Shown one piece after another: positions 1-64,000 of a DNA stretch of 64,000 nucleotides. The position numbers and the translations under genes were made by a program. The stretch is from the NCBI RefSeq assembly GCF_016741785.1, contig NZ_JAERRL010000002.1:248001-312000 (forward strand), read 5' to 3'. Source of the DNA: Streptomyces sp. 7-21. Lineage in GTDB: Bacteria; Actinomycetota; Actinomycetes; Streptomycetales; Streptomycetaceae. Under the pieces are notes generated by a model. The model was not told the origin of the DNA. It searched no databases and saw nothing but the letters and a program-made list of their open reading frames with translations. Within the stretch, counting starts at the first letter, position 1, and the number at the start of each line of letters is the position of its first letter.

Positions 1-57
1 CCCCGCCCCGGCGTGTTGCTCCGGGCACCGCTCAGGCCGCCGTGTCGGCGCGCGCCG

Positions 58-498
58 TCAGGAGCGCGCCCGGGAGAACCACGCGCGCGCCGGTGCCTGC
101 GCCAGGAAGACCACCACCAGCGCCGCCAGCAGGACGTTGACCAGCCCGACCGGCGCCGACAGCATCCCCAGGAACACCGCGAACACCGCCCACACCGTCG
201 TGCCCACGCGCACGCCGTTGCCGCCCCGCGCGAACAGCCAGCCAAGGCCCGCGCCCACGCCGCCGTGGGCCAGGAAGAAGAAGCTGGCGCCGATCAGCGT
301 GGACGCCCGCACGTCGTACTCGCGCTCCAGCTCCTCGCCGCTGGACAGCCCGGTCGACAGCGTCATCAGGCCGAGCAGCAGATTGAGCCCGGCCACCGCG
401 AACGTCATCGCCCGCGCCGCTCTGGGCGGCCCGGACTCGCCCGGGCCGGACGGCGAGGGAGACGGTGAAGCGGACGGTGACGACGGGAAGAGCGGCAT
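58..498 (-). CDS. small four-helix integral membrane protein
   Basis: A 146-residue membrane protein of unknown function. After a Ser/Pro-rich cytoplasmic-looking head of about 28 residues it shows four hydrophobic segments: around residues 30-47, 68-92, 96-113 and 114-135. It ends in a short basic tail (FSRARS). No catalytic or binding motif is visible. The ATG at 498 is chosen because a GAAGGGG ribosome-binding sequence lies about nine bases upstream; the open frame continues further but runs antisense into folD. It is divergent from folD, with about 100 bases between the starts. Membership of a named family is not claimed. Confidence 0.72.
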   Translation of the reverse strand: MPLFPSSPSASPSPSPSGPGESGPPRAARAMTFAVAGLNLLLGLMTLSTGLSSGEELEREYDVRASTLIGASFFFLAHGGVGAGLGWLFARGGNGVRVGTTVWAVFAVFLGMLSAPVGLVNVLLAALVVVFLAQAPARAWFSRARS

Positions 499-597
499 CG
501 GTGCGGGCCCCTTCGCGGCTCGGGTACGCGGCGGTCCGGGGGAGGATAACCGGGGACCGGTTGGGCCTGGCGGCGCGGTATCCGCGAGGATAGGGGC

Positions 598-1464
598 ATG
601 AGCGCGCAGATTCTCGATGGCAAGGCGACCGCCAAGGCGGTCAAGTCCGACGTCGCGGCCCGCGTCGCCGCGCTGAAGGAACGCGGCGTCACGCCCGGCC
701 TCGGTACCGTGCTCGTCGGCGACGACGTCGGCAGCCAGAAGTACGTCGCGGGCAAGCACCGCGACTGCGCCGCCGTCGGCATCGCCTCCATCCAGCGGGA
801 GCTGCCCGCCACCGCCTCCCAGGAGGAGATCGAGGCGGTCGTGCGCGAGCTGAACGAGGACCCGGCCTGCACCGGTTACATCGTGCAGCTGCCGCTGCCG
901 CGCGGCATCGACGCCTTCCGCGTGCTGGAGCTGATGGACCCGGCCAAGGACGCGGACGGCCTCCACCCGGCCAATCTCGGCCGCCTCGTGCTCGGCGAGC
1001 CCGCCCCGCTGCCCTGCACGCCCAACGGCATCATCGCCCTGCTGCGCCGCTACGACGTCCCCCTCGCCGGCGCCCACGTCGTGGTCGTCGGCCGCGGTAT
1101 CACGGTCGGCCGCTCGCTGCCGCTGCTGCTGACCCGCCGCAGCGAGAACGCCACCGTGACGCAGTGCCACACCGGCACCCGCGAGCTGGCCGCGCACCTG
1201 CGCGAGGCCGACATCGTCGTGGCCGCGGCGGGCGTGCCGCACCTGATCAAGCCCGAGGACATCAAGCCGGGCGCGGCCGTGCTCGACGTCGGCGTCAGCC
1301 GCGACGAGAACGGCAAGGTCGTCGGCGACGTCCACCCCGGCGTCGCCGAGGTCGCCGGCTGGGTGTCGCCCAACCCGGGTGGCGTCGGCCCCATGACCCG
1401 CGCCATGCTGCTGGTGAACGTCGTGGAGGCCGCCGAGCGCGCCGCCGCGGCGGGCGGAGCCTGA
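598..1464 (+). CDS. folD: bifunctional methylenetetrahydrofolate dehydrogenase/cyclohydrolase
   Basis: Catalyses NADP-dependent oxidation of 5,10-methylene-THF to methenyl-THF and its hydrolysis to 10-formyl-THF in the cytosol, supplying one-carbon units for purines and formyl-Met-tRNA. The 288-residue length is normal for FolD. Family signatures are visible: [12 protein letters not shown] near residue 43 with the catalytic Lys of the YxxxK motif, GYIVQLPLP near residue 94, the Rossmann segment [14 protein letters not shown] near residue 163, and the C-terminal [14 protein letters not shown]. The ATG at 598 closely follows a GAGGATAGGGG purine run. The DUF3017 membrane protein starts 17 bases after the stop, so the two are probably co-transcribed, the usual arrangement in streptomycetes. 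Confidence 0.97.
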
Positions 1465-1481
1465 CGACGGAGGGAGCGGAC

Positions 1482-1853
1482 GTGCCGAGCTACCCGACGA
1501 GCTCCACCGCCCGTCCCGAGGGCGGGGAGCGCACCGCGCCCGGCAGCGCGCCGGCGCCGATACGCCAGTGGCCGCTGCTCGCCGTACTCGGCGCGACGCT
1601 GGCCGGGCTGCTCGTGACCATCGCCAGCTTCCGCCCGGGGCTGCTCATCGTGGGCGGTGCGCTGCTGGGCGGCGCCGTGCTGCGGGCCTGGCTGCCGCAG
1701 GTCGGCATGCTGGCGGTCCGCTCCCGGACCACGGACGTGGCCACCTACGGGATACTCGGCGCGGCGATCGTCGTGCTGACCCTGATGGCGCAGCCCGACC
1801 CGCTGATAGAAGTGCCGTTCCTGCGGGACCTGCTGCGGTTCTCCGCCGGCTGA
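1482..1853 (+). CDS. DUF3017 membrane protein
   Basis: A 123-residue protein with a polar N-terminal stretch of about 28 residues and three hydrophobic helices, roughly residues 29-45, 47-67 and 86-105. This matches the DUF3017 family that sits directly after folD in actinobacteria. Its function is unknown. The GTG at 1482 is chosen because ACGGAGGG lies eight bases ahead and the gene starts just beyond the folD stop. It is convergent with the binding-protein gene at 1879. Confidence 0.85.
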   Translation: MPSYPTSSTARPEGGERTAPGSAPAPIRQWPLLAVLGATLAGLLVTIASFRPGLLIVGGALLGGAVLRAWLPQVGMLAVRSRTTDVATYGILGAAIVVLTLMAQPDPLIEVPFLRDLLRFSAG

Positions 1854-1867
1854 GGGCCGGCCGGCCC
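1854..1867. terminator. palindrome between convergent genes
   Basis: A perfect 14-base GC palindrome (GGGCCGGCCGGCCC) begins at the DUF3017 stop and lies before the end of the opposing gene at 1879. In streptomycetes such U-less hairpins often act as bidirectional terminators. With no room for a loop the folded form would be short, so this is only a candidate. Confidence 0.35.
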
Positions 1868-1878
1868 CGCGGGACGGC

Positions 1879-2856
1879 TCATCCGGTGGCCCCGAGCCAC
1901 TCCGCGACGCGCTCGGGGTGGTCCCGGGCCCACTCCTCGGCGGCGGCGCGGGGCGTGAGCCCGCGGGCGATGAGGCGGGCCACCTCGTTCTGCTCCTGCT
2001 CGGTCCAGGTGAAGTCGCGCAGGAACTCCGCCGGCTCGCCGCGGGTCTGAAGGAAATACCGGTTCAGGTACTTGTGCAGCGGCCGGTCGGGGTAGTACTC
2101 CGCGGGCAGTTCCACCTCGGCGAGGTCCGTCTCGGTGTGCAGCCAGTGCGGCCGCCAGAAGTACGCCAGCAGCGGCTCGCCCGCCTCGTCCGCGGCCCTG
2201 ATCTCCTCGATCAGCGCGTCCTCGCTGCCGGTGGGGGCGGGGCGCAGCGGCAGCCCGAGGCCGGCGATGATCTCCTCGTCATGCGTGGCGTGGTACGGGT
2301 CGCCCTCCAGCACCTCGCCGCCGAAGTCGCCGGCGAACTCGCCCAGATTCTCAGCCCGCAGCACGCCGGGGTGCGCGTCGGCGTACGCCTGCGGTACGTA
2401 CCAGCCGACGCGCCCGGTGATGCCCAGCTCCCCGGCGTCCGTGACGTTCCGCTTCTCCTCGACGTAGAGCTCCCGCCGGTCCGGGAGCGCGCCCCAGTCC
2501 TCCATGAGGGCGTGGACCTGACCGGTGGCCAGGGCGTCCCAGGCCTCGGCCTGGCCGAGGTTCACCAGCTCCACCGACACGTGGTCCCACTTCGCCTCCA
2601 GCAGGTACCTCGCCATGCCGGCGGTGGCCTGGCCGCCTGTCCAGTCGGGAAGCGCGATGACGATGGTCTCGGCAGTCTCCTCGCCCGCCGCCTCGTTCAG
2701 CACGCCGCAGGCGCTCGTGGCCAGCAGGCCGAGCGCGCTGGCGGCGGCCAGAACGGGGCGGCGGGGCTTCAGCCGGGACTGCCGCCGGGGCACCAGCCGG
2801 GCAAGCTGGGACGCCAGCCTGGCGAACCACCGGGGAACCAGCCGGGGAAGCAGCAT
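1879..2856 (-). CDS. glycine betaine/choline-type ABC substrate-binding lipoprotein
   Basis: A 325-residue protein of the OpuAC-type binding family (quaternary-amine ABC importers). A long Arg-rich N-region leads to a hydrophobic segment and a lipobox (LLATSAC, Cys at about residue 50), so it should be an exported membrane-anchored lipoprotein. The mature part starts with the family-like phrase IVIALPDWTGGQATAGMARYLLE; aromatic residues such as WYVP and FWRPHW are typical of the cation-pi pocket. No permease or ATPase gene lies next to it, so it must work with a transporter encoded elsewhere or act alone. It is separated from mdh by only ten bases and may be read through from it. Confidence 0.85.
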   Translation of the reverse strand: MLLPRLVPRWFARLASQLARLVPRRQSRLKPRRPVLAAASALGLLATSACGVLNEAAGEETAETIVIALPDWTGGQATAGMARYLLEAKWDHVSVELVNLGQAEAWDALATGQVHALMEDWGALPDRRELYVEEKRNVTDAGELGITGRVGWYVPQAYADAHPGVLRAENLGEFAGDFGGEVLEGDPYHATHDEEIIAGLGLPLRPAPTGSEDALIEEIRAADEAGEPLLAYFWRPHWLHTETDLAEVELPAEYYPDRPLHKYLNRYFLQTRGEPAEFLRDFTWTEQEQNEVARLIARGLTPRAAAEEWARDHPERVAEWLGATG

Positions 2857-2866
2857 GCGGGTCAGG

Positions 2867-3907
<1,041 letters not shown>

Positions 3908-3973
3908 TCAGGCTATCTAAGGGCGCGCTCACGCCCGCTGCACACCCCCGCGCGGGCCGTGGCGGACGGGCCG

Positions 3974-4804
3974 TCAGAGGTCCGGCTGCTCCGGTCCCAC
4001 GCTGGCCCAGTGGGTGCAGACCGAGGTGCCGTCGGCGAGGGTCACGCAGGCGCGGGCGCGCGCGGGCCGCTCGAAGCCGATCATCAGCGTGTGCATATAG
4101 CGGTTGCGGGCCGTGGCCCGCATCGCCTGCCGCTCGTCGCCCGCCTCGATCCACACCTGGTCGCCGGACCGGGGCTCGGTCAGGCGGGCCCAGGCCGCCT
4201 GGCAGGCGGCGCTCGCCCGCAGCTCCACCGTCCGGCCGCCCGCCGTCAGCCGGGCGCGCGTGCCGGCGTCCGCCCAGCAGGCCGTGCCGGCCGAGTCGGA
4301 GTCGCGGCCGGTGCAGGAGGCACCAGCGCACCGGCCGGTGGCCGTGGCGGCCGGGGCCGGCGGCGCGGCGGGCGGGCCGGTCCCGGCCGGCCGCCACAGC
4401 ACAAGCACCCCCGCGAGCACGGCCACCGCCGTCGCCAGGCAGGCCAGCGCCACCCGGGCCGTGGCGGTGTGCCCGCGGTTCCCCGCCGGCGGCGCGGCGG
4501 CGGGCGCGTGCCCGGCGTCACCGGCGTCACCGGCGTCGTCGCGGCGCCGCCAGGCGCGTTCGGCCAGCTCCCACAGCGCCACCAGCCGTTCGGGGGCCTC
4601 GCCGCCCAGCCGCGCCAGGTCCTCGACGGCCTCGCGGGGCGGCAGCGTCCGGCCGCACAGGTACCGCTGCCAGGACGACTTGCTGCACCGGGTCCTGGCG
4701 CCGAGCGCCGCGTAGCTCAGCCCGGACCGCTCCTTCACCTCGCGCAGCCGCGCGAGCAGGTGTTCCACCTCCGGCGCCGCCGGCCGCCGCCGTGTCTCAC
4801 CCAC
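3974..4804 (-). CDS. XRE-type regulator with membrane anchor and DUF2690 domain
   Basis: A 276-residue protein with three parts. Residues about 14-85 form a helix-turn-helix module (LREVKERSGLSYAALGART, then CSKSSWQRYLCGRTLPP). A single transmembrane segment (about 115-135) follows an Ala/Pro linker. The C-terminal extracytoplasmic domain (about 160-276) has four cysteines in GRCAGASCTGRDS and CWADAGTRARL-type phrases, matching DUF2690. The topology implies a membrane-tethered DNA-binding protein that senses something outside. The GTG at 4804 overlaps the stop of the upstream paralogue by eight bases; an ATG at 4843 would give a 47-base overlap, and neither has a strong ribosome-binding site. 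Probably translationally coupled to the paralogue. Confidence 0.78.
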   Translation of the reverse strand: MGETRRRPAAPEVEHLLARLREVKERSGLSYAALGARTRCSKSSWQRYLCGRTLPPREAVEDLARLGGEAPERLVALWELAERAWRRRDDAGDAGDAGHAPAAAPPAGNRGHTATARVALACLATAVAVLAGVLVLWRPAGTGPPAAPPAPAATATGRCAGASCTGRDSDSAGTACWADAGTRARLTAGGRTVELRASAACQAAWARLTEPRSGDQVWIEAGDERQAMRATARNRYMHTLMIGFERPARARACVTLADGTSVCTHWASVGPEQPDL

Positions 4805-5594
4805 CGCGCAGCGCCCGCCACGTCTGGGGCCCGACGATGCCATCGCCGGCCAGGCCCTGGTCCCGCTGGAACGCGATGACCGCCGCCTCGGTGTTGGGGC
4901 CGAAGATGCCGTCGATGGCGCCGGGGTCGAAGCCGTGCCGCTTGACCAGGCACTGCACCTCGGCGATCGGCTCGCCGTTGGACCCCAGGCCGAACTCGGT
5001 GGTCAGCGTCGTGCTGTGGCCCGCGTAGTCGAGCCCCTCGTACTCGTAGAACTGGCACGGGTAGGTGACGGGGGACGCCCCGGTGGTGCTCGGTACGGGC
5101 GTGGGCGTGCCGGACGGCGCGGAGGCCGCCTGCCCCGCGCCGCTGTCCCAGGGGCGCACCGCGCTCAGCGCCAGCAGCCCGGCGGCGAGGGCGACGAGCA
5201 GCGCGGCGGTCACGCCCAGGCGCCAGCGCCGCCATAACGGCCACCGCGTGTCGTTCCCCGTCGCTGCCGGTGACCCGGCCGCGAGCCCGCCGGGCCCGGC
5301 CCGTGCCGCCACCGGCTCGCCGGCCCCCGGCGCCGAGGCGGCGGCCAGCTCCCACAGCGCCAGCAGCTGGCTGGGGGCGGCGGCGCCCGTGGCGCGGGCG
5401 AACCGCTCCACGGCGTGACGGGACGGCAGGCCGCGGCCGTTGAGATACCGCGCCCAGGACGACTTGCTGGTGCCGGTCCGGGCCGCGAGCGCGTCCAGGC
5501 TCAGCCCGCTGCGGTCCTTCAGCGCGCGCAGCTCCACCACGAGCCGCCGGGCGTGCGGATCCAGCGACCCGGATAACGCCTTCCAACGGGACAT
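4797..5594 (-). CDS. XRE-type regulator with membrane anchor and peptidoglycan-binding domain
   Basis: A 265-residue paralogue of the next gene downstream. The N-terminal helix-turn-helix module (LRALKDRSGLSLDALAART, then SKSSWARYLNGRGLPS) covers residues about 20-85. A transmembrane helix (LGVTAALLVALAAGLLAL) is near residue 130. The C-terminal 60 residues are a PG_binding_1 repeat (CLVKRHGFDPGAIDGIFGPN, then AAVIAFQRDQGL). The DNA-binding head is inside and the wall-binding tail outside, so a role linking cell-wall state to transcription is an inference. The ATG at 5594 is the first in the conserved module; its ribosome-binding site is weak. Confidence 0.8.
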   Translation of the reverse strand: MSRWKALSGSLDPHARRLVVELRALKDRSGLSLDALAARTGTSKSSWARYLNGRGLPSRHAVERFARATGAAAPSQLLALWELAAASAPGAGEPVAARAGPGGLAAGSPAATGNDTRWPLWRRWRLGVTAALLVALAAGLLALSAVRPWDSGAGQAASAPSGTPTPVPSTTGASPVTYPCQFYEYEGLDYAGHSTTLTTEFGLGSNGEPIAEVQCLVKRHGFDPGAIDGIFGPNTEAAVIAFQRDQGLAGDGIVGPQTWRALRGG

Positions 5595-5830
5595 GCTCCA
5601 CCCCCGGTCCGCCTCGCGCCCCCTCCATCGTGGGCAACGGCACCCACCAGGGCAATGGCGCCGTCCCGCTCCGGTGCCAGTTCGCGCCGCGTCCCAGCAG
5701 GTCAGTGGCTGGGACGTCCCGGGTTTTCCCCCGCCCCGCCCCGAAGCTGGCGGCCGGCCGCCGCCCGGCGCACCATGGGCCGGCGGCGGTGTTGCGTCCT
5801 CGCGGGGGGAGGACGGAACACCGCCCGGCC

Positions 5831-5852
5831 GCCCGGCCCCCGGCCGCCGGGC
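5831..5852 (-). terminator. hairpin just after rocD
   Basis: A seven-base inverted repeat (GCCCGGC / GCCGGGC) with an eight-base loop lies two bases beyond the rocD stop codon. It is GC-only without a U run, as is usual for streptomycete terminators. Confidence 0.45.
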
Positions 5853-5854
5853 CG

Positions 5855-7120
5855 TCACGCCACGCCGAGGACCTCGCGCAGCCGGGCCAGCCCCCAGTCC
5901 AGGTCGTCCTTGGCGATGACGAGCGGCGGCGCCAGCCGGATCGTGCTGCCGTGGGTGTCCTTCACCAGCACGCCGCGCTCCATCAATCGCTCGGAGATCT
6001 GCCGTCCGGTGCCGTGCTCCGGCGCGATGTCCACGCCTGCCCACAGCCCGCGCCCCCGCACCTCGGTGACGGCGCCCCTGGCCGCGCCCGCCAGGGCCGC
6101 GAGCTCCTGGTGCAGGTGCTCGCCCAGCTCCGCCGCCCGCTGCTGGATCCCGCCCTCCCGCAGCATGGCGATGACCTCGCAGCCGACGGCGCACGCCAGC
6201 GGGTTGCCGCCGAACGTCGAGCCGTGCTCGCCGGGCCGGTAGCGGCCGAGGATCTCCGAGGAGGAGACCACCGCCGACACCGGCACCACTCCGCCGCCCA
6301 GCGCCTTGCCGAGCACGTACACGTCCGGCACCACGTCCTCGTGTTCGCAGGCGAACGTCCGCCCGGTCCGGCCCAGGCCCGACTGGATCTCGTCCGCCAT
6401 GAACAGGACGTTCCGCTCCCGCGTGACACGGCGCACGCCCGCCAGGTAGCCCGGCGGCGGCACCCGCACGCCGGCCTCGCCCTGGATCGGTTCGAGCAGC
6501 ACCGCCACCGTGTTGCCGCCGCCCGCGCCGTCCCCGTCGATGGCGGCCGTGAGCGCGTCCAGATCGCCGTAGGGCACGACCGTGAACCCCGGCGTGTAGG
6601 GGCCGAAGCTGCGCCGGGCCTCTTCGTCCGTCGAGAAGCTGATGACGGTGGTGGTGCGGCCGTGGAAGTTGCCCTCGGCGACGATGATGCGGGCCTGGCC
6701 CTCGGGCACGCCCTTGACCTCGTAGCCCCACTTGCGCGCCGTCTTCACGGCGGTCTCGACCGCCTCCGCGCCGGTGTTCATCGGCAGCACCATCTCCATG
6801 CCGCACAGCTCGGCCAGGCCGGCGCAGAACGCGGCGAAGCGGTCGTGGTGGAACGCCCGCGACGTCAGTGTCAGCCGCGTGAGCTGGGCGCGCGCCTCGG
6901 CGATCAGCCGGGGGTGGCCGTGCCCGAAGTTGAGCGCCGAGTACCCGGCGAGCATGTCCAGGTAGCGGCGCCCCGTGACGTCCGTCATCCACGCCCCCCG
7001 TGCGCTGGAGATGACGACGGGCAGCGGGTGGTAGTTGTGCGCGCTGTGCGCCTCGGCGGTGGCGATCAGCTGGTCCGGCAGCCGCCCTCGGGCGGTGGAA
7101 GATTTTCCTGTGGCGGTCAC
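5855..7120 (-). CDS. rocD: ornithine--oxo-acid transaminase
   Basis: PLP-dependent class III aminotransferase converting ornithine and 2-oxoglutarate to glutamate semialdehyde and glutamate in arginine/ornithine catabolism. It is 421 residues, slightly longer than the roughly 400 typical of the family. Family features are NYHPLPVVI near the start, NTGAEAVETAVKTARKWGY for cofactor phosphate binding, ADEIQSGLGRTG for the PLP ring, and the Schiff-base lysine in YVLGKALGGG. The ATG at 7120 is preceded by GGAGGTTACCC. It is divergent from trpS, with 105 bases between. No arginase or proline gene is adjacent here. Confidence 0.93.
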   Translation of the reverse strand: MTATGKSSTARGRLPDQLIATAEAHSAHNYHPLPVVISSARGAWMTDVTGRRYLDMLAGYSALNFGHGHPRLIAEARAQLTRLTLTSRAFHHDRFAAFCAGLAELCGMEMVLPMNTGAEAVETAVKTARKWGYEVKGVPEGQARIIVAEGNFHGRTTTVISFSTDEEARRSFGPYTPGFTVVPYGDLDALTAAIDGDGAGGGNTVAVLLEPIQGEAGVRVPPPGYLAGVRRVTRERNVLFMADEIQSGLGRTGRTFACEHEDVVPDVYVLGKALGGGVVPVSAVVSSSEILGRYRPGEHGSTFGGNPLACAVGCEVIAMLREGGIQQRAAELGEHLHQELAALAGAARGAVTEVRGRGLWAGVDIAPEHGTGRQISERLMERGVLVKDTHGSTIRLAPPLVIAKDDLDWGLARLREVLGVA

Positions 7121-7201
7121 GGGTAACCTCCGATCTTGCGGCCAAGCGGCGGTATGTCCCTCTTTTTACCGCTGGCCTGGGGTGCTGAGAAGAAAAACTG
7201 A

Positions 7202-8263
<1,062 letters not shown>

Positions 8264-8291
8264 GCAGGAGACATTCGGAGGGAGACGAGCT

Positions 8292-8861
8292 GTGGGGACC
8301 GTCACGCTGGGCGTGTCGATAGCGGTCCCGGAGCCGCACGGCGGCCTGGTCCAGCGCTGCCGCCTCGGCTTCGGCGACGCCGCGGCCGCCGGTATCCCCA
8401 CGCACGTCACGCTGCTGCCGCCGACCGAGGTGGACGCGGACGCCTGCCCGGAGATCGAGGACCACCTGGCGGCGGTGGCCGCGGCGGGCAGCCCGTTCCG
8501 GCTGCGGCTGTGCGGCACGGACACGTTCCGCCCGGTCACGCCCGTGGTCTTCCTGCGCGTCGCCGGCGGCGCCGAGAGCTGCGCGCGGCTCCAGGAGCGG
8601 GTGCGCGACCCGGCGGGGCCGCTGGCGCGCGAGCTGCCGTTCCCGTACCACCCGCACGTGACGCTCGCGCACGGCATCGCCGAGGAGGCGATGGACGCCG
8701 CGCAGACGTCGATGGCCGGCTACCAGGCGTCGTGGACGGTGCCCGGGTTCGCCCTGTACGAACAGGCGGGGGACGGCGCGTGGCGGCTCCAGCGGGAGTT
8801 CCGGTTCGCCCGCACGCCCTCCCCGCGGCCCGGCGCGCTGCCGGGGCCGGTCTCCGCCTGA
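8292..8861 (+). CDS. 2'-5' RNA ligase/2H phosphoesterase family protein
   Basis: A 189-residue protein with the two H-x-T motifs that define the 2H phosphoesterase fold: HVTLL near residue 38 and HVTLAHG near residue 124, spaced about 85 residues apart as expected. Relatives act on 2'-5' or cyclic phosphodiester bonds in RNA or nucleotides; the substrate here is unknown. The GTG at 8292 is supported by CGGAGGGAGAC eight bases upstream. It closely follows trpS and is probably co-transcribed with it, suggesting a tRNA or RNA link (inference). It is convergent with the carboxypeptidase gene, with 13 bases between the stops. Confidence 0.85.
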   Translation: MGTVTLGVSIAVPEPHGGLVQRCRLGFGDAAAAGIPTHVTLLPPTEVDADACPEIEDHLAAVAAAGSPFRLRLCGTDTFRPVTPVVFLRVAGGAESCARLQERVRDPAGPLARELPFPYHPHVTLAHGIAEEAMDAAQTSMAGYQASWTVPGFALYEQAGDGAWRLQREFRFARTPSPRPGALPGPVSA

Positions 8862-8874
8862 GCCCTTCCGGGAG

Positions 8875-10266
8875 CTAGCCGGCCGCAGTGCCGCGGTGGT
8901 CCGGGCCGCCGGTTCCGTCGGTCCCGTCGGTCCCGTCGGACCCGTCCGGCTCGTCCTGCGGCGTGCGGCGCCCGGCGGCCGGCAGCGGGTTGCGCCGGTG
9001 GAAGAGGTAGGCGGCTGCGGCCAGGACCGCCATGCTGACCGCCGCGACCACCAGCACGGTCATGCCGCTGGCCGACCCGCCCTCGCCGCCGGAGGCGCCG
9101 TCTCGCGGGGCGGTCTCGCCGTTGCTCCCGTCGCCGGCTCCGGCGTCGTCGCCCCCGCCCGCCTGCGGGCCCTGCGCACCGGTCCGCTCCTCCAGTTCGC
9201 TCAGCGGCGGCACGAGTTCGCCCACCGGCTCGACCATGTCGGCGGCCCGGAAGCCCCAGTCGAGCAGGTCGGCCGCCTCGCGGTACACCTGGAGGCCGTC
9301 GCCGCGCGGGTCCATCACCGTGACGAGCAGCACCCGCCCGTCGCGCTCCGCGACGCCGGTGAACGTGTACCCGGCGGAGGAGGTGTAGCCGTTCTTGATG
9401 CCGGCGATGCCGGGGTACGGGTCCAGGCCCTGGTCGCCGACGAGCAGGCGGTTGGTGGACTGGATCTCGTACGAGCCGCGGTCGGGTCCGGAGCCCGCGC
9501 CCGGGAACTGGGCGGTGGGCGTGGCCGCGTACTCCCGGAAGTCCGGGTTCTGCATGCCGGAGCGGGCGATGAGCGTCAGGTCGTAGGCCGAGGACACCTG
9601 GCCGGGGGCGTCGTAGCCGTCGGGGTTGATGACGTGGGTGTCGAGGGCCTGGAGCTCGGCGGCGCGCTCGTTCATCTCCTCGACGGTGCGTTCCTTGCCG
9701 CCGTTGAGCGCGGCGAGCGCGTAGGCCGCGTCGTTGCCGGACGCCAGGAACACGCCGTGCCACAGGTCCTCGACCGTGTAGGTCTGGTAGTCGGCGATGC
9801 CGACGGCGCTGCTGCCGGGGCCCATGTCCGCGAAGTGCTCCGGGCGGGCCCGGTACAGCTCGTCGCGGTCGAACTTGGGTAGCAGCGTGTCCGCCAGCAG
9901 CATCTTGATGGTGCTGGCGGGGGCCAGCGGCCAGTGCGCGTTGTGTGCCGCCAGCACGTCGCCGCTCTCGGCGTCCGCCACGATCCACGACTTGGCGGAC
10001 AGGTCCTCGGGCAGCTGCGGCGCGCCCGTCAGGGGCTGGACCTGCGTGCCGGGCCGGGAGAGGAGTTCGCCGCCGATGGACGACATCTGCGACGGCGGGG
10101 CCGTCTCGCCGGCCGGGTCGGAGACGGCCGGGGCGGGCGGGAGCAGGAAGGGGATCGCTATGGCGCACGCCAGGACCAGCCCGGCGCGTGCGGTGAGGGC
10201 GAATCGCGGGCCGCGGCCCGCGGCGCGGCGAGGGGTCCGGCGTGCGGACCAGGGATTGAACGGCAC
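8875..10266 (-). CDS. serine-type D-alanyl-D-alanine carboxypeptidase
   Basis: A 463-residue low-molecular-weight penicillin-binding protein (peptidase S11) that trims the terminal D-Ala of peptidoglycan stem peptides outside the membrane. It has an N-terminal signal or anchor helix (residues 22-46), the active-site STIK tetrad near residue 118, SGN near residue 177, and KNG (GIAGIKNGYTSSAG) near residue 289 where most relatives have KTG. After the catalytic domain come an acidic linker and a C-terminal transmembrane helix (about 400-424), then a Gly/Asp/Thr-rich cytoplasmic tail with DGT repeats. No second catalytic domain is present. Confidence 0.9.
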   Translation of the reverse strand: MPFNPWSARRTPRRAAGRGPRFALTARAGLVLACAIAIPFLLPPAPAVSDPAGETAPPSQMSSIGGELLSRPGTQVQPLTGAPQLPEDLSAKSWIVADAESGDVLAAHNAHWPLAPASTIKMLLADTLLPKFDRDELYRARPEHFADMGPGSSAVGIADYQTYTVEDLWHGVFLASGNDAAYALAALNGGKERTVEEMNERAAELQALDTHVINPDGYDAPGQVSSAYDLTLIARSGMQNPDFREYAATPTAQFPGAGSGPDRGSYEIQSTNRLLVGDQGLDPYPGIAGIKNGYTSSAGYTFTGVAERDGRVLLVTVMDPRGDGLQVYREAADLLDWGFRAADMVEPVGELVPPLSELEERTGAQGPQAGGGDDAGAGDGSNGETAPRDGASGGEGGSASGMTVLVVAAVSMAVLAAAAYLFHRRNPLPAAGRRTPQDEPDGSDGTDGTDGTGGPDHRGTAAG

Positions 10267-10391
10267 ACCGTGAACTTACCGGCCCAGCGGCGACTTGGGG
10301 CGAGGGGGCGGGCCAAACCGGTGAGTGACCGGCGCTGGTAGGGCGAAGGGCGTGCCACATACTGAGGCGGTACCGAGCGAGAGGATTCCCG

Positions 10392-11780
10392 ATGGCCCTC
10401 ATCCCCGTCCTGGTGCTGCCGCTGCTCGTGGCGGCGGTGCACCGGTACCTCTGGATACGGCTGGTGCGCGACGTGTCGTCGCCGGGCGGCTGGTACCGGC
10501 GCGTGGGCACAGTGCTCGCGTTCGTGCTGCCCGTACTGGCGGCCGTCAGCATGGCGGGGAACGCGGCCGGGCTGCCGTTCCGGGTGCTCCAGGTGGTCTC
10601 ACCGCCGGGCTTCTACTGGCTGGCCGCCGTGCTGTACCTGGTGCTGGCGCTGCTGGTGGGCGAGATCGTGCGGTTCCTGTGGCTGCGTCAGCTCCGGCGG
10701 CGGGACGGCGCCGCCGTGCCCGCCGAGCGCGCCGGGGAGGCCGAGGACGCCGGGAATGACGGGGGCGCGGAAGAAGACGCTGTGCTGGCGCCCGCGGCCG
10801 CCGCTGCCGCCCGGACGGCGGACACCGCACCGCACCAGGCCGCTGGCGCCGGCGGCACGCCGCGCCGGACGCCGGGCGAGGACGGTGCCGGGAACTCCGG
10901 GGACGGCCCCGGAGGTGAAGAGCGGGACAGCGCCCCGGCCGCCGGAGCCTCTCAGCTGCGGCGGCGCCAGTTCGTGTCGCGGGTGATCGGCTCGGGCGCG
11001 GCGCTCATCGCGGGGACGACGGTCGGTTACGGCGCCTATAACGCGCGGCAGCTGCGCACCAAACGCGTCTCCGTCACGCTGGCGAACCTGCCCCGCGCCG
11101 CGCACGGCTACCGCATCGCCGTCGTCAGCGACATCCACCTGAGCGCGGTGCTGGGCCGCTCCCACTGCCAGCGCGTCGTGGACGCCGTCAACGCCACCCA
11201 GCCCGACCTGGTGACGGTCGTCGGCGACCTGGTGGACGCCGAGGTCGGCGACCTGCGCGCGGCCGCCGAGCCGCTCACCCAGCTGCGGGCCCGCGACGGC
11301 CAGTTCTTCGTCACCGGCAACCACGAGTACTACGTGGACACCGAGGAGTGGATCGCCCACGTGCGTGAGCTGGGCCTGACGCCGCTGGAGAACGAACGCC
11401 GGGAGCTGCCGTACTTCGACCTGGCCGGGGTCAACGACCTGCGCGGCGAGGACACCAGCCACGGCGGCCCGGACTTCGAAGCGGCGCTGGGCGACCGCGA
11501 CCCGCGCCGGACGTCGGTGCTGATGGCCCACCAGCCGGTGCAGATCCACGAGGCGGTCGACTACGGCGTGGACCTCCAGCTCTCGGGTCACACGCACGGC
11601 GGGCAGCTGTGGCCCGCCACCTACGTCGCCGGCCTGGCCAACCCCACCCTCGCCGGGCTGGAACGCTACGGCGACACCCAGCTCTACGTCAGCCGGGGCG
11701 CCGGGGGCTGGGGCCCGCCCGTCCGGGTCGGCGCGGACCCGGATATCACGGTCATCCGGCTTGAATCGGGCGAAGCATAA
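10392..11780 (+). CDS. membrane-associated metallophosphoesterase
   Basis: A 462-residue protein. The N-terminal part has about three transmembrane helices (residues 1-18, 38-60, 70-95), followed by an Ala/Glu/Gly-rich linker and a twin-arginine-like segment RRRQFVSRVIGSGAALIAG near residue 189. The C-terminal half is a calcineurin-like phosphoesterase with all metal motifs: SDIHLS, GDLVD, GNHEYY, MAHQPVQ and SGHTHGGQ. It resembles the YkuE-type group, which acts on lipid-linked or wall substrates outside the membrane; the substrate is unknown. The ATG at 10392 has GAGAGGA six bases upstream. It is divergent from the carboxypeptidase gene. Confidence 0.88.
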   Translation: MALIPVLVLPLLVAAVHRYLWIRLVRDVSSPGGWYRRVGTVLAFVLPVLAAVSMAGNAAGLPFRVLQVVSPPGFYWLAAVLYLVLALLVGEIVRFLWLRQLRRRDGAAVPAERAGEAEDAGNDGGAEEDAVLAPAAAAAARTADTAPHQAAGAGGTPRRTPGEDGAGNSGDGPGGEERDSAPAAGASQLRRRQFVSRVIGSGAALIAGTTVGYGAYNARQLRTKRVSVTLANLPRAAHGYRIAVVSDIHLSAVLGRSHCQRVVDAVNATQPDLVTVVGDLVDAEVGDLRAAAEPLTQLRARDGQFFVTGNHEYYVDTEEWIAHVRELGLTPLENERRELPYFDLAGVNDLRGEDTSHGGPDFEAALGDRDPRRTSVLMAHQPVQIHEAVDYGVDLQLSGHTHGGQLWPATYVAGLANPTLAGLERYGDTQLYVSRGAGGWGPPVRVGADPDITVIRLESGEA

Positions 11781-11928
11781 CGCCTCCAATCGGTTCTTTG
11801 TGCGTTTTCTGTTTCAGTTCCGCCGAGCTGTCAACTCAAGCCCCCCGTTGTGGTGTCCTTGATAACGACAAGAACACGAACAGACAGCGTGACGGGAACG
11901 AAACGCGTCGTCGAAGGAGGCGTGGGGC

Positions 11929-12300
11929 ATGACGGACTCCCTCTCGCACGGCATCGGCGGGGGCCAGACAGGTGAGAGCGAGAGCGGGGCGGGCCGGACG
12001 GCGGAGACGTCCCCTGCCGAGGCAGACCCCCTGGTGATCAGGGGCACCGTGCGGGACTCGCTCGGCGTGGCGCTGCCCCGCGCGGTGGTCACCCTCACGG
12101 CCGCCTCCGGCGGCCGGAGCCTGGCAAAGACCCGCAGCGGGGCCGACGGGTCGTTCCGCGTCACCGCCCCCGGCGAGGGCGAGTACCTGCTGGCCGCGTT
12201 CTCGCCGCAGCTCGGCACCCAGAGCGTGCAGGTGCGGCTGAACGGCAGGCCGGTGGAGGTGGAGTTCCGCATCGACGTCCCGGGCTCCGTCACGACCTGA
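11929..12300 (+). CDS. carboxypeptidase regulatory-like (CNA-B type) domain protein
   Basis: A 123-residue protein. The first 35 residues are polar and low in complexity. The rest is one beta-sandwich domain of the carboxypeptidase regulatory-like type (VIRGTVRDSLGVALPRAVVT, then SGADGSFRVTAPGEGEYLL). No signal peptide is visible, so it appears cytosolic. Its function is unknown. The ATG at 11929 has a perfect GAAGGAGG nine bases ahead. It stands alone, with short gaps on both sides. Confidence 0.8.
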   Translation: MTDSLSHGIGGGQTGESESGAGRTAETSPAEADPLVIRGTVRDSLGVALPRAVVTLTAASGGRSLAKTRSGADGSFRVTAPGEGEYLLAAFSPQLGTQSVQVRLNGRPVEVEFRIDVPGSVTT

Positions 12301-12363
12301 CACCACCGTCGTGTGATGATCTGACCCGATCGGAAGTACGCCGCGGGTCAGGAGTGACGCCAC

Positions 12364-13926
12364 GTGAGGGGCAAACGCACACGTGCCTGGATAGCCGGGC
12401 TGGCCGGGGCGGCCGTCGTCGCCGGAGCGGCCACCGCCGTCGCCGTCCTTCGCACGCAGGAGGAGGAGACGCCGCCGCTGCGGATCGGCTCGGCCTACGC
12501 CCCGGCCAGCCTCGATCCGGCGGTGGCCACCGATCCCGGCTCGCGTGCCCTGGCCGGAAGCCTGTACCAGTCCCTGCTGTCCTATCCCCCCGGATCCCAG
12601 CCCGGCGCCGAGCCGGTGCCCGACGCCGCCGAGTCCTGCGGCTTCGACGGCGAGGAGCTGACCGTCTACCGGTGCACGCTCCGCGACGGCCTGACGTTCA
12701 GTTCGGGCCGCCCGGTCACGCCGCACGACGTGCGGTTCTCCGTCGAGCGGGCCATCGCCCTGGCGGACCAGGCCGGCGATCCGGGCCCGCTCGCGGGCGT
12801 GCGCGAGGTCCGGGTGGACGGGCAGGACGTCGTCTTCCGCCTCGACGGCCCGGACGCGACGTTCCCCCACGCCCTGGCCAGCGGCGCCGCGGCCGTCGTG
12901 GACCGGCAGGACTACGAGGCCGGCCAGCCCCGCACGGACGGCCAGGTCACCGGCTCCGGCCCCTATCTGCTCGCCGGCTACGAGCCGGGCGAGTACGCCG
13001 AGCTGGAGCCCAACCCCGACTACCGCGGCGCCGCCCGGGTGCCAGCACAGCCGGTTACCGTCCACTACCTGCCGGCCGGGCGCCTCGCCGACGCCTGGCA
13101 GGACGACGAGTTCGACGTGCTCGACGGCAGCCTGCCGCCCGAGGAGCTGGCGGCCGCGAACCAGGGCGGCGGAGACTACCGGGTCCAGGAGTCGGCGGCC
13201 ACCGTCACCGAGGTCCTCGCCTTCGACACAGCGGGCGACGGCCCGATGGCCGAGCCGGCCGCCCGCCGCGCCGCCGCGGCGCTGCTGGACCGCGAGGCCC
13301 TCGCCCGGCACGTGCGGCACGACACGGTCGAGGCGCTCTACGCCCTCGTCCCCGTGGGCTACGCCGGACACGGCACGCCCTACTTCGACGCCTACGAGGA
13401 CCGCCCGTCCGCCGGCGATCTGAGCCGCGACCTGCGCCAGGCCGGGCTGACCGTGCCGGTCGCCCTCGACCTCGCCTACCCGGCCGGCCCGGGCGAGGCC
13501 GCCCGCGAGGCCGAGGCCCAGCTCATCGCCGCCCAGCTCGGCGCCGAAGGGCTGTTCGACGTGACGGTGCGCGCGCACGAGCCCGGCCAGCCGCGCGACG
13601 CCGACGCCTACCTCACCGAGTGGTGGCCCCAGTCGCCCGACCCGGCCGCCTTCGCCGACGCGCTGCTCGGCCCGCGCGACGCGCTCGGCACCGGCTTCAC
13701 CGACCCGGACCTCGACCGGCCGCTGGACGCGGCGCGCGCCGAACCCGACCGCAGCCGCGCCGCCCGGGACCTGGCGGAGGCCGACCGGCTCGCCGCCGAC
13801 GAGGCGCCGGTCCTGCCGGTGTGGCAGGCCGAACGCCTCATCCTCCACCGCCCGGGCGTGACCGGCGCCGACCGGCTCACCGACGCCAGCGGAGCCTGGC
13901 GGCCGTGGGAGCTGGCCCGGGAGTGA
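12364..13926 (+). CDS. peptide/nickel-type ABC substrate-binding protein
   Basis: A 520-residue solute-binding protein of family 5 (oligopeptide/nickel importers). The N-terminus is a basic signal with a hydrophobic helix (residues 8-29) but without a lipobox cysteine, so it may remain anchored by the uncleaved helix. Family phrases include PLRIGSAYAPASLDPA, YQSLLSYPPG, CTLRDGLTFSSGRPVTPHDV and ATFPHALASG. No permease or ATPase gene is adjacent. The start is GTG 12364; upstream lies GGGTCAGGAGTGACGCC, with AGGAG about nine bases away. It is convergent with the flavin oxidase gene, with 13 bases between. Confidence 0.85.
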   Translation: MRGKRTRAWIAGLAGAAVVAGAATAVAVLRTQEEETPPLRIGSAYAPASLDPAVATDPGSRALAGSLYQSLLSYPPGSQPGAEPVPDAAESCGFDGEELTVYRCTLRDGLTFSSGRPVTPHDVRFSVERAIALADQAGDPGPLAGVREVRVDGQDVVFRLDGPDATFPHALASGAAAVVDRQDYEAGQPRTDGQVTGSGPYLLAGYEPGEYAELEPNPDYRGAARVPAQPVTVHYLPAGRLADAWQDDEFDVLDGSLPPEELAAANQGGGDYRVQESAATVTEVLAFDTAGDGPMAEPAARRAAAALLDREALARHVRHDTVEALYALVPVGYAGHGTPYFDAYEDRPSAGDLSRDLRQAGLTVPVALDLAYPAGPGEAAREAEAQLIAAQLGAEGLFDVTVRAHEPGQPRDADAYLTEWWPQSPDPAAFADALLGPRDALGTGFTDPDLDRPLDAARAEPDRSRAARDLAEADRLAADEAPVLPVWQAERLILHRPGVTGADRLTDASGAWRPWELARE

Positions 13927-13939
13927 ACGGCCCCGCGCG

Positions 13940-15307
13940 CTACAGCAGCTTGCCGGGGTTGAGCAGCCCGAGCGGATCGAACACGCCCTTCAGAGCACGG
14001 TGCAGCGCCAGGCTGTCGTCGCCCAGCTCGCGCGCCAGCCACTCCCGCTTCAGCACGCCGACGCCGTGCTCCCCGGTGATCGTGCCTCCCAGCCGCAGCC
14101 CGAGGTCCATGATCTCCGCGAACGCCTGGCGCGCCCGCCGCGTCTCGTCCGGGTCGCGGGAGTCGAAGCAGACCGTGGGGTGCGTGTTGCCGTCACCGGC
14201 ATGCGCCACGACACCGATCGTCAGGCCGTTGCGCTCGGCGATCTCGGCCGTGCCGGTGAGCATGTCGGCCAGCCGGGAGCGCGGCACGCACACGTCGTCG
14301 ATCATCGTCGTGCCCTTCACCGCCTCCAGCGCCGGCATCGTGGCGCGCCGGGCGGCCAGCAGCATGTCCGTCTCGGCCGCGTCCTCCGCCGGCACCACGG
14401 AGGTGGCCCCGGTCTCCTCACACAGCGCGCCGACGGCGGCCAGGTCAGCCGCCGGGTCGGGCGTGTCGAACGCCGCCACCAGCAGCGCCCGCGTCGAGTC
14501 CGGCAGGCCCATGCGCGTCAGCCGGTTGACGGCCGCCACGACCGTGGCGTCCATCAGCTCCAGCATCGCCGGGGTGTGGCCCTCGGCCATGATCCGGGCC
14601 ACCGCCTCGCCCGCGGCGGCCTCCGTGGTGAACTCCGCGGCCAGCGCCAGCCGGGGCGGCGGCGCGGGCCGCAGCGCCAGCACGGCGCGGACCACGACAC
14701 CGAGCGTGCCCTCCGAGCCGACGAACAGCCGCGTCAGGTCGTAACCGGCCACGCCCTTGGCGGTGCGCCGGCCGGTCCGCAGCAGCCGGCCGTCCGCCAG
14801 CACCACGTCCAGGCCGAGCACGTACTCGGCCGTCACGCCGTACTTCACGCAGCACAGACCGCCCGCGCCGGTGGCGATGTTCCCGCCGATCGTGCACTGC
14901 TCCCAGCTGGACGGGTCCGGCGGGTACACCAGGTTGTGAGCGGCGGCGGCCTTGGACAGGTCGGCGTTGACGACGCCCGGCTCGACCTCCGCGATCCGGT
15001 TGACCGGGTCGATCGACAGCACCCGGTTCATGCGGACCAGCGACAGCAGCACGCAGCCGTCGACGGCGTTGGCGCCGCCCGACAGGCCGGTGCGGGCACC
15101 CTGCGGCACGACCGGCACGCGCAGCTCCGTCGCGGTGCGCATCACGTGCTGCACCTGCTCGGTGGTCCGGGGCAGCACGACCACGGCGGGCGTGCCCGCC
15201 GGGCAGAAGCTGGCCATGTCGTGGGCGTAGGAGGCGGTGACGTCGGGGTCGGTGAGAACGGCTTCGTCCGGCAGCCCCTCAAGGAGCCTCGCGGCAAGAG
15301 TGCTCAT
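13940..15307 (-). CDS. FAD-linked oxidase, glycolate oxidase GlcD type
   Basis: A 455-residue flavoprotein of the VAO/PCMH family: an N-terminal FAD-binding domain (VVPQGARTGLSGGANAVDGC and PDPSSWEQCTIGGNIATGAGG) and a C-terminal FAD-oxidase cap containing HAGDGNTHPTVCFD and the closing TGEHGVGVLKREWL and DPLGLLNPGKLL. Relatives oxidise glycolate, D-lactate or other 2-hydroxy acids. There is no Fe-S subunit next to it, so the electron acceptor and exact substrate are open. The start is ATG 15307. Confidence 0.9.
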   Translation of the reverse strand: MSTLAARLLEGLPDEAVLTDPDVTASYAHDMASFCPAGTPAVVVLPRTTEQVQHVMRTATELRVPVVPQGARTGLSGGANAVDGCVLLSLVRMNRVLSIDPVNRIAEVEPGVVNADLSKAAAAHNLVYPPDPSSWEQCTIGGNIATGAGGLCCVKYGVTAEYVLGLDVVLADGRLLRTGRRTAKGVAGYDLTRLFVGSEGTLGVVVRAVLALRPAPPPRLALAAEFTTEAAAGEAVARIMAEGHTPAMLELMDATVVAAVNRLTRMGLPDSTRALLVAAFDTPDPAADLAAVGALCEETGATSVVPAEDAAETDMLLAARRATMPALEAVKGTTMIDDVCVPRSRLADMLTGTAEIAERNGLTIGVVAHAGDGNTHPTVCFDSRDPDETRRARQAFAEIMDLGLRLGGTITGEHGVGVLKREWLARELGDDSLALHRALKGVFDPLGLLNPGKLL

Positions 15308-15398
15308 GACGGCAGCTTGGCACCCCGCCGCCGGAAAGCCCACGGCCAGGGGGTCTTCCGTCCCGGTTCCCCGCGGTGTTCGCCGAGGTGGCGGGGCG

Positions 15399-16181
15399 TC
15401 AGAACCGCCGCGTGATGAGCGCCCGCTTGACCTCCTGGATCGCCTTGGTGACCTCGATGCCGCGCGGGCAGGCGTCGGTGCAGTTGAACGTCGTGCGGCA
15501 GCGCCACACCCCGTCCCGGTCGTTGAGGATCTCCAGCCGCTGCTCGCCGCCCTCGTCGCGCGAGTCGAAGATGAAGCGGTGGGCGTTGACGATGGCCGCC
15601 GGGCCGAAGTACTGGCCGTCGTTCCAGAACACCGGGCACGAGGACGTGCACGCCGCGCACAGGATGCACTTGGTCGTGTCGTCAAACCGCTCGCGGTCCT
15701 GCGGCGACTGGCGGCGCTCCCGCGTCGGCTCGTTGCCCGTCGTGATGAGGAACGGCATGACGTCGCGGTACGCCTGGAAGAACGGCTCCATGTCCACGAC
15801 CAGGTCCTTCAGGACCGTCATGCCCTTGATGGGCTCCACCGTGACCGGGCGCGTGCCCCGGCCGCCGGAGATCTCGGCGATGTCCTTGATCAGCGTCTTG
15901 CAGGCCAGCCGGTTGCGGCCGTTGATCCGCATCGCGTCGGAGCCGCAGATGCCGTGGGCGCAGGAGCGGCGGAACGTCAGGGTGCCGTCGAGCTCCCACT
16001 TGATGTGGTGCAGGGCGTCAAGGACGCGTTCCTTGGGGTCGATCGCGATCTCGAAGTCCTGCCAGGTGGCCTCGGCCGACACCTCGGGGTTGAAGCGGCG
16101 GATCCGGAAGGTCACGGTCACCAGGTGGCTGGTGTCCGGGGCGGCTGACTCGCCGGACTTCTCCAGCGTCGGGGTAGACAT
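15399..16181 (-). CDS. sdhB: succinate dehydrogenase iron-sulfur subunit
   Basis: Complex II electron-transfer subunit, 260 residues, on the cytoplasmic face of the membrane. The N-terminal ferredoxin domain has the 2Fe-2S ligands SCAHGICGSDAM and LAC near residues 74-96. The C-terminal domain has CILCAACTSSCP and CRTTFNCTDACPRGI for the 4Fe-4S and 3Fe-4S clusters. It ends the sdhCDAB operon; its ATG overlaps the last base of the sdhA stop codon (TGATG), which indicates translational coupling. Confidence 0.97.
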   Translation of the reverse strand: MSTPTLEKSGESAAPDTSHLVTVTFRIRRFNPEVSAEATWQDFEIAIDPKERVLDALHHIKWELDGTLTFRRSCAHGICGSDAMRINGRNRLACKTLIKDIAEISGGRGTRPVTVEPIKGMTVLKDLVVDMEPFFQAYRDVMPFLITTGNEPTRERRQSPQDRERFDDTTKCILCAACTSSCPVFWNDGQYFGPAAIVNAHRFIFDSRDEGGEQRLEILNDRDGVWRCRTTFNCTDACPRGIEVTKAIQEVKRALITRRF

Positions 16182-17935
16182 CAGTACTTTCGCTCCATCG
16201 GCTGGTAGCGGGTCTGGACGACCGGCTTGTAGTCAAGCCGGATCGACTCGTTGCCGTCGGCGTCCACCTCGCGGTAGGCCATGGTGTGGCGCATGAAGTT
16301 GACGTCGTCGCGGTTGGGGTAGTCCTCGCGGTAGTGGCCGCCGCGGGACTCTTTGCGCGCCAGTGCGGAGGTGACGAGCACCTCGGCCAGGACCAGGAGG
16401 TTGCCCAGCTCCAGCGCTTCCAGCAGGTCGGTGTTGTACCGCTTGCCCTTGTCCTGGACGGAGACGTTCTGGTAGCGGCGGCGCAGCTCGGCGATGTCCT
16501 CCAGCGCCTCCTTCAGGGTCTGCTCGGTACGGAAGACCATGGCGTTCTTGTCCATCGTCTCCTGCAGCTCGCGGCGGATCTCCACGACCCGCTCGCTGCC
16601 CGTGGAGCTGCGCATGCGCTCCACCTCCTCGGCGACGAACCGCTCCGGCTCGTCCGGCAGGTCCGCGAAGTCCGCGGTGGCCGCGTACTCGGCGGCGGCG
16701 ATGCCGGCGCGGCGGCCGAAGACGTTGATGTCGAGCAGGGAGTTGGTGCCCAGGCGGTTGGCGCCGTGCACGGACACGCAGGCGACCTCGCCGGCCGCGT
16801 ACAGGCCCGGCACGATGTCGGTGTTGTTGGCCAGCACCTCACCGCGCACGGTCGTCGGGATGCCGCCCATGGCGTAGTGCGCGGTCGGCTGGATCGGGAT
16901 CGGGTCCGTGTACGGCTCGATGCCCAGGTAGGTGCGGGCGAACTCGGTGATGTCGGGCAGCTTCGCGTCGAGCTGCTCCGGCGGCAGGTGGGTGAGGTCG
17001 AGGTACACGTGGTCGCCGTCGGGCCCGCAGCCGCGGCCCTCGCGGATCTCCGTGTAGATGGACCGCGAGACGACGTCCCGGGAGGCGAGGTCCTTCATGA
17101 CGGGCGCGTACTTCTCCATGAAGCGCTCGCCGTTCTTGTTCCGCAGGATGCCGCCCTCGCCGCGCGCGCCCTCGGTCAGCAGGATGCCCATCTTCCAGAT
17201 GCCGGTGGGGTGGAACTGGAAGAACTCCATGTCCTCCAGCGGCAGGCCGCGCCGGAACGCGGCGGCCTGGCCGTCCCCGGTGAGGGTGTGGGCGTTGGAG
17301 GTGACCTTGTAGAACTTGCCGTTGCCGCCGGAGGCGAACACGACGGCCTTGGCGCGGAAGATGTGCAGCTCGCCGGTGGCCAGCTCGTAGGCGACGACGC
17401 CGGCGGTGGTGCGGACGCCGTTGACCTCGGTGAGGAGGAGGTCGAGCACGTAGAACTCGTTGTAGAACTCGACGCCCTCCTTGACGCAGTTCTGGTACAG
17501 CGTCTGGAGGATCATGTGGCCCGTGCGGTCGGCCGCGTAGCAGGAGCGGCGCACGGGAGCCTCGCCGTGGTTGCGGCTGTGGCCGCCGAAGCGGCGCTGG
17601 TCGATGCGGCCGTCGGGGGTGCGGTTGAAGGGCAGGCCCATCTTCTCCAGGTCGAGGACCGAGTCGATGGCCTCCTTCGCCAGGATCTCCGCGGCGTCCT
17701 GGTCGACCAGGTAGTCACCGCCCTTGACGGTGTCGAAGGTGTGCCACTCCCAGTTGTCCTCCTCGACGTTGGCGAGGGCTGCGGCCATGCCGCCCTGGGC
17801 GGCGCCGGTGTGGGAGCGGGTGGGGTACAGCTTGGTCAGGACGGCGGTGCGGCTGCGCTTGGTCGCCTCGATCGCGGCGCGCATCCCGGCTCCGCCGGCG
17901 CCGACGATGACGGTGTCGTACGAGTGGGTCTGCAT
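16181..17935 (-). CDS. sdhA: succinate dehydrogenase flavoprotein subunit
   Basis: Catalytic subunit of complex II oxidising succinate to fumarate, 584 residues, the usual length. The FAD dinucleotide motif [13 protein letters not shown] is at residues 9-21. The covalent-FAD histidine lies in [13 protein letters not shown] near residue 46. Substrate-site phrases FGGHSRNH and [13 protein letters not shown] are present, and [16 protein letters not shown] closes the FAD domain. The start is ATG 17935, 11 bases after the sdhD stop. Two longer in-frame alternatives run back into sdhD and are not used. Confidence 0.97.
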
Positions 17936-17946
17936 GGCGGTTCCGT

Positions 17947-18417
17947 TCAGCGGATGTCCGGGTCGAAGGTGAAGATGACGAGCGTGCCAAGCAGCACCGT
18001 GAACACCGTGGCGGTGTACAGCAGCATCTTCAGCCAGAAGCGGGTGCCGTCGCGCTGGGCGTAGTCGTTGATGATCGTCCGCAGGCCGTTGCAGCCGTGC
18101 AGCATCGCCAGCCACAGCATGATGAGGTCCCACGCCTGCCAGAACGGGGAGGCCCAGCGGCCGGCGACGAAGGCGAAGCTCACCTTCGACACGCCGCCCT
18201 CCAGCACCAGCTGGATCAGCAGGTGGACCAGCACCAGGACGACGAGCAGGATGCCGGACAGCCGCATGAACAGCCAGCCGTACAGCTCGAAGTTGGTGCG
18301 GGTCGCCTTCGGCGTCCTGCGGGTGCGGGCGCGGGGCGGCTCGATGACGGGCGCGGGGTTGTCGGGGCTGTATGTCCCTTCGCCGCTCGCCGTGCTCTTG
18401 GTGAGGTCAGTGGACAT
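17947..18417 (-). CDS. sdhD: succinate dehydrogenase membrane anchor subunit
   Basis: A 156-residue hydrophobic anchor of complex II. After a 45-residue polar head it shows three transmembrane helices (about residues 50-70, 94-112 and 130-152). The heme/quinone histidine candidate lies in [18 protein letters not shown], the typical SdhD signature. It lies between sdhC (five-base gap) and sdhA in the operon. Confidence 0.92.
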
Positions 18418-18422
18418 GTGAT

Positions 18423-18803
18423 TCAGCTCCCGAACAGCTCACGGAACGCGTGCCCGAGCACGGGGTAGGCGGCCCCGGCCATCAGCACCAGCCAGACGCC
18501 GACGACCGTCCACAGCATCTGCCGCTGGTAGCGGGCGCCCTTCTCCCAGAAGTCGACGGCGACGACGCGCAGCCCGTTGAGGGCGTGGAAGAGGACGGCG
18601 GCGACGAGGCCGTACTCCATGAAGGCCACGATCGGTGTCTTGTAGACGGCGATGGTGTCGTCGTACGCCTCGGGCGACACACGGACGAGCGCGGTGTCCA
18701 GCACATGGACGAACAGGAAGAAGAAAACGAGGACACCGGTGACGCGGTGCGCCACCCATGACCACATGCCTTCCCGGCCGCGGTACAGCGTTCCTGCCGG
18801 CAC
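18423..18803 (-). CDS. sdhC: succinate dehydrogenase cytochrome b556 subunit
   Basis: First gene of the sdhCDAB operon, 126 residues with three transmembrane helices. The conserved N-terminus MWSWVAHRVTGVLVFFF is the SdhC quinone-site signature, HVLDTAL carries a heme-ligand candidate and LFHALNGLRVV is the third-helix motif. The start is GTG 18803, with GGAGGG about nine bases upstream. The operon promoter must lie in the 400 bases before it. Confidence 0.93.
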   Translation of the reverse strand: MPAGTLYRGREGMWSWVAHRVTGVLVFFFLFVHVLDTALVRVSPEAYDDTIAVYKTPIVAFMEYGLVAAVLFHALNGLRVVAVDFWEKGARYQRQMLWTVVGVWLVLMAGAAYPVLGHAFRELFGS

Positions 18804-19025
18804 GGAAGAAACCCTCCGGAAGCGGTGTGGGGCCTGCCGGCAGCTCCTGGCGTGTCACCAGTCGGGGACGTCGGCCCGGCCCGGCCGGATCACGGTCCAC
18901 CGGCCGCGGGCCATGCTAGCCGCGCCCTCCCGGCGCGCCCCGCGCGGGGGCCGGGATGGGGGCGTTCGGGGGGCCAGACGTCATCCGTTCGGGCACCCGG
19001 GCGGGCACCGCCGCCGCCCCTGGGG

Positions 19026-19067
19026 GCAGCCGGGGCCGCCACCCCCCACAGGAGAGACCCCGGCTGC
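19026..19067. repeat. inverted repeat in the sdhC-sigma intergenic region
   Basis: A ten-base perfect inverted repeat (GCAGCCGGGG / CCCCGGCTGC) with a 22-base spacer lies within the 456 bases between sdhC (starts 18803, leftward) and the ECF sigma gene (19260, rightward). The rest of this gap is GC-rich with runs of G and C, and I see no gene in it. The repeat could be an mRNA leader hairpin for sdh or a regulator site; its role is unknown. Confidence 0.35.
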
Positions 19068-19259
19068 CGCACCACGAGCCCAACGGGGCGTGGGCCCGCA
19101 TTCCCTACAGCGACAGCGGCCGAAAATCTGTTACTGAGCGGATACGGCCGGATGCGCCATGGACGACGGAGGTGAACGACGCGTAGCGTTCGACGCGAGA
19201 GACACACAGTGACCATCGCTGGGAACGAAGTGGCTGGTGGCCGCAAAGGGGGGCACGCA

Positions 19260-19829
19260 GTGCAGGGGGAAGACAGGGAACTGACCGCCGCCGTCCGCGC
19301 GGCCCAGAAAGGCGACGAGTTAGCGTTCTCACGCGTGTTCAGGGCCGTGCATCCACGGCTGCTGGGGTATGTGCGGACCATGGTCGCCGGGCCGGACGCC
19401 GAGGACGTGGCGGCCGAGGCGTGGCTGCACATATCCAGGGATCTCTCCCGTTTCCACGGCGACGCCGACCGGTTCCGCGGCTGGACGGCCCGGATCGCGC
19501 GCAACCGGGCACTGGACCACCTCAGGTCGCGGGCCAGGCGGCCGCAGGAGTGCTCCGTGGAGGAAGCCGGGCTGACCGACCTGCCCGGCGGCGCCGACAC
19601 GGCGGAGGAGGCCATCGCCGCGCTGGCCACGAGCCGGGCGTTCGCGCTGGTCGGCAAGCTGCCGCACGAGCAGGCCGGGGCGGTGGTGCTGCGCACGGTC
19701 TTCGGCCTGGACGCCAAGCGCGCCGCCGTGCTGCTGGGCTGCCGTCCCGGGGCCGTGCGGACCGCGACGCACCGGGGCCTGCGCCGGCTGGCGACGATGG
19801 TGGAGCCCCGCGCCGACGCGGACGTGTAA
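19260..19829 (+). CDS. ECF-type RNA polymerase sigma factor with a TTA codon
   Basis: A 189-residue group 4 sigma factor. Region 2 ([18 protein letters not shown], then [33 protein letters not shown]) and region 4 ([20 protein letters not shown], then [20 protein letters not shown]) are complete. No anti-sigma gene is adjacent. GTG 19260 is chosen because AAAGGGGGG lies six bases ahead and the family normally begins near this point; a GTG at 19209 would add 17 Gly-rich residues with a poor ribosome-binding site. Codon 19320-19322 is TTA, the rare leucine codon read by the bldA tRNA, so full translation should depend on developmental stage. Confidence 0.88.
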
Positions 19830-20087
19830 CGGAAACCGCACCGCCGACGCAGTATGAGACAGGCCGACTGGTCATCGGCCGTCAGGGCTCCGAGGTCCCC
19901 CCCGTACCTCGCGGAGCCCGATGGCGCGGGCGGGGTGGCATTCCCCCTAGCCCCGCCCGCGCACCCCCTCCCGCCGTGCTCTCTTCACTGGTCGCTCGCT
20001 GCGTCCCGCCGCTCGCCGTCCGCGTCCCCGCACCCGCTCGCTCTCACCGGGCGCGGCGGTCATGTGAGACATCTCCCAGCCACTTTC

Positions 20088-20154
20088 CCTCCCGCCTACC
20101 GTCGCGTAGTCGCTACAGTCCGTGGCGGACGCGAAGGCGCGACGAGGCGGGAGG
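20088..20154 (+). promoter_or_regulatory. stem that can sequester the mutase ribosome-binding site
   Basis: The left arm CCTCCCGCCT (20088-20097) is exactly complementary to AGGCGGGAGG (20145-20154), which contains the Shine-Dalgarno of the downstream mutase gene. After a two-base bulge the stem continues with CGTCGCG (20100-20106) pairing CGCGACG (20138-20144). A smaller GTCC/GGAC hairpin lies inside. If transcription starts upstream of 20088, the mRNA would mask its own ribosome-binding site. I do not recognise a known riboswitch class. The rest of 19830-20161 shows no gene. Confidence 0.5.
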
Positions 20155-20161
20155 CATGCGC

Positions 20162-21745
<1,584 letters not shown>

Positions 21746-21887
21746 AGCCAGTCGCCGTTCCTGCCCGTATGATGAGACGAATTCGGCGTACGGGTGTCCT
21801 TTCCGTGAACTGCCGTGAAAATGTGGAGGAACGCGTGTGCTCACCGGGCGAGTTGGTTTTCCGGCGGCATGCTGTTAACTGGTTGTT

Positions 21888-23339
21888 GTGACTGAGTTGG
21901 CCCGGCGATCGGCACCCTTGCCTAGCGTTGACGATGTGCCCGACCGATCCCCTGCCCCACCCCGCGTGGCCGTGCTGGCGGATTCCGATACCCGGTGGAA
22001 GTGGGGCGCACTGACCGCACGCCGGATAGCGCCCGGGTCACAGGTGCACGGTTTTCTGCTGCGTGGCCGCGCCACCCCCACCGAGCGCCAGCTCGCCGAG
22101 ACCGGTGCGGAGGCCGACGAGCTGCGGGAGATCGACGCACACAGCTTCCTCGCCCGAATGGCCCAGTGCGCACCCGCTGCCGGCAGCAGCGCGGACGGTT
22201 CGCCGGACAGCCTCCCCAGCGGCACTGACACGGGCAGCCAGGGCTACGACGTGGTCGTCCTCGCCTGCGTCGGCGGCACCATCCAGGCCATGCTCCACGG
22301 CCTCGCCCGGGCCTGGCACGGCGCCCGGCGCCGCCCCGTGATCGTCACCGGCTACGTCGGCGTGGTCTACGAGAAGCTGACCGACGGCCTGCTGCTGCGC
22401 CACGGCGCCGACATGATCCTCGCCAACAGCCGCTTCGACGCCGAGCGGTTCCGCGCCGTCTACGAGGGCGTGCGCGCCGACGCCTCCGCCGTCACCGAGT
22501 GCGCCCTGCCGTTCCTGGGCGGCGACCCGTACGACCCCGAAGCCGTCGAACGCGGCGAGCGGCCGTTCCGCGTCGTCTTCGCCGTGCAGCCCTCCGTGCC
22601 CGACAGCCGCCGCGACCGGGTCTACCTGCTGGAGCGCGCCATGGACCACGCGCGGGCGCACCCGTCGCGCGAGGTCGTGCTGAAGCTGCGCAGCAAGCCG
22701 GGCGAGCACACCACCCATGTGGAGGAACTGCCCTACCAGCGTCTCGCCGACCGGGCCAAGGACCGCCAGCCGCCGAACTTCCGGCTGTCGTACGGCAACA
22801 TGGGCGAGGTGCTGGACGGCACCGACCTGCTGGTCACCGTCAGCTCCACCGCGGCCCTGGAGGCGCTCCAGCGCGGCATCCCCGCCGCGATCCTCACCGA
22901 CCTCGGCATCCGCGAGCCGCTCGGCAATCACTACTTCGCCGGCTCCGGCTGCTACGCCTCCTGGGACGAGCTGGACAGCGGCTACCTGCCGCGTCCCGAC
23001 GCCGGCTGGCTGGAGCGGCAGGGCATCGGCGCGTCGCCCGACGAGGCGTTCACCGAGGCGCGCAAGCGGCTGAGCGAACTGGTGGCGGCCGCCCGGGAGG
23101 GCGAGCTGCTGCCGATCGCGCCCTACTACACGGTCAGGACCGCCCCCGGCTACCTGCCGCACGTCCTGGCGCGGCACGGCCTCGACGTCACGGGCGAGCC
23201 GGACGCCAGCCGCGCGCCGCAGCCCGCGACCGGGCTGCGCGGCGCCTCCCGCCGGGTGCTGCGCCGCACCGCCCGGGGCGCCTACCGCGCCGGTGTGCAG
23301 CGTGTGGCGCCCGTGATCCGACGGTGGGGGCAGCTGTGA
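21888..23339 (+). CDS. DUF6716-type putative glycosyltransferase
   Basis: A 483-residue predicted cytosolic protein that opens with RVAVLADSDTRWKWGALTA and contains GYVGVVYEKLTDGLLLRHGAD and LLVTVSSTAALEALQRGIPA. The last phrase is the nucleotide/glycan-binding signature of GT-B transferases and CDP-glycerol-type transferases. The C-terminus is basic (RRVLRRTARGAYRAGVQ), compatible with peripheral membrane binding. It is the first gene of the nonulosonate cluster and is likely to transfer or polymerise the sugar. The start is GTG 21888. The 142 bases before it hold no gene. Confidence 0.72.
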   Translation: MTELARRSAPLPSVDDVPDRSPAPPRVAVLADSDTRWKWGALTARRIAPGSQVHGFLLRGRATPTERQLAETGAEADELREIDAHSFLARMAQCAPAAGSSADGSPDSLPSGTDTGSQGYDVVVLACVGGTIQAMLHGLARAWHGARRRPVIVTGYVGVVYEKLTDGLLLRHGADMILANSRFDAERFRAVYEGVRADASAVTECALPFLGGDPYDPEAVERGERPFRVVFAVQPSVPDSRRDRVYLLERAMDHARAHPSREVVLKLRSKPGEHTTHVEELPYQRLADRAKDRQPPNFRLSYGNMGEVLDGTDLLVTVSSTAALEALQRGIPAAILTDLGIREPLGNHYFAGSGCYASWDELDSGYLPRPDAGWLERQGIGASPDEAFTEARKRLSELVAAAREGELLPIAPYYTVRTAPGYLPHVLARHGLDVTGEPDASRAPQPATGLRGASRRVLRRTARGAYRAGVQRVAPVIRRWGQL

Positions 23340-23520
23340 GGCAGCGTGAGCGCAACGGACCGGGCCGGTGGAGCGTCGAACAGAAAGACAACAATGGGCG
23401 AAGCCGTGAGGCGGTCAGCGAGACTGTGCGATGTGATGAGCTACAGGACGTCTGTGTCCTGACCCTCGCCCCGCTGCCCGCGGACACCAGCCAGACGACA
23501 CCGGAACGAAGGCAAGAGCC

Positions 23521-24726
23521 ATGAGCACTGTGCTCGCAGTCATCCCCGCGCGAGGTGGTTCGAAGGGGGTGCCAGGCAAGAACATGGCCCCCGTCGGGGA
23601 CGCCCCGCTGATCACCCGCGCCGTGCGCGAGTGCCGCGCTGCCAAGCTGCTGACCGCCGTCGTCGTCTCCACCGACGACGAGCGCATCGCCACCGCCGCC
23701 CACGCGGCGGGCGCGGAGGTCATCGAGCGCCCCGCCCAGATCTCCAGCGACACCGCCACCAGCGAGTCCGCGGTGCTCCACGCGATGGACGTCTACCAGG
23801 AACGCCACGGCGTCACCGTGGACGTGGTGCTGCTCGTGCAGTGCACCAGCCCGTTCCTGACGAGCGAGGAGGTCGACGGGGTGGCCGCCGCCGTCCTCGA
23901 CGGCGCGGACACGGCGCTGACCGTCGCGCCGTTCCACGGCTTCGTCTGGCGCGAGGACCCCGGGGCCGGGGCGCACGGGGTCAACCACGACAAGTCGCAC
24001 CGCCCCCGCCGCCAGGACCGCCCCGAGGACCTGCTGGAGACCGGCGCCGTCTACGGCATGCGCGCCGAGGGCCTGCGCACCGAGAAGCACCGTTTCTTCG
24101 GCCGCACCGAGCTGGTCCGCACGGACCCGGCCCGGGTGCTGGAGATCGACGACCCGCACGACCTGGCCCGGGCCCGCGCGCTGGCGCCGCTGCTGGACGG
24201 CGGGCGGAGCGACGCGCCCGCCAGGCCGTTCCCCGACTACCTGCCGACCCGCGACGACATCGACGCGGTCGTGCTCGACTTCGACGGCACCCAGACCGAC
24301 GACCGGGTGCTCGTCGACTCCGAAGGACGGGAGATCGTGGCCGTGCACCGCGGCGACGGGCTCGGCATCGCCGCGCTGCGTCGCGCGGGCATTCCGCTGC
24401 TCATCCTGTCCACGGAGGAGAATCCGGTCGTCGCCGCACGGGCCCGGAAACTCCGCATCCCCGTGCTGCACGGCGTCGAGCGGAAGGACCTCGCGCTGAA
24501 ACAGTGGTGCGAGGAGCAGCACATCGCGCCAGAGCGCGTGCTCTACGCGGGCAACGACGTCAACGACCTGCCATGCTTCGGCCTTGTGGGCTGGCCGGTC
24601 GCCGTCGCGAACGCCCATGACATCGTTCGCGGCGCCGCCCGCGCGGTCACCTCCGCACCGGGAGGGGCCGGCGCGATCCGCGAGATCGCCTCGTGGATCC
24701 TCGGAAAGGAACTGACAGCATCATGA
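23521..24726 (+). CDS. acylneuraminate cytidylyltransferase fused to HAD phosphatase
   Basis: A 401-residue two-domain protein. Residues 1-225 are a CMP-nonulosonate synthetase (VIPARGGSKGVPGKNMAPVG at the N-terminus, LVQCTSPFLTSEEVDG, ETGAVYGMR). Residues 240-395 are a KdsC-like HAD phosphatase (VVLDFDGTQTDDRVLVD with the nucleophile and acid Asp residues, LSTEENPVV, KDLALKQW, YAGNDVNDLPCFGLVGWPVA). The fusion couples dephosphorylation of a sugar-9-phosphate and CMP activation, either side of the synthase step. It overlaps the synthase gene by four bases (ATGA). The ATG at 23521 follows GAAGGCAAGAGCC. It resembles the NeuA/KdsC fusions of Kdn-type pathways. Confidence 0.9.
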   Translation: MSTVLAVIPARGGSKGVPGKNMAPVGDAPLITRAVRECRAAKLLTAVVVSTDDERIATAAHAAGAEVIERPAQISSDTATSESAVLHAMDVYQERHGVTVDVVLLVQCTSPFLTSEEVDGVAAAVLDGADTALTVAPFHGFVWREDPGAGAHGVNHDKSHRPRRQDRPEDLLETGAVYGMRAEGLRTEKHRFFGRTELVRTDPARVLEIDDPHDLARARALAPLLDGGRSDAPARPFPDYLPTRDDIDAVVLDFDGTQTDDRVLVDSEGREIVAVHRGDGLGIAALRRAGIPLLILSTEENPVVAARARKLRIPVLHGVERKDLALKQWCEEQHIAPERVLYAGNDVNDLPCFGLVGWPVAVANAHDIVRGAARAVTSAPGGAGAIREIASWILGKELTAS

Positions 24727-25667
24727 CCCCAGGCAACCGTCTGCGTAAGCTCGGCGACCGCATTGTGGGCCCTGGCCGCCCGGTCTATGTCACGGGCGAG
24801 ATCGGCATCAACCACAACGGTGATCTGGAGAACGCCTTCGCGCTCATCGACGCCGCTGTGGAAGCGGGCTGCGACGCCGTGAAGTTCCAGAAGCGCACCC
24901 CGGAGATCTGCACTCCGCGCGACCAGTGGGACATCGAACGGGACACCCCGTGGGGCCGGATGACGTACATCGACTACCGGCACCGCGTCGAGTTCGGCGA
25001 AGACGACTACCGGGCGATCGACGACTACTGCCGCCGCAAGGGCATCCACTGGTTCGCCTCCCCGTGGGACACCGAGGCGGTCGCGTTCCTGGAGCAGTTC
25101 GACGTGCCGGCGCACAAGGTCGCCTCGGCGTCGCTGACCGACGACGAGCTGCTGCGGACGCTGCGGGCCACCGGCCGGACCATCATCCTGTCCACCGGCA
25201 TGTCCACCCCGAAGCAGATCCGGCACGCGGTTGAGGTGCTCGGCAGCGAGAACATCCTGCTGTGCCACGCGACGAGCACCTACCCGGCGAAGGCCGAGGA
25301 GCTGAACCTCCGGGTGATCCACACGCTCCAGCGTGAGTACCCGAACGTGCCGATCGGCTACTCCGGTCACGAGACCGGCCTGCAGACGACGCTGGCCGCC
25401 GTCGCGCTCGGCGCCGTCTTCGTCGAGCGTCACATCACGCTCGACCGCGCGATGTGGGGCTCCGACCAGGCCGCCTCCGTCGAGCCGCAGGGCCTGGCCC
25501 GGCTGGTGCGGGACATCCGCATCATCGAGGAGTCCCTCGGTGACGGCGTGAAGAAGGTCTACGAGAGCGAGCTCGCGCCGATGAAGAAGCTGCGCCGCGT
25601 CAAGGGTGTCGTCGCGGAGCAGGAGGAGGCGGCCAAGGGCGACGAGCTGGAGCACGCCTCCGTCTGA
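24723..25667 (+). CDS. N-acetylneuraminate/Kdn synthase family protein
   Basis: A 314-residue NeuB-type synthase condensing phosphoenolpyruvate with a six-carbon sugar or its phosphate to make a nine-carbon nonulosonic acid. Visible features are VTGEIGINHNGDLENAFALI, AVKFQKRTPEICT (PEP and metal site), ASPWDTEAV, ILSTGMSTPKQI, LCHATSTYP and the C-terminal VERHITLDRAMWGSDQ. The C-terminal antifreeze-like domain of many NeuB proteins is absent, so this is the short form. ATG 24723 overlaps the stop of the cytidylyltransferase gene. Whether the product is Kdn or a sialic acid cannot be decided from sequence alone. Confidence 0.9.
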   Translation: MTPGNRLRKLGDRIVGPGRPVYVTGEIGINHNGDLENAFALIDAAVEAGCDAVKFQKRTPEICTPRDQWDIERDTPWGRMTYIDYRHRVEFGEDDYRAIDDYCRRKGIHWFASPWDTEAVAFLEQFDVPAHKVASASLTDDELLRTLRATGRTIILSTGMSTPKQIRHAVEVLGSENILLCHATSTYPAKAEELNLRVIHTLQREYPNVPIGYSGHETGLQTTLAAVALGAVFVERHITLDRAMWGSDQAASVEPQGLARLVRDIRIIEESLGDGVKKVYESELAPMKKLRRVKGVVAEQEEAAKGDELEHASV

Positions 25668-25708
25668 TCCGTCGGAGTCGGCCACACGGGAGAACGGACG
25701 TATGTCGC

Positions 25709-26761
25709 ATGCGTGACCATTCGGCACGGACGCTGGCCTTCGCCGAGAGCCCGGTCCAGCTCCTCAACATCCTGGAGTGGTCCCACGCGGCTGATCCGGG
25801 TGCCTTCACGGTGGTCATCCTGCCGCCGCACGGCACGCGCGGCGCCGCGAGCCGCGGGCAGCTGCGCCGCATGGCGCAGCTCGCCCGCGGCGCCGGCTGC
25901 CGGGTGCTGTGGCGCGAGGCGCGCGGCGGCGCGGTGACGCCCTCGCGGGCGCTGGCCGCGCTGGCCGGGCCGCTGCGCCGGGCGCGGCGGCTGGTGCTCG
26001 GCGATCCGTTCTCCCGTTACCTTCAGCTCCTGCTGTCCATGGCGGGCCGCTGCGACGTGGTGGTCGTCGACGACGGCACCGCCACCATGGAGTTCACGGC
26101 GCAGCTCGGCCGTGGCGAGCGGCTGGTGCGCTGGCACCGCGGCGCCCCCCGGGGCGCGGCGGCGGCGCTGTTCGCGCCGGTCGCCCGCCGGGCGGTGCGG
26201 CGGCTGACGCCCGGAGCCGGGCAGCGCGTCGAGGTGTTCACGGCGATGCCGGTGCAGCCGGTGGACGGCGTGACCGTCGTCGCCAACGACTTCGCCTGGA
26301 CCCGCTCCCGCTTCGGTCCGCCCGAACTGACCGGCGGCGCTGACCTGGTGGGCACCTCGCTGGTCGAGACGGGGGTGCTGCACGAGAGCCGCTACCTGGC
26401 CGCCGTCGCCCAGCTCGCCCGCGCCCACGGCGTCACGCGTTACTTCGCGCACCGCAAGGAGAGCCCGGAGAAACTGCGGCGGCTGACCGACGAGACGGGC
26501 ATGGAGATCCTCCGCCCGGACCTGCCGCTCGAACTCATCGCCCGCAAGGGGCCGATCGGCTCCCGCATCCTCAGCTTCCCCTCCACCGTGGTGCATACGC
26601 TGCCGCGCGTGCTCGCGGGCACCTCCGTCGGCGTGGCCGTCATCGACATATCCGAGGCCTGGCTGACCGACCGCGTCTCCGACCGGGCCAGCGGCTTCCT
26701 CGCCACGGTGACGACCTCCGCGCTCACCCGCGGCGTCACGTCGCTGACGATTCCCAGCTGA
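25709..26761 (+). CDS. polysialyltransferase-like protein
   Basis: A 350-residue protein with a GT-like opening (TLAFAESPVQLLNILEW) seen in bacterial alpha-2,8-polysialyltransferase and GT52-type proteins; VVVVDDGTATMEF, YFAHRKESPEKLRRL and FPSTVVHTLPRVL are further family-like phrases (the His and Ser/Thr of the last would contact the CMP-sugar). It directly follows the CMP-nonulosonate genes, so it is the likely polymerase or transferase of the nonulosonic acid chain. There is no signal peptide. A short CAGCTGACC tandem repeat spans its stop codon. Confidence 0.7.
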   Translation: MRDHSARTLAFAESPVQLLNILEWSHAADPGAFTVVILPPHGTRGAASRGQLRRMAQLARGAGCRVLWREARGGAVTPSRALAALAGPLRRARRLVLGDPFSRYLQLLLSMAGRCDVVVVDDGTATMEFTAQLGRGERLVRWHRGAPRGAAAALFAPVARRAVRRLTPGAGQRVEVFTAMPVQPVDGVTVVANDFAWTRSRFGPPELTGGADLVGTSLVETGVLHESRYLAAVAQLARAHGVTRYFAHRKESPEKLRRLTDETGMEILRPDLPLELIARKGPIGSRILSFPSTVVHTLPRVLAGTSVGVAVIDISEAWLTDRVSDRASGFLATVTTSALTRGVTSLTIPS

Positions 26762-26926
26762 CCCAGCTGACCCAGCTGACCCCAGCCGAGCATCAGCCGC
26801 GCAGCGCAGAACGAAGGCGCAGTAATACCCCAACGCGCCCACCGTTATGCGCGCGAGCTCCGTCCAGCGAGTGAACTTTCCGTAACGAACGGGCGGTTGA
26901 TCGCTGAAGAGGGTTAGTCTCGATTC

Positions 26927-28129
26927 GTGAGTGATCCGCTGTCTCTCCCCGGCACCCTGGACGAAGCCCTCCGCGCTGAGCTGATCGCGTTCCGCCGCGA
27001 CCTGCACATGCACCCGGAGCTGGGCCACCAGGAGGTGCGCACGACGGCGGTACTCCGGCAGCGGCTGGAGCGGGCCGGACTGGCCCCGCGCGTCCTCACC
27101 ACCGGCACCGGCCTGGTGTGCGACATCGGCGCCGCCGAGGGCGTGGCCAACGCCGACGCCCCGCTGCTGGCGCTGCGCGCCGACATCGACGCGCTGCCCA
27201 TCCCCGACACCAAGACCGTGCCCTACCGGTCGACAGTCTCCGGCCGCGCCCACGCCTGCGGACACGACGTGCACACCACGGTCGTGCTCGGTGCGGGCCT
27301 GGTGCTGGCCGCGCTGGCGCGCGAGGGCCGCCTGCCCCGCCCGGTGCGGCTGCTCTTCCAGCCCGCCGAGGAGGTGCTGCCCGGCGGTGCGACCGATGCC
27401 ATCGACGCCGGCGTGCTGGAGGGCGTCGGCAGCATCTTCGCGCTCCACTGCGATCCCCGCGTGGACGCCGGGCGCATCGGGGTCCGCACCGGCGCGATCA
27501 CCTCGGCGTGCGACCTGATCAAGGTCAAGCTCAGCGGCCCCGGCGGTCACACCGCCCGGCCGCACCTGACGACCGACCTGGTCACGGCCGCGGCCAGGAT
27601 CGCCACCGAGGTGCCCGCGCTGCTCGCCCGCCGCGTCGACACCCGGGCCGGCCTGGCCGTCACCTGGGGCCGCCTGTGCGCCGGCGACGCCCCCAACGTC
27701 ATCCCGCAGACCGCCGAGCTCTCCGGCACCATGCGCTGCCTGGACCTCGCGGCCTGGCGCACCGCCCCCGACCTGGTGCACGCCGCGATCGACGAGGTCG
27801 CCGCGCTCTACCGGGCCAAGACCGAGCTGCAGTACGTCCGGGGCGTCCCGCCGGTGGTCAACGACGCCGCGGCCACGGACCTGCTGACCCGCGCCATGAC
27901 CGCCCGCTACGGCGCGGACGCGGTGGAGCCGACCGAACAGAGCCTGGGCGGCGAGGACTTCTCCTGGTACCTGGAGCACGTGCCGGGCGCCATGGCCCGG
28001 CTGGGCGTGCGCACCCCCGGCGAGACCACGGCCGCGCCGCGCGACATCCACCAGGGCGATTTCGACATCGACGAGCGCGCGATCACCACGGGTGTCGAAC
28101 TGCTCACCGCGGTGGCGCTGCTCGGCTGA
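26927..28129 (+). CDS. M20-family amidohydrolase
   Basis: A 400-residue metal-dependent amidohydrolase of the M20D type (N-acyl amino acid or hippurate hydrolase). Metal-binding phrases are visible: HPELGHQE near residue 26, RADIDALPI, AHACGHDVH with His and Asp, FQPAEEV with the catalytic Glu, and GGEDFSWYLE near residue 343. It is probably cytosolic. The start is GTG 26927, as the upstream region has no in-frame alternative. The gap to the preceding gene is 165 bases and to the BMP gene 168 bases; the latter contains the palindromic operator at 28230. The substrate is unknown. Confidence 0.88.
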   Translation: MSDPLSLPGTLDEALRAELIAFRRDLHMHPELGHQEVRTTAVLRQRLERAGLAPRVLTTGTGLVCDIGAAEGVANADAPLLALRADIDALPIPDTKTVPYRSTVSGRAHACGHDVHTTVVLGAGLVLAALAREGRLPRPVRLLFQPAEEVLPGGATDAIDAGVLEGVGSIFALHCDPRVDAGRIGVRTGAITSACDLIKVKLSGPGGHTARPHLTTDLVTAAARIATEVPALLARRVDTRAGLAVTWGRLCAGDAPNVIPQTAELSGTMRCLDLAAWRTAPDLVHAAIDEVAALYRAKTELQYVRGVPPVVNDAAATDLLTRAMTARYGADAVEPTEQSLGGEDFSWYLEHVPGAMARLGVRTPGETTAAPRDIHQGDFDIDERAITTGVELLTAVALLG

Positions 28130-28229
28130 CCCGCCGCGCGGACACCGGGCGGCGGCCCGCGCTATGTTGCGCCGCGGTTGCGTTCACACCGATCTGATAA
28201 CGGGCCTTGAACGCTGCTTTACGGCTTTT

Positions 28230-28241
28230 CTACGCGCGTTA
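28230..28241. promoter_or_regulatory. nucleoside-regulon operator candidate before the BMP operon
   Basis: CTACGCGCGTTA, matching ten of twelve bases of the palindrome CTACGCGCGTAG that also occurs before add and the PNP gene. It lies 57 bases before the start of the nucleoside-binding lipoprotein gene. Confidence 0.5.
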
Positions 28242-28297
28242 CGATCGGCGCACCAGCGCCGTGGGAGGCGCTAAGTCGACCGAAGGGATCGTTCCTC

Positions 28298-29329
28298 TTG
28301 CGCCGCGTACCCAGACTCGCAGCGATGATCGCCAGCACGGCGGTCCTGGCGCTCACCGCCAGCGCCTGCGGAGAGAGTTCCACGGAAAGCAACTCGGGTG
28401 AGGACCTCGGTCCCGCCATCGCCTTCGACGTCGGAGGCCGCGACGACGCCTCCTTCAACGAATCCGCCGCCCGCGGCGCCGACCAGGCCGCCGACGAGCT
28501 CGGCCTGGAGATCGAGTACGCCACGGCCCGTAACGAGGAGACGGACGCCGACCGCGTCCAGCGCCTGGAGTCCCTCGCCAACGCCGGCCACAACCCCGTG
28601 ATCGCCGTCGGCTACCTGTACGGCAACGCCGTCGAGCGGGTCGCCGCCGACTACCCGGACACGACGTTCGGCATCGTCGACGCCACCGCCGAGGGCGACA
28701 ACGTCTACAGCATGGTCTTCGCCGAGCACGAGGGCTCCTACCTCGCCGGCGTCGCCGCCGCGCTGAAGACCGAGTCGGGCCAGGTCGGCTTCATCGGCGG
28801 CGTCAACAACCCGCTGATCCAGAAGTTCGAGGCCGGGTTCGTCCAGGGCGTCCAGGACACCGACGACAGCATCGACGTCCAGGTCGAGTACCTCTACGAG
28901 AACGACGACCGCGGCTTCAACGACGTCGCGCGCGCCGCCGACAAGGCCAGCGGCATGCTGGACCGCGGCATCGACGTGATCTACACCGCCGCGGGCCAGT
29001 CCGGCATGGGCGCCATCGAGGAGGTCGCCGCGGCCGACGGCGCCTGGGCGATCGGTGTGGACTCCGACCAGTACGAGCAGCCCGGTCTGCGCGACTACCG
29101 CGACTCGATCCTGACGTCCGTCGTCAAGAGCGTGGACCTGGCGGTCTTCGACCTCATCGAGCAGGTGGAGAACGGCGAGTCCCCCTCCGGCGTCCACGAG
29201 TACACCCTCGCCGAGGGCGGCGTCTCGCTGGCCACCTCCGGCGGGTTCATCGACGACATCAGCGACGAGATCGAGGACGCGCAGCAGCGCATCACCGACG
29301 GCGAGACCGAGGTCAGCGAGACCCCGTAA
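28298..29329 (+). CDS. BMP-family nucleoside-binding lipoprotein
   Basis: A 343-residue extracytoplasmic solute-binding protein of the BMP/Med family (PnrA, BmpA type) that delivers nucleosides to an ABC importer. It has a signal peptide with lipobox LTASAC (Cys about residue 26), then DVGGRDDASFNESAARGADQ, the family hallmark, followed by GYLYGNAVERVA, YSMVFAEHEGSYLAGVAA, VGFIGGVNNPLIQKFEAGF and YTAAGQSGMGAIE. The start is TTG 28298 with GAAGGGAT upstream; an internal ATG at 28325 would shorten the signal. It is the first gene of the nucleoside transport and salvage operon, and a strong hairpin follows it. Confidence 0.93.
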   Translation: MRRVPRLAAMIASTAVLALTASACGESSTESNSGEDLGPAIAFDVGGRDDASFNESAARGADQAADELGLEIEYATARNEETDADRVQRLESLANAGHNPVIAVGYLYGNAVERVAADYPDTTFGIVDATAEGDNVYSMVFAEHEGSYLAGVAAALKTESGQVGFIGGVNNPLIQKFEAGFVQGVQDTDDSIDVQVEYLYENDDRGFNDVARAADKASGMLDRGIDVIYTAAGQSGMGAIEEVAAADGAWAIGVDSDQYEQPGLRDYRDSILTSVVKSVDLAVFDLIEQVENGESPSGVHEYTLAEGGVSLATSGGFIDDISDEIEDAQQRITDGETEVSETP

Positions 29330-29342
29330 CCCGCCGGCGGCA

Positions 29343-29381
29343 CGCCGCGCCGCCCCCTCCGGGCGAGGGAGCGGCGCGGCG
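29343..29381 (+). terminator. strong hairpin between the BMP gene and the ABC ATPase gene
   Basis: The arms 29343-29359 and 29365-29381 pair over 17 positions with one mismatch (16 pairs), leaving a five-base loop. It begins 14 bases after the BMP stop. Such hairpins commonly stabilise or partially terminate the message so that the binding protein is made in excess over the transporter, which fits its place here. Confidence 0.6.
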
Positions 29382-29425
29382 ACCCGTGCCCGTTCCGTTC
29401 ACCGTCCCCCACAGGAGCGTGCGTC

Positions 29426-31021
29426 ATCACAGCCTCCAGCAGCCCGCCAGGGCACGGCAGTACCGCGGCCGTTGAGCTGCGCGGCATCACCAAGCGCTTC
29501 CCCGGTGTGGTGGCCAACCACGACATCAACATCACCGTGGAGCGCGGCACCGTGCACGCCCTCGTCGGCGAGAACGGCGCGGGCAAGTCCACCCTGATGA
29601 AGATCCTCTACGGGATGCAGCGTCCCGACGAGGGCACCATCACCATCGACGGGGAGACGGTCGACTTCCGCAGCCCGGCCGACGCGATCGCCCGCGGCAT
29701 CGGCATGGTGCACCAGCACTTCATGCTGGCCGACAACCTCACCGTCCTGGAGAACACCGTGCTGGGCGCCGAGCGCCTGTACGGCATCGGCCAGCGCGCC
29801 CGCGAACGCGTGCTGGAGCTGTCCGAGACGTACGGCCTGGCGGTGCGCCCCGACGTGCTCGTCGAGGAGATCGGCGTCGCCGACCGCCAGCGCGTGGAGA
29901 TCCTCAAGGTCCTCTACCGGGGCGCCCGCACCCTCATCCTCGACGAGCCCACGGCGGTGCTGGTGCCGCAGGAGGTGGACGCGCTCTTCGAGAACCTCCG
30001 CGGCCTGACCGACGAGGGCCTGACCGTGCTGTTCATCTCCCACAAGCTGGGGGAGGTGCTGTCCGTCGCGGACGCCATCACCGTCATCCGGCGCGGCACC
30101 ACGGTCGCCTCGGTCACGCCCGCCGAGACCACGCCGAAGCAGCTGGCCGAGCTGATGGTGGGCAGCCAGCTGCCGACGCCCGAGACCCGCGAGTCCACGG
30201 TCACCGACGAGCCGGTGCTGACCGTCTCCGGGCTGAGCCTGAGCGGCAGCGACGCCGACGGCGTGCCCCGGCGGATCCTGTCGGACATCGACTTCACCAT
30301 CCACCGCGGTGAGGTGCTCGGCATCGCGGGCGTCGAGGGCAACGGCCAGGCCGAGCTGGTCGAGGCGATCATGGGCATCCGGCAGCCCGACGCCGGGACC
30401 ATCACCCTCGCCGGGGAGGACCTGACCCGGGCCTCGACCCGGACCCGCCGCGAGCGCGGCATCGGCTACATCCCCGAGGACCGCCACCGCCACGGCCTGC
30501 TGCTCCAGGCGCCGCTGTGGGAGAACCGCATGCTGGGCCACGTCACGCAGCCGCCCAACAGCCGCGGCCCGTGGCTGACGGCCGGCCAGGCCCGGCGCGA
30601 CACCGAGCGCATCGTCCGCGAGTACGACGTGCGCACCCCCGGCATCGAGGTCACGGCGGGCAGCCTCTCCGGCGGCAACCAGCAGAAGCTGATCGTCGGC
30701 CGCGAGATGAGCCACGACCCGCGGATCCTCATCGCCGCCCACCCCACCCGCGGGGTGGACGTCGGCGCGCAGGCGGAGATCTGGGACCGCATCCGGCAGG
30801 CCCGCTCCGACGGCCTGGCGGTGCTGCTGATCTCCGCCGACCTGGACGAGCTGATCGGCCTGTCGGACAGCCTGCGCGTCATCTACGGCGGGCGGCTCGT
30901 CGCCGACGCCGATCCGGCCACGATCACGCCGGAGCAGCTGGGCACCGCCATGACCGGCGCCGCCACCGGGCACCTTGAGCAGCCGGGCGGCGAGCCGGGA
31001 GCGGGGGAGGAGAACGAGTGA
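29426..31021 (+). CDS. nucleoside ABC transporter ATP-binding protein (double ABC)
   Basis: Two fused ABC domains of the sugar/nucleoside (RbsA, NupA-like) type, about 531 residues. The first has an intact Walker A GENGAGKST and LILDEPTAVLVPQE. The second has a degenerate Walker A region (GVEGNGQAELVEA), signature LSGGNQQKL and AHPTRGVDVGAQ. The first beta strand (AVELRGITKRFPG) lies before the first canonical start (GTG 29507), and no ATG, GTG or TTG exists in frame upstream. An ATC at 29426, eight bases after AGGAG, or the GTC at 29423 is the best-placed start. The stop overlaps the permease GTG. Confidence 0.9.
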   Translation: MTASSSPPGHGSTAAVELRGITKRFPGVVANHDINITVERGTVHALVGENGAGKSTLMKILYGMQRPDEGTITIDGETVDFRSPADAIARGIGMVHQHFMLADNLTVLENTVLGAERLYGIGQRARERVLELSETYGLAVRPDVLVEEIGVADRQRVEILKVLYRGARTLILDEPTAVLVPQEVDALFENLRGLTDEGLTVLFISHKLGEVLSVADAITVIRRGTTVASVTPAETTPKQLAELMVGSQLPTPETRESTVTDEPVLTVSGLSLSGSDADGVPRRILSDIDFTIHRGEVLGIAGVEGNGQAELVEAIMGIRQPDAGTITLAGEDLTRASTRTRRERGIGYIPEDRHRHGLLLQAPLWENRMLGHVTQPPNSRGPWLTAGQARRDTERIVREYDVRTPGIEVTAGSLSGGNQQKLIVGREMSHDPRILIAAHPTRGVDVGAQAEIWDRIRQARSDGLAVLLISADLDELIGLSDSLRVIYGGRLVADADPATITPEQLGTAMTGAATGHLEQPGGEPGAGEENE

Positions 31022-32187
31022 GCGCCCCGACGACCACCGGCCCGGCGAAGCGGCCGGGCCTGCGGCTGCCGCGCCTGGACCGGGACCGCCTGGTGCTGGC
31101 GCTGGCCGCGCCGCTGCTGGCCATCGTCACCGCCGTGGTCATCACCTCGGTGGTGATGTCCATCACCGGGCAGGACCCGTTCCACGCCTACCAGGTGATG
31201 CTGGACTTCGGCAGCAAGAGCGACAGCCAGGTCTGGATCATCAACCGGGCCATCCCGTACTACCTGGCGGCGGCGGCCGTGGCCATCGGCTTCCGCATGA
31301 ACCTGTTCAACATCGGCGTGGACGGCCAGTACCGGGTCGCCGCCTTCTTCGCCGCGGCGGTCGGCGGCTCGCTGTCCCTGCCGGGGCCGCTGGCGACCGT
31401 GGTGATCATCGTGACCGCCATGGCGTGCGGCGCCCTGTGGTCCGGCATCGCCGGCTACCTGAAGGCCACCCGGGGCGTGAACGAGGTCATCACGACCATC
31501 ATGCTCAACTTCCTGGCGGGCGCGCTGATCGGCTACTTCCTCCAGGAAAGCCGCCTCGGCGAGCGGGAGGGCAACATCATTCACACGCCCGACCTGCCCG
31601 AGTCGGCGATGTTCTTCGAGTTCGCCACGCAGGTGCAGCCCATCCACGGCACGGTGCTGCTGGCCGTGGCGGCGGGCCTGGCCTACTGGTTCGTACTCGG
31701 CCGCACCCGCTTCGGCTTCGACCTGCGGGCGGTGGGCCGCTCCGAGCCGGCCGCTGAGGCCAGCGGCGTGAGCGTCAAGCGCACCGTCGTCACGGCGATG
31801 CTGCTCTCCGGCGCGGTCGCGGGCCTGGTCGGCATGCCGACCCTGCTGAACGAGTCTGGCAACTACGGCAACGACTTCCCCGAGGGCATCGGCTTCACCG
31901 GCATCGCCATCGCGCTGCTCGGCCGCAACCACGCGATCGGCATGGCGTTCGCCGCCCTGCTGTGGGGCTTCCTGGAGCGCACCGGCACGCAGCTGGAGAT
32001 CGAGGGCTACGCCCAGGAGATCGTCGGCGTCATGCAGGGCATCATCGTGCTCTCCGTCGTCGTCGCCTACGAACTCGTGCGCCGCTGGGGCGTGCGCCGC
32101 CAGCAGCGCCTGGTGGGCGAGCGGTCCGGCAAGGCCACCCCCAGCACCCCACCCAGCACCGACGACTCGGCGGAGGTGTCCGCGTGA
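31018..32187 (+). CDS. nucleoside ABC transporter permease
   Basis: A 389-residue inner-membrane permease of the BPD_transp_2 family with eight to ten hydrophobic segments, beginning around residue 23. Family phrases include IPYYLAAAAVAIGFRMNLFN, NIGVDGQYRVAAF, GVNEVITTIMLNFLAG and NYGNDFPEGIGFTGIAIALL. It forms a heterodimeric channel with the next permease. GTG 31018 overlaps the ATPase stop by four bases, and the next gene overlaps this one by four bases, so the three are tightly coupled. Confidence 0.93.
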   Translation: MSAPTTTGPAKRPGLRLPRLDRDRLVLALAAPLLAIVTAVVITSVVMSITGQDPFHAYQVMLDFGSKSDSQVWIINRAIPYYLAAAAVAIGFRMNLFNIGVDGQYRVAAFFAAAVGGSLSLPGPLATVVIIVTAMACGALWSGIAGYLKATRGVNEVITTIMLNFLAGALIGYFLQESRLGEREGNIIHTPDLPESAMFFEFATQVQPIHGTVLLAVAAGLAYWFVLGRTRFGFDLRAVGRSEPAAEASGVSVKRTVVTAMLLSGAVAGLVGMPTLLNESGNYGNDFPEGIGFTGIAIALLGRNHAIGMAFAALLWGFLERTGTQLEIEGYAQEIVGVMQGIIVLSVVVAYELVRRWGVRRQQRLVGERSGKATPSTPPSTDDSAEVSA

Positions 32188-33479
32188 CCAGCGTTCCGAA
32201 CGCCGTCTCCCAGCGGCTCCGCCCCGGCAAGGAGCCCGCGCCGGGCGCCCCGGTGCGCCGCCGCGTGACCCTGCCCGTCGTGCTGCTGATCCTCGCGGGC
32301 GGCCTGCTGCTGTTCTCCGTCGCGCGCGTGGTCACGGGGGAACAGAGCCTGACCCAGACCGCGCAGTGGAGCAGCGCGCTCAGCTACGCCGTGCCGATCG
32401 GCCTGGCCGGTCTCGGCGGGCTGTGGGCCGAGCGCGCGGGCGTCATCAACATCGGCCTCGAGGGCATGATGATGCTCGGCATGTTCGCGGCCGGGTGGAT
32501 CGGCTGGCAGTACGGGCCGTGGGCGGCCGTGGTGGCCGGGATCGTGGGCGGGGCCCTCGGCGGCCTGCTGCACGCGCTGGCGACGGTGACGTTCGGCGTG
32601 GACCACATTGTCTCCGGTGTCGCCATCAACATCCTGGCGCTGGGCGTCGTGCAGTTCCTCGCCAAGCTGTGGTTCGGCGCGGAGGGCAGCGAGGCCGCCG
32701 CGCTGGGCGGCAACGACAAGCAGTCGCCGCAGATGGACCCCATGACGCCGTTCACGGTGCCGGGGGTCTCCGACTGGCTCGGCGACCTCGCGGCCAAGCG
32801 GTGGTTCCTGGTCTCGGACGCCGCCGGGATACTGGGGGCGGCGGTGCGCCAGGTGTCGTGGCTGACGCTGCTGGCGGTGGCGCTGTTCGTGGTCTCCTAC
32901 GTGGTGCTGTGGCGTACCTCCTTCGGCCTGCGGCTGCGGTCGTGCGGCGAGAACCCGCAGGCCACCGAGTCGCTCGGCGTGAACGTCTACGTCTACAAGT
33001 ACGCGGCGCTGGCGGTCTCCGGCGCGCTGGCCGGGCTCGGCGGCGCCTACCTGGCGGTGCTGATCCGCATGTACCAGGACGGCCAGACCGGCGGGCGCGG
33101 CTACCTCGGCCTGGCGACGATGATCTTCGGCAACTGGCGGCCCGGCGGCGTCGCCACCGGCGCGGGCCTGTTCGGCTTCACCGACTCCCTCCAGAACCGC
33201 GGCGGCGGCGACACAGTCCACGCGGCGCTGCTGCTGTTCGCGCTGGCGCTGGCGGCCTGGGCGGTGTGGCAGTTCACGCGCGGCAGGCACCGGGCCGCGG
33301 CCGTGTGCCTCGTGGTGGCGGCGCTGCTCGCCCTGTGGTACGCGACGACCGACACCATGCCCAGCGAGATGGTCTCGGCCACGCCCTACCTGACGACGCT
33401 GCTGGTGCTGGCGCTGTTCTCGCAGCGGCTGCGGCCGCCCAAGGCCATCGGCAAGCCGTACCGCAGGGGCGAGGAGTGA
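32184..33479 (+). CDS. nucleoside ABC transporter permease (second subunit)
   Basis: A 431-residue permease of the same family. The opening polar 30 residues are followed by about ten hydrophobic segments. Characteristic phrases are GLWAERAGVINIGLEGMMML, ATVTFGVDHIVSGVAINILA, LRSCGENPQATESLGVN and GRGYLGLATMIFGNWRPGG. GTG 32184 is chosen because CGGAGGTG lies upstream and it forms a GTGA overlap with the first permease. Its stop shares one base with the cdd ATG. Confidence 0.92.
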   Translation: MTSVPNAVSQRLRPGKEPAPGAPVRRRVTLPVVLLILAGGLLLFSVARVVTGEQSLTQTAQWSSALSYAVPIGLAGLGGLWAERAGVINIGLEGMMMLGMFAAGWIGWQYGPWAAVVAGIVGGALGGLLHALATVTFGVDHIVSGVAINILALGVVQFLAKLWFGAEGSEAAALGGNDKQSPQMDPMTPFTVPGVSDWLGDLAAKRWFLVSDAAGILGAAVRQVSWLTLLAVALFVVSYVVLWRTSFGLRLRSCGENPQATESLGVNVYVYKYAALAVSGALAGLGGAYLAVLIRMYQDGQTGGRGYLGLATMIFGNWRPGGVATGAGLFGFTDSLQNRGGGDTVHAALLLFALALAAWAVWQFTRGRHRAAAVCLVVAALLALWYATTDTMPSEMVSATPYLTTLLVLALFSQRLRPPKAIGKPYRRGEE

Positions 33480-33886
33480 TGAGCGAGCACCCCGCGGCCC
33501 CGCTGCCGCCCGCGGAGTGGGACGCGCTGCGCCGCGCCGCCCGCGAGGCCATGAGCCGGGCGTACGCCCCGTACTCGCGGTACCCGGTGGGCGCCGCCGC
33601 CCGGGTGGACGACGGCCGCACCGTGACGGGCTGCAACGTGGAGAACGCCTCGTACGGCCTGGGCCTGTGCGCCGAGTGCGGGCTGGTCTCCGCGCTGCAC
33701 GCCACCGGCGGCGGCCGGCTCACCCACTTCACCTGCTGCGACGGGCAGGGCCGTGTCATCACCCCGTGCGGCCGCTGCCGCCAGCTGCTGATGGAGCACG
33801 GCGGGCCGTCGCTCGCCGTGGACACCCCCGACGGCGTCCGCACCCTCGCCGAGCTGCTGCCCGGCGCGTGGACGCTGGAGCGTTAG
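33479..33886 (+). CDS. cdd: cytidine deaminase
   Basis: Small zinc-dependent homotetrameric cytidine deaminase converting (deoxy)cytidine to (deoxy)uridine, 135 residues, the normal size. The substrate loop YAPYSRYPVGAA, the catalytic NVENASYGLGLCAECG with the first zinc Cys and proton-shuttling Glu, and PCGRCRQLL with the other two zinc Cys are all present. The ATG overlaps the permease stop by one base. Placement right after a nucleoside importer implies salvage of imported pyrimidine nucleosides. Confidence 0.96.
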   Translation: MSEHPAAPLPPAEWDALRRAAREAMSRAYAPYSRYPVGAAARVDDGRTVTGCNVENASYGLGLCAECGLVSALHATGGGRLTHFTCCDGQGRVITPCGRCRQLLMEHGGPSLAVDTPDGVRTLAELLPGAWTLER

Positions 33887-33904
33887 GAACAGAGCGGAGC
33901 AACC

Positions 33905-35191
<1,287 letters not shown>

Positions 35192-35330
35192 GGGCGGCCC
35201 GGCGGTAAGCCTCCGCTCGTGCAACGTTCATGCTACGGACGGCCAGCGGTGTCCTGAATGTCTGATTTTTTGTCATGATCGTTGCTGATGGCTAGTACCC
35301 TGAAGAACGGTTGTGGCGGAGCGACACGAC

Positions 35331-35364
35331 GGGAGGTGAGGCTGCGATGCGCAGTGACCCTCCT
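35331..35364 (+). promoter_or_regulatory. hairpin in the mgtE leader
   Basis: In the 290 bases between deoA and mgtE there is a hairpin: GGAGG (35332-35336) pairs CCTCC (35359-35363), and after an internal loop CTGCG (35342-35346) pairs CGCAG (35350-35354) around an ATG triloop. The segment includes GGTGAGGCT, a phrase also conserved in the magnesium M-box, but the other M-box core elements are not found, so it is only described as a structured leader. No other gene is seen in this gap. Confidence 0.35.
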
Positions 35365-35481
35365 AGTCATCCCCCGCGCCGCGTCCACGAGCCCAGGTAA
35401 GGAGACGGCCCGGGGCTCCCGGCGCGTGCGCGGATTCCGGATGCCCGTGACCGCCTTCCGTTCTCTGGGGGTTCCTCCGTC

Positions 35482-36807
35482 ATGACGCACCTGCCTGCCC
35501 TGCTCGAGGACCACGACCTCGCGGGCGCCCTGGAGTGGCTGGAGACCCAGCCGCCCTACGCCATCGCCGACGAGATCGCCCGTATGGACGAGGTGAACTC
35601 CGTCGTCACCTTCCGGCTGCTGGACAAGGACCGCGCGCTGGAGGTCTTCGAGGAGCTGGATCCCGTCGACCAGCAGCAGATCCTGGAAGGGCTGCGCGAC
35701 CAGCCGTTCCGCGAGCTGGTCGAGAACATGGACCCCGACGACCGGGCGCGGATGCTCAAGGAGGCGCCCGCCAAGGTCGCCAAGCGGGTGCTGGCCGGGC
35801 TAAGCGCCCACGAGCGGCAGATGACCGCCGCGCTGCTCGGCTACCCCGAAGGCTCGGTCGGGCGGTTCATGACGCCCGAGACCGTGGCCTTGCAGCAGGA
35901 GCTGACGGTCTCGCAGGCGCTGGAGACGGTGCGCCGCCGCGGCGCGCAGGCCGAGACGATCTACACGCTGCCCGTGGTGGACCGGGGGCGGCGGCTGACC
36001 GGCATCGTCGAGCTGCGGGAGCTGGTGCTCAGCGAGCCGGAGACGCAGGTGGCCTCGCTGGTGGTGACCGAGCCGCCCAAAGCGCGCGCCACCGACCGGG
36101 CGGAGGACGCGGCCCGCCTGATGCGGGAGACCAACGTCCTGGACCTGCCGGTCGTCGACAGCGAGGACCGCCTGGTGGGCCTGCTGACGATCGACGACGC
36201 GGTGGAGGTGCTGGAGGCGGCCGACACCGAGGACGTGGCGCGGCAGTCGGGCGCGGAGCCGCTGGAGCGGCACTACATGTCGGCGTCGGTGTTCCAGCTG
36301 TCCCGGACGCGGCTGATGTGGCTGATGCTGCTGATGCTGGCCGCCACGCTGACGGTCTCGGTGACGCAGGCGTTCGAGAGCGAGCTGAACGCGGTGACGC
36401 AGCTGGCGCTGTTCGTGCCGCTGCTGATCGGCACGGGCGGCAACTCCGGTGCCCAGGCCGCCACGGCGGCGGTCCGCGCGCTGGCCGTGGGGGAGGTGCG
36501 CGTCGGCGACCTGCTGAAGGTGGTCTGGCGCGAGTGCCGCACCGGGCTGCTGCTGGGCTGCATGCTGGCGGCGGTCGGCATGCTGGTGGGGTCGTTGTTC
36601 GTCGGCTGGGACGTCGCGCTGGTGGTGGCGCTGACGCTGGTGGCGATCTGTACCTGGGCCTCGACCGTGGGCGGCACGATGCCGCTGCTGGCCAAGCGGC
36701 TGCGCATCGACCCGGCGGTGGTGTCCGCCCCCATGGTCACGACGCTGGTCGACGCGACCGGCCTGGTCATCTACTTCTCCATCGCCAAGGTCGTGCTGGG
36801 CATCTGA
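35482..36807 (+). CDS. mgtE: magnesium transporter MgtE
   Basis: A 441-residue Mg2+ channel. The N-terminal MgtE_N superhelical domain (residues 1-125) includes ILEGLRDQPFRELVENMDPD. Two CBS domains (about 130-250) follow with RFMTPETVALQQELTVSQAL and VLDLPVVDSEDRLVGLLTID. The C-terminal five-helix membrane domain has VPLLIGTGGNSGAQAATAAV, the ion-pore segment. ATG 35482 is preceded by a weak GGGGGTTCC; the frame is unambiguous. It is separate from the deoA operon and possibly controlled through its leader. Confidence 0.94.
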   Translation: MTHLPALLEDHDLAGALEWLETQPPYAIADEIARMDEVNSVVTFRLLDKDRALEVFEELDPVDQQQILEGLRDQPFRELVENMDPDDRARMLKEAPAKVAKRVLAGLSAHERQMTAALLGYPEGSVGRFMTPETVALQQELTVSQALETVRRRGAQAETIYTLPVVDRGRRLTGIVELRELVLSEPETQVASLVVTEPPKARATDRAEDAARLMRETNVLDLPVVDSEDRLVGLLTIDDAVEVLEAADTEDVARQSGAEPLERHYMSASVFQLSRTRLMWLMLLMLAATLTVSVTQAFESELNAVTQLALFVPLLIGTGGNSGAQAATAAVRALAVGEVRVGDLLKVVWRECRTGLLLGCMLAAVGMLVGSLFVGWDVALVVALTLVAICTWASTVGGTMPLLAKRLRIDPAVVSAPMVTTLVDATGLVIYFSIAKVVLGI

Positions 36808-36980
36808 CGCGTCATCGATCCGTCATGGCCCCTCGTTAGCGTGCGGGGCACGTGCCGCCTGCGGGGTGCAGACCGCGGACGCAGAACGACCACACCACCG
36901 GTGCGGCGCGCGCGCTGCCCTGTGCGCACCCGTGGGCGGGCTGCCCGCCGCCCGGTGCCATCCACGAGGGAAAACGACAC

Positions 36981-37529
36981 ATGCGCAAGACGATCCGGCT
37001 GGCCGTCCCCGCCGTCATGGCGGCGGCCGTCATCCTGACGGGATGCAACGAGGACGAGGAGGCCGCCGCTCCCGGCGGGGAGAGCGGCGGCGAGCAGACG
37101 GAGGAGACGGGCGGCGACGGGCAGGACGCCGGCTCCGGGGATGCCGGGGGGGTCCCCGACCTGAACACGTCCTGGTACCTCATCGAGGACGGCCACGCCA
37201 AGCAGCTGACGCTGTACGCCGAGGGCGGTGTCACCGTCGACGCCACCAGCGAGGAGGGCAACGACTGCGGGGGCGCCTACGAGGAGCACCCGACGGTGGA
37301 GGTCTGGGAGGACGGCTCCCCGGACACGCCGTGCCCGATCTACTCCGGGGCCGACGGCCAGACGCCCTCGGTCGCGACCATCGCGTCGGCTGACGAGGAG
37401 ACGCTCGTGCTGCAGTGGGAGAGCGGCCAGTCGGAGACGTTCCAGCGGCTGCCCGACTCGCTGTACGGGGAGAGCGTGGCCGGCCTGGCCGAGGACGAGC
37501 TGGAGCAGCTGCTGAACGACGCCGGGTAA
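36981..37529 (+). CDS. small lipoprotein of unknown function
   Basis: A 182-residue exported lipoprotein: basic start, hydrophobic h-region and lipobox VILTGC (Cys near residue 22), then a 35-residue Glu/Gly-rich linker and a compact domain with the phrase LNTSWYLIEDGHAKQLTLYA and two well-spaced cysteines (CGGAYEE, TPCPIYSG) that could form a disulfide. No named family is recognised. The ATG at 36981 has GAGGG about ten bases upstream. A very strong terminator follows. Confidence 0.75.
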   Translation: MRKTIRLAVPAVMAAAVILTGCNEDEEAAAPGGESGGEQTEETGGDGQDAGSGDAGGVPDLNTSWYLIEDGHAKQLTLYAEGGVTVDATSEEGNDCGGAYEEHPTVEVWEDGSPDTPCPIYSGADGQTPSVATIASADEETLVLQWESGQSETFQRLPDSLYGESVAGLAEDELEQLLNDAG

Positions 37530-37561
37530 TCGGGCGCCGCCTGGCGGACGCCGACATGGGG

Positions 37562-37591
37562 CCGGGGGCCGCGCGTGCGCGCGGCCCCCGG
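37562..37591. terminator. bidirectional terminator hairpin
   Basis: CCGGGGGCCGCGCG (37562-37575) is perfectly complementary to CGCGCGGCCCCCGG (37578-37591). It lies between the stops of two convergent genes, the lipoprotein gene at 37529 and the arylsulfotransferase-like gene at 37608, so it probably ends both transcripts. Confidence 0.75.
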
Positions 37592-37607
37592 GTGCGATCA
37601 GCAGGTA

Positions 37608-39086
37608 TCAGAGGGTAATGGTCGTGCTGCCCAGCGGCTGGCCGTCGGGGCCGAGGGCGGTGACCTGGTAGACGGTGGCACCGTCCGGCGGAGCGATCTC
37701 CGTCGTGGTCTCGAAGCCCGCGTCCGGCACGGTCTTCAGCGTCGTGAGGTCGTTCTCGCCCGGTCCGGCCGCCACGCTCCAGGAGGCGACGTCCGTGGCG
37801 CCGTTCCAGCTCATGTGCAGCTCGACGCCGTCCTCGGTCGTCTCGCCGATCACGGCGTCGGGGTCGGTGGCCGGGGTGGCGTGCCAGTCGCCGCGCTCGG
37901 CGCGGTAGCTGGACCAGCCCTGCTCGAACACGCCGGTGAAGACCGGGCTGCCCGAGGAGAACTCGACCATCTGGCCCGTGATGCCGAAGTTGACCAGCTG
38001 GTTGCCGTTCGGCAGGTGCCGGTTGGAGCCGATGTACGGGGTGAACAGCGGCGCCGAGGGCCGGAGTTCCTCGACCAGCTGCGCCGTCATGGCGTTCTCG
38101 TCCAGCACGTACGACACGCCGCGCGACAGCGGCGGGACGTGGTTGTTGCCGTTGTCGAACACCGACAGCCGCCCGTCGGGCAGCCGGCGGGCGTCGTGCT
38201 GGAAGCTGGGCATGTCGGCGGGGTTGGCGAACGTGAAGTCGCTGTTGTTGCCGCCGAAGCGCCAGATGATCTCGCCGGTGTCCGGGTCGAGCTTGTAGAC
38301 GGTGCTGGTGCCGCGCGCGCTCACCAGCAGGTTGCCGTCGGTGTCGTACTCCAGCGAGTTGGTGTGGAACAGGTCGAAGGCCTGGCCGAAGCTGGGCTGG
38401 GACAGCGACAGCTGGCTCTCGGTCACCGGCAGGTTCTCCAGCGCGGACCACTCGAAGGTGATCTCACCGGTGTCGATGACCTGTTCCTGTATGACGGAGT
38501 CGAGTATGAGGGCGTTCTGCGGGCCGCCGTACGGGCTCAGGTCGTACTGGACGGGCACGTAGCTCTGGAGCACCACGCGCTCCCCGTCCGGGCTGAAGGC
38601 GAGGTCGTGCGCGTCGGTCGCGTAGCCCTGCACGGAGAAGGTCCGGATCTCGTTGTACGACGTGTCCAGCAGGATGGCCTCGCTCTGGCTGGCGTCGCCC
38701 GGCGTGCCCGTCAGCGCGATGCGGAACAGCAGGAGCGCGGGCTGGCCCTCGTACTCGACCTGCCGGAGGTTCATGTAGTTGGTGCCGAACTCCGGCTCCT
38801 GCCACCAGACCAGCTCGCCGTTGTTGTCGTAGATCGCGGCGGCTCCCATGCCGGTGCCCAGGCTGCTGGGAGTGGTCATCAGCAGTCCGGGGTCCTCCAG
38901 GCCGGTGGGGGTGGTCGTCAGCTCCGCCACGTCTCCCTGGAGGGTGTGGAAGTCGGGGGCGGAGGACGGGGACGGCGCGGTGCCAGCGTCGGGAGCGGCG
39001 GCGCTGGCGGATGTCGCGGGGGCGAGAGCGGTGAACAGCGCGGCGGCAGCGGCGACTGCGGCGCCACCGCGTAACTGACGGATCAT
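37608..39086 (-). CDS. secreted arylsulfotransferase-family protein
   Basis: A 492-residue protein with a classic signal peptide (residues 1-30, ending ATSASAAAPD) and a beta-propeller-like body of the bacterial arylsulfotransferase (ASST-like) type. Phrases GTGMGAAAIYDNNGELVWW, TDAHDLAFSPDGERVVL, EWSALENLPV, FHTNSLEYDTDGNLLVSARG, IIWRFGGNNSDF and FQHDARRLPDGRLSVFDNG match that family, with conserved His residues in AHD, FHTNS and QHDARR. True sulfotransferases use one of these histidines as acceptor; whether this one is active is unknown. The start is ATG 39086, with AAGGAGCTTG upstream. It flanks the lasso island. Confidence 0.82.
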   Translation of the reverse strand: MIRQLRGGAAVAAAAALFTALAPATSASAAAPDAGTAPSPSSAPDFHTLQGDVAELTTTPTGLEDPGLLMTTPSSLGTGMGAAAIYDNNGELVWWQEPEFGTNYMNLRQVEYEGQPALLLFRIALTGTPGDASQSEAILLDTSYNEIRTFSVQGYATDAHDLAFSPDGERVVLQSYVPVQYDLSPYGGPQNALILDSVIQEQVIDTGEITFEWSALENLPVTESQLSLSQPSFGQAFDLFHTNSLEYDTDGNLLVSARGTSTVYKLDPDTGEIIWRFGGNNSDFTFANPADMPSFQHDARRLPDGRLSVFDNGNNHVPPLSRGVSYVLDENAMTAQLVEELRPSAPLFTPYIGSNRHLPNGNQLVNFGITGQMVEFSSGSPVFTGVFEQGWSSYRAERGDWHATPATDPDAVIGETTEDGVELHMSWNGATDVASWSVAAGPGENDLTTLKTVPDAGFETTTEIAPPDGATVYQVTALGPDGQPLGSTTITL

Positions 39087-39641
39087 GAGTCAAGCTCCTT
39101 GGATGTGGGGGATGGGCGTCCCAGGGGGGACTTCGCTCACTCATGACGCTTTGTTTCCCACGATGAACTTCTCGTATCAACGTTCGGATTAAAGGAAGAG
39201 TAAAGTCGCTGCCTGGAAGTGGTGAACGCGTTTCTACCGAACGGTTGCCCGGCCTCTGTAAAGTTTGGGCGGGAGTTTACGCGAGTTGCGCTGACGCCAC
39301 CGGGTATGAAAAGGTCCCGCGATTCCGGAAAGCCTCGGATAAAGAACTCCATGCGGGGACACGCTCTTCGCCCCCGCACCCGTACCGCCGTCCCGTCCCG
39401 CCGGATGGGGTCGCCCCCGCCCCCTCGGCGGCCCGCAGGGCGGTAGCGCGGGCGCTCAGGTCGTTGGCTATCCCAGATGGCGAGGCAGGCGCATCGTCGT
39501 CCGACTGCCGTTCGCTCCGGCAACACATGCACGAGTGATAGGCCGTTGGAGGCCAGCGAACAAGAATCGTCAGGTAGCGGCCGTTGCGACACGTTCGCGT
39601 AGTCCGCGCACGGCCGGGGACACGCTGGTTGCGCTCATCCG

Positions 39642-39738
39642 GTGAGCGAGGTCGCGGACCGATCTGGGCACTGTCACCGGGGCCACGCTCGGCTGGTGCA
39701 AGAAGGACAGGGCCGACCAGGACGAGTACTGGTACTGA
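39642..39738 (+). CDS. candidate lasso-peptide precursor (start unresolved)
   Basis: In frame from 39646 the sequence encodes TDLGTVTGATL followed by GWCKKDRADQDEYWY and a TGA at 39736. This fits a lasso precursor: Thr at -2, Gly at -8 of the leader, Gly1 and Asp9 of the core (a nine-member macrolactam), then a short tail with bulky Tyr/Trp. It lies 118 bases before the cyclase start. No ATG, GTG or TTG exists in this frame after the TGA at 39643-39645. A GTG at 39642 gives SEVAD in the neighbouring frame and joins the core only if one C near 39660 is removed. It may be a sequencing error, a decayed gene, or a chance match. The rest of 39087-39641 holds no supported gene. Confidence 0.42.
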
Positions 39739-39856
39739 TTGCCGCCTGCGCTCTCCGAGCAGTGCGCGGCGTGCCGGAATGGTCACTGAATTGCCCTGGG
39801 ACGCCGCGCCACTGCACTCGAACACCAGCGCAGGGGCCGATGAGAGGGAAGAGCCG

Positions 39857-41710
39857 GTGGAACGCTTCGTTGTTGGATTCATCGGTACCCGGCCTGGCGC
39901 CCAACCCTTATCCGTGCGCGAGATCTGTGGCGTGCCGGGGGTGTGGCTATGGGAGGCCGGCCATAACCCGGGTGAGATCGAGGTGACCGGGGCGCCAGGC
40001 CGCATCGACACATTACTGACGGCTGGGAGCTGCCTGGCCACTGCGACAGAGCGTCGTCGCGCTCTCCAAGCCGCCGCCCGTGGTGAGCTGGGACCGCTGC
40101 GCCGATTGCCTGGCAGCCATCTCATCGTCGTGCGCACTGAGTCTGGTGCATTGGTGGTCGGGGACCGTGCCGGGGTGGTTCCGGTGTATTGGCTGCCCAC
40201 CTCCGATGGAGTGTGGTGGAGCACGGCGGCTGCGGTGTTGGCCGCTCGGGCCGGTACTGAGGTCGAGCTTCCGCTGCTGCTGGGCGAAATGATGCTGTCT
40301 GGTGTCGATGTCCTGGCCGACCGGTCGTTGTTCAGATCGGTCAGGCGTGTCCCTCCTGGCGGTGTGCTCCGAGTGCCCGGCGAAGCTGCGCCCGTTGTCA
40401 AAACCGCCTCAGAACCGCCAGGTCCGGTGTCAGCACGTGAAGGCGCTCTGGAGCTGTGCACGGCGCTGTTTGAGGCAGTCGCCCGCTGGGGGCAGCGGGC
40501 TCAGCGGCTTTCTGCCGATCTGTCCGGCGGTGTGGACAGCGGCATCGTCTGCTGCCTAGCTGCCACCGTTCGGCCGCTGCTGGCCGTCACCTACACCGAT
40601 ACACACCTCATCGACGATGATGACAGTCATTACGCCCGGCGCCTCGCTGATGCTGTGCCCTCGCTCACCCACCGCATTGTGTCCGGCCAAGGCGTCTATT
40701 TCGACGGTTTGGAAGATCCTGCGGCGTTGCCGTTGACGGACAGCCCGACCTTGACCGTGGGGGCCTTGACGGTCAAAGACCCGCAGATGCGGGCCGCAGC
40801 GGAGGTCGGCAGCACGATGCACCTGACGGGGCGAGGCGGTGACAACGCGTTCTGTGTCGCTCCGACGTACGTGGTGGACATGCTGCGCGCGGGACGCTGT
40901 GCCCAGGCACTGCGCCAGGCGGTCGACCTGGCCCGCCAGCAGCGCACAGCCGTGTGGCCGGTGTGGCGGCAGCTCGCCCAGACAGCCGCCATCAGTTACC
41001 GTGCCGCGCTACGCCAGCTCGCTTCGCGCCTGGCACGGCCAGCTGCAACGCCGCAGAATCCCAGAGGCGGTGAAAACCTGGCCTGGTGCACCACCACCCC
41101 CGCTGCACGCTGGCTCACCCACGACGGCCGCGCCGTCCTGTCGCACCTGGTGGCCAACCGCGCCGCGTCAGCACCCTCTAGCGGCGTGTCAGCGGCCGCT
41201 CTCCATGAACGGCTGGCGGTGGAGGCGATGGGCGCCGCGCAGAACGCCTTTCAGGACATCGCCCGCGCTCGATGGGGCCTGGCTGTGCACGCGCCGTTCC
41301 TCGACAACACGGTGGTCGATGCCTGGCGGCTTATCCCGTCGGCCCAGCGGACCGCCCCGGGCGTGTACAAACCACTCGCCCGCGCCGCCTTCACCGGGCT
41401 GGTACCCGATTTTCTCTTGAGACGACATTCCAAGACGGACTTCATCGATAGCGTCACTACCGGGCTGATCCACAACGCCCGTCCGGCTGAAGCGATCTTG
41501 CGTTCCTCCCGCCTTGCCGCCGCTGGCCTGATCGATGGTCTAGCCGCTGTGGCGGACCTGCGCGCCGCTGTCGCTGGGGCGCCGGTACCGCTGGCCCCAC
41601 TGCACCATCTCCTCGCCGTCGAGACCTGGCTGGCCCACTACGACACCGCTCTGTCTCCCGCTGCATGGAGCCCGCACCCCGCAGCAACCGACACGGAAGG
41701 AACAGCATGA
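39857..41710 (+). CDS. lasso-peptide cyclase (asparagine synthetase-like)
   Basis: A 617-residue member of the asparagine synthetase B-like family. The N-terminal third resembles a glutaminase domain without its N-terminal cysteine. The synthetase half has the ATP-pyrophosphatase loop LSADLSGGVDSGIV near residue 220 and the later phrases LTGRGGDNAFCV, FQDIARARWGLAVHAPFLDN and FLLRRHSKTDF, typical of lasso cyclases that adenylate the Asp/Glu side chain and form the ring amide. Two TTA codons (39908-39910 and 40013-40015) predict bldA dependence. GTG 39857 has GAGAGGGAAGAG upstream. Its stop overlaps the ATG of the next gene by four bases. Confidence 0.85.
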   Translation: MERFVVGFIGTRPGAQPLSVREICGVPGVWLWEAGHNPGEIEVTGAPGRIDTLLTAGSCLATATERRRALQAAARGELGPLRRLPGSHLIVVRTESGALVVGDRAGVVPVYWLPTSDGVWWSTAAAVLAARAGTEVELPLLLGEMMLSGVDVLADRSLFRSVRRVPPGGVLRVPGEAAPVVKTASEPPGPVSAREGALELCTALFEAVARWGQRAQRLSADLSGGVDSGIVCCLAATVRPLLAVTYTDTHLIDDDDSHYARRLADAVPSLTHRIVSGQGVYFDGLEDPAALPLTDSPTLTVGALTVKDPQMRAAAEVGSTMHLTGRGGDNAFCVAPTYVVDMLRAGRCAQALRQAVDLARQQRTAVWPVWRQLAQTAAISYRAALRQLASRLARPAATPQNPRGGENLAWCTTTPAARWLTHDGRAVLSHLVANRAASAPSSGVSAAALHERLAVEAMGAAQNAFQDIARARWGLAVHAPFLDNTVVDAWRLIPSAQRTAPGVYKPLARAAFTGLVPDFLLRRHSKTDFIDSVTTGLIHNARPAEAILRSSRLAAAGLIDGLAAVADLRAAVAGAPVPLAPLHHLLAVETWLAHYDTALSPAAWSPHPAATDTEGTA

Positions 41711-42423
41711 TGACCGGGCCAACAGTGTTCACCGCCCGTCTGCCGGATGGTGCCGCGGCCGTGATGGATATCCGGACCGGCCGTGGCCGCTGGTGCCACC
41801 TCAACCCCACCGCCGCTGCTCTATGGCTCGCGCTGGCCGCCGGCACACCCGCTCACCAGGCGGTCGATGACCTCACCACCCGCTGTGCCGCCCGCGGTGC
41901 TGACCCGGCCAATGTGCGCACCGACCTTGCCCACCTCGTTGCTCGCTTCCAGGCCCTGGGATGGCTCTCTACGTTGGCGGCACCAGTCTCCCAGCCGCCC
42001 GCCCCTACCGTGCGGCCGTGTCCGGGGGACGTTCGACTCACTCCGACCGACCGCATCATCGCGTTCCTCGCCCTTACCGCAGCGCTGGCAATGCTGCGCC
42101 TGGTACCCATACGCGTCACAATCGCAGCGCTACGTGCCCTGCGAAACGTCGTGCCCGCCGCACCGGCCAGCGCCGATGTGGCCGACAAGCAGCTCGTCGC
42201 AGTCCGGCATGTCGCACGGCACTGGCCGATACGGCTGGCCTGCCTGGAGGAATCCGCCGCCTGCTTCCTGGCCGCACGGCTGCGCCGTCGCGGCGTCACC
42301 TTTGTGTTAGGAGCACGCACCGCCCCGGCCGCCGCTCATGCCTGGATCGAGACCGAGGATCAGGTCATCGGCCAGCACTCCTCGAACCGCGCCTGGCCCT
42401 ACGTACCGGCACTGCGCATCTGA
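41707..42423 (+). CDS. fused RRE (PqqD-like) and lasso leader protease
   Basis: A 238-residue two-domain protein. Residues 1-90 are a PqqD-like RiPP recognition element (MDIRTGRGRWCHLNPTAAAL, then FQALGWLSTL), which binds the precursor leader. Residues about 110-238 are a transglutaminase-like B2 protease with catalytic Cys179 in RLACLEESAACFLAARLRRR and His211 in AAAHAWIETEDQ. In most actinobacterial lasso clusters these are two separate proteins (B1 and B2). A TTA codon lies at 42307-42309. ATG 41707 overlaps the cyclase stop, with GGAAGGAA upstream. Confidence 0.82.
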   Translation: MMTGPTVFTARLPDGAAAVMDIRTGRGRWCHLNPTAAALWLALAAGTPAHQAVDDLTTRCAARGADPANVRTDLAHLVARFQALGWLSTLAAPVSQPPAPTVRPCPGDVRLTPTDRIIAFLALTAALAMLRLVPIRVTIAALRALRNVVPAAPASADVADKQLVAVRHVARHWPIRLACLEESAACFLAARLRRRGVTFVLGARTAPAAAHAWIETEDQVIGQHSSNRAWPYVPALRI

Positions 42424-42469
42424 AAGCAGCCAAGGGCGGAGCAAAGTCGGTTGACGCACGACGCCGGGG

Positions 42470-44440
42470 TTGTCCACAGACCTAGCCACCACACCGTTCG
42501 TTCGGCAGGGCATGACCGCATCGACATCCGACCGCCCTCGACGTGGCAAGGGCAGCAGCGACGCACCGCAGCTTCCCCTGCCGAGGATGAGCAACAGCGC
42601 CGAACGGCACGACGACGCTCTGGCTGCTGGGTGGTGGACCACCCTTCGCCGTCTGCCTCACCTCTCGGCTATCGCACTACGTCTGGCATGGTCCGCCGAC
42701 CCATATGCCGTCGCGCTCACCGGACTGCTTCAGCTGCTGACCGGCGCCGTCACAGTTGTGGGCCTGTACGCCACGACCAGCGCCCTAACCCCCCTTCTCC
42801 TGCCTGACCACGGTTCCCGTCCCCTCGCTGACCGTCTGATGCAGGCGCTGCCGGCTCTCCTGATCGTCACCGCCGCCGGCTGTGCCCGCGCCCTGGTCAG
42901 CGCGCTGACCATCGCCACCACCGCCCGCATCGGCCCACGAGTGAACGGACTGGCCGAAGTCCGCTATCTGGCCGCCGCCACCCAGGCACCTTTGATCTGC
43001 TATGACGACGCGGCTTGGGCTGATCAGTCCGAAGCGGCCAGCCGGGCCGCCAAGGACGCCCACCTGATGGTCGAGGCGCTGACAGCGGTGACCGCCTCCC
43101 TCCTCGGACTGGCCGCGGCCGGCGGAGTCCTTGCCCACCTGCACCCCCTGCTGCTTCCGCTGCTCCTGCTGGCCGTCATCCCCCGCGGGTTTGCTGCCGT
43201 GCGGGCGGCCCGCGCTGCCTACCTCGCCGACCGTCACACCCTCGCTGACCGTCGCCTGCGCCACCTGTGGATGTTCCAGACAGCCGGCCGCGATCATGCC
43301 CTCGAAGTCCGCGCCTACACGCTCCGGCCCTGGCTCCTGGGCCGCTTCCGCGAGGTCGCCACACACTTGGAGGACGTCGCCGCCCAGGTGGGGCGGAGGG
43401 CAGCCCGCTACCAGCTGGCTGGTGACGCCGCCGCTGGCATCGCCATTGGCCTCGTCTACGCCGTGCTGCTGTGGCTGACCGCGACCGGGCGCATTCCACC
43501 ACCCGCCGCTGGCACTGTCGTCATCGCCGTCCAGACCAGCCAACGCCTGCTCGCGAGCCTCGTCCAAGGCATCAACAACGCTTACACCACCGGTCTTTAC
43601 CTGGCCGACTGGCATGACTTCCTCATCGATACGGCAGCCCGTACCCGCCTACCGGCAGCCTGTGAACCTGTGCCGGACAACCCCAAGGTGATCGAGGCCA
43701 AGGGCGTCACCTTCGTGTATCCCGGCAGCGAACATCCCGCCCTGCGCGATATCACCGTCACCATTCATCGCGGGGAGGTTCTGGCCATGGTCGGCCCCAA
43801 CGGGTCCGGCAAGTCCACTCTCGCCAAACTGCTGGCAGGCCTGTGTACCCCGACGAAGGGAACCGTCACCTGGGATGACACCGACGTCTCGCGAGCTGAC
43901 CCCGAACACCTCTGGCAGCGCCTGGCCATGTTCCCTCAGATCTGCGCGCGCTGGCACGTCACCGCCCGCGAAAACATCACTCTCGGTCAGGGTGACCAGG
44001 ATGAACGCAGCATCGCCGCCGCTGCGGCGGCCGTCGGCGCGGACAAGGTTCTTGAAGATCTGCCCGAAGGCCTGGACACCAACCTCGCACCCTCCTGGTG
44101 GGGCGGACGCGACCTCTCTGGCGGTCAGTGGCAGCGCATCGCTGCTGCCCGCGCCGTCTACCGCAACGCCCCCGTCCTCGTCTGTGATGAGCCCACCTCA
44201 GCGCTGGACCCGCTCGCCGAGGAAGCCGTCTACCGGCGTATCCAGGCCCTCGCTGAGGGAAAGACCGTCATTCTCATCAGCCACCGTCTCGGCGCCACCC
44301 GCACCGCAGACCGCATCCTCGTTCTGGACGGCGGCGTGATTATCGAGGAAGGGACCCATGAATCCTTGCTCAGCCGCGACGGGATGTATGCGGCCATGTG
44401 GCGGGCACAGGCAGACACGTACGCAAACAGCCCTGCATGA
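42470..44440 (+). CDS. lasso-locus ABC transporter (fused permease and ATPase)
   Basis: A 656-residue half-transporter exporter. A polar head of about 55 residues precedes a six-helix type 1 membrane domain (about residues 75-360), followed by an ABC ATPase with Walker A GPNGSGKST near residue 442, signature LSGGQWQRIA and Walker B VLVCDEPTSALDP, then ILISHRLGATRTADRI. It would homodimerise to export the mature peptide and give immunity (role by analogy to lasso D proteins). The start is uncertain: TTG 42470 gives the longest form, and ATG 42512 and ATG 42587 are alternatives, all with weak ribosome-binding sites. Confidence 0.85.
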   Translation: MSTDLATTPFVRQGMTASTSDRPRRGKGSSDAPQLPLPRMSNSAERHDDALAAGWWTTLRRLPHLSAIALRLAWSADPYAVALTGLLQLLTGAVTVVGLYATTSALTPLLLPDHGSRPLADRLMQALPALLIVTAAGCARALVSALTIATTARIGPRVNGLAEVRYLAAATQAPLICYDDAAWADQSEAASRAAKDAHLMVEALTAVTASLLGLAAAGGVLAHLHPLLLPLLLLAVIPRGFAAVRAARAAYLADRHTLADRRLRHLWMFQTAGRDHALEVRAYTLRPWLLGRFREVATHLEDVAAQVGRRAARYQLAGDAAAGIAIGLVYAVLLWLTATGRIPPPAAGTVVIAVQTSQRLLASLVQGINNAYTTGLYLADWHDFLIDTAARTRLPAACEPVPDNPKVIEAKGVTFVYPGSEHPALRDITVTIHRGEVLAMVGPNGSGKSTLAKLLAGLCTPTKGTVTWDDTDVSRADPEHLWQRLAMFPQICARWHVTARENITLGQGDQDERSIAAAAAAVGADKVLEDLPEGLDTNLAPSWWGGRDLSGGQWQRIAAARAVYRNAPVLVCDEPTSALDPLAEEAVYRRIQALAEGKTVILISHRLGATRTADRILVLDGGVIIEEGTHESLLSRDGMYAAMWRAQADTYANSPA

Positions 44441-44547
44441 TGACCCTTGGGACCTGGCCGGGCCGTCCTTCGCACGGCCGCACCGGCCGCACCGCGCAGG
44501 TTGTCCGCCCGCCCGCCGCCCGCGCTCCGGTGCCGGGACGTTGGTCC

Positions 44548-45651
44548 TTACGACGCCAGCCCGTCGATGAGCGCCTTGGTCACGTCCGCCGTCGAGGCGG
44601 TGCCGCCCAGGTCGCGGGTGAGGATCCCGGCGCGGGTGGTGGCCGCGGCGGCGCGCTCCAGGCGGGCGGCTTCCTCTGGCAGCCCCAGGTGGTCCAGCAT
44701 CATTGCGGCGCTGCCGACGGCCCCGAGCGGGTTGGCCCAGCCCTTCCCGGCGATGTCGGGGGCCGAGCCGTGCACCGGCTCGAACATGCTGGGGAAGCGG
44801 CGCTCGGGGTTGAGATTGGCGCTGGCGGCCAGGCCCAGCGAGCCGGCCAGGGCGCCGCCGAGATCGGACAGGATGTCGGCGAAGAGGTTCGAGGCGACCA
44901 CGACGGACAGCTCCTCGGGCCGGAGCACGAACTTCGCCGCCATCGCGTCCACGAGCACGCTCTCGGTCTCCACGTCGGGATAGTCGGCGGCGACCCGGCG
45001 GAACACCTCGTCCCACAGCACCATGCCGTACTGCTGGGCGTTGCTCTTGGTGACGCTGGCCACCCGCTTGCGGTCGCGGGTCCGGGCCAGGTCGAACGCG
45101 AACCGCATGATCCGCTCGCAGCCCGCCTCCGTGAACAGCGCCGACTGCACGGCGACCTCGCCGCCGGGACCGCGCGCGGCGAGATTGCGGCCGCCGAGCC
45201 CGGCATACTCGCCCTCGCTGTTCTCGCGGACCACCACCCAGTCCAGGTTCCGCTCCTCCGCGTCGCGCAGCGGGCTGCGCACGCCGGGCAGGAAGCGGAC
45301 GGGGCGGACGTTGGCCCACTGGTCGAAGCCCTGGCAGATCGCCAGCCGCAGCCCCCACAGGCTGACGTGGTCGGGCACGCCGGGCCAGCCGACGGCGCCG
45401 AAGTAGACCGCGTCGAAGGAGCGCAGCCGCTCCAGCCCGTCCTCGTCCATCATCCGGCCGGTGCGGGCGTAGTGGTCGCAGCCCCAGCCGAACTCCTCCC
45501 ATGCGAAGGCGAACCGGCCGCCCGAGCCGTCCGCCAGCGCGTCGAGCACGGCCCGCCCGGCGGCGACGACCTCGGCGCCGGCACCGTCTCCGGGGATGGC
45601 GGCGATGCGGAACGTACGGGGGGTCTGCGGCGGGGTGTGGTCCTGCGTCAC
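44548..45651 (-). CDS. tartrate dehydrogenase/D-malate dehydrogenase family protein
   Basis: A 367-residue NAD-dependent beta-decarboxylating dehydrogenase related to LeuB and Icd. The substrate region LRLAICQGFDQWANVRPVRF and PGVRSPLR, then DWVVVRENSEGEYAG, is the tartrate/D-malate type rather than isopropylmalate. VTKSNAQQYGMVLWDEVF and the NAD-binding FEPVHGSAPDIAGKGWANPL follow. GTG 45651 is preferred because GTGAGGAGGACGACC precedes it; a longer GTG start at 45666 would lie inside the ribosome-binding site. Substrate assignment is from these signatures only. Confidence 0.87.
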   Translation of the reverse strand: MTQDHTPPQTPRTFRIAAIPGDGAGAEVVAAGRAVLDALADGSGGRFAFAWEEFGWGCDHYARTGRMMDEDGLERLRSFDAVYFGAVGWPGVPDHVSLWGLRLAICQGFDQWANVRPVRFLPGVRSPLRDAEERNLDWVVVRENSEGEYAGLGGRNLAARGPGGEVAVQSALFTEAGCERIMRFAFDLARTRDRKRVASVTKSNAQQYGMVLWDEVFRRVAADYPDVETESVLVDAMAAKFVLRPEELSVVVASNLFADILSDLGGALAGSLGLAASANLNPERRFPSMFEPVHGSAPDIAGKGWANPLGAVGSAAMMLDHLGLPEEAARLERAAAATTRAGILTRDLGGTASTADVTKALIDGLAS

Positions 45652-45768
45652 GGTCGTCCTCCTCACGTGCCGGATCTCCCCCGAGTCAACCCACCTCGCC
45701 CGCCGGACGCCAGGGACCGTGCGCTGCCGGGCACGGCACCGCGATGTGTCCGGGAAGGCAACGGGAGG

Positions 45769-45929
45769 GTGCGGCGTGCCTTTCTCGCACAGCTTGCGGA
45801 GGAAGCGGGGGCCACTGACCTGGGCTGTCCCCGGAGGAGAACCGGGCGGCCTCGGTCAGGAGGTTCCTCAGGGATAACGAGCCGCTCCGTCGCATGCTCG
45901 ACCGCCTGGTTGCCCGGCAGGACTGCTGA
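45769..45929 (+). pseudogene. possible frameshifted small gene remnant
   Basis: Two adjacent frames read as protein-like: VRRAFLAQLAEEAGATDLG from GTG 45769, then, one frame over after about 45820, LSPEENRAASVRRFLRDNEP and LRRMLDRLVARQDC ending at TGA 45929. Joined by one base change they would form a continuous basic, helical peptide of about 53 residues. GGGAGG directly abuts the GTG. No family is recognised. The evidence is the change of plausible reading frame only. Confidence 0.25.
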
Positions 45930-45935
45930 CGAGGT

Positions 45936-45967
45936 GCGCGCCCGGCCTCGCCGGAGGCCGGGCGCGC
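45936..45967. terminator. terminator hairpin after the MFS gene
   Basis: A perfect 14-base stem: arms 45936-45949 and 45954-45967 around the loop GCCG. It lies 15 bases beyond the MFS stop (leftward gene) and just after the possible remnant on the other strand. Confidence 0.7.
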
Positions 45968-45981
45968 GTGCGGTGCCGCTC

Positions 45982-47241
45982 TCAGGCGGCGGTGGCGAGT
46001 TCGCGGCGGCGCAGCTGGGCGGAGCGGGCCGTGGCGTAGAGGGTGATCAGGCCCGCGCCCACCAGGGCCGCGAGGGCGAAGCCCACCAGCCCCGGCCACT
46101 CGGCGTGCCGGTACAGCGCGGCGCCCGCCGTGCCGCCGGCGCTCGCGCCGAGGTAGTACGCCACCTGGTACAGCGCCGACGCCTGTGCCCGCCCGGCGGT
46201 CACGGCACGGCTCACCGAGCCGGAGGCCACGGCGTGGCCGGCGAAGAAGCCGCCGGTGATCAGCACCAGCGACACCAGCACCAGCGCCAGGTGGTCCACC
46301 AGGCTCAGCAGCAGCCCGGCGACGACCGTGGCCATCGCCGCGTACAGGGCGCCGCGCCGTCCGAGGCGGTCCACCAGCGGCCCGGCGGCCGCCGAGGAGC
46401 CGGTGCCGACGAGGAAGATCACGAAGACCGACCCGGCCAGGCCGGCCGACAGCCCGAACGGCTCGGCCACGAGCCGGAAGCCGACCACCGTGTATACCGC
46501 GCTGAACGCGGCCATCAGCAGCAGGCCGATCAGGTACAGGCGCAGCAGCAGCGGCCGGCCCAGGTGGCAGCCGACGGTGCGCAGCACCAGCCGGGGCCGC
46601 AGCGGTGCCGGGGTGAAGTTCCGCTGCGGCGGCAGCAGCACGTGGTAGGCGACCGCCGCCAGCAGCGCCATGGCCGCCAGCGCCGCCAGCGCGGCGCGCC
46701 AGTCGTGCGCCTCGGCGATCCAGCCGGTCAGCACGCGGCCGGTCATGCCGCCCACGCTGTTGCCGGCGATGAACAGCCCGACCGCGCCGACCGTGGCGCG
46801 TGGCGGAAGCTCCTCGGACAGGTACGCCACGGCCGACGCCGGGATGCCGGCGATGGCCGCGCCCTGCACGGCGCGCAGCGCGATCAGCGCGCCCAGGCCG
46901 GGGACGAACGGCATGACCAGCGCCAGGGCGACGGCGACGGACACGGAGATGGTCATCACGCGCCTGCGGCCGAAGCGCTCGGAGAGGACGCTCAGCGGAA
47001 GGACGGCCACGGCCAGGCCGATGGTGGCGGCGGAGACCGTCCAGCTCGCGTCGTGCGGGTGGACAGCGTGGGCCGCGGCGATGTCGGGCAGCAGCGCCTG
47101 GGTCGAGAAGAGCATGGCGAACGTCGCCAGGCCGAGCGCGAAGAGCGCCAGGTTGACCCGGGCGTGGCCCCTAGGGGTGGCAGGGGACGTCTGGGTAAGG
47201 GCCTCCGCGGTGGCGGAAGCCCTGGTAGTCGCTGAGGGCAT
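45982..47241 (-). CDS. MFS transporter
   Basis: A 419-residue major facilitator with 12 predicted helices, similar to YnfM/arabinose-efflux-like drug exporters. The intracellular loop motif SVLSERFGRRRVMT lies after helix 2, and the second-half equivalent is GPLVDRLGRRGALYA. The substrate is unknown. It is divergent from a LysR-type gene, with an intergenic inverted repeat, a layout typical of a regulator controlling its neighbour. The start is ATG 47241. Confidence 0.9.
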   Translation of the reverse strand: MPSATTRASATAEALTQTSPATPRGHARVNLALFALGLATFAMLFSTQALLPDIAAAHAVHPHDASWTVSAATIGLAVAVLPLSVLSERFGRRRVMTISVSVAVALALVMPFVPGLGALIALRAVQGAAIAGIPASAVAYLSEELPPRATVGAVGLFIAGNSVGGMTGRVLTGWIAEAHDWRAALAALAAMALLAAVAYHVLLPPQRNFTPAPLRPRLVLRTVGCHLGRPLLLRLYLIGLLLMAAFSAVYTVVGFRLVAEPFGLSAGLAGSVFVIFLVGTGSSAAAGPLVDRLGRRGALYAAMATVVAGLLLSLVDHLALVLVSLVLITGGFFAGHAVASGSVSRAVTAGRAQASALYQVAYYLGASAGGTAGAALYRHAEWPGLVGFALAALVGAGLITLYATARSAQLRRRELATAA

Positions 47242-47267
47242 GGCTCCACCGTAGGGAAGCCCATTTT

Positions 47268-47313
47268 ATGCGTCCAATACATGGTTGCTGGGATAAACAT
47301 GTTCTGTACGCAT
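47268..47313. promoter_or_regulatory. inverted repeat between the MFS and LysR genes
   Basis: ATGCGT (47268-47273) and ACGCAT (47308-47313) form an inverted repeat 34 bases apart inside the 93-base divergent intergenic region. ACATG/CATGT half-sites also lie between them. It could be a LysR-type binding region or loop pair; this is only suggestive. Confidence 0.35.
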
Positions 47314-47334
47314 GAACGAAGGCAGGAGGCGCCA

Positions 47335-48318
47335 GTGTCATCACCACGCAACGGAAGCGACAAGTCCGTAACAGCGGACACAGCGGGCACGGCCGACCTG
47401 TCCGGCGATTCGTGGGCCGCGCTGCTGGCACCCCGGCTCGCCCAGTTCGCGGCCATCGCGCGCCACGAGCACATCACGCGGGCCGCGCAGGACCTGGACC
47501 AGCCGCAGCCGACGCTCAGCCGCGCCGTCGCGCGCCTGGAGGCCGACATGGGCGTCGCCCTGCTCGCGCGCCACGGCCGCACCGTCTCCCTCACGCCCGC
47601 CGGGCGTGCCTTCGCCCGTTCCGTCGAACGCGCCCTCGGCGAGGTCGAGCGCGCCGCCGAGGCCATCCGCACCGACGCCGACCCGGCGGCCGGCAAGGTG
47701 GCGTTCGGCTTTCTGCACACCATGGGTCCCGAGACCGTGCCCGAGCTGATCCGCGAGTTCCGCACCGACCATCCCAAGATCCGCTTCTCTCTGGTGCAGA
47801 GCTACGGCGAGGACATGATCGAGCGGATGCGCCAGGGCGAGCTGGACCTGTGCCTGACCTCGCCCGTGCCCGACGCCCCCGACCTGGTGACCCGGCGCCT
47901 GGGCGAGCAGCGGCTGTACCTCACCGTGCCCGGCGACCACCGCCTCGCGGCGCGGCGCCGCGTCCGGCTGGCGGAGGCCGCCAACGAGCCGTTCGTCACG
48001 CTGGAACCGGGCTACGGGCTGCGGCGCCTGACCGAACGCCTGTGTGAGCAGGCCGGGTTCAAGCCGCGGATCGCGTTCGAGGGCGAGGAGCCGGAGACGC
48101 TGCGCGGCCTGGTCGCCGCCGGGCTCGGCGTCGCGCTGCTGCCGCCGCCGACGGTGCCGCGCCCCGGCGTGCGGGAGCTGTCGGTCACGGCGCCGCGCGC
48201 GGTGCGCGAGATCGGTGTCGCCTGGATGGCCGGGCACCCGGACCCGCCGCCGGTGGCGGCCTTCAAGCGGTTCCTGCTCGGCCGCCGCGGCCAGTTCGCC
48301 GCCACGCGTCCCGCCTGA
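47335..48318 (+). CDS. LysR-family transcriptional regulator
   Basis: A 327-residue regulator. The winged helix is near residues 30-90 (FAAIARHEHITRAAQDLDQP, then LSRAVARLEADMGVALLARH), followed by a LysR substrate-binding domain (KVAFGFLHTMGPETVPELIR, then GLVAAGLGVALLPPP). GTG 47335 is chosen since AGGAGG lies five bases ahead; an ATG at 47281 would add 18 atypical residues and cover the intergenic region. It probably controls the divergent MFS gene and itself. The inducer is unknown. Confidence 0.9.
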   Translation: MSSPRNGSDKSVTADTAGTADLSGDSWAALLAPRLAQFAAIARHEHITRAAQDLDQPQPTLSRAVARLEADMGVALLARHGRTVSLTPAGRAFARSVERALGEVERAAEAIRTDADPAAGKVAFGFLHTMGPETVPELIREFRTDHPKIRFSLVQSYGEDMIERMRQGELDLCLTSPVPDAPDLVTRRLGEQRLYLTVPGDHRLAARRRVRLAEAANEPFVTLEPGYGLRRLTERLCEQAGFKPRIAFEGEEPETLRGLVAAGLGVALLPPPTVPRPGVRELSVTAPRAVREIGVAWMAGHPDPPPVAAFKRFLLGRRGQFAATRPA

Positions 48319-48360
48319 CGCCGGCCGGACCGTGATGCCGCGTCAGCCACGGAAGCGCCT

Positions 48361-48372
48361 CTACGCGCGTAG
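48361..48372. promoter_or_regulatory. perfect CTACGCGCGTAG operator before add
   Basis: Perfect 12-base palindrome CTACGCGCGTAG, 16 bases before the add start codon. The same sequence occurs before the PNP gene (62350), and close variants precede deoC and the BMP operon. Its position over the likely transcription start fits a repressor site. Confidence 0.65.
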
Positions 48373-48388
48373 GAGATAGGGTTCGCGC

Positions 48389-49546
48389 ATGATTGCCAGC
48401 AGCCAGGCACCGCAGCAGCCGACACCCGACCAGATCCGCCGCGCGCCCAAGGTCCTGCTGCACGACCACCTCGACGGCGGCCTGCGCCCGGCCACGGTCA
48501 TCGAACTCGCCCGGGAACAGGGGTACGACGCCCTGCCCGAGACCGATCCCGAGCGGCTGGGCACGTGGTTCCGCCAGGCCGCCGACTCCGGTTCGCTGGA
48601 GCGGTACCTGGAGACGTTCCGGCACACCTGCGCCGTGATGCAGACCCGCGAGGCGCTGCGGCGCGTCGCCGCCGAGTGCGTGCGCGATCTCGCCGAGGAC
48701 GGCGTGGTCTACGCCGAGGTCCGGTACGCCCCCGAGCAGCACCTCGAGGGCGGGCTGAGCCTGGAGGAGGTCGTCGAGGCCGTCAACGAGGGTTTCCGCG
48801 AGGGCGAACGCCTCGCCGCCGCCGACGGCTACCGCATCAGGACGACGGCGCTGCTGACCGCGATGCGGCACGCCGCGCGCGCCCTGGAGATCGCCGAACT
48901 CGCCAACCGCTACCGGGACCGGGGCGTCGTCGGCTTCGACATCGCCGGCGCGGAGGCGGGCTACCCGCCCACCCGGCACCTGGACGCCTTCGAGTACCTG
49001 AAGCGGGAGAACAACCACTTCACCATCCACGCCGGCGAGGGCTTCGGCCTGCCGTCGATCTGGCAGGCGCTCCAGTGGTGCGGCGCCGACCGGCTCGGGC
49101 ACGGCGTGCGGCTGATCGACGACATCGAGGTCGGGGACGACGGGCGGGTGCGGCTCGGCCGGCTCGCCGCCTACGTGCGGGACAAGCGCATCCCGCTGGA
49201 GCTGTGCCCCACGTCCAACATCCAGACCGGCGCGGCCGCTTCGTACGCCGAGCACCCCATCGGGCTGCTGCGGCAGCTCCGCTTCCGCGCCACGGTCAAC
49301 ACCGACAACCGCCTCATGAGCGGTACGAGCATGAGTGCGGAATTCGGTCATCTGGTCCGGACTTTCCAGTACACCCTGGACGACCTTCAGTGGTTCACGG
49401 TCAATGCGATGAAATCCGCGTTCATTCCTTTCGATGAACGTCTCACGATGATCAACGAAGTGATCAAGCCCGGTTACGCGCGCCTGAAGTCCGAATGGCT
49501 GTTTGCCTCCGGCAGTCGTAATCAGCCCGTGACCAGCGAGGATTGA
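48389..49546 (+). CDS. add: adenosine deaminase
   Basis: Zinc enzyme deaminating (deoxy)adenosine to (deoxy)inosine, 385 residues. The metal-binding HDHLDGG is near residue 25, [10 protein letters not shown] near residue 190, the third zinc His lies in [13 protein letters not shown], the catalytic His in [11 protein letters not shown], and [11 protein letters not shown] precedes [13 protein letters not shown] with the fourth ligand Asp. The start is ATG 48389. It is preceded by the CTACGCGCGTAG palindrome and followed by a hairpin that overlaps its stop codon. It is monocistronic. Confidence 0.96.
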
Positions 49547-49571
49547 CGGCCGGGGAGCCCATCTGGCCGTC
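49545..49571 (+). terminator. hairpin at the add stop codon
   Basis: GACGGCC (49545-49551) and GGCCGTC (49565-49571) form a seven-base stem that includes the end of the add stop codon, followed by CCGG without a U run. A candidate intrinsic terminator. Confidence 0.4.
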
Positions 49572-49719
49572 CCGGTATGAGGAGAATGAAGAAGGGGGCC
49601 AGGAGGGTTACGGGCGGCGGCGCGCTTTTCCCTGTGATTGCGGGACGGCCGTGCCTGTGGCTACGGTCACCATCGCCGCTCGGCCCGAAACCCATTCCCA
49701 CACAAGGACGTAGTTACCC

Positions 49720-50073
49720 ATGAAGCAGGCAACACTGAAGACCATCGGCGCTGCCGCCCTGGGCGCCGCGCTCGCCTCGGCCGCGGGCACCGCCTCGGCC
49801 GCCGGGCTCGACGGTGTCCAGAGCACCGCGGGCGACCTGGTGGGCACGCTGCCCGTCGAGTCGGCCGTGCAGACGCTGCCGGCCGGGAGCGGCCAGCTGC
49901 TGAGCAGCGGCGCTCAGGCACTGAAGGGCAACGAGGTGCCACTGGTGGAGGACACGCTGGCCGCCGTCGGACAGGCCGACGCCGGGGCCGTCACCGACAC
50001 CACGCAGCAGCTGCTCGGGGGCCTGCCCCTCGGCTCGGCCGGGGAGATCGTGAGCGGCATCAACCTCCAGTGA
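49720..50073 (+). CDS. small secreted protein
   Basis: A 117-residue exported protein. The signal peptide runs through residue 27 (LGAALASAAGTASAAG), followed by a Gly/Leu/Val/Thr-rich mature part with repeated LxGxLPxxS-like phrases (LVGTLPVES, LLGGLPLGS). There are no cysteines. Streptomycetes encode several such small secreted proteins of unknown function. The start is ATG 49720; GGACG lies upstream with poor agreement to the consensus. Confidence 0.75.
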   Translation: MKQATLKTIGAAALGAALASAAGTASAAGLDGVQSTAGDLVGTLPVESAVQTLPAGSGQLLSSGAQALKGNEVPLVEDTLAAVGQADAGAVTDTTQQLLGGLPLGSAGEIVSGINLQ

Positions 50074-50131
50074 GCCCGCGGGGGTGAGCCGAGGCGGCCA
50101 GCCGGGAACCGGCGCGCCGACCGGTGCCAGC

Positions 50132-50168
50132 GGGGCCGGGTCCGGGGGCGTTTCCCCGGCCCGGCCCC
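50132..50168. terminator. bidirectional terminator hairpin
   Basis: A 15-base-pair stem with one bulged T: the left arm 50132-50147 pairs the right arm 50154-50168 around the loop GCGTTT. It lies between the stops of the convergent secreted-protein gene (50073) and VanZ-like gene (50238). Confidence 0.7.
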
Positions 50169-50237
50169 TCCCGTTACCCGCCACCGCCGGGCGTGGTACG
50201 GCGGCGGGTGGGTCCGCGGCGGCCCTCGCGTCCGCGC

Positions 50238-50945
50238 CTACGGACGGCTGGACAGCGCGGGAGCCGCGGCTGTCATCCCGGCCTTCCCCGGCGGGGCGTC
50301 CGTGCCGGGCAGGCACCACCGCGTGTCCCAGGGCGAGCCCGGCGGGGTGTCCCAGAAGGAATCCCAGGGCGCCCCGTCCACCGCGCCGCCGGATGTCTCG
50401 TCCCCCCGCGCGGGCGGCGCGGACGGGCCGCCCAGCAGCAGGGCGCGCAGCCGCCCGTAGCACAGCAGGTGAGTCACGCCGATGCCGCAGGTGCTGAGGA
50501 TGATGGTGTCCACGTCGGCGACGCGGCTGGGCACCAGCGACTGCGACCACTCCAGCGCCGCCGTCAGCAGGAAACCGCCCGAGACCGTGCGGACCAGCGA
50601 GGCGAACCGCCCCCCGCCCAGCCGCGGCGACAGCAGGGGCAGCAGCACGCCCAGCGGCGCCAGGCGCAGCATCCCGGCGCCGATGGTGCGCGCGCCCTCC
50701 ACCGGGCCGCGTGCGAGATCCGCTCTGATGGTCGCCAGGGGTTCCAGGTTGTGGGGCTCGACCCACATCACGGACAGCGGACGCAGCGCCAGCCAGCCGA
50801 CGACGAGCAGATAGACGCAGAGCACAGTGAACGCCCCGGCGCGCACGCGCGAGGGGACACTCCTTGCCCGGCCGTCGCGGGCGGACGCTCCGCGCGCGGG
50901 CCGGAGAGGCTCAGTGGAGCCCACAGGGTCATGCCGCACGCTCAC
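50238..50945 (-). CDS. VanZ-family membrane protein
   Basis: A 235-residue membrane protein with about four helices (residues 36-55, 83-103, 110-130, 138-160). The VanZ signature is present: LEPLATIRADL, GAGMLRLAPLGVLLPLL and EWSQSLVPSRVADVDTIIL. VanZ-like proteins are linked to glycopeptide or antimicrobial tolerance, but the biochemical role is unclear. The C-terminal 60 residues are polar and Gly/Pro/Trp-rich. GTG 50945 is used since further upstream starts would overlap the lipoprotein gene; the start is not certain. Confidence 0.72.
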   Translation of the reverse strand: MSVRHDPVGSTEPLRPARGASARDGRARSVPSRVRAGAFTVLCVYLLVVGWLALRPLSVMWVEPHNLEPLATIRADLARGPVEGARTIGAGMLRLAPLGVLLPLLSPRLGGGRFASLVRTVSGGFLLTAALEWSQSLVPSRVADVDTIILSTCGIGVTHLLCYGRLRALLLGGPSAPPARGDETSGGAVDGAPWDSFWDTPPGSPWDTRWCLPGTDAPPGKAGMTAAAPALSSRP

Positions 50946-51045
50946 CAGGACGCCGGTGCCGAGGAGGCGGTTCCACCGTCCCGTTGTGACGTACGACGCC
51001 CTGTCGTTCCGTCCCCGGCGGGTCCCGCCGCGTCGCGGCCGGCTG

Positions 51046-51633
51046 TCACCGCAGGGGGGAGCTGGCGCGCATGGCGTTGCTGCACGAGTACGGCTTGGGG
51101 CGCTCGGTGGTGGAGCCGGGCGGGCCGCTGAGGACGACGGAGTGGCCATCGCCCAGCTCACTGCGGGCGAAGGTGCAGACGATCTGGACGAGGGCGAACG
51201 CCGGCAGGTCGGCAGGGTCCTGGCTCAGACGCAGCCCGGTGCCTATCTCCCCGCCGTGCACGACGCCGGAGACCTCCAGGTTCGGCGGCACGTCGCTGCT
51301 GAACCCCGCGGCCTGCTCGGCCTGCCCCGGATCGGACTGGAGCTCTGCCAGCAGCGCCTGCGCGACCGCCACCGGATCGCCGCTGACGCTCGTCATGTCC
51401 AGCGAGCGGGTCACCGCCTCGACGCTGGTGCCGCACACCAGGTACACCTCGGTGCCCTCGCCCTGGCCGGGCGACTCGCACGTCGCGCGCGTCGGGGCCG
51501 GCCCGCCGTCCACCGGCACGTCGGTCGACTGGATGCCGCAGGCGGTGCCCGCCGTCACCAGCAGGGCCAGCAGGCCGGCGCGCGCCCGCCTGGCCGCCCG
51601 GCGGCCTCTCGTGCCGTGACTGCCGGTGCTCAA
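51046..51633 (-). CDS. lipoprotein of the afsQ operon
   Basis: A 195-residue lipoprotein: Arg-rich n-region, hydrophobic core and lipobox VTAGTAC (Cys near residue 32), then a polar mature domain. TTG 51633 overlaps the kinase stop by four bases (TTGA), with GGAGGGG upstream, so it is translationally coupled. In S. coelicolor an equivalent lipoprotein follows afsQ2 (from memory) and is thought to help signal sensing. No domain with a known function is recognised. Confidence 0.82.
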   Translation of the reverse strand: MSTGSHGTRGRRAARRARAGLLALLVTAGTACGIQSTDVPVDGGPAPTRATCESPGQGEGTEVYLVCGTSVEAVTRSLDMTSVSGDPVAVAQALLAELQSDPGQAEQAAGFSSDVPPNLEVSGVVHGGEIGTGLRLSQDPADLPAFALVQIVCTFARSELGDGHSVVLSGPPGSTTERPKPYSCSNAMRASSPLR

Positions 51634-53234
51634 CGGGTCCCCTCCTCGGCTTCCTCCGCTTCCCTGCCCGCCTCGTCGCGGCCGCCGTCGCCGGACTTCT
51701 TCTGGCCGGGCACCCGCGCCTCGCGCGGCAGCCGCAGTGTGAACACCGCGCCGCCCTCGGGGGAGTTGCGGGCGGTGATGTCGCCGCCGTGCAGATGGGC
51801 GTTCTCCAGGGCGATCGACAGGCCCAGGCCGCTGCCGTCGGAGCGCGGCCGGGAGGCGCTCGCCTTGTAGAAGCGGTCGAAGACGTGCGGCAGGACGTCC
51901 TCGGGGATGCCGGGGCCGTTGTCGGCGACCTCGACCACCACCTCGTCGGGCCGGTCCGGGTGCCGTTCCTCGCGGATCGTCACCCGCACCGGCGAGCCGC
52001 CGTGCTTGAGGGCGTTGCCGATGAGGTTGGCGAGGATGACGTCCAGGCGCCGCGGGTCCAGGCGCGCGATGATGCCGCGGTCGCCGGAGACCTCGACGGC
52101 GTCCAGCCAGGCGCGGTCGTCGATGCAGGCGGTGACCTGGTCGGCGATGTCCACGTCGTCGAGCACCATCCGGGCCGTGCCGGCGTCGAAGCGGGTCACC
52201 TCCATGAGGTTCTCCACCAGGACGTTCAGGCGGCGGGTCTCGCTGACGACGAGCTGCACGGCGGGCGCGATCATCGGGTCGAGGTTGTCGACCTCGTCTT
52301 CCAGCACCTCGGTCACGGCCGTGATCGCCGTCATCGGGGTGCGCAGCTCGTGCGACATGTCGGCGACGAAGCGGCGGCTGGCGGCCTCGCGGGCCGACAG
52401 GTCCTGCACCCGCTGTTCAAGCGAGGCGGCGGCGCGGTTGAACGTCCGGGTGAGTTCGGCGAGTTCGTCGGCGCCACGCTCTTCAAGCCGGGTGTCGAGC
52501 TTGCCCTCGGCCAGGCGGCTGGCCGCGTCGCTCAGCCGCTGCACCGGCCGCAGCACGGTCGTCGCGGCGGCCTGCGCCAGCAGCACGGAGCCGAAGACGG
52601 CCAGCGCGGTGGCGATGCCCAGGGAGACGACGAGCGAGTCCAGGTCGTCGCGCTCGGCGGACAGCGACAGCAGCATGTAGCCGGTCGGGCCGTCGTCCAT
52701 CACCTGCGAGCCCGCGACCAGGTACGGCTCGTCCTCGTACGTGATGCGCTGCCAGTACAGGTGGTAGGGCGAGGTGCCGCTCTCGCTGTCACGCCGCTTG
52801 TAGACGGCGTCCACCAGCGAGGAGGGCACCATGTCCAGGCGGAAGAGCGAGGGCTCCGACTCCGCGACGCACACCGGCTGGCCGTTGCGCTGGTCCACCA
52901 GCACGACCTGGTAGCGCTGCGAGTTCTTCGCCATTGCGGCGGCCATGGCCCGCAGGTCGTCGCAGCTGGCGTTCTCCGGGAGCGAGCCGGCGTTGGCGCC
53001 GAGCGACTCGCGGAAGTCGTCCAGCGCGCCCTGCTGGGCGCGGGTCAGTACGGCGTCGCGGGTGAGCCAGTACGCGATGCCGGAGACCGAGACGGCCGCG
53101 GCCAGTGCGACGAGCGCGAAGACGGTGACCAGGCGCAGCCGCAGGCTCGTGATGCGCAGCAGCGAGCCCAGCCGGCTCCGCACGCGGCCCACGGGCCGGG
53201 CCGCGGTGTCGCCCGCCGTGTTCTCAGCGGTCAT
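51630..53234 (-). CDS. afsQ2: AfsQ2-like sensor histidine kinase
   Basis: A 534-residue membrane sensor kinase. Transmembrane helix 1 is near residues 36-58 and helix 2 near 205-228, with a 145-residue extracellular sensor between. A HAMP domain (VLRPVQRLSDAASRLAEGKL) is followed by the H-box ADMSHELRTPMTAI with the phospho-His, the N-box ANLIGNALKHGG, and ATP-lid motifs DNGPGIPEDV and GSGLGLSIALENA. It is the partner of the adjacent response regulator, with 21 bases between the genes. The context with sigQ identifies it as AfsQ2, which links nitrogen/nutrient state to antibiotic production in S. coelicolor. Confidence 0.9.
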   Translation of the reverse strand: MTAENTAGDTAARPVGRVRSRLGSLLRITSLRLRLVTVFALVALAAAVSVSGIAYWLTRDAVLTRAQQGALDDFRESLGANAGSLPENASCDDLRAMAAAMAKNSQRYQVVLVDQRNGQPVCVAESEPSLFRLDMVPSSLVDAVYKRRDSESGTSPYHLYWQRITYEDEPYLVAGSQVMDDGPTGYMLLSLSAERDDLDSLVVSLGIATALAVFGSVLLAQAAATTVLRPVQRLSDAASRLAEGKLDTRLEERGADELAELTRTFNRAAASLEQRVQDLSAREAASRRFVADMSHELRTPMTAITAVTEVLEDEVDNLDPMIAPAVQLVVSETRRLNVLVENLMEVTRFDAGTARMVLDDVDIADQVTACIDDRAWLDAVEVSGDRGIIARLDPRRLDVILANLIGNALKHGGSPVRVTIREERHPDRPDEVVVEVADNGPGIPEDVLPHVFDRFYKASASRPRSDGSGLGLSIALENAHLHGGDITARNSPEGGAVFTLRLPREARVPGQKKSGDGGRDEAGREAEEAEEGTR

Positions 53235-53255
53235 GCGATTGCCTCACGCCCCCTG

Positions 53256-53942
53256 TCAGGACGGGGCGTCGAGCCGGTAGCCGACCCCGCGCACGGTGCG
53301 GATCAGCTTGGGCGACGACGGCACGTCCTCGACCTTGGCGCGCAGCCGCTGCACGCAGGCGTCCACGAGCCGGGAGTCGCCCAGGTAGTCGTGCTCCCAG
53401 ACCAGCCGGAGCAGCTGCTGCCGCGACAGCGCCTGGCCGGGACGGCGGCTCAGCTCCAGCAGCAGGCGCAGCTCGGTGGGCGTGAGCTGCAAGTCCTTGC
53501 CGTTCTTCGTGACGGTCATCGCGGCGCGGTCGATGACGATGTTGCCGAACGTGGCCGAGTCGTTGGCTTCCCGCTCGCCGCGGCGCATCACCGCGCGGAT
53601 GCGGGCGTCGAGGACCCTGCCCTGCACCGGCTTGACCACGTAGTCGTCGGCCCCGGACTCCAGGCCCACCACGACGTCGATGTCGTCGCTGCGGGCCGTG
53701 AGCAGAATGATGGGCAACTGGTCGGTGCGGCGGATGCGGCGGCACACCTCGAAGCCGTCGATGCCGGGCAGCATCACGTCCAGCACGATGAGGTCGGGGC
53801 GCTGCTCGCGCAGCATCTTCATCCCGTCCTCACCCGTGGCGGCGGTCACGACACGGTGCCCCTGACGGGTCAGGCTCATTTCCAGAGCCGTGCGCACCGC
53901 CTCGTCGTCCTCGATCAGCAACAGGAAAGCCACGCGGCTCAT
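53256..53942 (-). CDS. afsQ1: AfsQ1-like response regulator
   Basis: An OmpR/PhoB-type response regulator, 228 residues. The receiver domain has LLIEDDEAV, the phospho-acceptor Asp in LIVLDVMLPGIDGFEVCR, LLTARSDD and VVKPVQGRVLDARIRA. The C-terminal winged helix has LTPTELRLLLELSRRPGQAL, RLVDACVQRLRAKVED and RTVRGVGYRLD. It is nearly identical to AfsQ1 as I remember it. ATG 53942 and GTG 53933 are both possible starts; the latter gives 225 residues, as remembered for the S. coelicolor protein. It is divergent from sigQ. Confidence 0.92.
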   Translation of the reverse strand: MSRVAFLLLIEDDEAVRTALEMSLTRQGHRVVTAATGEDGMKMLREQRPDLIVLDVMLPGIDGFEVCRRIRRTDQLPIILLTARSDDIDVVVGLESGADDYVVKPVQGRVLDARIRAVMRRGEREANDSATFGNIVIDRAAMTVTKNGKDLQLTPTELRLLLELSRRPGQALSRQQLLRLVWEHDYLGDSRLVDACVQRLRAKVEDVPSSPKLIRTVRGVGYRLDAPS

Positions 53943-54176
53943 TGTGGCCCATACACCCATCCGAGTTCGACCGCCCGGGTCGTGCGACTTCCGGGCCCGG
54001 CGGCCGAACGCGCCCCGTAGCCGGTTCCCACGCCCCCGGCGCGACCCCTCCGGGCGCACGACGGCTGAGCGTGAACTCACCACCGCAGGGGGCCCGTCGG
54101 ACGTCTCAGCGCCCTGGCGGGCCAGCCAGACACGCGGGTGTGATGAACATCAAATTCCTCCCGGCGACTGGGTGCT

Positions 54177-54192
54177 GTGACAGCGCTGTGAC
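54177..54192. promoter_or_regulatory. AfsQ1-type operator (GTGAC-N6-GTGAC)
   Basis: GTGAC AGCGCT GTGAC is an exact match to the GTnAC-N6-GTnAC direct repeat reported for AfsQ1 binding. It lies between afsQ1 and sigQ, 83 bases before the chosen sigQ start, so AfsQ1 should control sigQ directly. The rest of the 333-base gap has no gene. Confidence 0.8.
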
Positions 54193-54275
54193 AGTCAGAG
54201 GACCCCCTCATGAAACTGGCCCGGCAGTGTGATGACCAACAGATCGCACGGACGGACTCCACGAGGGGGAGCGGG

Positions 54276-55043
54276 ATGAGGGCATCGCACGGCATCAGCG
54301 ACACGACAGCCGCTACGACGCTCACGCCCGCACACGTGGTTCCCGTCCGCTGCGCCGAATCGTCCGGCGGCGCGAACCGGCTGGGGGGCCGCCGTTCCGC
54401 CGGGCACAAGCACCGGGCGCGGCTCGCGGCTGTCGCCCCGGTGACGGGGGAACGGGGGAACCGGGGGAACACGGGGGACGGCGTCCACGGGGAGGCCGGG
54501 GGTGCGCGGCGCGAAGGGCGCACGGAGGCGGAGTTCACCGCCTACGTGCGCGAGCGCCGGGCCTCCCTGTACGCCACCGCCTACCACCTCACCGGCGACC
54601 GGCACGAGGCGGAGGACCTGCTGCAGAGCGCGCTGCTGTCGACCTACCGCGCCTGGGACCGCATCGCCGACAAGGCCGCCCTCAACGGCTACCTGCGGCG
54701 CACCATGACGAACCTGCACATCAGCGCCTGGCGCCGGCGCAAGCTGAACGAGTACCCGACCGAGGAGCTGCCCGAGGCGCCTGGCGAGCAGGACACCATG
54801 CGCGGCACGGAGCTGCGCACGGTGCTGTGGCAGGCGCTGGCCCGGCTGCCGGAGCAGCAGCGCACGATGCTGGTGCTGCGGTACTACGAGGGCCGCACTG
54901 ACCCGGAGATCGCGGATACGCTCAACATCAGCGTCGGCACGGTCAAGAGCAGCATCTGGCGCACCCTGCGGCGGCTGCGGGACGACCAGTCACTCAGCCA
55001 GGGCCGCGACCGCGAGGAGTCCTTCGGCGAACTGGTCGCCTGA
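54276..55043 (+). CDS. sigQ: SigQ-like sigma factor (SigE family)
   Basis: A 255-residue ECF sigma factor. The N-terminal 85 residues are low-complexity, with a Gly/Asn/Arg-rich stretch encoded by GGGGGA repeats (54444-54478). Region 2 follows (YVRERRASLYATAYHLTGD, AEDLLQSALLSTYRAWDRI, LRRTMTNLHISAWRRRK) and region 4 (ALARLPEQQRTMLVLRYYEG, DTLNISVGTVKSSIWRTLR). ATG 54276 has GAGGGGGAGCGGG ahead; an ATG at 54210 would extend the protein by 22 residues. In S. coelicolor SigQ represses antibiotic production and is under AfsQ1 control, which agrees with the operator here. Confidence 0.88.
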   Translation: MRASHGISDTTAATTLTPAHVVPVRCAESSGGANRLGGRRSAGHKHRARLAAVAPVTGERGNRGNTGDGVHGEAGGARREGRTEAEFTAYVRERRASLYATAYHLTGDRHEAEDLLQSALLSTYRAWDRIADKAALNGYLRRTMTNLHISAWRRRKLNEYPTEELPEAPGEQDTMRGTELRTVLWQALARLPEQQRTMLVLRYYEGRTDPEIADTLNISVGTVKSSIWRTLRRLRDDQSLSQGRDREESFGELVA

Positions 55044-55045
55044 GG

Positions 55046-55196
55046 CACGGGGGAAACACGGGGGAGTGCGCAAACGGGGACAACGGGGGAAGTAACGGGG
55101 GACATAGCGGGGGAAATACGGGGGAAGGCGGGAAACCCGAGGGAAGGGGAAAACCGGGAGAAACCGGGGGAAACGGGGGAGTACGGGGGAACGAAA
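55046..55196. repeat. degenerate CGGGGGA repeat tract
   Basis: About 150 bases just after sigQ contain nine exact CGGGGGA units spaced by variable A/C-rich linkers, with several degenerate copies between them. Four similar units occur inside the sigQ coding region at 54444-54478. The tract is strongly G-rich on the + strand and could form G-quadruplexes in the sigQ mRNA. It is non-coding. The rest of the gap up to 55314 is ordinary GC-rich sequence. Confidence 0.6.
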
Positions 55197-55314
55197 GGGC
55201 GCGGGGTCCGGCGACCGGGGGGTCTGGCCGGGCCCCGCGTCGCGTCTCCGCACGCTGCGCCAGAGCCGTTTGGCCGCCGCACCGGAGTTGCCGGCGCCCG
55301 CCGGCCCGCTCGCT

Positions 55315-55350
55315 GGCCGGTGGTGACGGCCGCGGCCGTCACCACCGGCC
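55315..55350. terminator. perfect 36-base palindrome between convergent genes
   Basis: An uninterrupted 18+18 base inverted repeat centred between 55332 and 55333 (each arm GGCCGGTGGTGACGGCCG). It ends one base before the stop of the leftward aldehyde dehydrogenase-like gene and follows the sigQ repeat tract, so it probably serves as a bidirectional terminator. Confidence 0.7.
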
Positions 55351-55351
55351 G

Positions 55352-56260
55352 TCACAGCCCCTGCGGGTGCCAGACCGTCTTGGTCTCCAGGAACGCCAGC
55401 AGCCGCCCCGTGCCCGGGTCGGCGTGCCAGTCCTCACCGTCCGGCGCCGGCCGGCGGACCCGCTTGAGCGTCTCGGCGGCGGTAGCCTCCAGCTCGGCGG
55501 CGAGCTGAGGGTCCTCGACGCCCGTGAGGTCCAGCGCGTTGACGTCCCGGTGCGCCGCGAGCACGGGCGCGAGTTCGGCCGTGCGGCCCGAGAGGATGTT
55601 CACCACGCCGGGCGGCAGGTCCGAGACGGCCAGCACCTCCGCCAGCGTCAGCGCGGGCAGCGGCGACGGCTCGCTGGCCACGACGACCGCCGTGTTCCCC
55701 GAGACGATGACCGGGGCCAGCACCGACACCAGCCCGAGCAGCGAGGAGCGCGGCGGCGCCACGACGGCGACCACACCCGTCGGTTCGGGCACCGAGAGGT
55801 TGAAGTACGGCCCTGCCACGGGATTGGCGTTGCCCGCCACCTGCGCGATCTTGTCCGACCAGCCCGCGTACCACACCCAGCGGGCCAGCGCGGCGTCCGT
55901 CTCCGCGCCCGAGGCGTCGCCGCTGTCCGCCGCGAACTCGTCCCGGCGGCTCTGCATCATCTCCGCGATCCGGTACAGGATCTGGCCGCGGTTGTAGGCG
56001 GTCGCCTGCGACCACGGGCCGAACGCCTTGCGGGCTGCGACGACCGCGTCCCGCGCGTCCTTCCGCGAGGCCAGCGGCGCGTTGGCCAGCCAGGTGCCTG
56101 CCTCGTCGGTCACCTCGTACACCCGCCCGCTCTCTGACCGGGGGAAGCGGCCCCCGACGAACAGCTTGTAGGTCTTCCGCACGGGCAGCGGGCCGGCACC
56201 GCCGCCCGCCGCCGGGCCCAGAGCCGGACCGGCCACCGGTTCAGTCGCCTGCTCAGACAT
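55352..56260 (-). CDS. truncated aldehyde dehydrogenase-like protein
   Basis: A 302-residue protein covering only the NAD-binding part of an aldehyde dehydrogenase (YKLFVGGRFPRSESGRVYEV, AFGPWSQATAYNRGQILYRI, PEPTGVVAVVAPPRSSLLGL, SGNTAVVVASEPSPLPALTL, DLPPGVVNILSG). It stops before the region where the catalytic Cys and the oligomerisation domain should be, so it cannot be a complete enzyme. Its ATG overlaps the end of the full-length ALDH gene upstream by eight bases. It may pair with that enzyme as a regulatory or scaffold subunit (inference). Confidence 0.82.
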   Translation of the reverse strand: MSEQATEPVAGPALGPAAGGGAGPLPVRKTYKLFVGGRFPRSESGRVYEVTDEAGTWLANAPLASRKDARDAVVAARKAFGPWSQATAYNRGQILYRIAEMMQSRRDEFAADSGDASGAETDAALARWVWYAGWSDKIAQVAGNANPVAGPYFNLSVPEPTGVVAVVAPPRSSLLGLVSVLAPVIVSGNTAVVVASEPSPLPALTLAEVLAVSDLPPGVVNILSGRTAELAPVLAAHRDVNALDLTGVEDPQLAAELEATAAETLKRVRRPAPDGEDWHADPGTGRLLAFLETKTVWHPQGL

Positions 56261-57698
56261 CGAGGTACGCCTCCAGACCGTGACGGCCGCCCTCCCGGCC
56301 GTAGCCCGACTCCTGATAGCCGCCGAACGGCGAGGCGGGGTCGAACCTGTTGAACGTGTTGGCCCACACCACGCCCGCGCGCAGGCGCTGCGCCATCCAC
56401 AGGATGCGCGAGCCCTTCTCCGTCCAGATCCCGGCCGACAGCCCGTACGGCGTGTTGTTCGCCTTCGCCACGGCCTCCTCCGGCGTGCGGAACGTCAGCA
56501 CCGACAGCACCGGGCCGAAGATCTCCTCGCGCGCGATCCGGTGCGCCTGCGTCACGTTGGTGAACAGCGTCGGCGCGAACCAGTAGCCCGACGACGGCAG
56601 GTCGCACGGCGGGGACCAGCGCTCCGCGCCCTCCGCCTCACCGGCCGCCGCCAGCTCGCGGATGCGGGCCAGCTGCGCGGCCGAGTTGATGGCGCCGATG
56701 TCGGTGTTCTTGTCCAGCGGATCGCCCACCCGCAGCGTGGTCATGCGCCGCCGCAGCGCCGCCAGTAGCTCCTCGGCCACCGACTCCTGCACCAGCAGCC
56801 GCGATCCGGCGCAGCACACGTGCCCCTGGTTGAAGAAGATGCCGTCGACCACGCCCTCCACGGCCTGGTCCAGCGGTGCGTCGTCGAAGACGATGTTGGC
56901 TGCCTTGCCGCCGAGTTCGAGCGTCAGCCGCTTGCGCGTGCCCGCGACCGCGCGGGCGATGGACCGGCCGACCGCCGTCGAGCCGGTGAACGCCACCTTG
57001 TTCACGTCCGGGTGCCGCACCACGGCCGCCCCGGTCTCGCCGTCGCCCGGCACGATGTTGACCACGCCCTTCGGCAGCCCGGCCTGCACGCAGATCTCCG
57101 CGAACCGCAGCGCCGTCAGCGGGGTGGTCTCGGCGGGCTTGAGGACGACGGTGTTGCCGGTTGCCAGCGCCGGCGCGACCTTCCACGCCAGCATCAGCAG
57201 CGGGAAGTTCCACGGGATCACCTGCCCGGCCACGCCCAGCGGCCGGGGATCGGGGCCCAGGCCCGCGTGCGCCAGCTTGTCGGCCCAGCCCGCGTAGTAG
57301 AAGAAGTGCGCGGCGACCAGCGGGATGTCCGTGTCCCGTGACTCGCGGATGGGCTTGCCGTTGTCCAGCGACTCCAGCACCGCCAGCTCGCGCGAGCGTT
57401 CCTGGATCAGCCGCGCGATGCGGAACAGGTACCCCGCGCGCACCGAGCCCGGCAGCCCCGACCAGCCGGGGAACGCCGCGCGCGCCGCCGCGACCGCCGC
57501 GTCCACATCCGACTCGCCGCCGTGTGCGACCTCGCTGAGCACCTCCTCGGAGGCGGGCGACAGCGTCTTGAGCACCCGCCCGTCCGCCGCCTCGCGGAAC
57601 TCGCCGTCGATGAACAGCCCGTAGGACGGGGCGATGGGGGCCACCGCCCGGGACTCGGGCGCGGGCGCGTACGCGAAGACCTCGCTCGTGTCGTTCAT
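56253..57698 (-). CDS. aldehyde dehydrogenase
   Basis: A 481-residue NAD(P)-dependent aldehyde dehydrogenase, full length. Features visible: VIPWNFPLLMLAWKVAPAL, GNTVVLKPAETTPLTAL, VAFTGSTAVGRSIA, catalytic Glu in LELGGKAANIV, catalytic Cys in FNQGHVCCAGSRL and EEIFGPVLSVL. It lies five bases downstream of deoC, so the natural substrate may be the acetaldehyde released by DeoC, oxidised to acetate (inference). ATG 57698 is the start. It overlaps the truncated paralogue. Confidence 0.93.
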   Translation of the reverse strand: MNDTSEVFAYAPAPESRAVAPIAPSYGLFIDGEFREAADGRVLKTLSPASEEVLSEVAHGGESDVDAAVAAARAAFPGWSGLPGSVRAGYLFRIARLIQERSRELAVLESLDNGKPIRESRDTDIPLVAAHFFYYAGWADKLAHAGLGPDPRPLGVAGQVIPWNFPLLMLAWKVAPALATGNTVVLKPAETTPLTALRFAEICVQAGLPKGVVNIVPGDGETGAAVVRHPDVNKVAFTGSTAVGRSIARAVAGTRKRLTLELGGKAANIVFDDAPLDQAVEGVVDGIFFNQGHVCCAGSRLLVQESVAEELLAALRRRMTTLRVGDPLDKNTDIGAINSAAQLARIRELAAAGEAEGAERWSPPCDLPSSGYWFAPTLFTNVTQAHRIAREEIFGPVLSVLTFRTPEEAVAKANNTPYGLSAGIWTEKGSRILWMAQRLRAGVVWANTFNRFDPASPFGGYQESGYGREGGRHGLEAYLDV

Positions 57699-57703
57699 CT
57701 CGA

Positions 57704-58651
57704 TCAGTCCACCGTCACGTAGTCGGGTCCCGAGTAGCTGCCCGTGCGCAGCTTCTGGCGCTGCATCAGCAGGTCGTTGAGCAGGCTGGAGGCGCCGAAC
57801 CGGAACCAGCGAGGGCTCAGCCAGTCCGGCCCCGCCGTCTCGTTGACCATCACCAGGTACTTCACCGCGTCCTTGCTGGTGCGGATGCCGCCCGCGGGCT
57901 TCACGCCGACCTGGCGGCCGGTCGCCTCGCGGAAGTCCCGTACCGCCTGGAGCATCAGCAGCGTGTGGGCGGGCGTGGCGTTCACCGCCGTCTTGCCGGT
58001 CGAGGTCTTGATGAAGTCCGCTCCCGCCAGCATCGCCAGCCAGGAGGCGCGGCGCACGTTGTCGTCCGTGGCCAGCTCGCCGTTCTCCAGGATCACCTTC
58101 AGGTGGGCAGCGCCGCCCAGCGCCTCGCGCACCGCGGCGATCTCCTCGAAGACCGCCAGGTACCGCCCGGCCAGGAACGCCCCGCGGTCGATGACCATGT
58201 CTACCTCGTCGGCGCCCGCCGCCACCGCGTCGGCCGCGTCCGCAAGCTTCACGGCCCGCGAGGCGCGCCCGGCGGGGAACGCCGTGGCTACCGAGGCCAC
58301 CGCGACCCCGCTGCCGCGCAGCGCCTCCTTGGCGACGCCCGCCAGGTCCGGGTAGACGCAGATCGCCGCGACGGCCGGAGCCGAGGGGTCGGAGGGGTCG
58401 GGCGCCCTGCCCTTGGCGCACAGCGCCCGCACCTTGCCCGGGGTGTCCGCCCCCTCCAGCGTTGTCAGATCGGTCATCGAAATCGCCAGGTCGAGGGCGC
58501 GCGCCTTCGCCGTCGTCTTCACCGACCGCGTTCCCAGCGCGGCCGCCCGCGCCCGCAGCCCCACCGCGTCCACGCCGGGCAGCCCGTGCAGGAAGCGGCG
58601 CAGCGACGACTCGGAGGCGGTGACGTCCGTCAGATCCCTCAGCTCCGCCAT
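57704..58651 (-). CDS. deoC: deoxyribose-phosphate aldolase
   Basis: Class I aldolase splitting 2-deoxyribose-5-phosphate into glyceraldehyde-3-phosphate and acetaldehyde, 315 residues with an N-terminal extension relative to the roughly 220-residue E. coli form. The key phrases are AAICVYPDLAG, ADEVDMVIDRGAFLAGRY, LKVILENGEL, the Schiff-base lysine in FIKTSTGK and VGVKPAGGIRT. The start may be ATG 58651 or GTG 58657; there is no strong ribosome-binding site. It is the first gene of the deoC-ALDH-ALDH operon, and the CTACGCGGGTAG site lies 20 bases upstream. Confidence 0.94.
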   Translation of the reverse strand: MAELRDLTDVTASESSLRRFLHGLPGVDAVGLRARAAALGTRSVKTTAKARALDLAISMTDLTTLEGADTPGKVRALCAKGRAPDPSDPSAPAVAAICVYPDLAGVAKEALRGSGVAVASVATAFPAGRASRAVKLADAADAVAAGADEVDMVIDRGAFLAGRYLAVFEEIAAVREALGGAAHLKVILENGELATDDNVRRASWLAMLAGADFIKTSTGKTAVNATPAHTLLMLQAVRDFREATGRQVGVKPAGGIRTSKDAVKYLVMVNETAGPDWLSPRWFRFGASSLLNDLLMQRQKLRTGSYSGPDYVTVD

Positions 58652-58670
58652 GCTCACCAGACCAGCATAT

Positions 58671-58693
58671 CTACGCGGGTAGTGCGCGGGTAG
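58671..58693. promoter_or_regulatory. nucleoside-regulon operator candidate before deoC
   Basis: CTACGCGGGTAG (58671-58682) differs at one base from CTACGCGCGTAG, and the half GCGGGTAG is repeated at 58686-58693. It lies 20 bases before the deoC ATG. The duplication suggests two half-sites or one stronger site. Confidence 0.55.
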
Positions 58694-58814
58694 AGGATCG
58701 GCGGTGACGATGGGTCCCCACGGCGGCCACGCCGGGTCTACGGTGGTGCCCGAATGGGGAAGACCGCCCGTGAGGCGGACACGGAACGGGCACAGATCGG
58801 GGGCGGACCCACGG

Positions 58815-59048
58815 ATGGCGCAGACACCGGAACCGGCGGGCACGGCGGACGGGGAGCGGGGCGGCTGCCCGGGGCCCCACCGGCAGTGCCACGCCTGCGC
58901 GGGCCAGCGGCTGGAGTTCCGGGAGACGCTGTACGTGCCGGCGTCGGGGCGCGCCCAGGGCGTCGCCGCCGCCCACACCTGCTGGCACTGCAAAGGGCTG
59001 GGCTACCACTGCAAGGCCCGCCGCCGCTGCACCCCGCCGCACCAGTGA
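58815..59048 (+). CDS. small Cys-rich zinc-ribbon-like protein
   Basis: A 77-residue protein with two knuckles resembling the DnaJ Cys-rich type: Cys25-x2-Cys28 (CHACAGQ) and Cys56-x2-Cys59 (CWHCKGLG), plus Cys66 and Cys72 near the basic C-terminus (HCKARRRC). It probably binds one zinc. The start is uncertain: ATG 58815 has GGGCGG upstream, and longer in-frame starts exist. No homologue is recalled. It is divergent from deoC and only 36 bases before the PH-domain gene, so it may be co-transcribed with that gene. Confidence 0.55.
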   Translation: MAQTPEPAGTADGERGGCPGPHRQCHACAGQRLEFRETLYVPASGRAQGVAAAHTCWHCKGLGYHCKARRRCTPPHQ

Positions 59049-59084
59049 CCCGCTCCGGCGCGCCCGTCCGGCAGAATCGGGGGC

Positions 59085-59711
59085 ATGAGTGAGCCCGTGA
59101 AGTACGCCGACCGCGTCTACCGGTCCGGTTCCGCGCTGGTCGCGGGCGTGCTGCTGCTCGGCCTGGTCGGCTGGCTCGGCGGCGACGCCCTGCTGCGCGG
59201 GGACGGGCGCACGCCGGTGACCGCCGTGGCGGCCATGCTGTTCGCCGCCCCGCTGATCACCGCGTTCACGCTGCGGCCCGCCGTTTTCGCCGGCGACGAA
59301 CGGCTGCGCGTGCGCAACCCGTTCCGCACGATCGTGGCGCCGTGGGGGTCGGTGGAGGAGATCCGCGCCCGCTACTCCTGCGAACTTCTCGCCGGGGGCC
59401 GGAAGTACCAGATGTGGTCGATCCCGGTCTCGCTGCGCGCCCGCAACCGCGCCAACCGCTTCAACGAGCGCGCCGAGTCGGGCCAGCCCTCGCGCGGCGG
59501 CCTGCTGGGCCTGGGCGCCGGTGCCCAGGCCGCCGAGGGGCCGAAGACCGCGCCGGCCGACGCCGCCGTCGCCGAGCTGCGGGAACTCGCCGAGCGCCAC
59601 GGTGAGAAGGAGTCGGCCCAGGGCCCGGTCACGGTCCGCTGGTCCTACGCCATCCTCGTGCCGCTGGCCGCCGGCGCCGTCGCGCTGGCCGTCCTCTGGC
59701 TGACGGCCTGA
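59085..59711 (+). CDS. PH-domain membrane protein
   Basis: A 208-residue protein with two N-terminal helices (residues 18-35 and 44-64), a bacterial PH-like domain (about 66-115: FAGDERLRVRNPFRTIVAPW, then SVEEIRARYSCELLAGGRKY), a charged linker and a C-terminal transmembrane helix (about 186-206). The family is common in actinobacteria but its function is unknown. The ATG at 59085 lies after GGGGGC. It is convergent with the phosphomutase gene, with 19 bases between. Confidence 0.78.
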   Translation: MSEPVKYADRVYRSGSALVAGVLLLGLVGWLGGDALLRGDGRTPVTAVAAMLFAAPLITAFTLRPAVFAGDERLRVRNPFRTIVAPWGSVEEIRARYSCELLAGGRKYQMWSIPVSLRARNRANRFNERAESGQPSRGGLLGLGAGAQAAEGPKTAPADAAVAELRELAERHGEKESAQGPVTVRWSYAILVPLAAGAVALAVLWLTA

Positions 59712-59730
59712 GGCCGGGCGCGCCGGTGTC

Positions 59731-61428
59731 TCACGGCGTGGGCAGCCGGCCGGCGAGGTCCGCGCGCAGCGCGGCCAGGAGCGCCGCCGCCTCGCGCCGG
59801 GCGGCGGGCAGCGCGTCGCGGCCGGACACGGGCACCACGGCCTCCAGGTAGCACTTCAGCTTCGGCTCGGTGCCGCTCGGCCGCACGAGCACCCGGGCGC
59901 CCTCCATCACGTACCGCAGCCCGTCGGTGGGCGGCAGCCCGCCCGCGCCCTCGCGCAGGTCCTCGGCCCGGATCACGGCGCGGCCGCCCAGCTCGGCGGG
60001 CGGATCGGCGCGCAGGCCGCGCATGGCCTCCTCGATCAGGGCGAGGTCGGTCACCCGCAGCGACAGCTGGTCGGTGGCGTGTACGCCGTGCCGCACCGCC
60101 AGGTCGTCCAGCAGCGACAGCAGGGTGCGGCCCTCCGCCGCCAGCACGGAAACCAGTTCCGCGGCGAGCAGCGCGGCGGTGATGCCGTCCTTGTCGCGCA
60201 CGCCGCCGGGGTCGACGCAGTAGCCGAGCGCCTCCTCGTAGCCATAGGCCAGCCCGGGCACGCGCCCCAGCCACTTGAAGCCGGTCAGCGTCTCCTGGTA
60301 CGGCCGCCCGGCCGCCCGGGCCATCTCGCCGACCAGGGAGGAGGAGACGATGGAGGCGGCGAAGGTGCCGGTGACGCCCTTGTCCAGCAGGTGGGCGGCG
60401 AGCAGCGCGCCGGTCTCGTCGCCGCGCAGCATGCGCCAGCCGCCCTCGGCGGCCGGGTCGGGCACGCCCAGCGCGCAGCGGTCGGCGTCCGGGTCGTTGG
60501 CGATCACCAGGTCCGGCGGCGGATCCAGGGCGCGGGCGGCGGCGAACGCCATGTCCATCGCGCCGGGCTCCTCGGGGTTGGGGAACGCCACGGTCGGGAA
60601 GTCCGGGTCCGGCTCGGCCTGCTGCGCCACCTCGGCGGGCGCCGGGAAGCCGGCGCGGGTGAACGCCTCGGCCAGCACGCGGCCGCCCACGCCGTGCAGC
60701 GGGGTGTAGACGACGCGGGCGGTGCGCGGGGAGCCCGGCGTCAGCGCGGCGGCGGACCGCTCCAGGTAGGCGGCGAGCACCTCGTCGCCCAGCACCTCCC
60801 AGCCGGTGTCGGGGCGCGGCACCGAGGACAGCGGGCCCACGGCGTCGATGGCGGCGGCGATGTCCCGGTCGGCGGGCGGCACGATCTGGCTGCCGTCGCC
60901 GAGGTAGACCTTGTAGCCGTTGTCGCGGGGCGGGTTGTGGCTGGCGGTGACGGCCACGCCCGCGACCGCGCCGAGGTGGCGGATCGCGAACGCCAGCACG
61001 GGCGTGGGCAGCGGGCGCGGCAGCAGGGCGGCGCGCATCCCGCCGCCCGCGCCGGTGATGACGGCGGCGGTGTCGCGGGCGAAGTCGGCGCTGCGGTGGC
61101 GCGCGTCGTAGCCGATGACGACGAGCCCCGGGGTGCGGGCGTGGTCCCGCAGGTAGGACGCGAGGCCGGCGGCGGCGCGGATCACCACGGCGCGGTTCAT
61201 GCGCATCGGGCCCGCGCCCATTTCGCCGCGCAGCCCGGCGGTGCCGAACCGCAGCGTGCCGGAGAACCGTTCCGCCAGGGCGGCGGTGTCGCCCGCCTCC
61301 AGCAGCGCGGACAGCTCCGCGCGGGTGGCCGGGTCGGGATCCTCGGCCAGCCAGGCGCGGGCCCGGGCCAGCAGGCCGTCGCCGTGACCGCCGTCGTTAC
61401 CGTCGTGCCGCTGCTGCTCCTGCGTCAT
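59731..61428 (-). CDS. phospho-sugar mutase (possible phosphopentomutase)
   Basis: A 565-residue alpha-D-phosphohexomutase family enzyme. The phosphoserine loop TASHNPPRDNGYKVY is near residue 160; the metal loop ANDPDADRCALGV, the sugar-binding RGDETGALLA and the phosphate-binding RPSGTEPKLKCY follow. The length and the adjacent PNP gene point to the PGM2-like group, which includes phosphopentomutases interconverting (deoxy)ribose-1- and 5-phosphate, although phosphomannomutase activity cannot be excluded. It follows the PNP gene by 87 bases on the same strand and probably shares its promoter and operator. Confidence 0.9.
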   Translation of the reverse strand: MTQEQQRHDGNDGGHGDGLLARARAWLAEDPDPATRAELSALLEAGDTAALAERFSGTLRFGTAGLRGEMGAGPMRMNRAVVIRAAAGLASYLRDHARTPGLVVIGYDARHRSADFARDTAAVITGAGGGMRAALLPRPLPTPVLAFAIRHLGAVAGVAVTASHNPPRDNGYKVYLGDGSQIVPPADRDIAAAIDAVGPLSSVPRPDTGWEVLGDEVLAAYLERSAAALTPGSPRTARVVYTPLHGVGGRVLAEAFTRAGFPAPAEVAQQAEPDPDFPTVAFPNPEEPGAMDMAFAAARALDPPPDLVIANDPDADRCALGVPDPAAEGGWRMLRGDETGALLAAHLLDKGVTGTFAASIVSSSLVGEMARAAGRPYQETLTGFKWLGRVPGLAYGYEEALGYCVDPGGVRDKDGITAALLAAELVSVLAAEGRTLLSLLDDLAVRHGVHATDQLSLRVTDLALIEEAMRGLRADPPAELGGRAVIRAEDLREGAGGLPPTDGLRYVMEGARVLVRPSGTEPKLKCYLEAVVPVSGRDALPAARREAAALLAALRADLAGRLPTP

Positions 61429-61515
61429 GCGTCCGGTCTCCTGTGCTGTCGGTGTGCCTCGGTCGTCCCGTGCCGTGCGTCCCGGTCGTCTACCCGTTCC
61501 GGTCGCGCGCCGCGC

Positions 61516-62325
61516 TCAGATGCGGGTAAGCACCTGTGCCAGCAGGGCCCCCATCCGGGCGGCCGAGTCGCGGCCCGCCTGGAGGACCTCTTCGTGGTTG
61601 AGCGGTTCGCCGGTCAGCCCGGCCGCGAGGTTGGTGACGAGCGAGATGCCGAGCACCTCCGCGCCCGCCTCGCGGGCGGCGATGGCCTCCAGCACGGTGG
61701 ACATGCCCACCAGGTCGCCGCCGATGGCCCGCACCATGCGGATCTCGGCGGGCGTCTCGTAGTGCGGCCCGGGGAACTGGACGTAGACGCCCTCCTGGAG
61801 CCCGGGATCGATCTCGCGGCACAGCGCGCGCAGCCGGGGCGAGTACAGGTCGGTGAGGTCGGTGAAGCGGGGGCCGGTCAGCGGGGAGGCGGCCGTCAGG
61901 TTGATGTGGTCGCTGATCAGGACCGGCTGTCCCACGTACATGCCCTCGCGCAGCCCGCCGCAGCCGTTGGTCAGCACGACGGTCTTGCAGCCGGCGGCGA
62001 CCGCCGTCCGCACGCCGTGGACGACGGCGCCGACGTCGCGGGACTCGTAGTAGTGGGTGCGGCCGAGGAACACCAGGGCCCGGCTGTCGCCGAGGACGTA
62101 GGAGCGGACGGTGCCCGCGTGTCCCTGGACGGCCGGGGGCGGGAAGCCCGGCAGCTCGGTGACGCGGAACTCGGCCCGCGGCTCGCCGAGCGCGTCCGCC
62201 GCGGGGACCCATCCCGAGCCCATGACAACGGCCACGTCGTGGCTGGCCTGACCGGTCAGTTCGCGCACCTTCGCGGCTGCCGCGCTGGCCTGCTGGGCGT
62301 GGTGCTCGTTTCCTGAAGCGTTCAC
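61516..62325 (-). CDS. punA: purine-nucleoside phosphorylase
   Basis: A 269-residue trimeric-type (PNP-I) enzyme that phosphorolyses (deoxy)inosine and (deoxy)guanosine to base and pentose-1-phosphate. Characteristic phrases: VVMGSGWVP near residue 33, [10 protein letters not shown] with the phosphate-site His, [28 protein letters not shown] and [17 protein letters not shown]. The start is ATG 62325, and the CTACGCGCGTAG palindrome lies 25 bases upstream. With add it forms the purine branch of nucleoside salvage; the phosphomutase gene follows. Confidence 0.94.
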
Positions 62326-62349
62326 GCGCCGAGCCTAACCAATACGTCC

Positions 62350-62361
62350 CTACGCGCGTAG
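62350..62361. promoter_or_regulatory. perfect CTACGCGCGTAG operator before the PNP gene
   Basis: Perfect 12-base palindrome, identical to the one before add, 25 bases upstream of the PNP start and in the divergent region shared with the flavoprotein gene at 62523. Confidence 0.65.
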
Positions 62362-62522
62362 ACGGCCTCCGGGTTCCTTTCCGGCTCCTGGCGCGATCAC
62401 GCCGTCGTGTACGCCGCGTACAGCCCCGCGGAGACGGGCGCTGACCCCGTCCCCGGCCCGTTCTCCCGGGGCGCACGGCCCCCCTGCGCACGGTTCGCGG
62501 GGCCGTGCGGGACACTGGAAAC

Positions 62523-63962
62523 GTGACTCGAATCGTGATCATTGGCGGCGGTCCCGGCGGCTACGAGGCAGCGCTGGTGGCGGCGCAGCTTGGCGCGGAG
62601 GTAACCGTCGTGGATCGCGACGGGCTCGGCGGGGCGTCGGTGCTGACGGACTGCGTTCCCTCCAAGACCCTCATCGCCACGGCCGAGGTGATGACCGGCT
62701 TCGACTCCTCGCACGAGGAGCTGGGCATAGAGATCGACCACGACGGCGACGGCATCGGCGACGAGGTGCGCGGCATCGGCGTGGACCTCGGCAAGGTCAA
62801 CCGCCGGGTCAAGCGCCTGGCGCTGGCGCAGTCGGAGGACATCATGGCCTCCGTCACCCGCGCCGGCGTGCGGGTGGTGCGGGGGCGCGGCCGGATCCGG
62901 CCGGGGCAGGCCCCCGACGGCACGCGCACGGTCGAGGCCGAACTCGCCGACGGCGGCACCGCCGAGCTGGCGGCCGACGGCGTGCTGATCGCCACCGGCG
63001 GCCACCCCAGGGAGCTGCCCGACGCGCGGCCCGACGGCGAGCGGATCCTGACCTGGACGCAGGTCTACGACCTCCAGGAGCTGCCGCGCGAGCTGATCGT
63101 CGTCGGCTCCGGGGTCACCGGCGCGGAGTTCGCGGGCGCCTACCAGGCGCTCGGCTCGCGGGTGACGCTGGTCTCCTCGCGCGACCGCGTGCTGCCGGGC
63201 GAGGACCCGGACGCCGCTGCCGTGCTGGAGGACGTCTTCCGCCGCCGCGGGATGAACGTCATGTCCCGCTCCCGGGCCGCCGCCGCCAAGCGGAACGGCG
63301 ACACGGTGGAGGTGACGCTGACCGACGGCCGCGTCATCACCGGCAGCCACTGCCTGATGGCGGTCGGCGCGGTGCCCAACACCCAGGACATGGGGCTGGA
63401 AGAGGCCGGGGTACAGCTGACGGACTCCGGCCACATCGTCACCGACAAGGTCTCCCGCACCACCGCTCCCGGCATCTACGCGGCGGGCGACTGCACCGGC
63501 GTGCTGGCGCTGGCGTCGGTGGCCGCGATGCAGGGCCGCATCGCCATGTACCACTTCCTCGGCGACGCGGTCGCCCCGCTGGATCTGAAGACGGTCTCGG
63601 CCAACGTCTTCACCGACCCCGAGATCGCCACCGTCGGCTACTCCCAGGCCGACGTGGACGAGGGGCGGATCGACGCCCGGGTGGTGAAGCTGCCGCTGCT
63701 GCGGAACCCGCGGGCCAAGATGCAGGGCGTACGGGACGGCTTCGTGAAGCTGATCTGCCGTCCCGGCACCGGCATCGTCGTCGGCGGCGTGGTCGTGGCG
63801 CCGCGCGCCAGCGAGCTCATCCATCCGATTTCGATCGCCGTGGACAACAGTCTGACGGTGGAACAGATCGCAAAGGCGTTCACCGTGTACCCGTCTCTGT
63901 CCGGGTCGATCGCGGAGGCCGCGCGGCAGCTCCACACGCGGAAAACCGCCGAGGAACAGTAG
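62523..63962 (+). CDS. NAD(P)H-quinone dehydrogenase, LpdA type
   Basis: A 479-residue two-dinucleotide-binding flavoprotein of the dihydrolipoamide dehydrogenase fold. The FAD motif VIIGGGPGGYEAALVAAQLG is at residues 5-24. The disulfide motif CxxxxC is replaced by GGASVLTDCVPSKTLI, where only one Cys remains, as in LpdA-type quinone reductases. The NAD motif VVGSGVTGAEFAGAYQALGS, IYAAGDCTG and the C-terminal dimer domain are complete, but the usual HxHPT is replaced by VYPSLSGSI. GTG 62523 is the chosen start; GTG 62505 is an alternative. It probably reduces quinones, not lipoamide. Confidence 0.9.
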   Translation: MTRIVIIGGGPGGYEAALVAAQLGAEVTVVDRDGLGGASVLTDCVPSKTLIATAEVMTGFDSSHEELGIEIDHDGDGIGDEVRGIGVDLGKVNRRVKRLALAQSEDIMASVTRAGVRVVRGRGRIRPGQAPDGTRTVEAELADGGTAELAADGVLIATGGHPRELPDARPDGERILTWTQVYDLQELPRELIVVGSGVTGAEFAGAYQALGSRVTLVSSRDRVLPGEDPDAAAVLEDVFRRRGMNVMSRSRAAAAKRNGDTVEVTLTDGRVITGSHCLMAVGAVPNTQDMGLEEAGVQLTDSGHIVTDKVSRTTAPGIYAAGDCTGVLALASVAAMQGRIAMYHFLGDAVAPLDLKTVSANVFTDPEIATVGYSQADVDEGRIDARVVKLPLLRNPRAKMQGVRDGFVKLICRPGTGIVVGGVVVAPRASELIHPISIAVDNSLTVEQIAKAFTVYPSLSGSIAEAARQLHTRKTAEEQ

Positions 63963-64000
63963 GCACTGGTCAGCGCGGGGCTCACACGGGTGCGCGCGGG

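Follow-up and report, generated by a model that had tools for sequence, protein, structure and literature searches.

A fused-B lasso-peptide locus in Streptomyces with a broken precursor gene and an exporter predicted to be kept for immunity

What can a set of lasso-peptide maturation and export genes do for a bacterium once the peptide's own gene is broken? This question is raised by a locus in the 64,000-nucleotide stretch of Streptomyces DNA analyzed here (the window), in which the frames of a cyclase (C), a fused protein B and an exporter (D) are all intact and the precursor gene (A) is reduced to a remnant. Our analysis favors the reading, which we regard as reasonably likely, that this soil bacterium carries a fused-B lasso set that probably yields no peptide of its own, and that D is predicted to be kept as an immunity gene.

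All three intact genes lie on the forward strand. C (39,857–41,710) is a homolog of macrolactam cyclases with an Asn_synthase domain at 40,463–41,632; B (41,707–42,423) joins an RRE/PqqD domain (41,764–41,967) to a lasso B2-type protease domain (42,085–42,387); and D (42,512–44,440) is an ABC exporter with a possible earlier start at TTG 42,470. The order C-B-D proposed by the first-pass annotation of this DNA was borne out by matches to PF00733, to PqqD with Transglut_core3, and to ABC transporters. The overlapping starts that it described exist between C and B (4 nt) but not between B and D, which are separated by 88 nt, or by 46 nt if D begins at the TTG. GC content is modestly lower across the locus (0.656–0.712 in 1-kb intervals starting at 39,000–44,000, the surroundings being mostly at 0.70–0.76), yet 0.67–0.70 occurs already within the arylsulfotransferase gene and 0.68–0.69 again at 48.5–50 kb, beyond the lower-GC island of that annotation. 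Its portrayal of the flanks as conserved core genes did not hold: of 101 genus genomes, 2 (its own among them) match the arylsulfotransferase at E ≤ 1e-80 and 20 match the tartrate dehydrogenase at E ≤ 1e-100, with at least 80% identity in 3 of these 20 (own genome included).

The fusion of B, likewise part of the earlier description, was confirmed by profile searches, in which a single frame matched PqqD at residues 20–87 (30.1 bits; cut-off 23.4) and Transglut_core3 at residues 127–227 (55.1 bits; cut-off 26), while the protease half scored 65.6 bits against NF033537 (cut-off 33). Across an alignment of 11 sequences, window included, the proposed protease residues Cys179 and His211 do not vary, and the protein of the window thus carries both a leader-binding RRE/PqqD domain, lasso B1-like in character, and a transglutaminase-like B2 protease with its Cys and His. 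Foldseek searches with the B model returned no match at E ≤ 0.001; VIA-align with the same model gave an RRE match, and the modeled structure lent the protease half weak support.

C contains the SGGVDS motif and scores 118.4 bits against Asn_synthase (PF00733). Because the bacterium's own genome holds no asparagine synthetase above the TIGR01536 cut-off, cyclase family-model scores took the place of an asparagine-synthetase-rooted tree. The true asparagine synthase model gave a score of 59, against a cut-off of 267, and NF033561 (albusnodin/ikarugamycin; cut-off 300) gave 290.4 bits for the window and 318, 287.8 and 284.5 bits for L057, L063 and L068. The window's C is, by these measures, a macrolactam cyclase of the asparagine-synthetase type.

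The precursor gene, in contrast, is broken. All six frames of the window were scanned with a profile built from six short precursors upstream of C in related loci, window excluded, and the best match lay at 39,646–39,735 (E 4.2e-11, 39.0 bits); the runner-up had an E of 2.7, and 10 locally shuffled windows peaked at 8.0 bits. The frame concerned (39,646–39,738, forward strand) encodes the end of a leader (DLGTVTGATL) and a core followed by a stop, reading ARSRTDLGTVTGATL before the predicted cut and GWCKKDRADQDEYWY as the core, and it retains the leader Thr at −2 and an Asp as core residue 9, with Gln at position 10. A stop at 39,643–39,645 lies directly 5′ of this core-bearing frame, within which there is no ATG, GTG or TTG. 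With the frame closed and the start missing, the peptide gene is therefore broken. Nucleotide similarity to the relatives is clear from about 39,654 onward and patchy 5′ of there, and the remnant ends 118 nt before the start of C, the corresponding distance being 103–137 nt in five annotated relatives. A GGAGG at 39,548–39,552 (forward strand) resembles a ribosome-binding site and may once have served as one, with no start codon at the usual distance; in most of 11 cases among the relatives, a GGAGG-like stretch stands shortly 5′ of the precursor ATG. In the bacterium's own genome, the profile search recovered the remnant at E 4.7e-8 and its next candidate at 0.96, and no second intact precursor of the family was found there or in the window. 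The remnant lies outside the stretch covered by the first-pass annotation and was missed there. A reading of the 30-residue frame at 39,646 as part of an IS3-type transposase helix-turn-helix was discarded, as the frame has no Pfam match and matches the precursor profile at the E-value given above.

The intact counterpart of this locus is found in its relatives. In a maximum-likelihood tree of 39 cyclases (15 from fused-B loci, window included, and 24 others), the 15 fused-B cyclases share one side of a branch with 100/100 support, and no shuffle of 500 was as low. B matches fall in one frame in all 15 clade loci, shortened in L068; outside the clade, both B domains share one frame in L051 and L161 as well, and the rest of the 24 rows have two frames or one domain, a count in which an adjoining B1 gene could fall out of view for rows L145–L164, which carry about 1.5 kb of flank. 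On this phylogeny, the fused-B Streptomyces subfamily is real, and the cyclase of the window belongs to it. Among 392 genus genomes, the fused-B family comprises 13 matches in 12 genomes (at least 195 bits; next 131.6), one of them with an inner stop and one lacking its first 47 positions, the C family 11 genes in 10 genomes (at least 655 bits; next 417) and the D family 15 genes in 14 genomes (at least 911 bits; next group 594), with seven candidates for B and three each for C and D scored per genome, such that further copies in one genome could be missed. More loci came from named genomes (7) and from plasmid records (7, all Streptomyces), and the plasmid-borne sets of L063, L064, L065 and L067 are complete.

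Intact precursors of this clade accompany C, fused B and D in 13 other Streptomyces loci, where the gene order is A-C-B-D, the leader has Thr at −2 and the core runs from Gly1 to Asp9; an open precursor frame combined with Thr at −2 and with an acidic amino acid among core positions 7–9 is thus present in these 13 and absent from the window. All 16 clade precursors counted (15 distinct; four from L051, L052 and L053, which are more distant, are left aside) have Thr at −2, Asp at core position 9 and Asp or His at position 10, and 14 of them have an aromatic-x(1-2)-Pro motif in the leader. Processing of these precursors would be expected to give cores of 15–21 residues with a nine-residue ring. 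Three overlapping samples (150 relatives, and 199 and 392 genus genomes) yielded no near relative in which the window's own locus is intact, and none came from the plasmid collection (best 49%) or the named genomes (best 52%).

The loss of genes from these loci is uneven. We scored 24 loci for intactness, namely 22 with the window included, together with L046, which belongs to the same genome as the window and lies outside the gap that delimits the D family (528 bits), and L165. A complete A-C-B-D set is present in 13 (L044, L045, L057, L059, L060, L061, L063, L064, L065, L067, L100, L101 and L102), and 11 are incomplete (the window, L041, L046, L056, L058, L062, L066, L068, L069, L103 and L165). 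Among the incomplete loci, D is intact in eight (all except L041, L062 and L068), B in three (window, L046 and L056), C in two (window and L068) and A in one (L068). In the nine loci besides the window and L068, scanning for precursors with E values of up to 0.5 returned nothing. Four of the incomplete loci were formerly fuller, as L056 and L103 carry remnants of C next to B, and L041 and L046 a C that is partial and frame-shifted. Compared with their nearest intact relatives, L066, L069 and L103 differ in where homology stops, a sign that the losses were separate. Among the 392 genomes sampled, D adjoins C at all 11 family C genes, and C is missing at 3 of the 14 D genes whose surroundings could be read (G156, G054 and G365; the D of G028, at a contig end, is excluded), so that D without C stands against C without D at 3 to 0. 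The plasmid locus L068 is of the opposite kind and the sole case of C without D, with A and C intact, B cut and no D. At L165, the orphan D has no lasso gene beside it; a weak B-like match there (E 4e-4) was not confirmed by the profile. The tendency of D to outlast C is suggestive and not proven, since the search reached most loci by way of B, a route that favors those with a surviving B-D end, and since the numbers are small.

In three orphan loci, the surviving D bears marks of constraint. Counting changes unique to each orphan branch, D has 26 synonymous and 11 non-synonymous changes in L066 (pN/pS 0.16), 36 and 16 in L069 (0.17) and 57 and 36 in L103 (0.24), with no stops in any of them, compared with pN/pS of 0.08, 0.08, 0.17 and 0.18 in four intact controls. 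The D alignment of L103 ends in a single 2-base gap that lies beyond the codons entering the count, and the frame is open over 660 codons. As judged from these codon changes, D in the three orphans shows purifying selection, part of each branch predating the loss, and a mild rise in pN/pS over the controls is possible. In the same loci, B is broken by a stop (L066), by the absence of about the first 121 residues (L069) or by frame-shifting gaps (L103), and its pN/pS values (0.37, 0.47 and 0.50) are not clearly faster than those of intact loci (0.15, 0.43, 0.43 and 0.35, the count for L065 being rough, as its B aligned with several gaps). In the window, the dN/dS of C, B and D lies inside the spread of five intact loci, with no clear sign of relaxed selection on C or B in a test weakened by synonymous distances near or above 1, and C departs from 11 of 116 otherwise invariant columns, the second highest number among 11 loci. 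The intact-like dN/dS and these deviant columns together fit a recent loss of A.

In the intact relatives, homology suggests that the N-terminal domain of the fused B would bind the precursor leader and that the protein would cleave after Thr-x; C would be expected to join Gly1 to Asp9, and D to export the product and protect the producer, as is known for McjD. From the retention and constraint of D, we infer an exporter-immunity gene with a McjD-like role; in the window, and in several relatives that have lost A and C, it is probably retained as a shield, which would protect the bacterium from relatives still making such peptides. Across the clade, losses tend to reach the exporter last. A wider reading, offered tentatively and with somewhat less than even confidence, is that this often plasmid-borne Streptomyces clade undergoes biased decay, in which precursor, cyclase and then protease would be lost repeatedly and the exporter selected as a stand-alone resistance gene against peptide-making siblings, the window representing the first step.

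Retention of D could also be explained if, A being gone, D and the rest were kept since D exports something other than a lasso peptide. D does belong to a large exporter superfamily, and the orphan D of L165 has no adjoining lasso gene; however, orphan D genes stay within the lasso D family, across the gap from at least 911 bits to 594 for the next group, and several adjoin remnants of C or B, leaving this explanation unlikely in our estimate. A sequencing or assembly error, with the living strain having an unbroken precursor in an ordinary working fused-B cluster, would account for the intact C, B and D with dN/dS like that of intact loci, and the source assembly is indeed a draft of 58 contigs. 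Such an error would nevertheless have to explain several missing features at once (the stop before the core frame, the absent start codon and the patchy leader similarity), no second copy of the region was found for comparison, and we give this explanation a small chance, of roughly one in eight. It is improbable that the intact B and C process a precursor encoded elsewhere: the genome has other lasso loci, and contigs C45 and C3 carry precursor-like frames, but the loci on those two contigs come with B2 and C genes of their own, and the genome search described above found no other precursor of the family. Least probable is the original interpretation of a working compact locus from a distinct subfamily with its own leader recognition, of which the subfamily stands, fused-B clade and intact relatives included, whereas the precursor is broken, the leader features of the relatives are usual and the N-terminal domain of B is lasso B1-like.

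If D is indeed kept for immunity, orphan D genes would flag lasso peptides that are important in competition between streptomycetes, as well as exporters sufficient alone for immunity, and an intact producer with an orphan-D relative would make a ready pair for a direct test. For genome mining, the locus serves as a warning that B, C and D without A do not make a producing cluster, while the fused-B clade supplies 15 distinct intact precursors with predicted masses, among them a macrolactam [M+H]+ of 1622.647 for L067, the complete set of Streptomyces sp. AM 4-1-1. We found no paper on orphan immunity to lasso peptides in the open-licence literature, an absence that proves little.

Among known systems, albusnodin-type clusters provide the best named family for the window's C (NF033561), although the window, at 290.4 bits, and two of three tested relatives fall under its cut-off of 300. 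Albusnodin requires an acetyltransferase acting on a conserved Lys10 (PMC9266682); here, Gln takes the place of that acceptor in the remnant, as does Asp or His in all 16 precursors of the relatives, and no acetyltransferase is listed around four annotated intact sets in a gene table that is itself incomplete. With the actinobacterial A C B1 B2 D clusters of lariatin, sviceucin and streptomonomicin, the locus has in common the gene order, which is A-C-B-D in its intact relatives, the RRE and protease functions and the exporter, but B1 and B2 are separate there and one protein here. PMC5067487 describes a split B for those clusters and an intact B for proteobacterial ones, with production possible after either artificial fusing or artificial splitting of B. 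Microcin J25 (McjA-D) likewise has a fused B, a cyclase C and an exporter D, and McjD confers self-immunity on its producer, as stated in PMC5641919. That system is proteobacterial and complete, in contrast to the broken precursor of the window and to the several Streptomyces relatives in which D has survived the loss of A and C. In bacteriocin and toxin systems, an immunity gene can survive the loss of the weapon. The same pattern is proposed here, with the difference that the retained gene is a lasso exporter, whose protective role is predicted.

The genome that carries the window's lasso locus holds another fused-B locus, L046 (contig C55, 64000–77000). There, the cyclase gene C has lost its N-terminal half and the remainder is spread across several frames, while both the fused B (35% identical) and the exporter gene D have open frames; a family precursor was looked for and not found at this locus. 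Two further lasso loci of the same genome, L168 on contig C45 and L169 on contig C3, each contain a C and a B2 gene of their own. Beside these lasso genes lie short frames with a Y..P.L motif (L168:5866–5991, plus strand; L169:3208–3372, minus strand), which look like intact precursors of the ordinary lasso type.

Among the other lasso loci compared, L044, L057 and L051 each possess one cyclase preceded by two tandem precursors with differing cores. In the plasmid-borne loci L063, L064, L065, L067 and L068, an XRE or helix-turn-helix regulator gene is located slightly upstream of the precursor, and in L064 and L067 a gene for an M20/M25/M40 metallo-hydrolase stands between the two. Immediately downstream of the gene set on the S. 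scopuliridis plasmid (L063:9981–14702) come genes for TnsA-like, integrase, ATP-binding and TniQ proteins, a Tn7-like arrangement.

Within the window's B protease, residues 221–223 (window 42367–42375) read IGQ, placing a Gln 12 residues past the active-site His. Gln occupies this His+12 position in the 11 aligned B members (alignment A3), at what we take to be the site of the catalytic Asp in McjB-type proteases.
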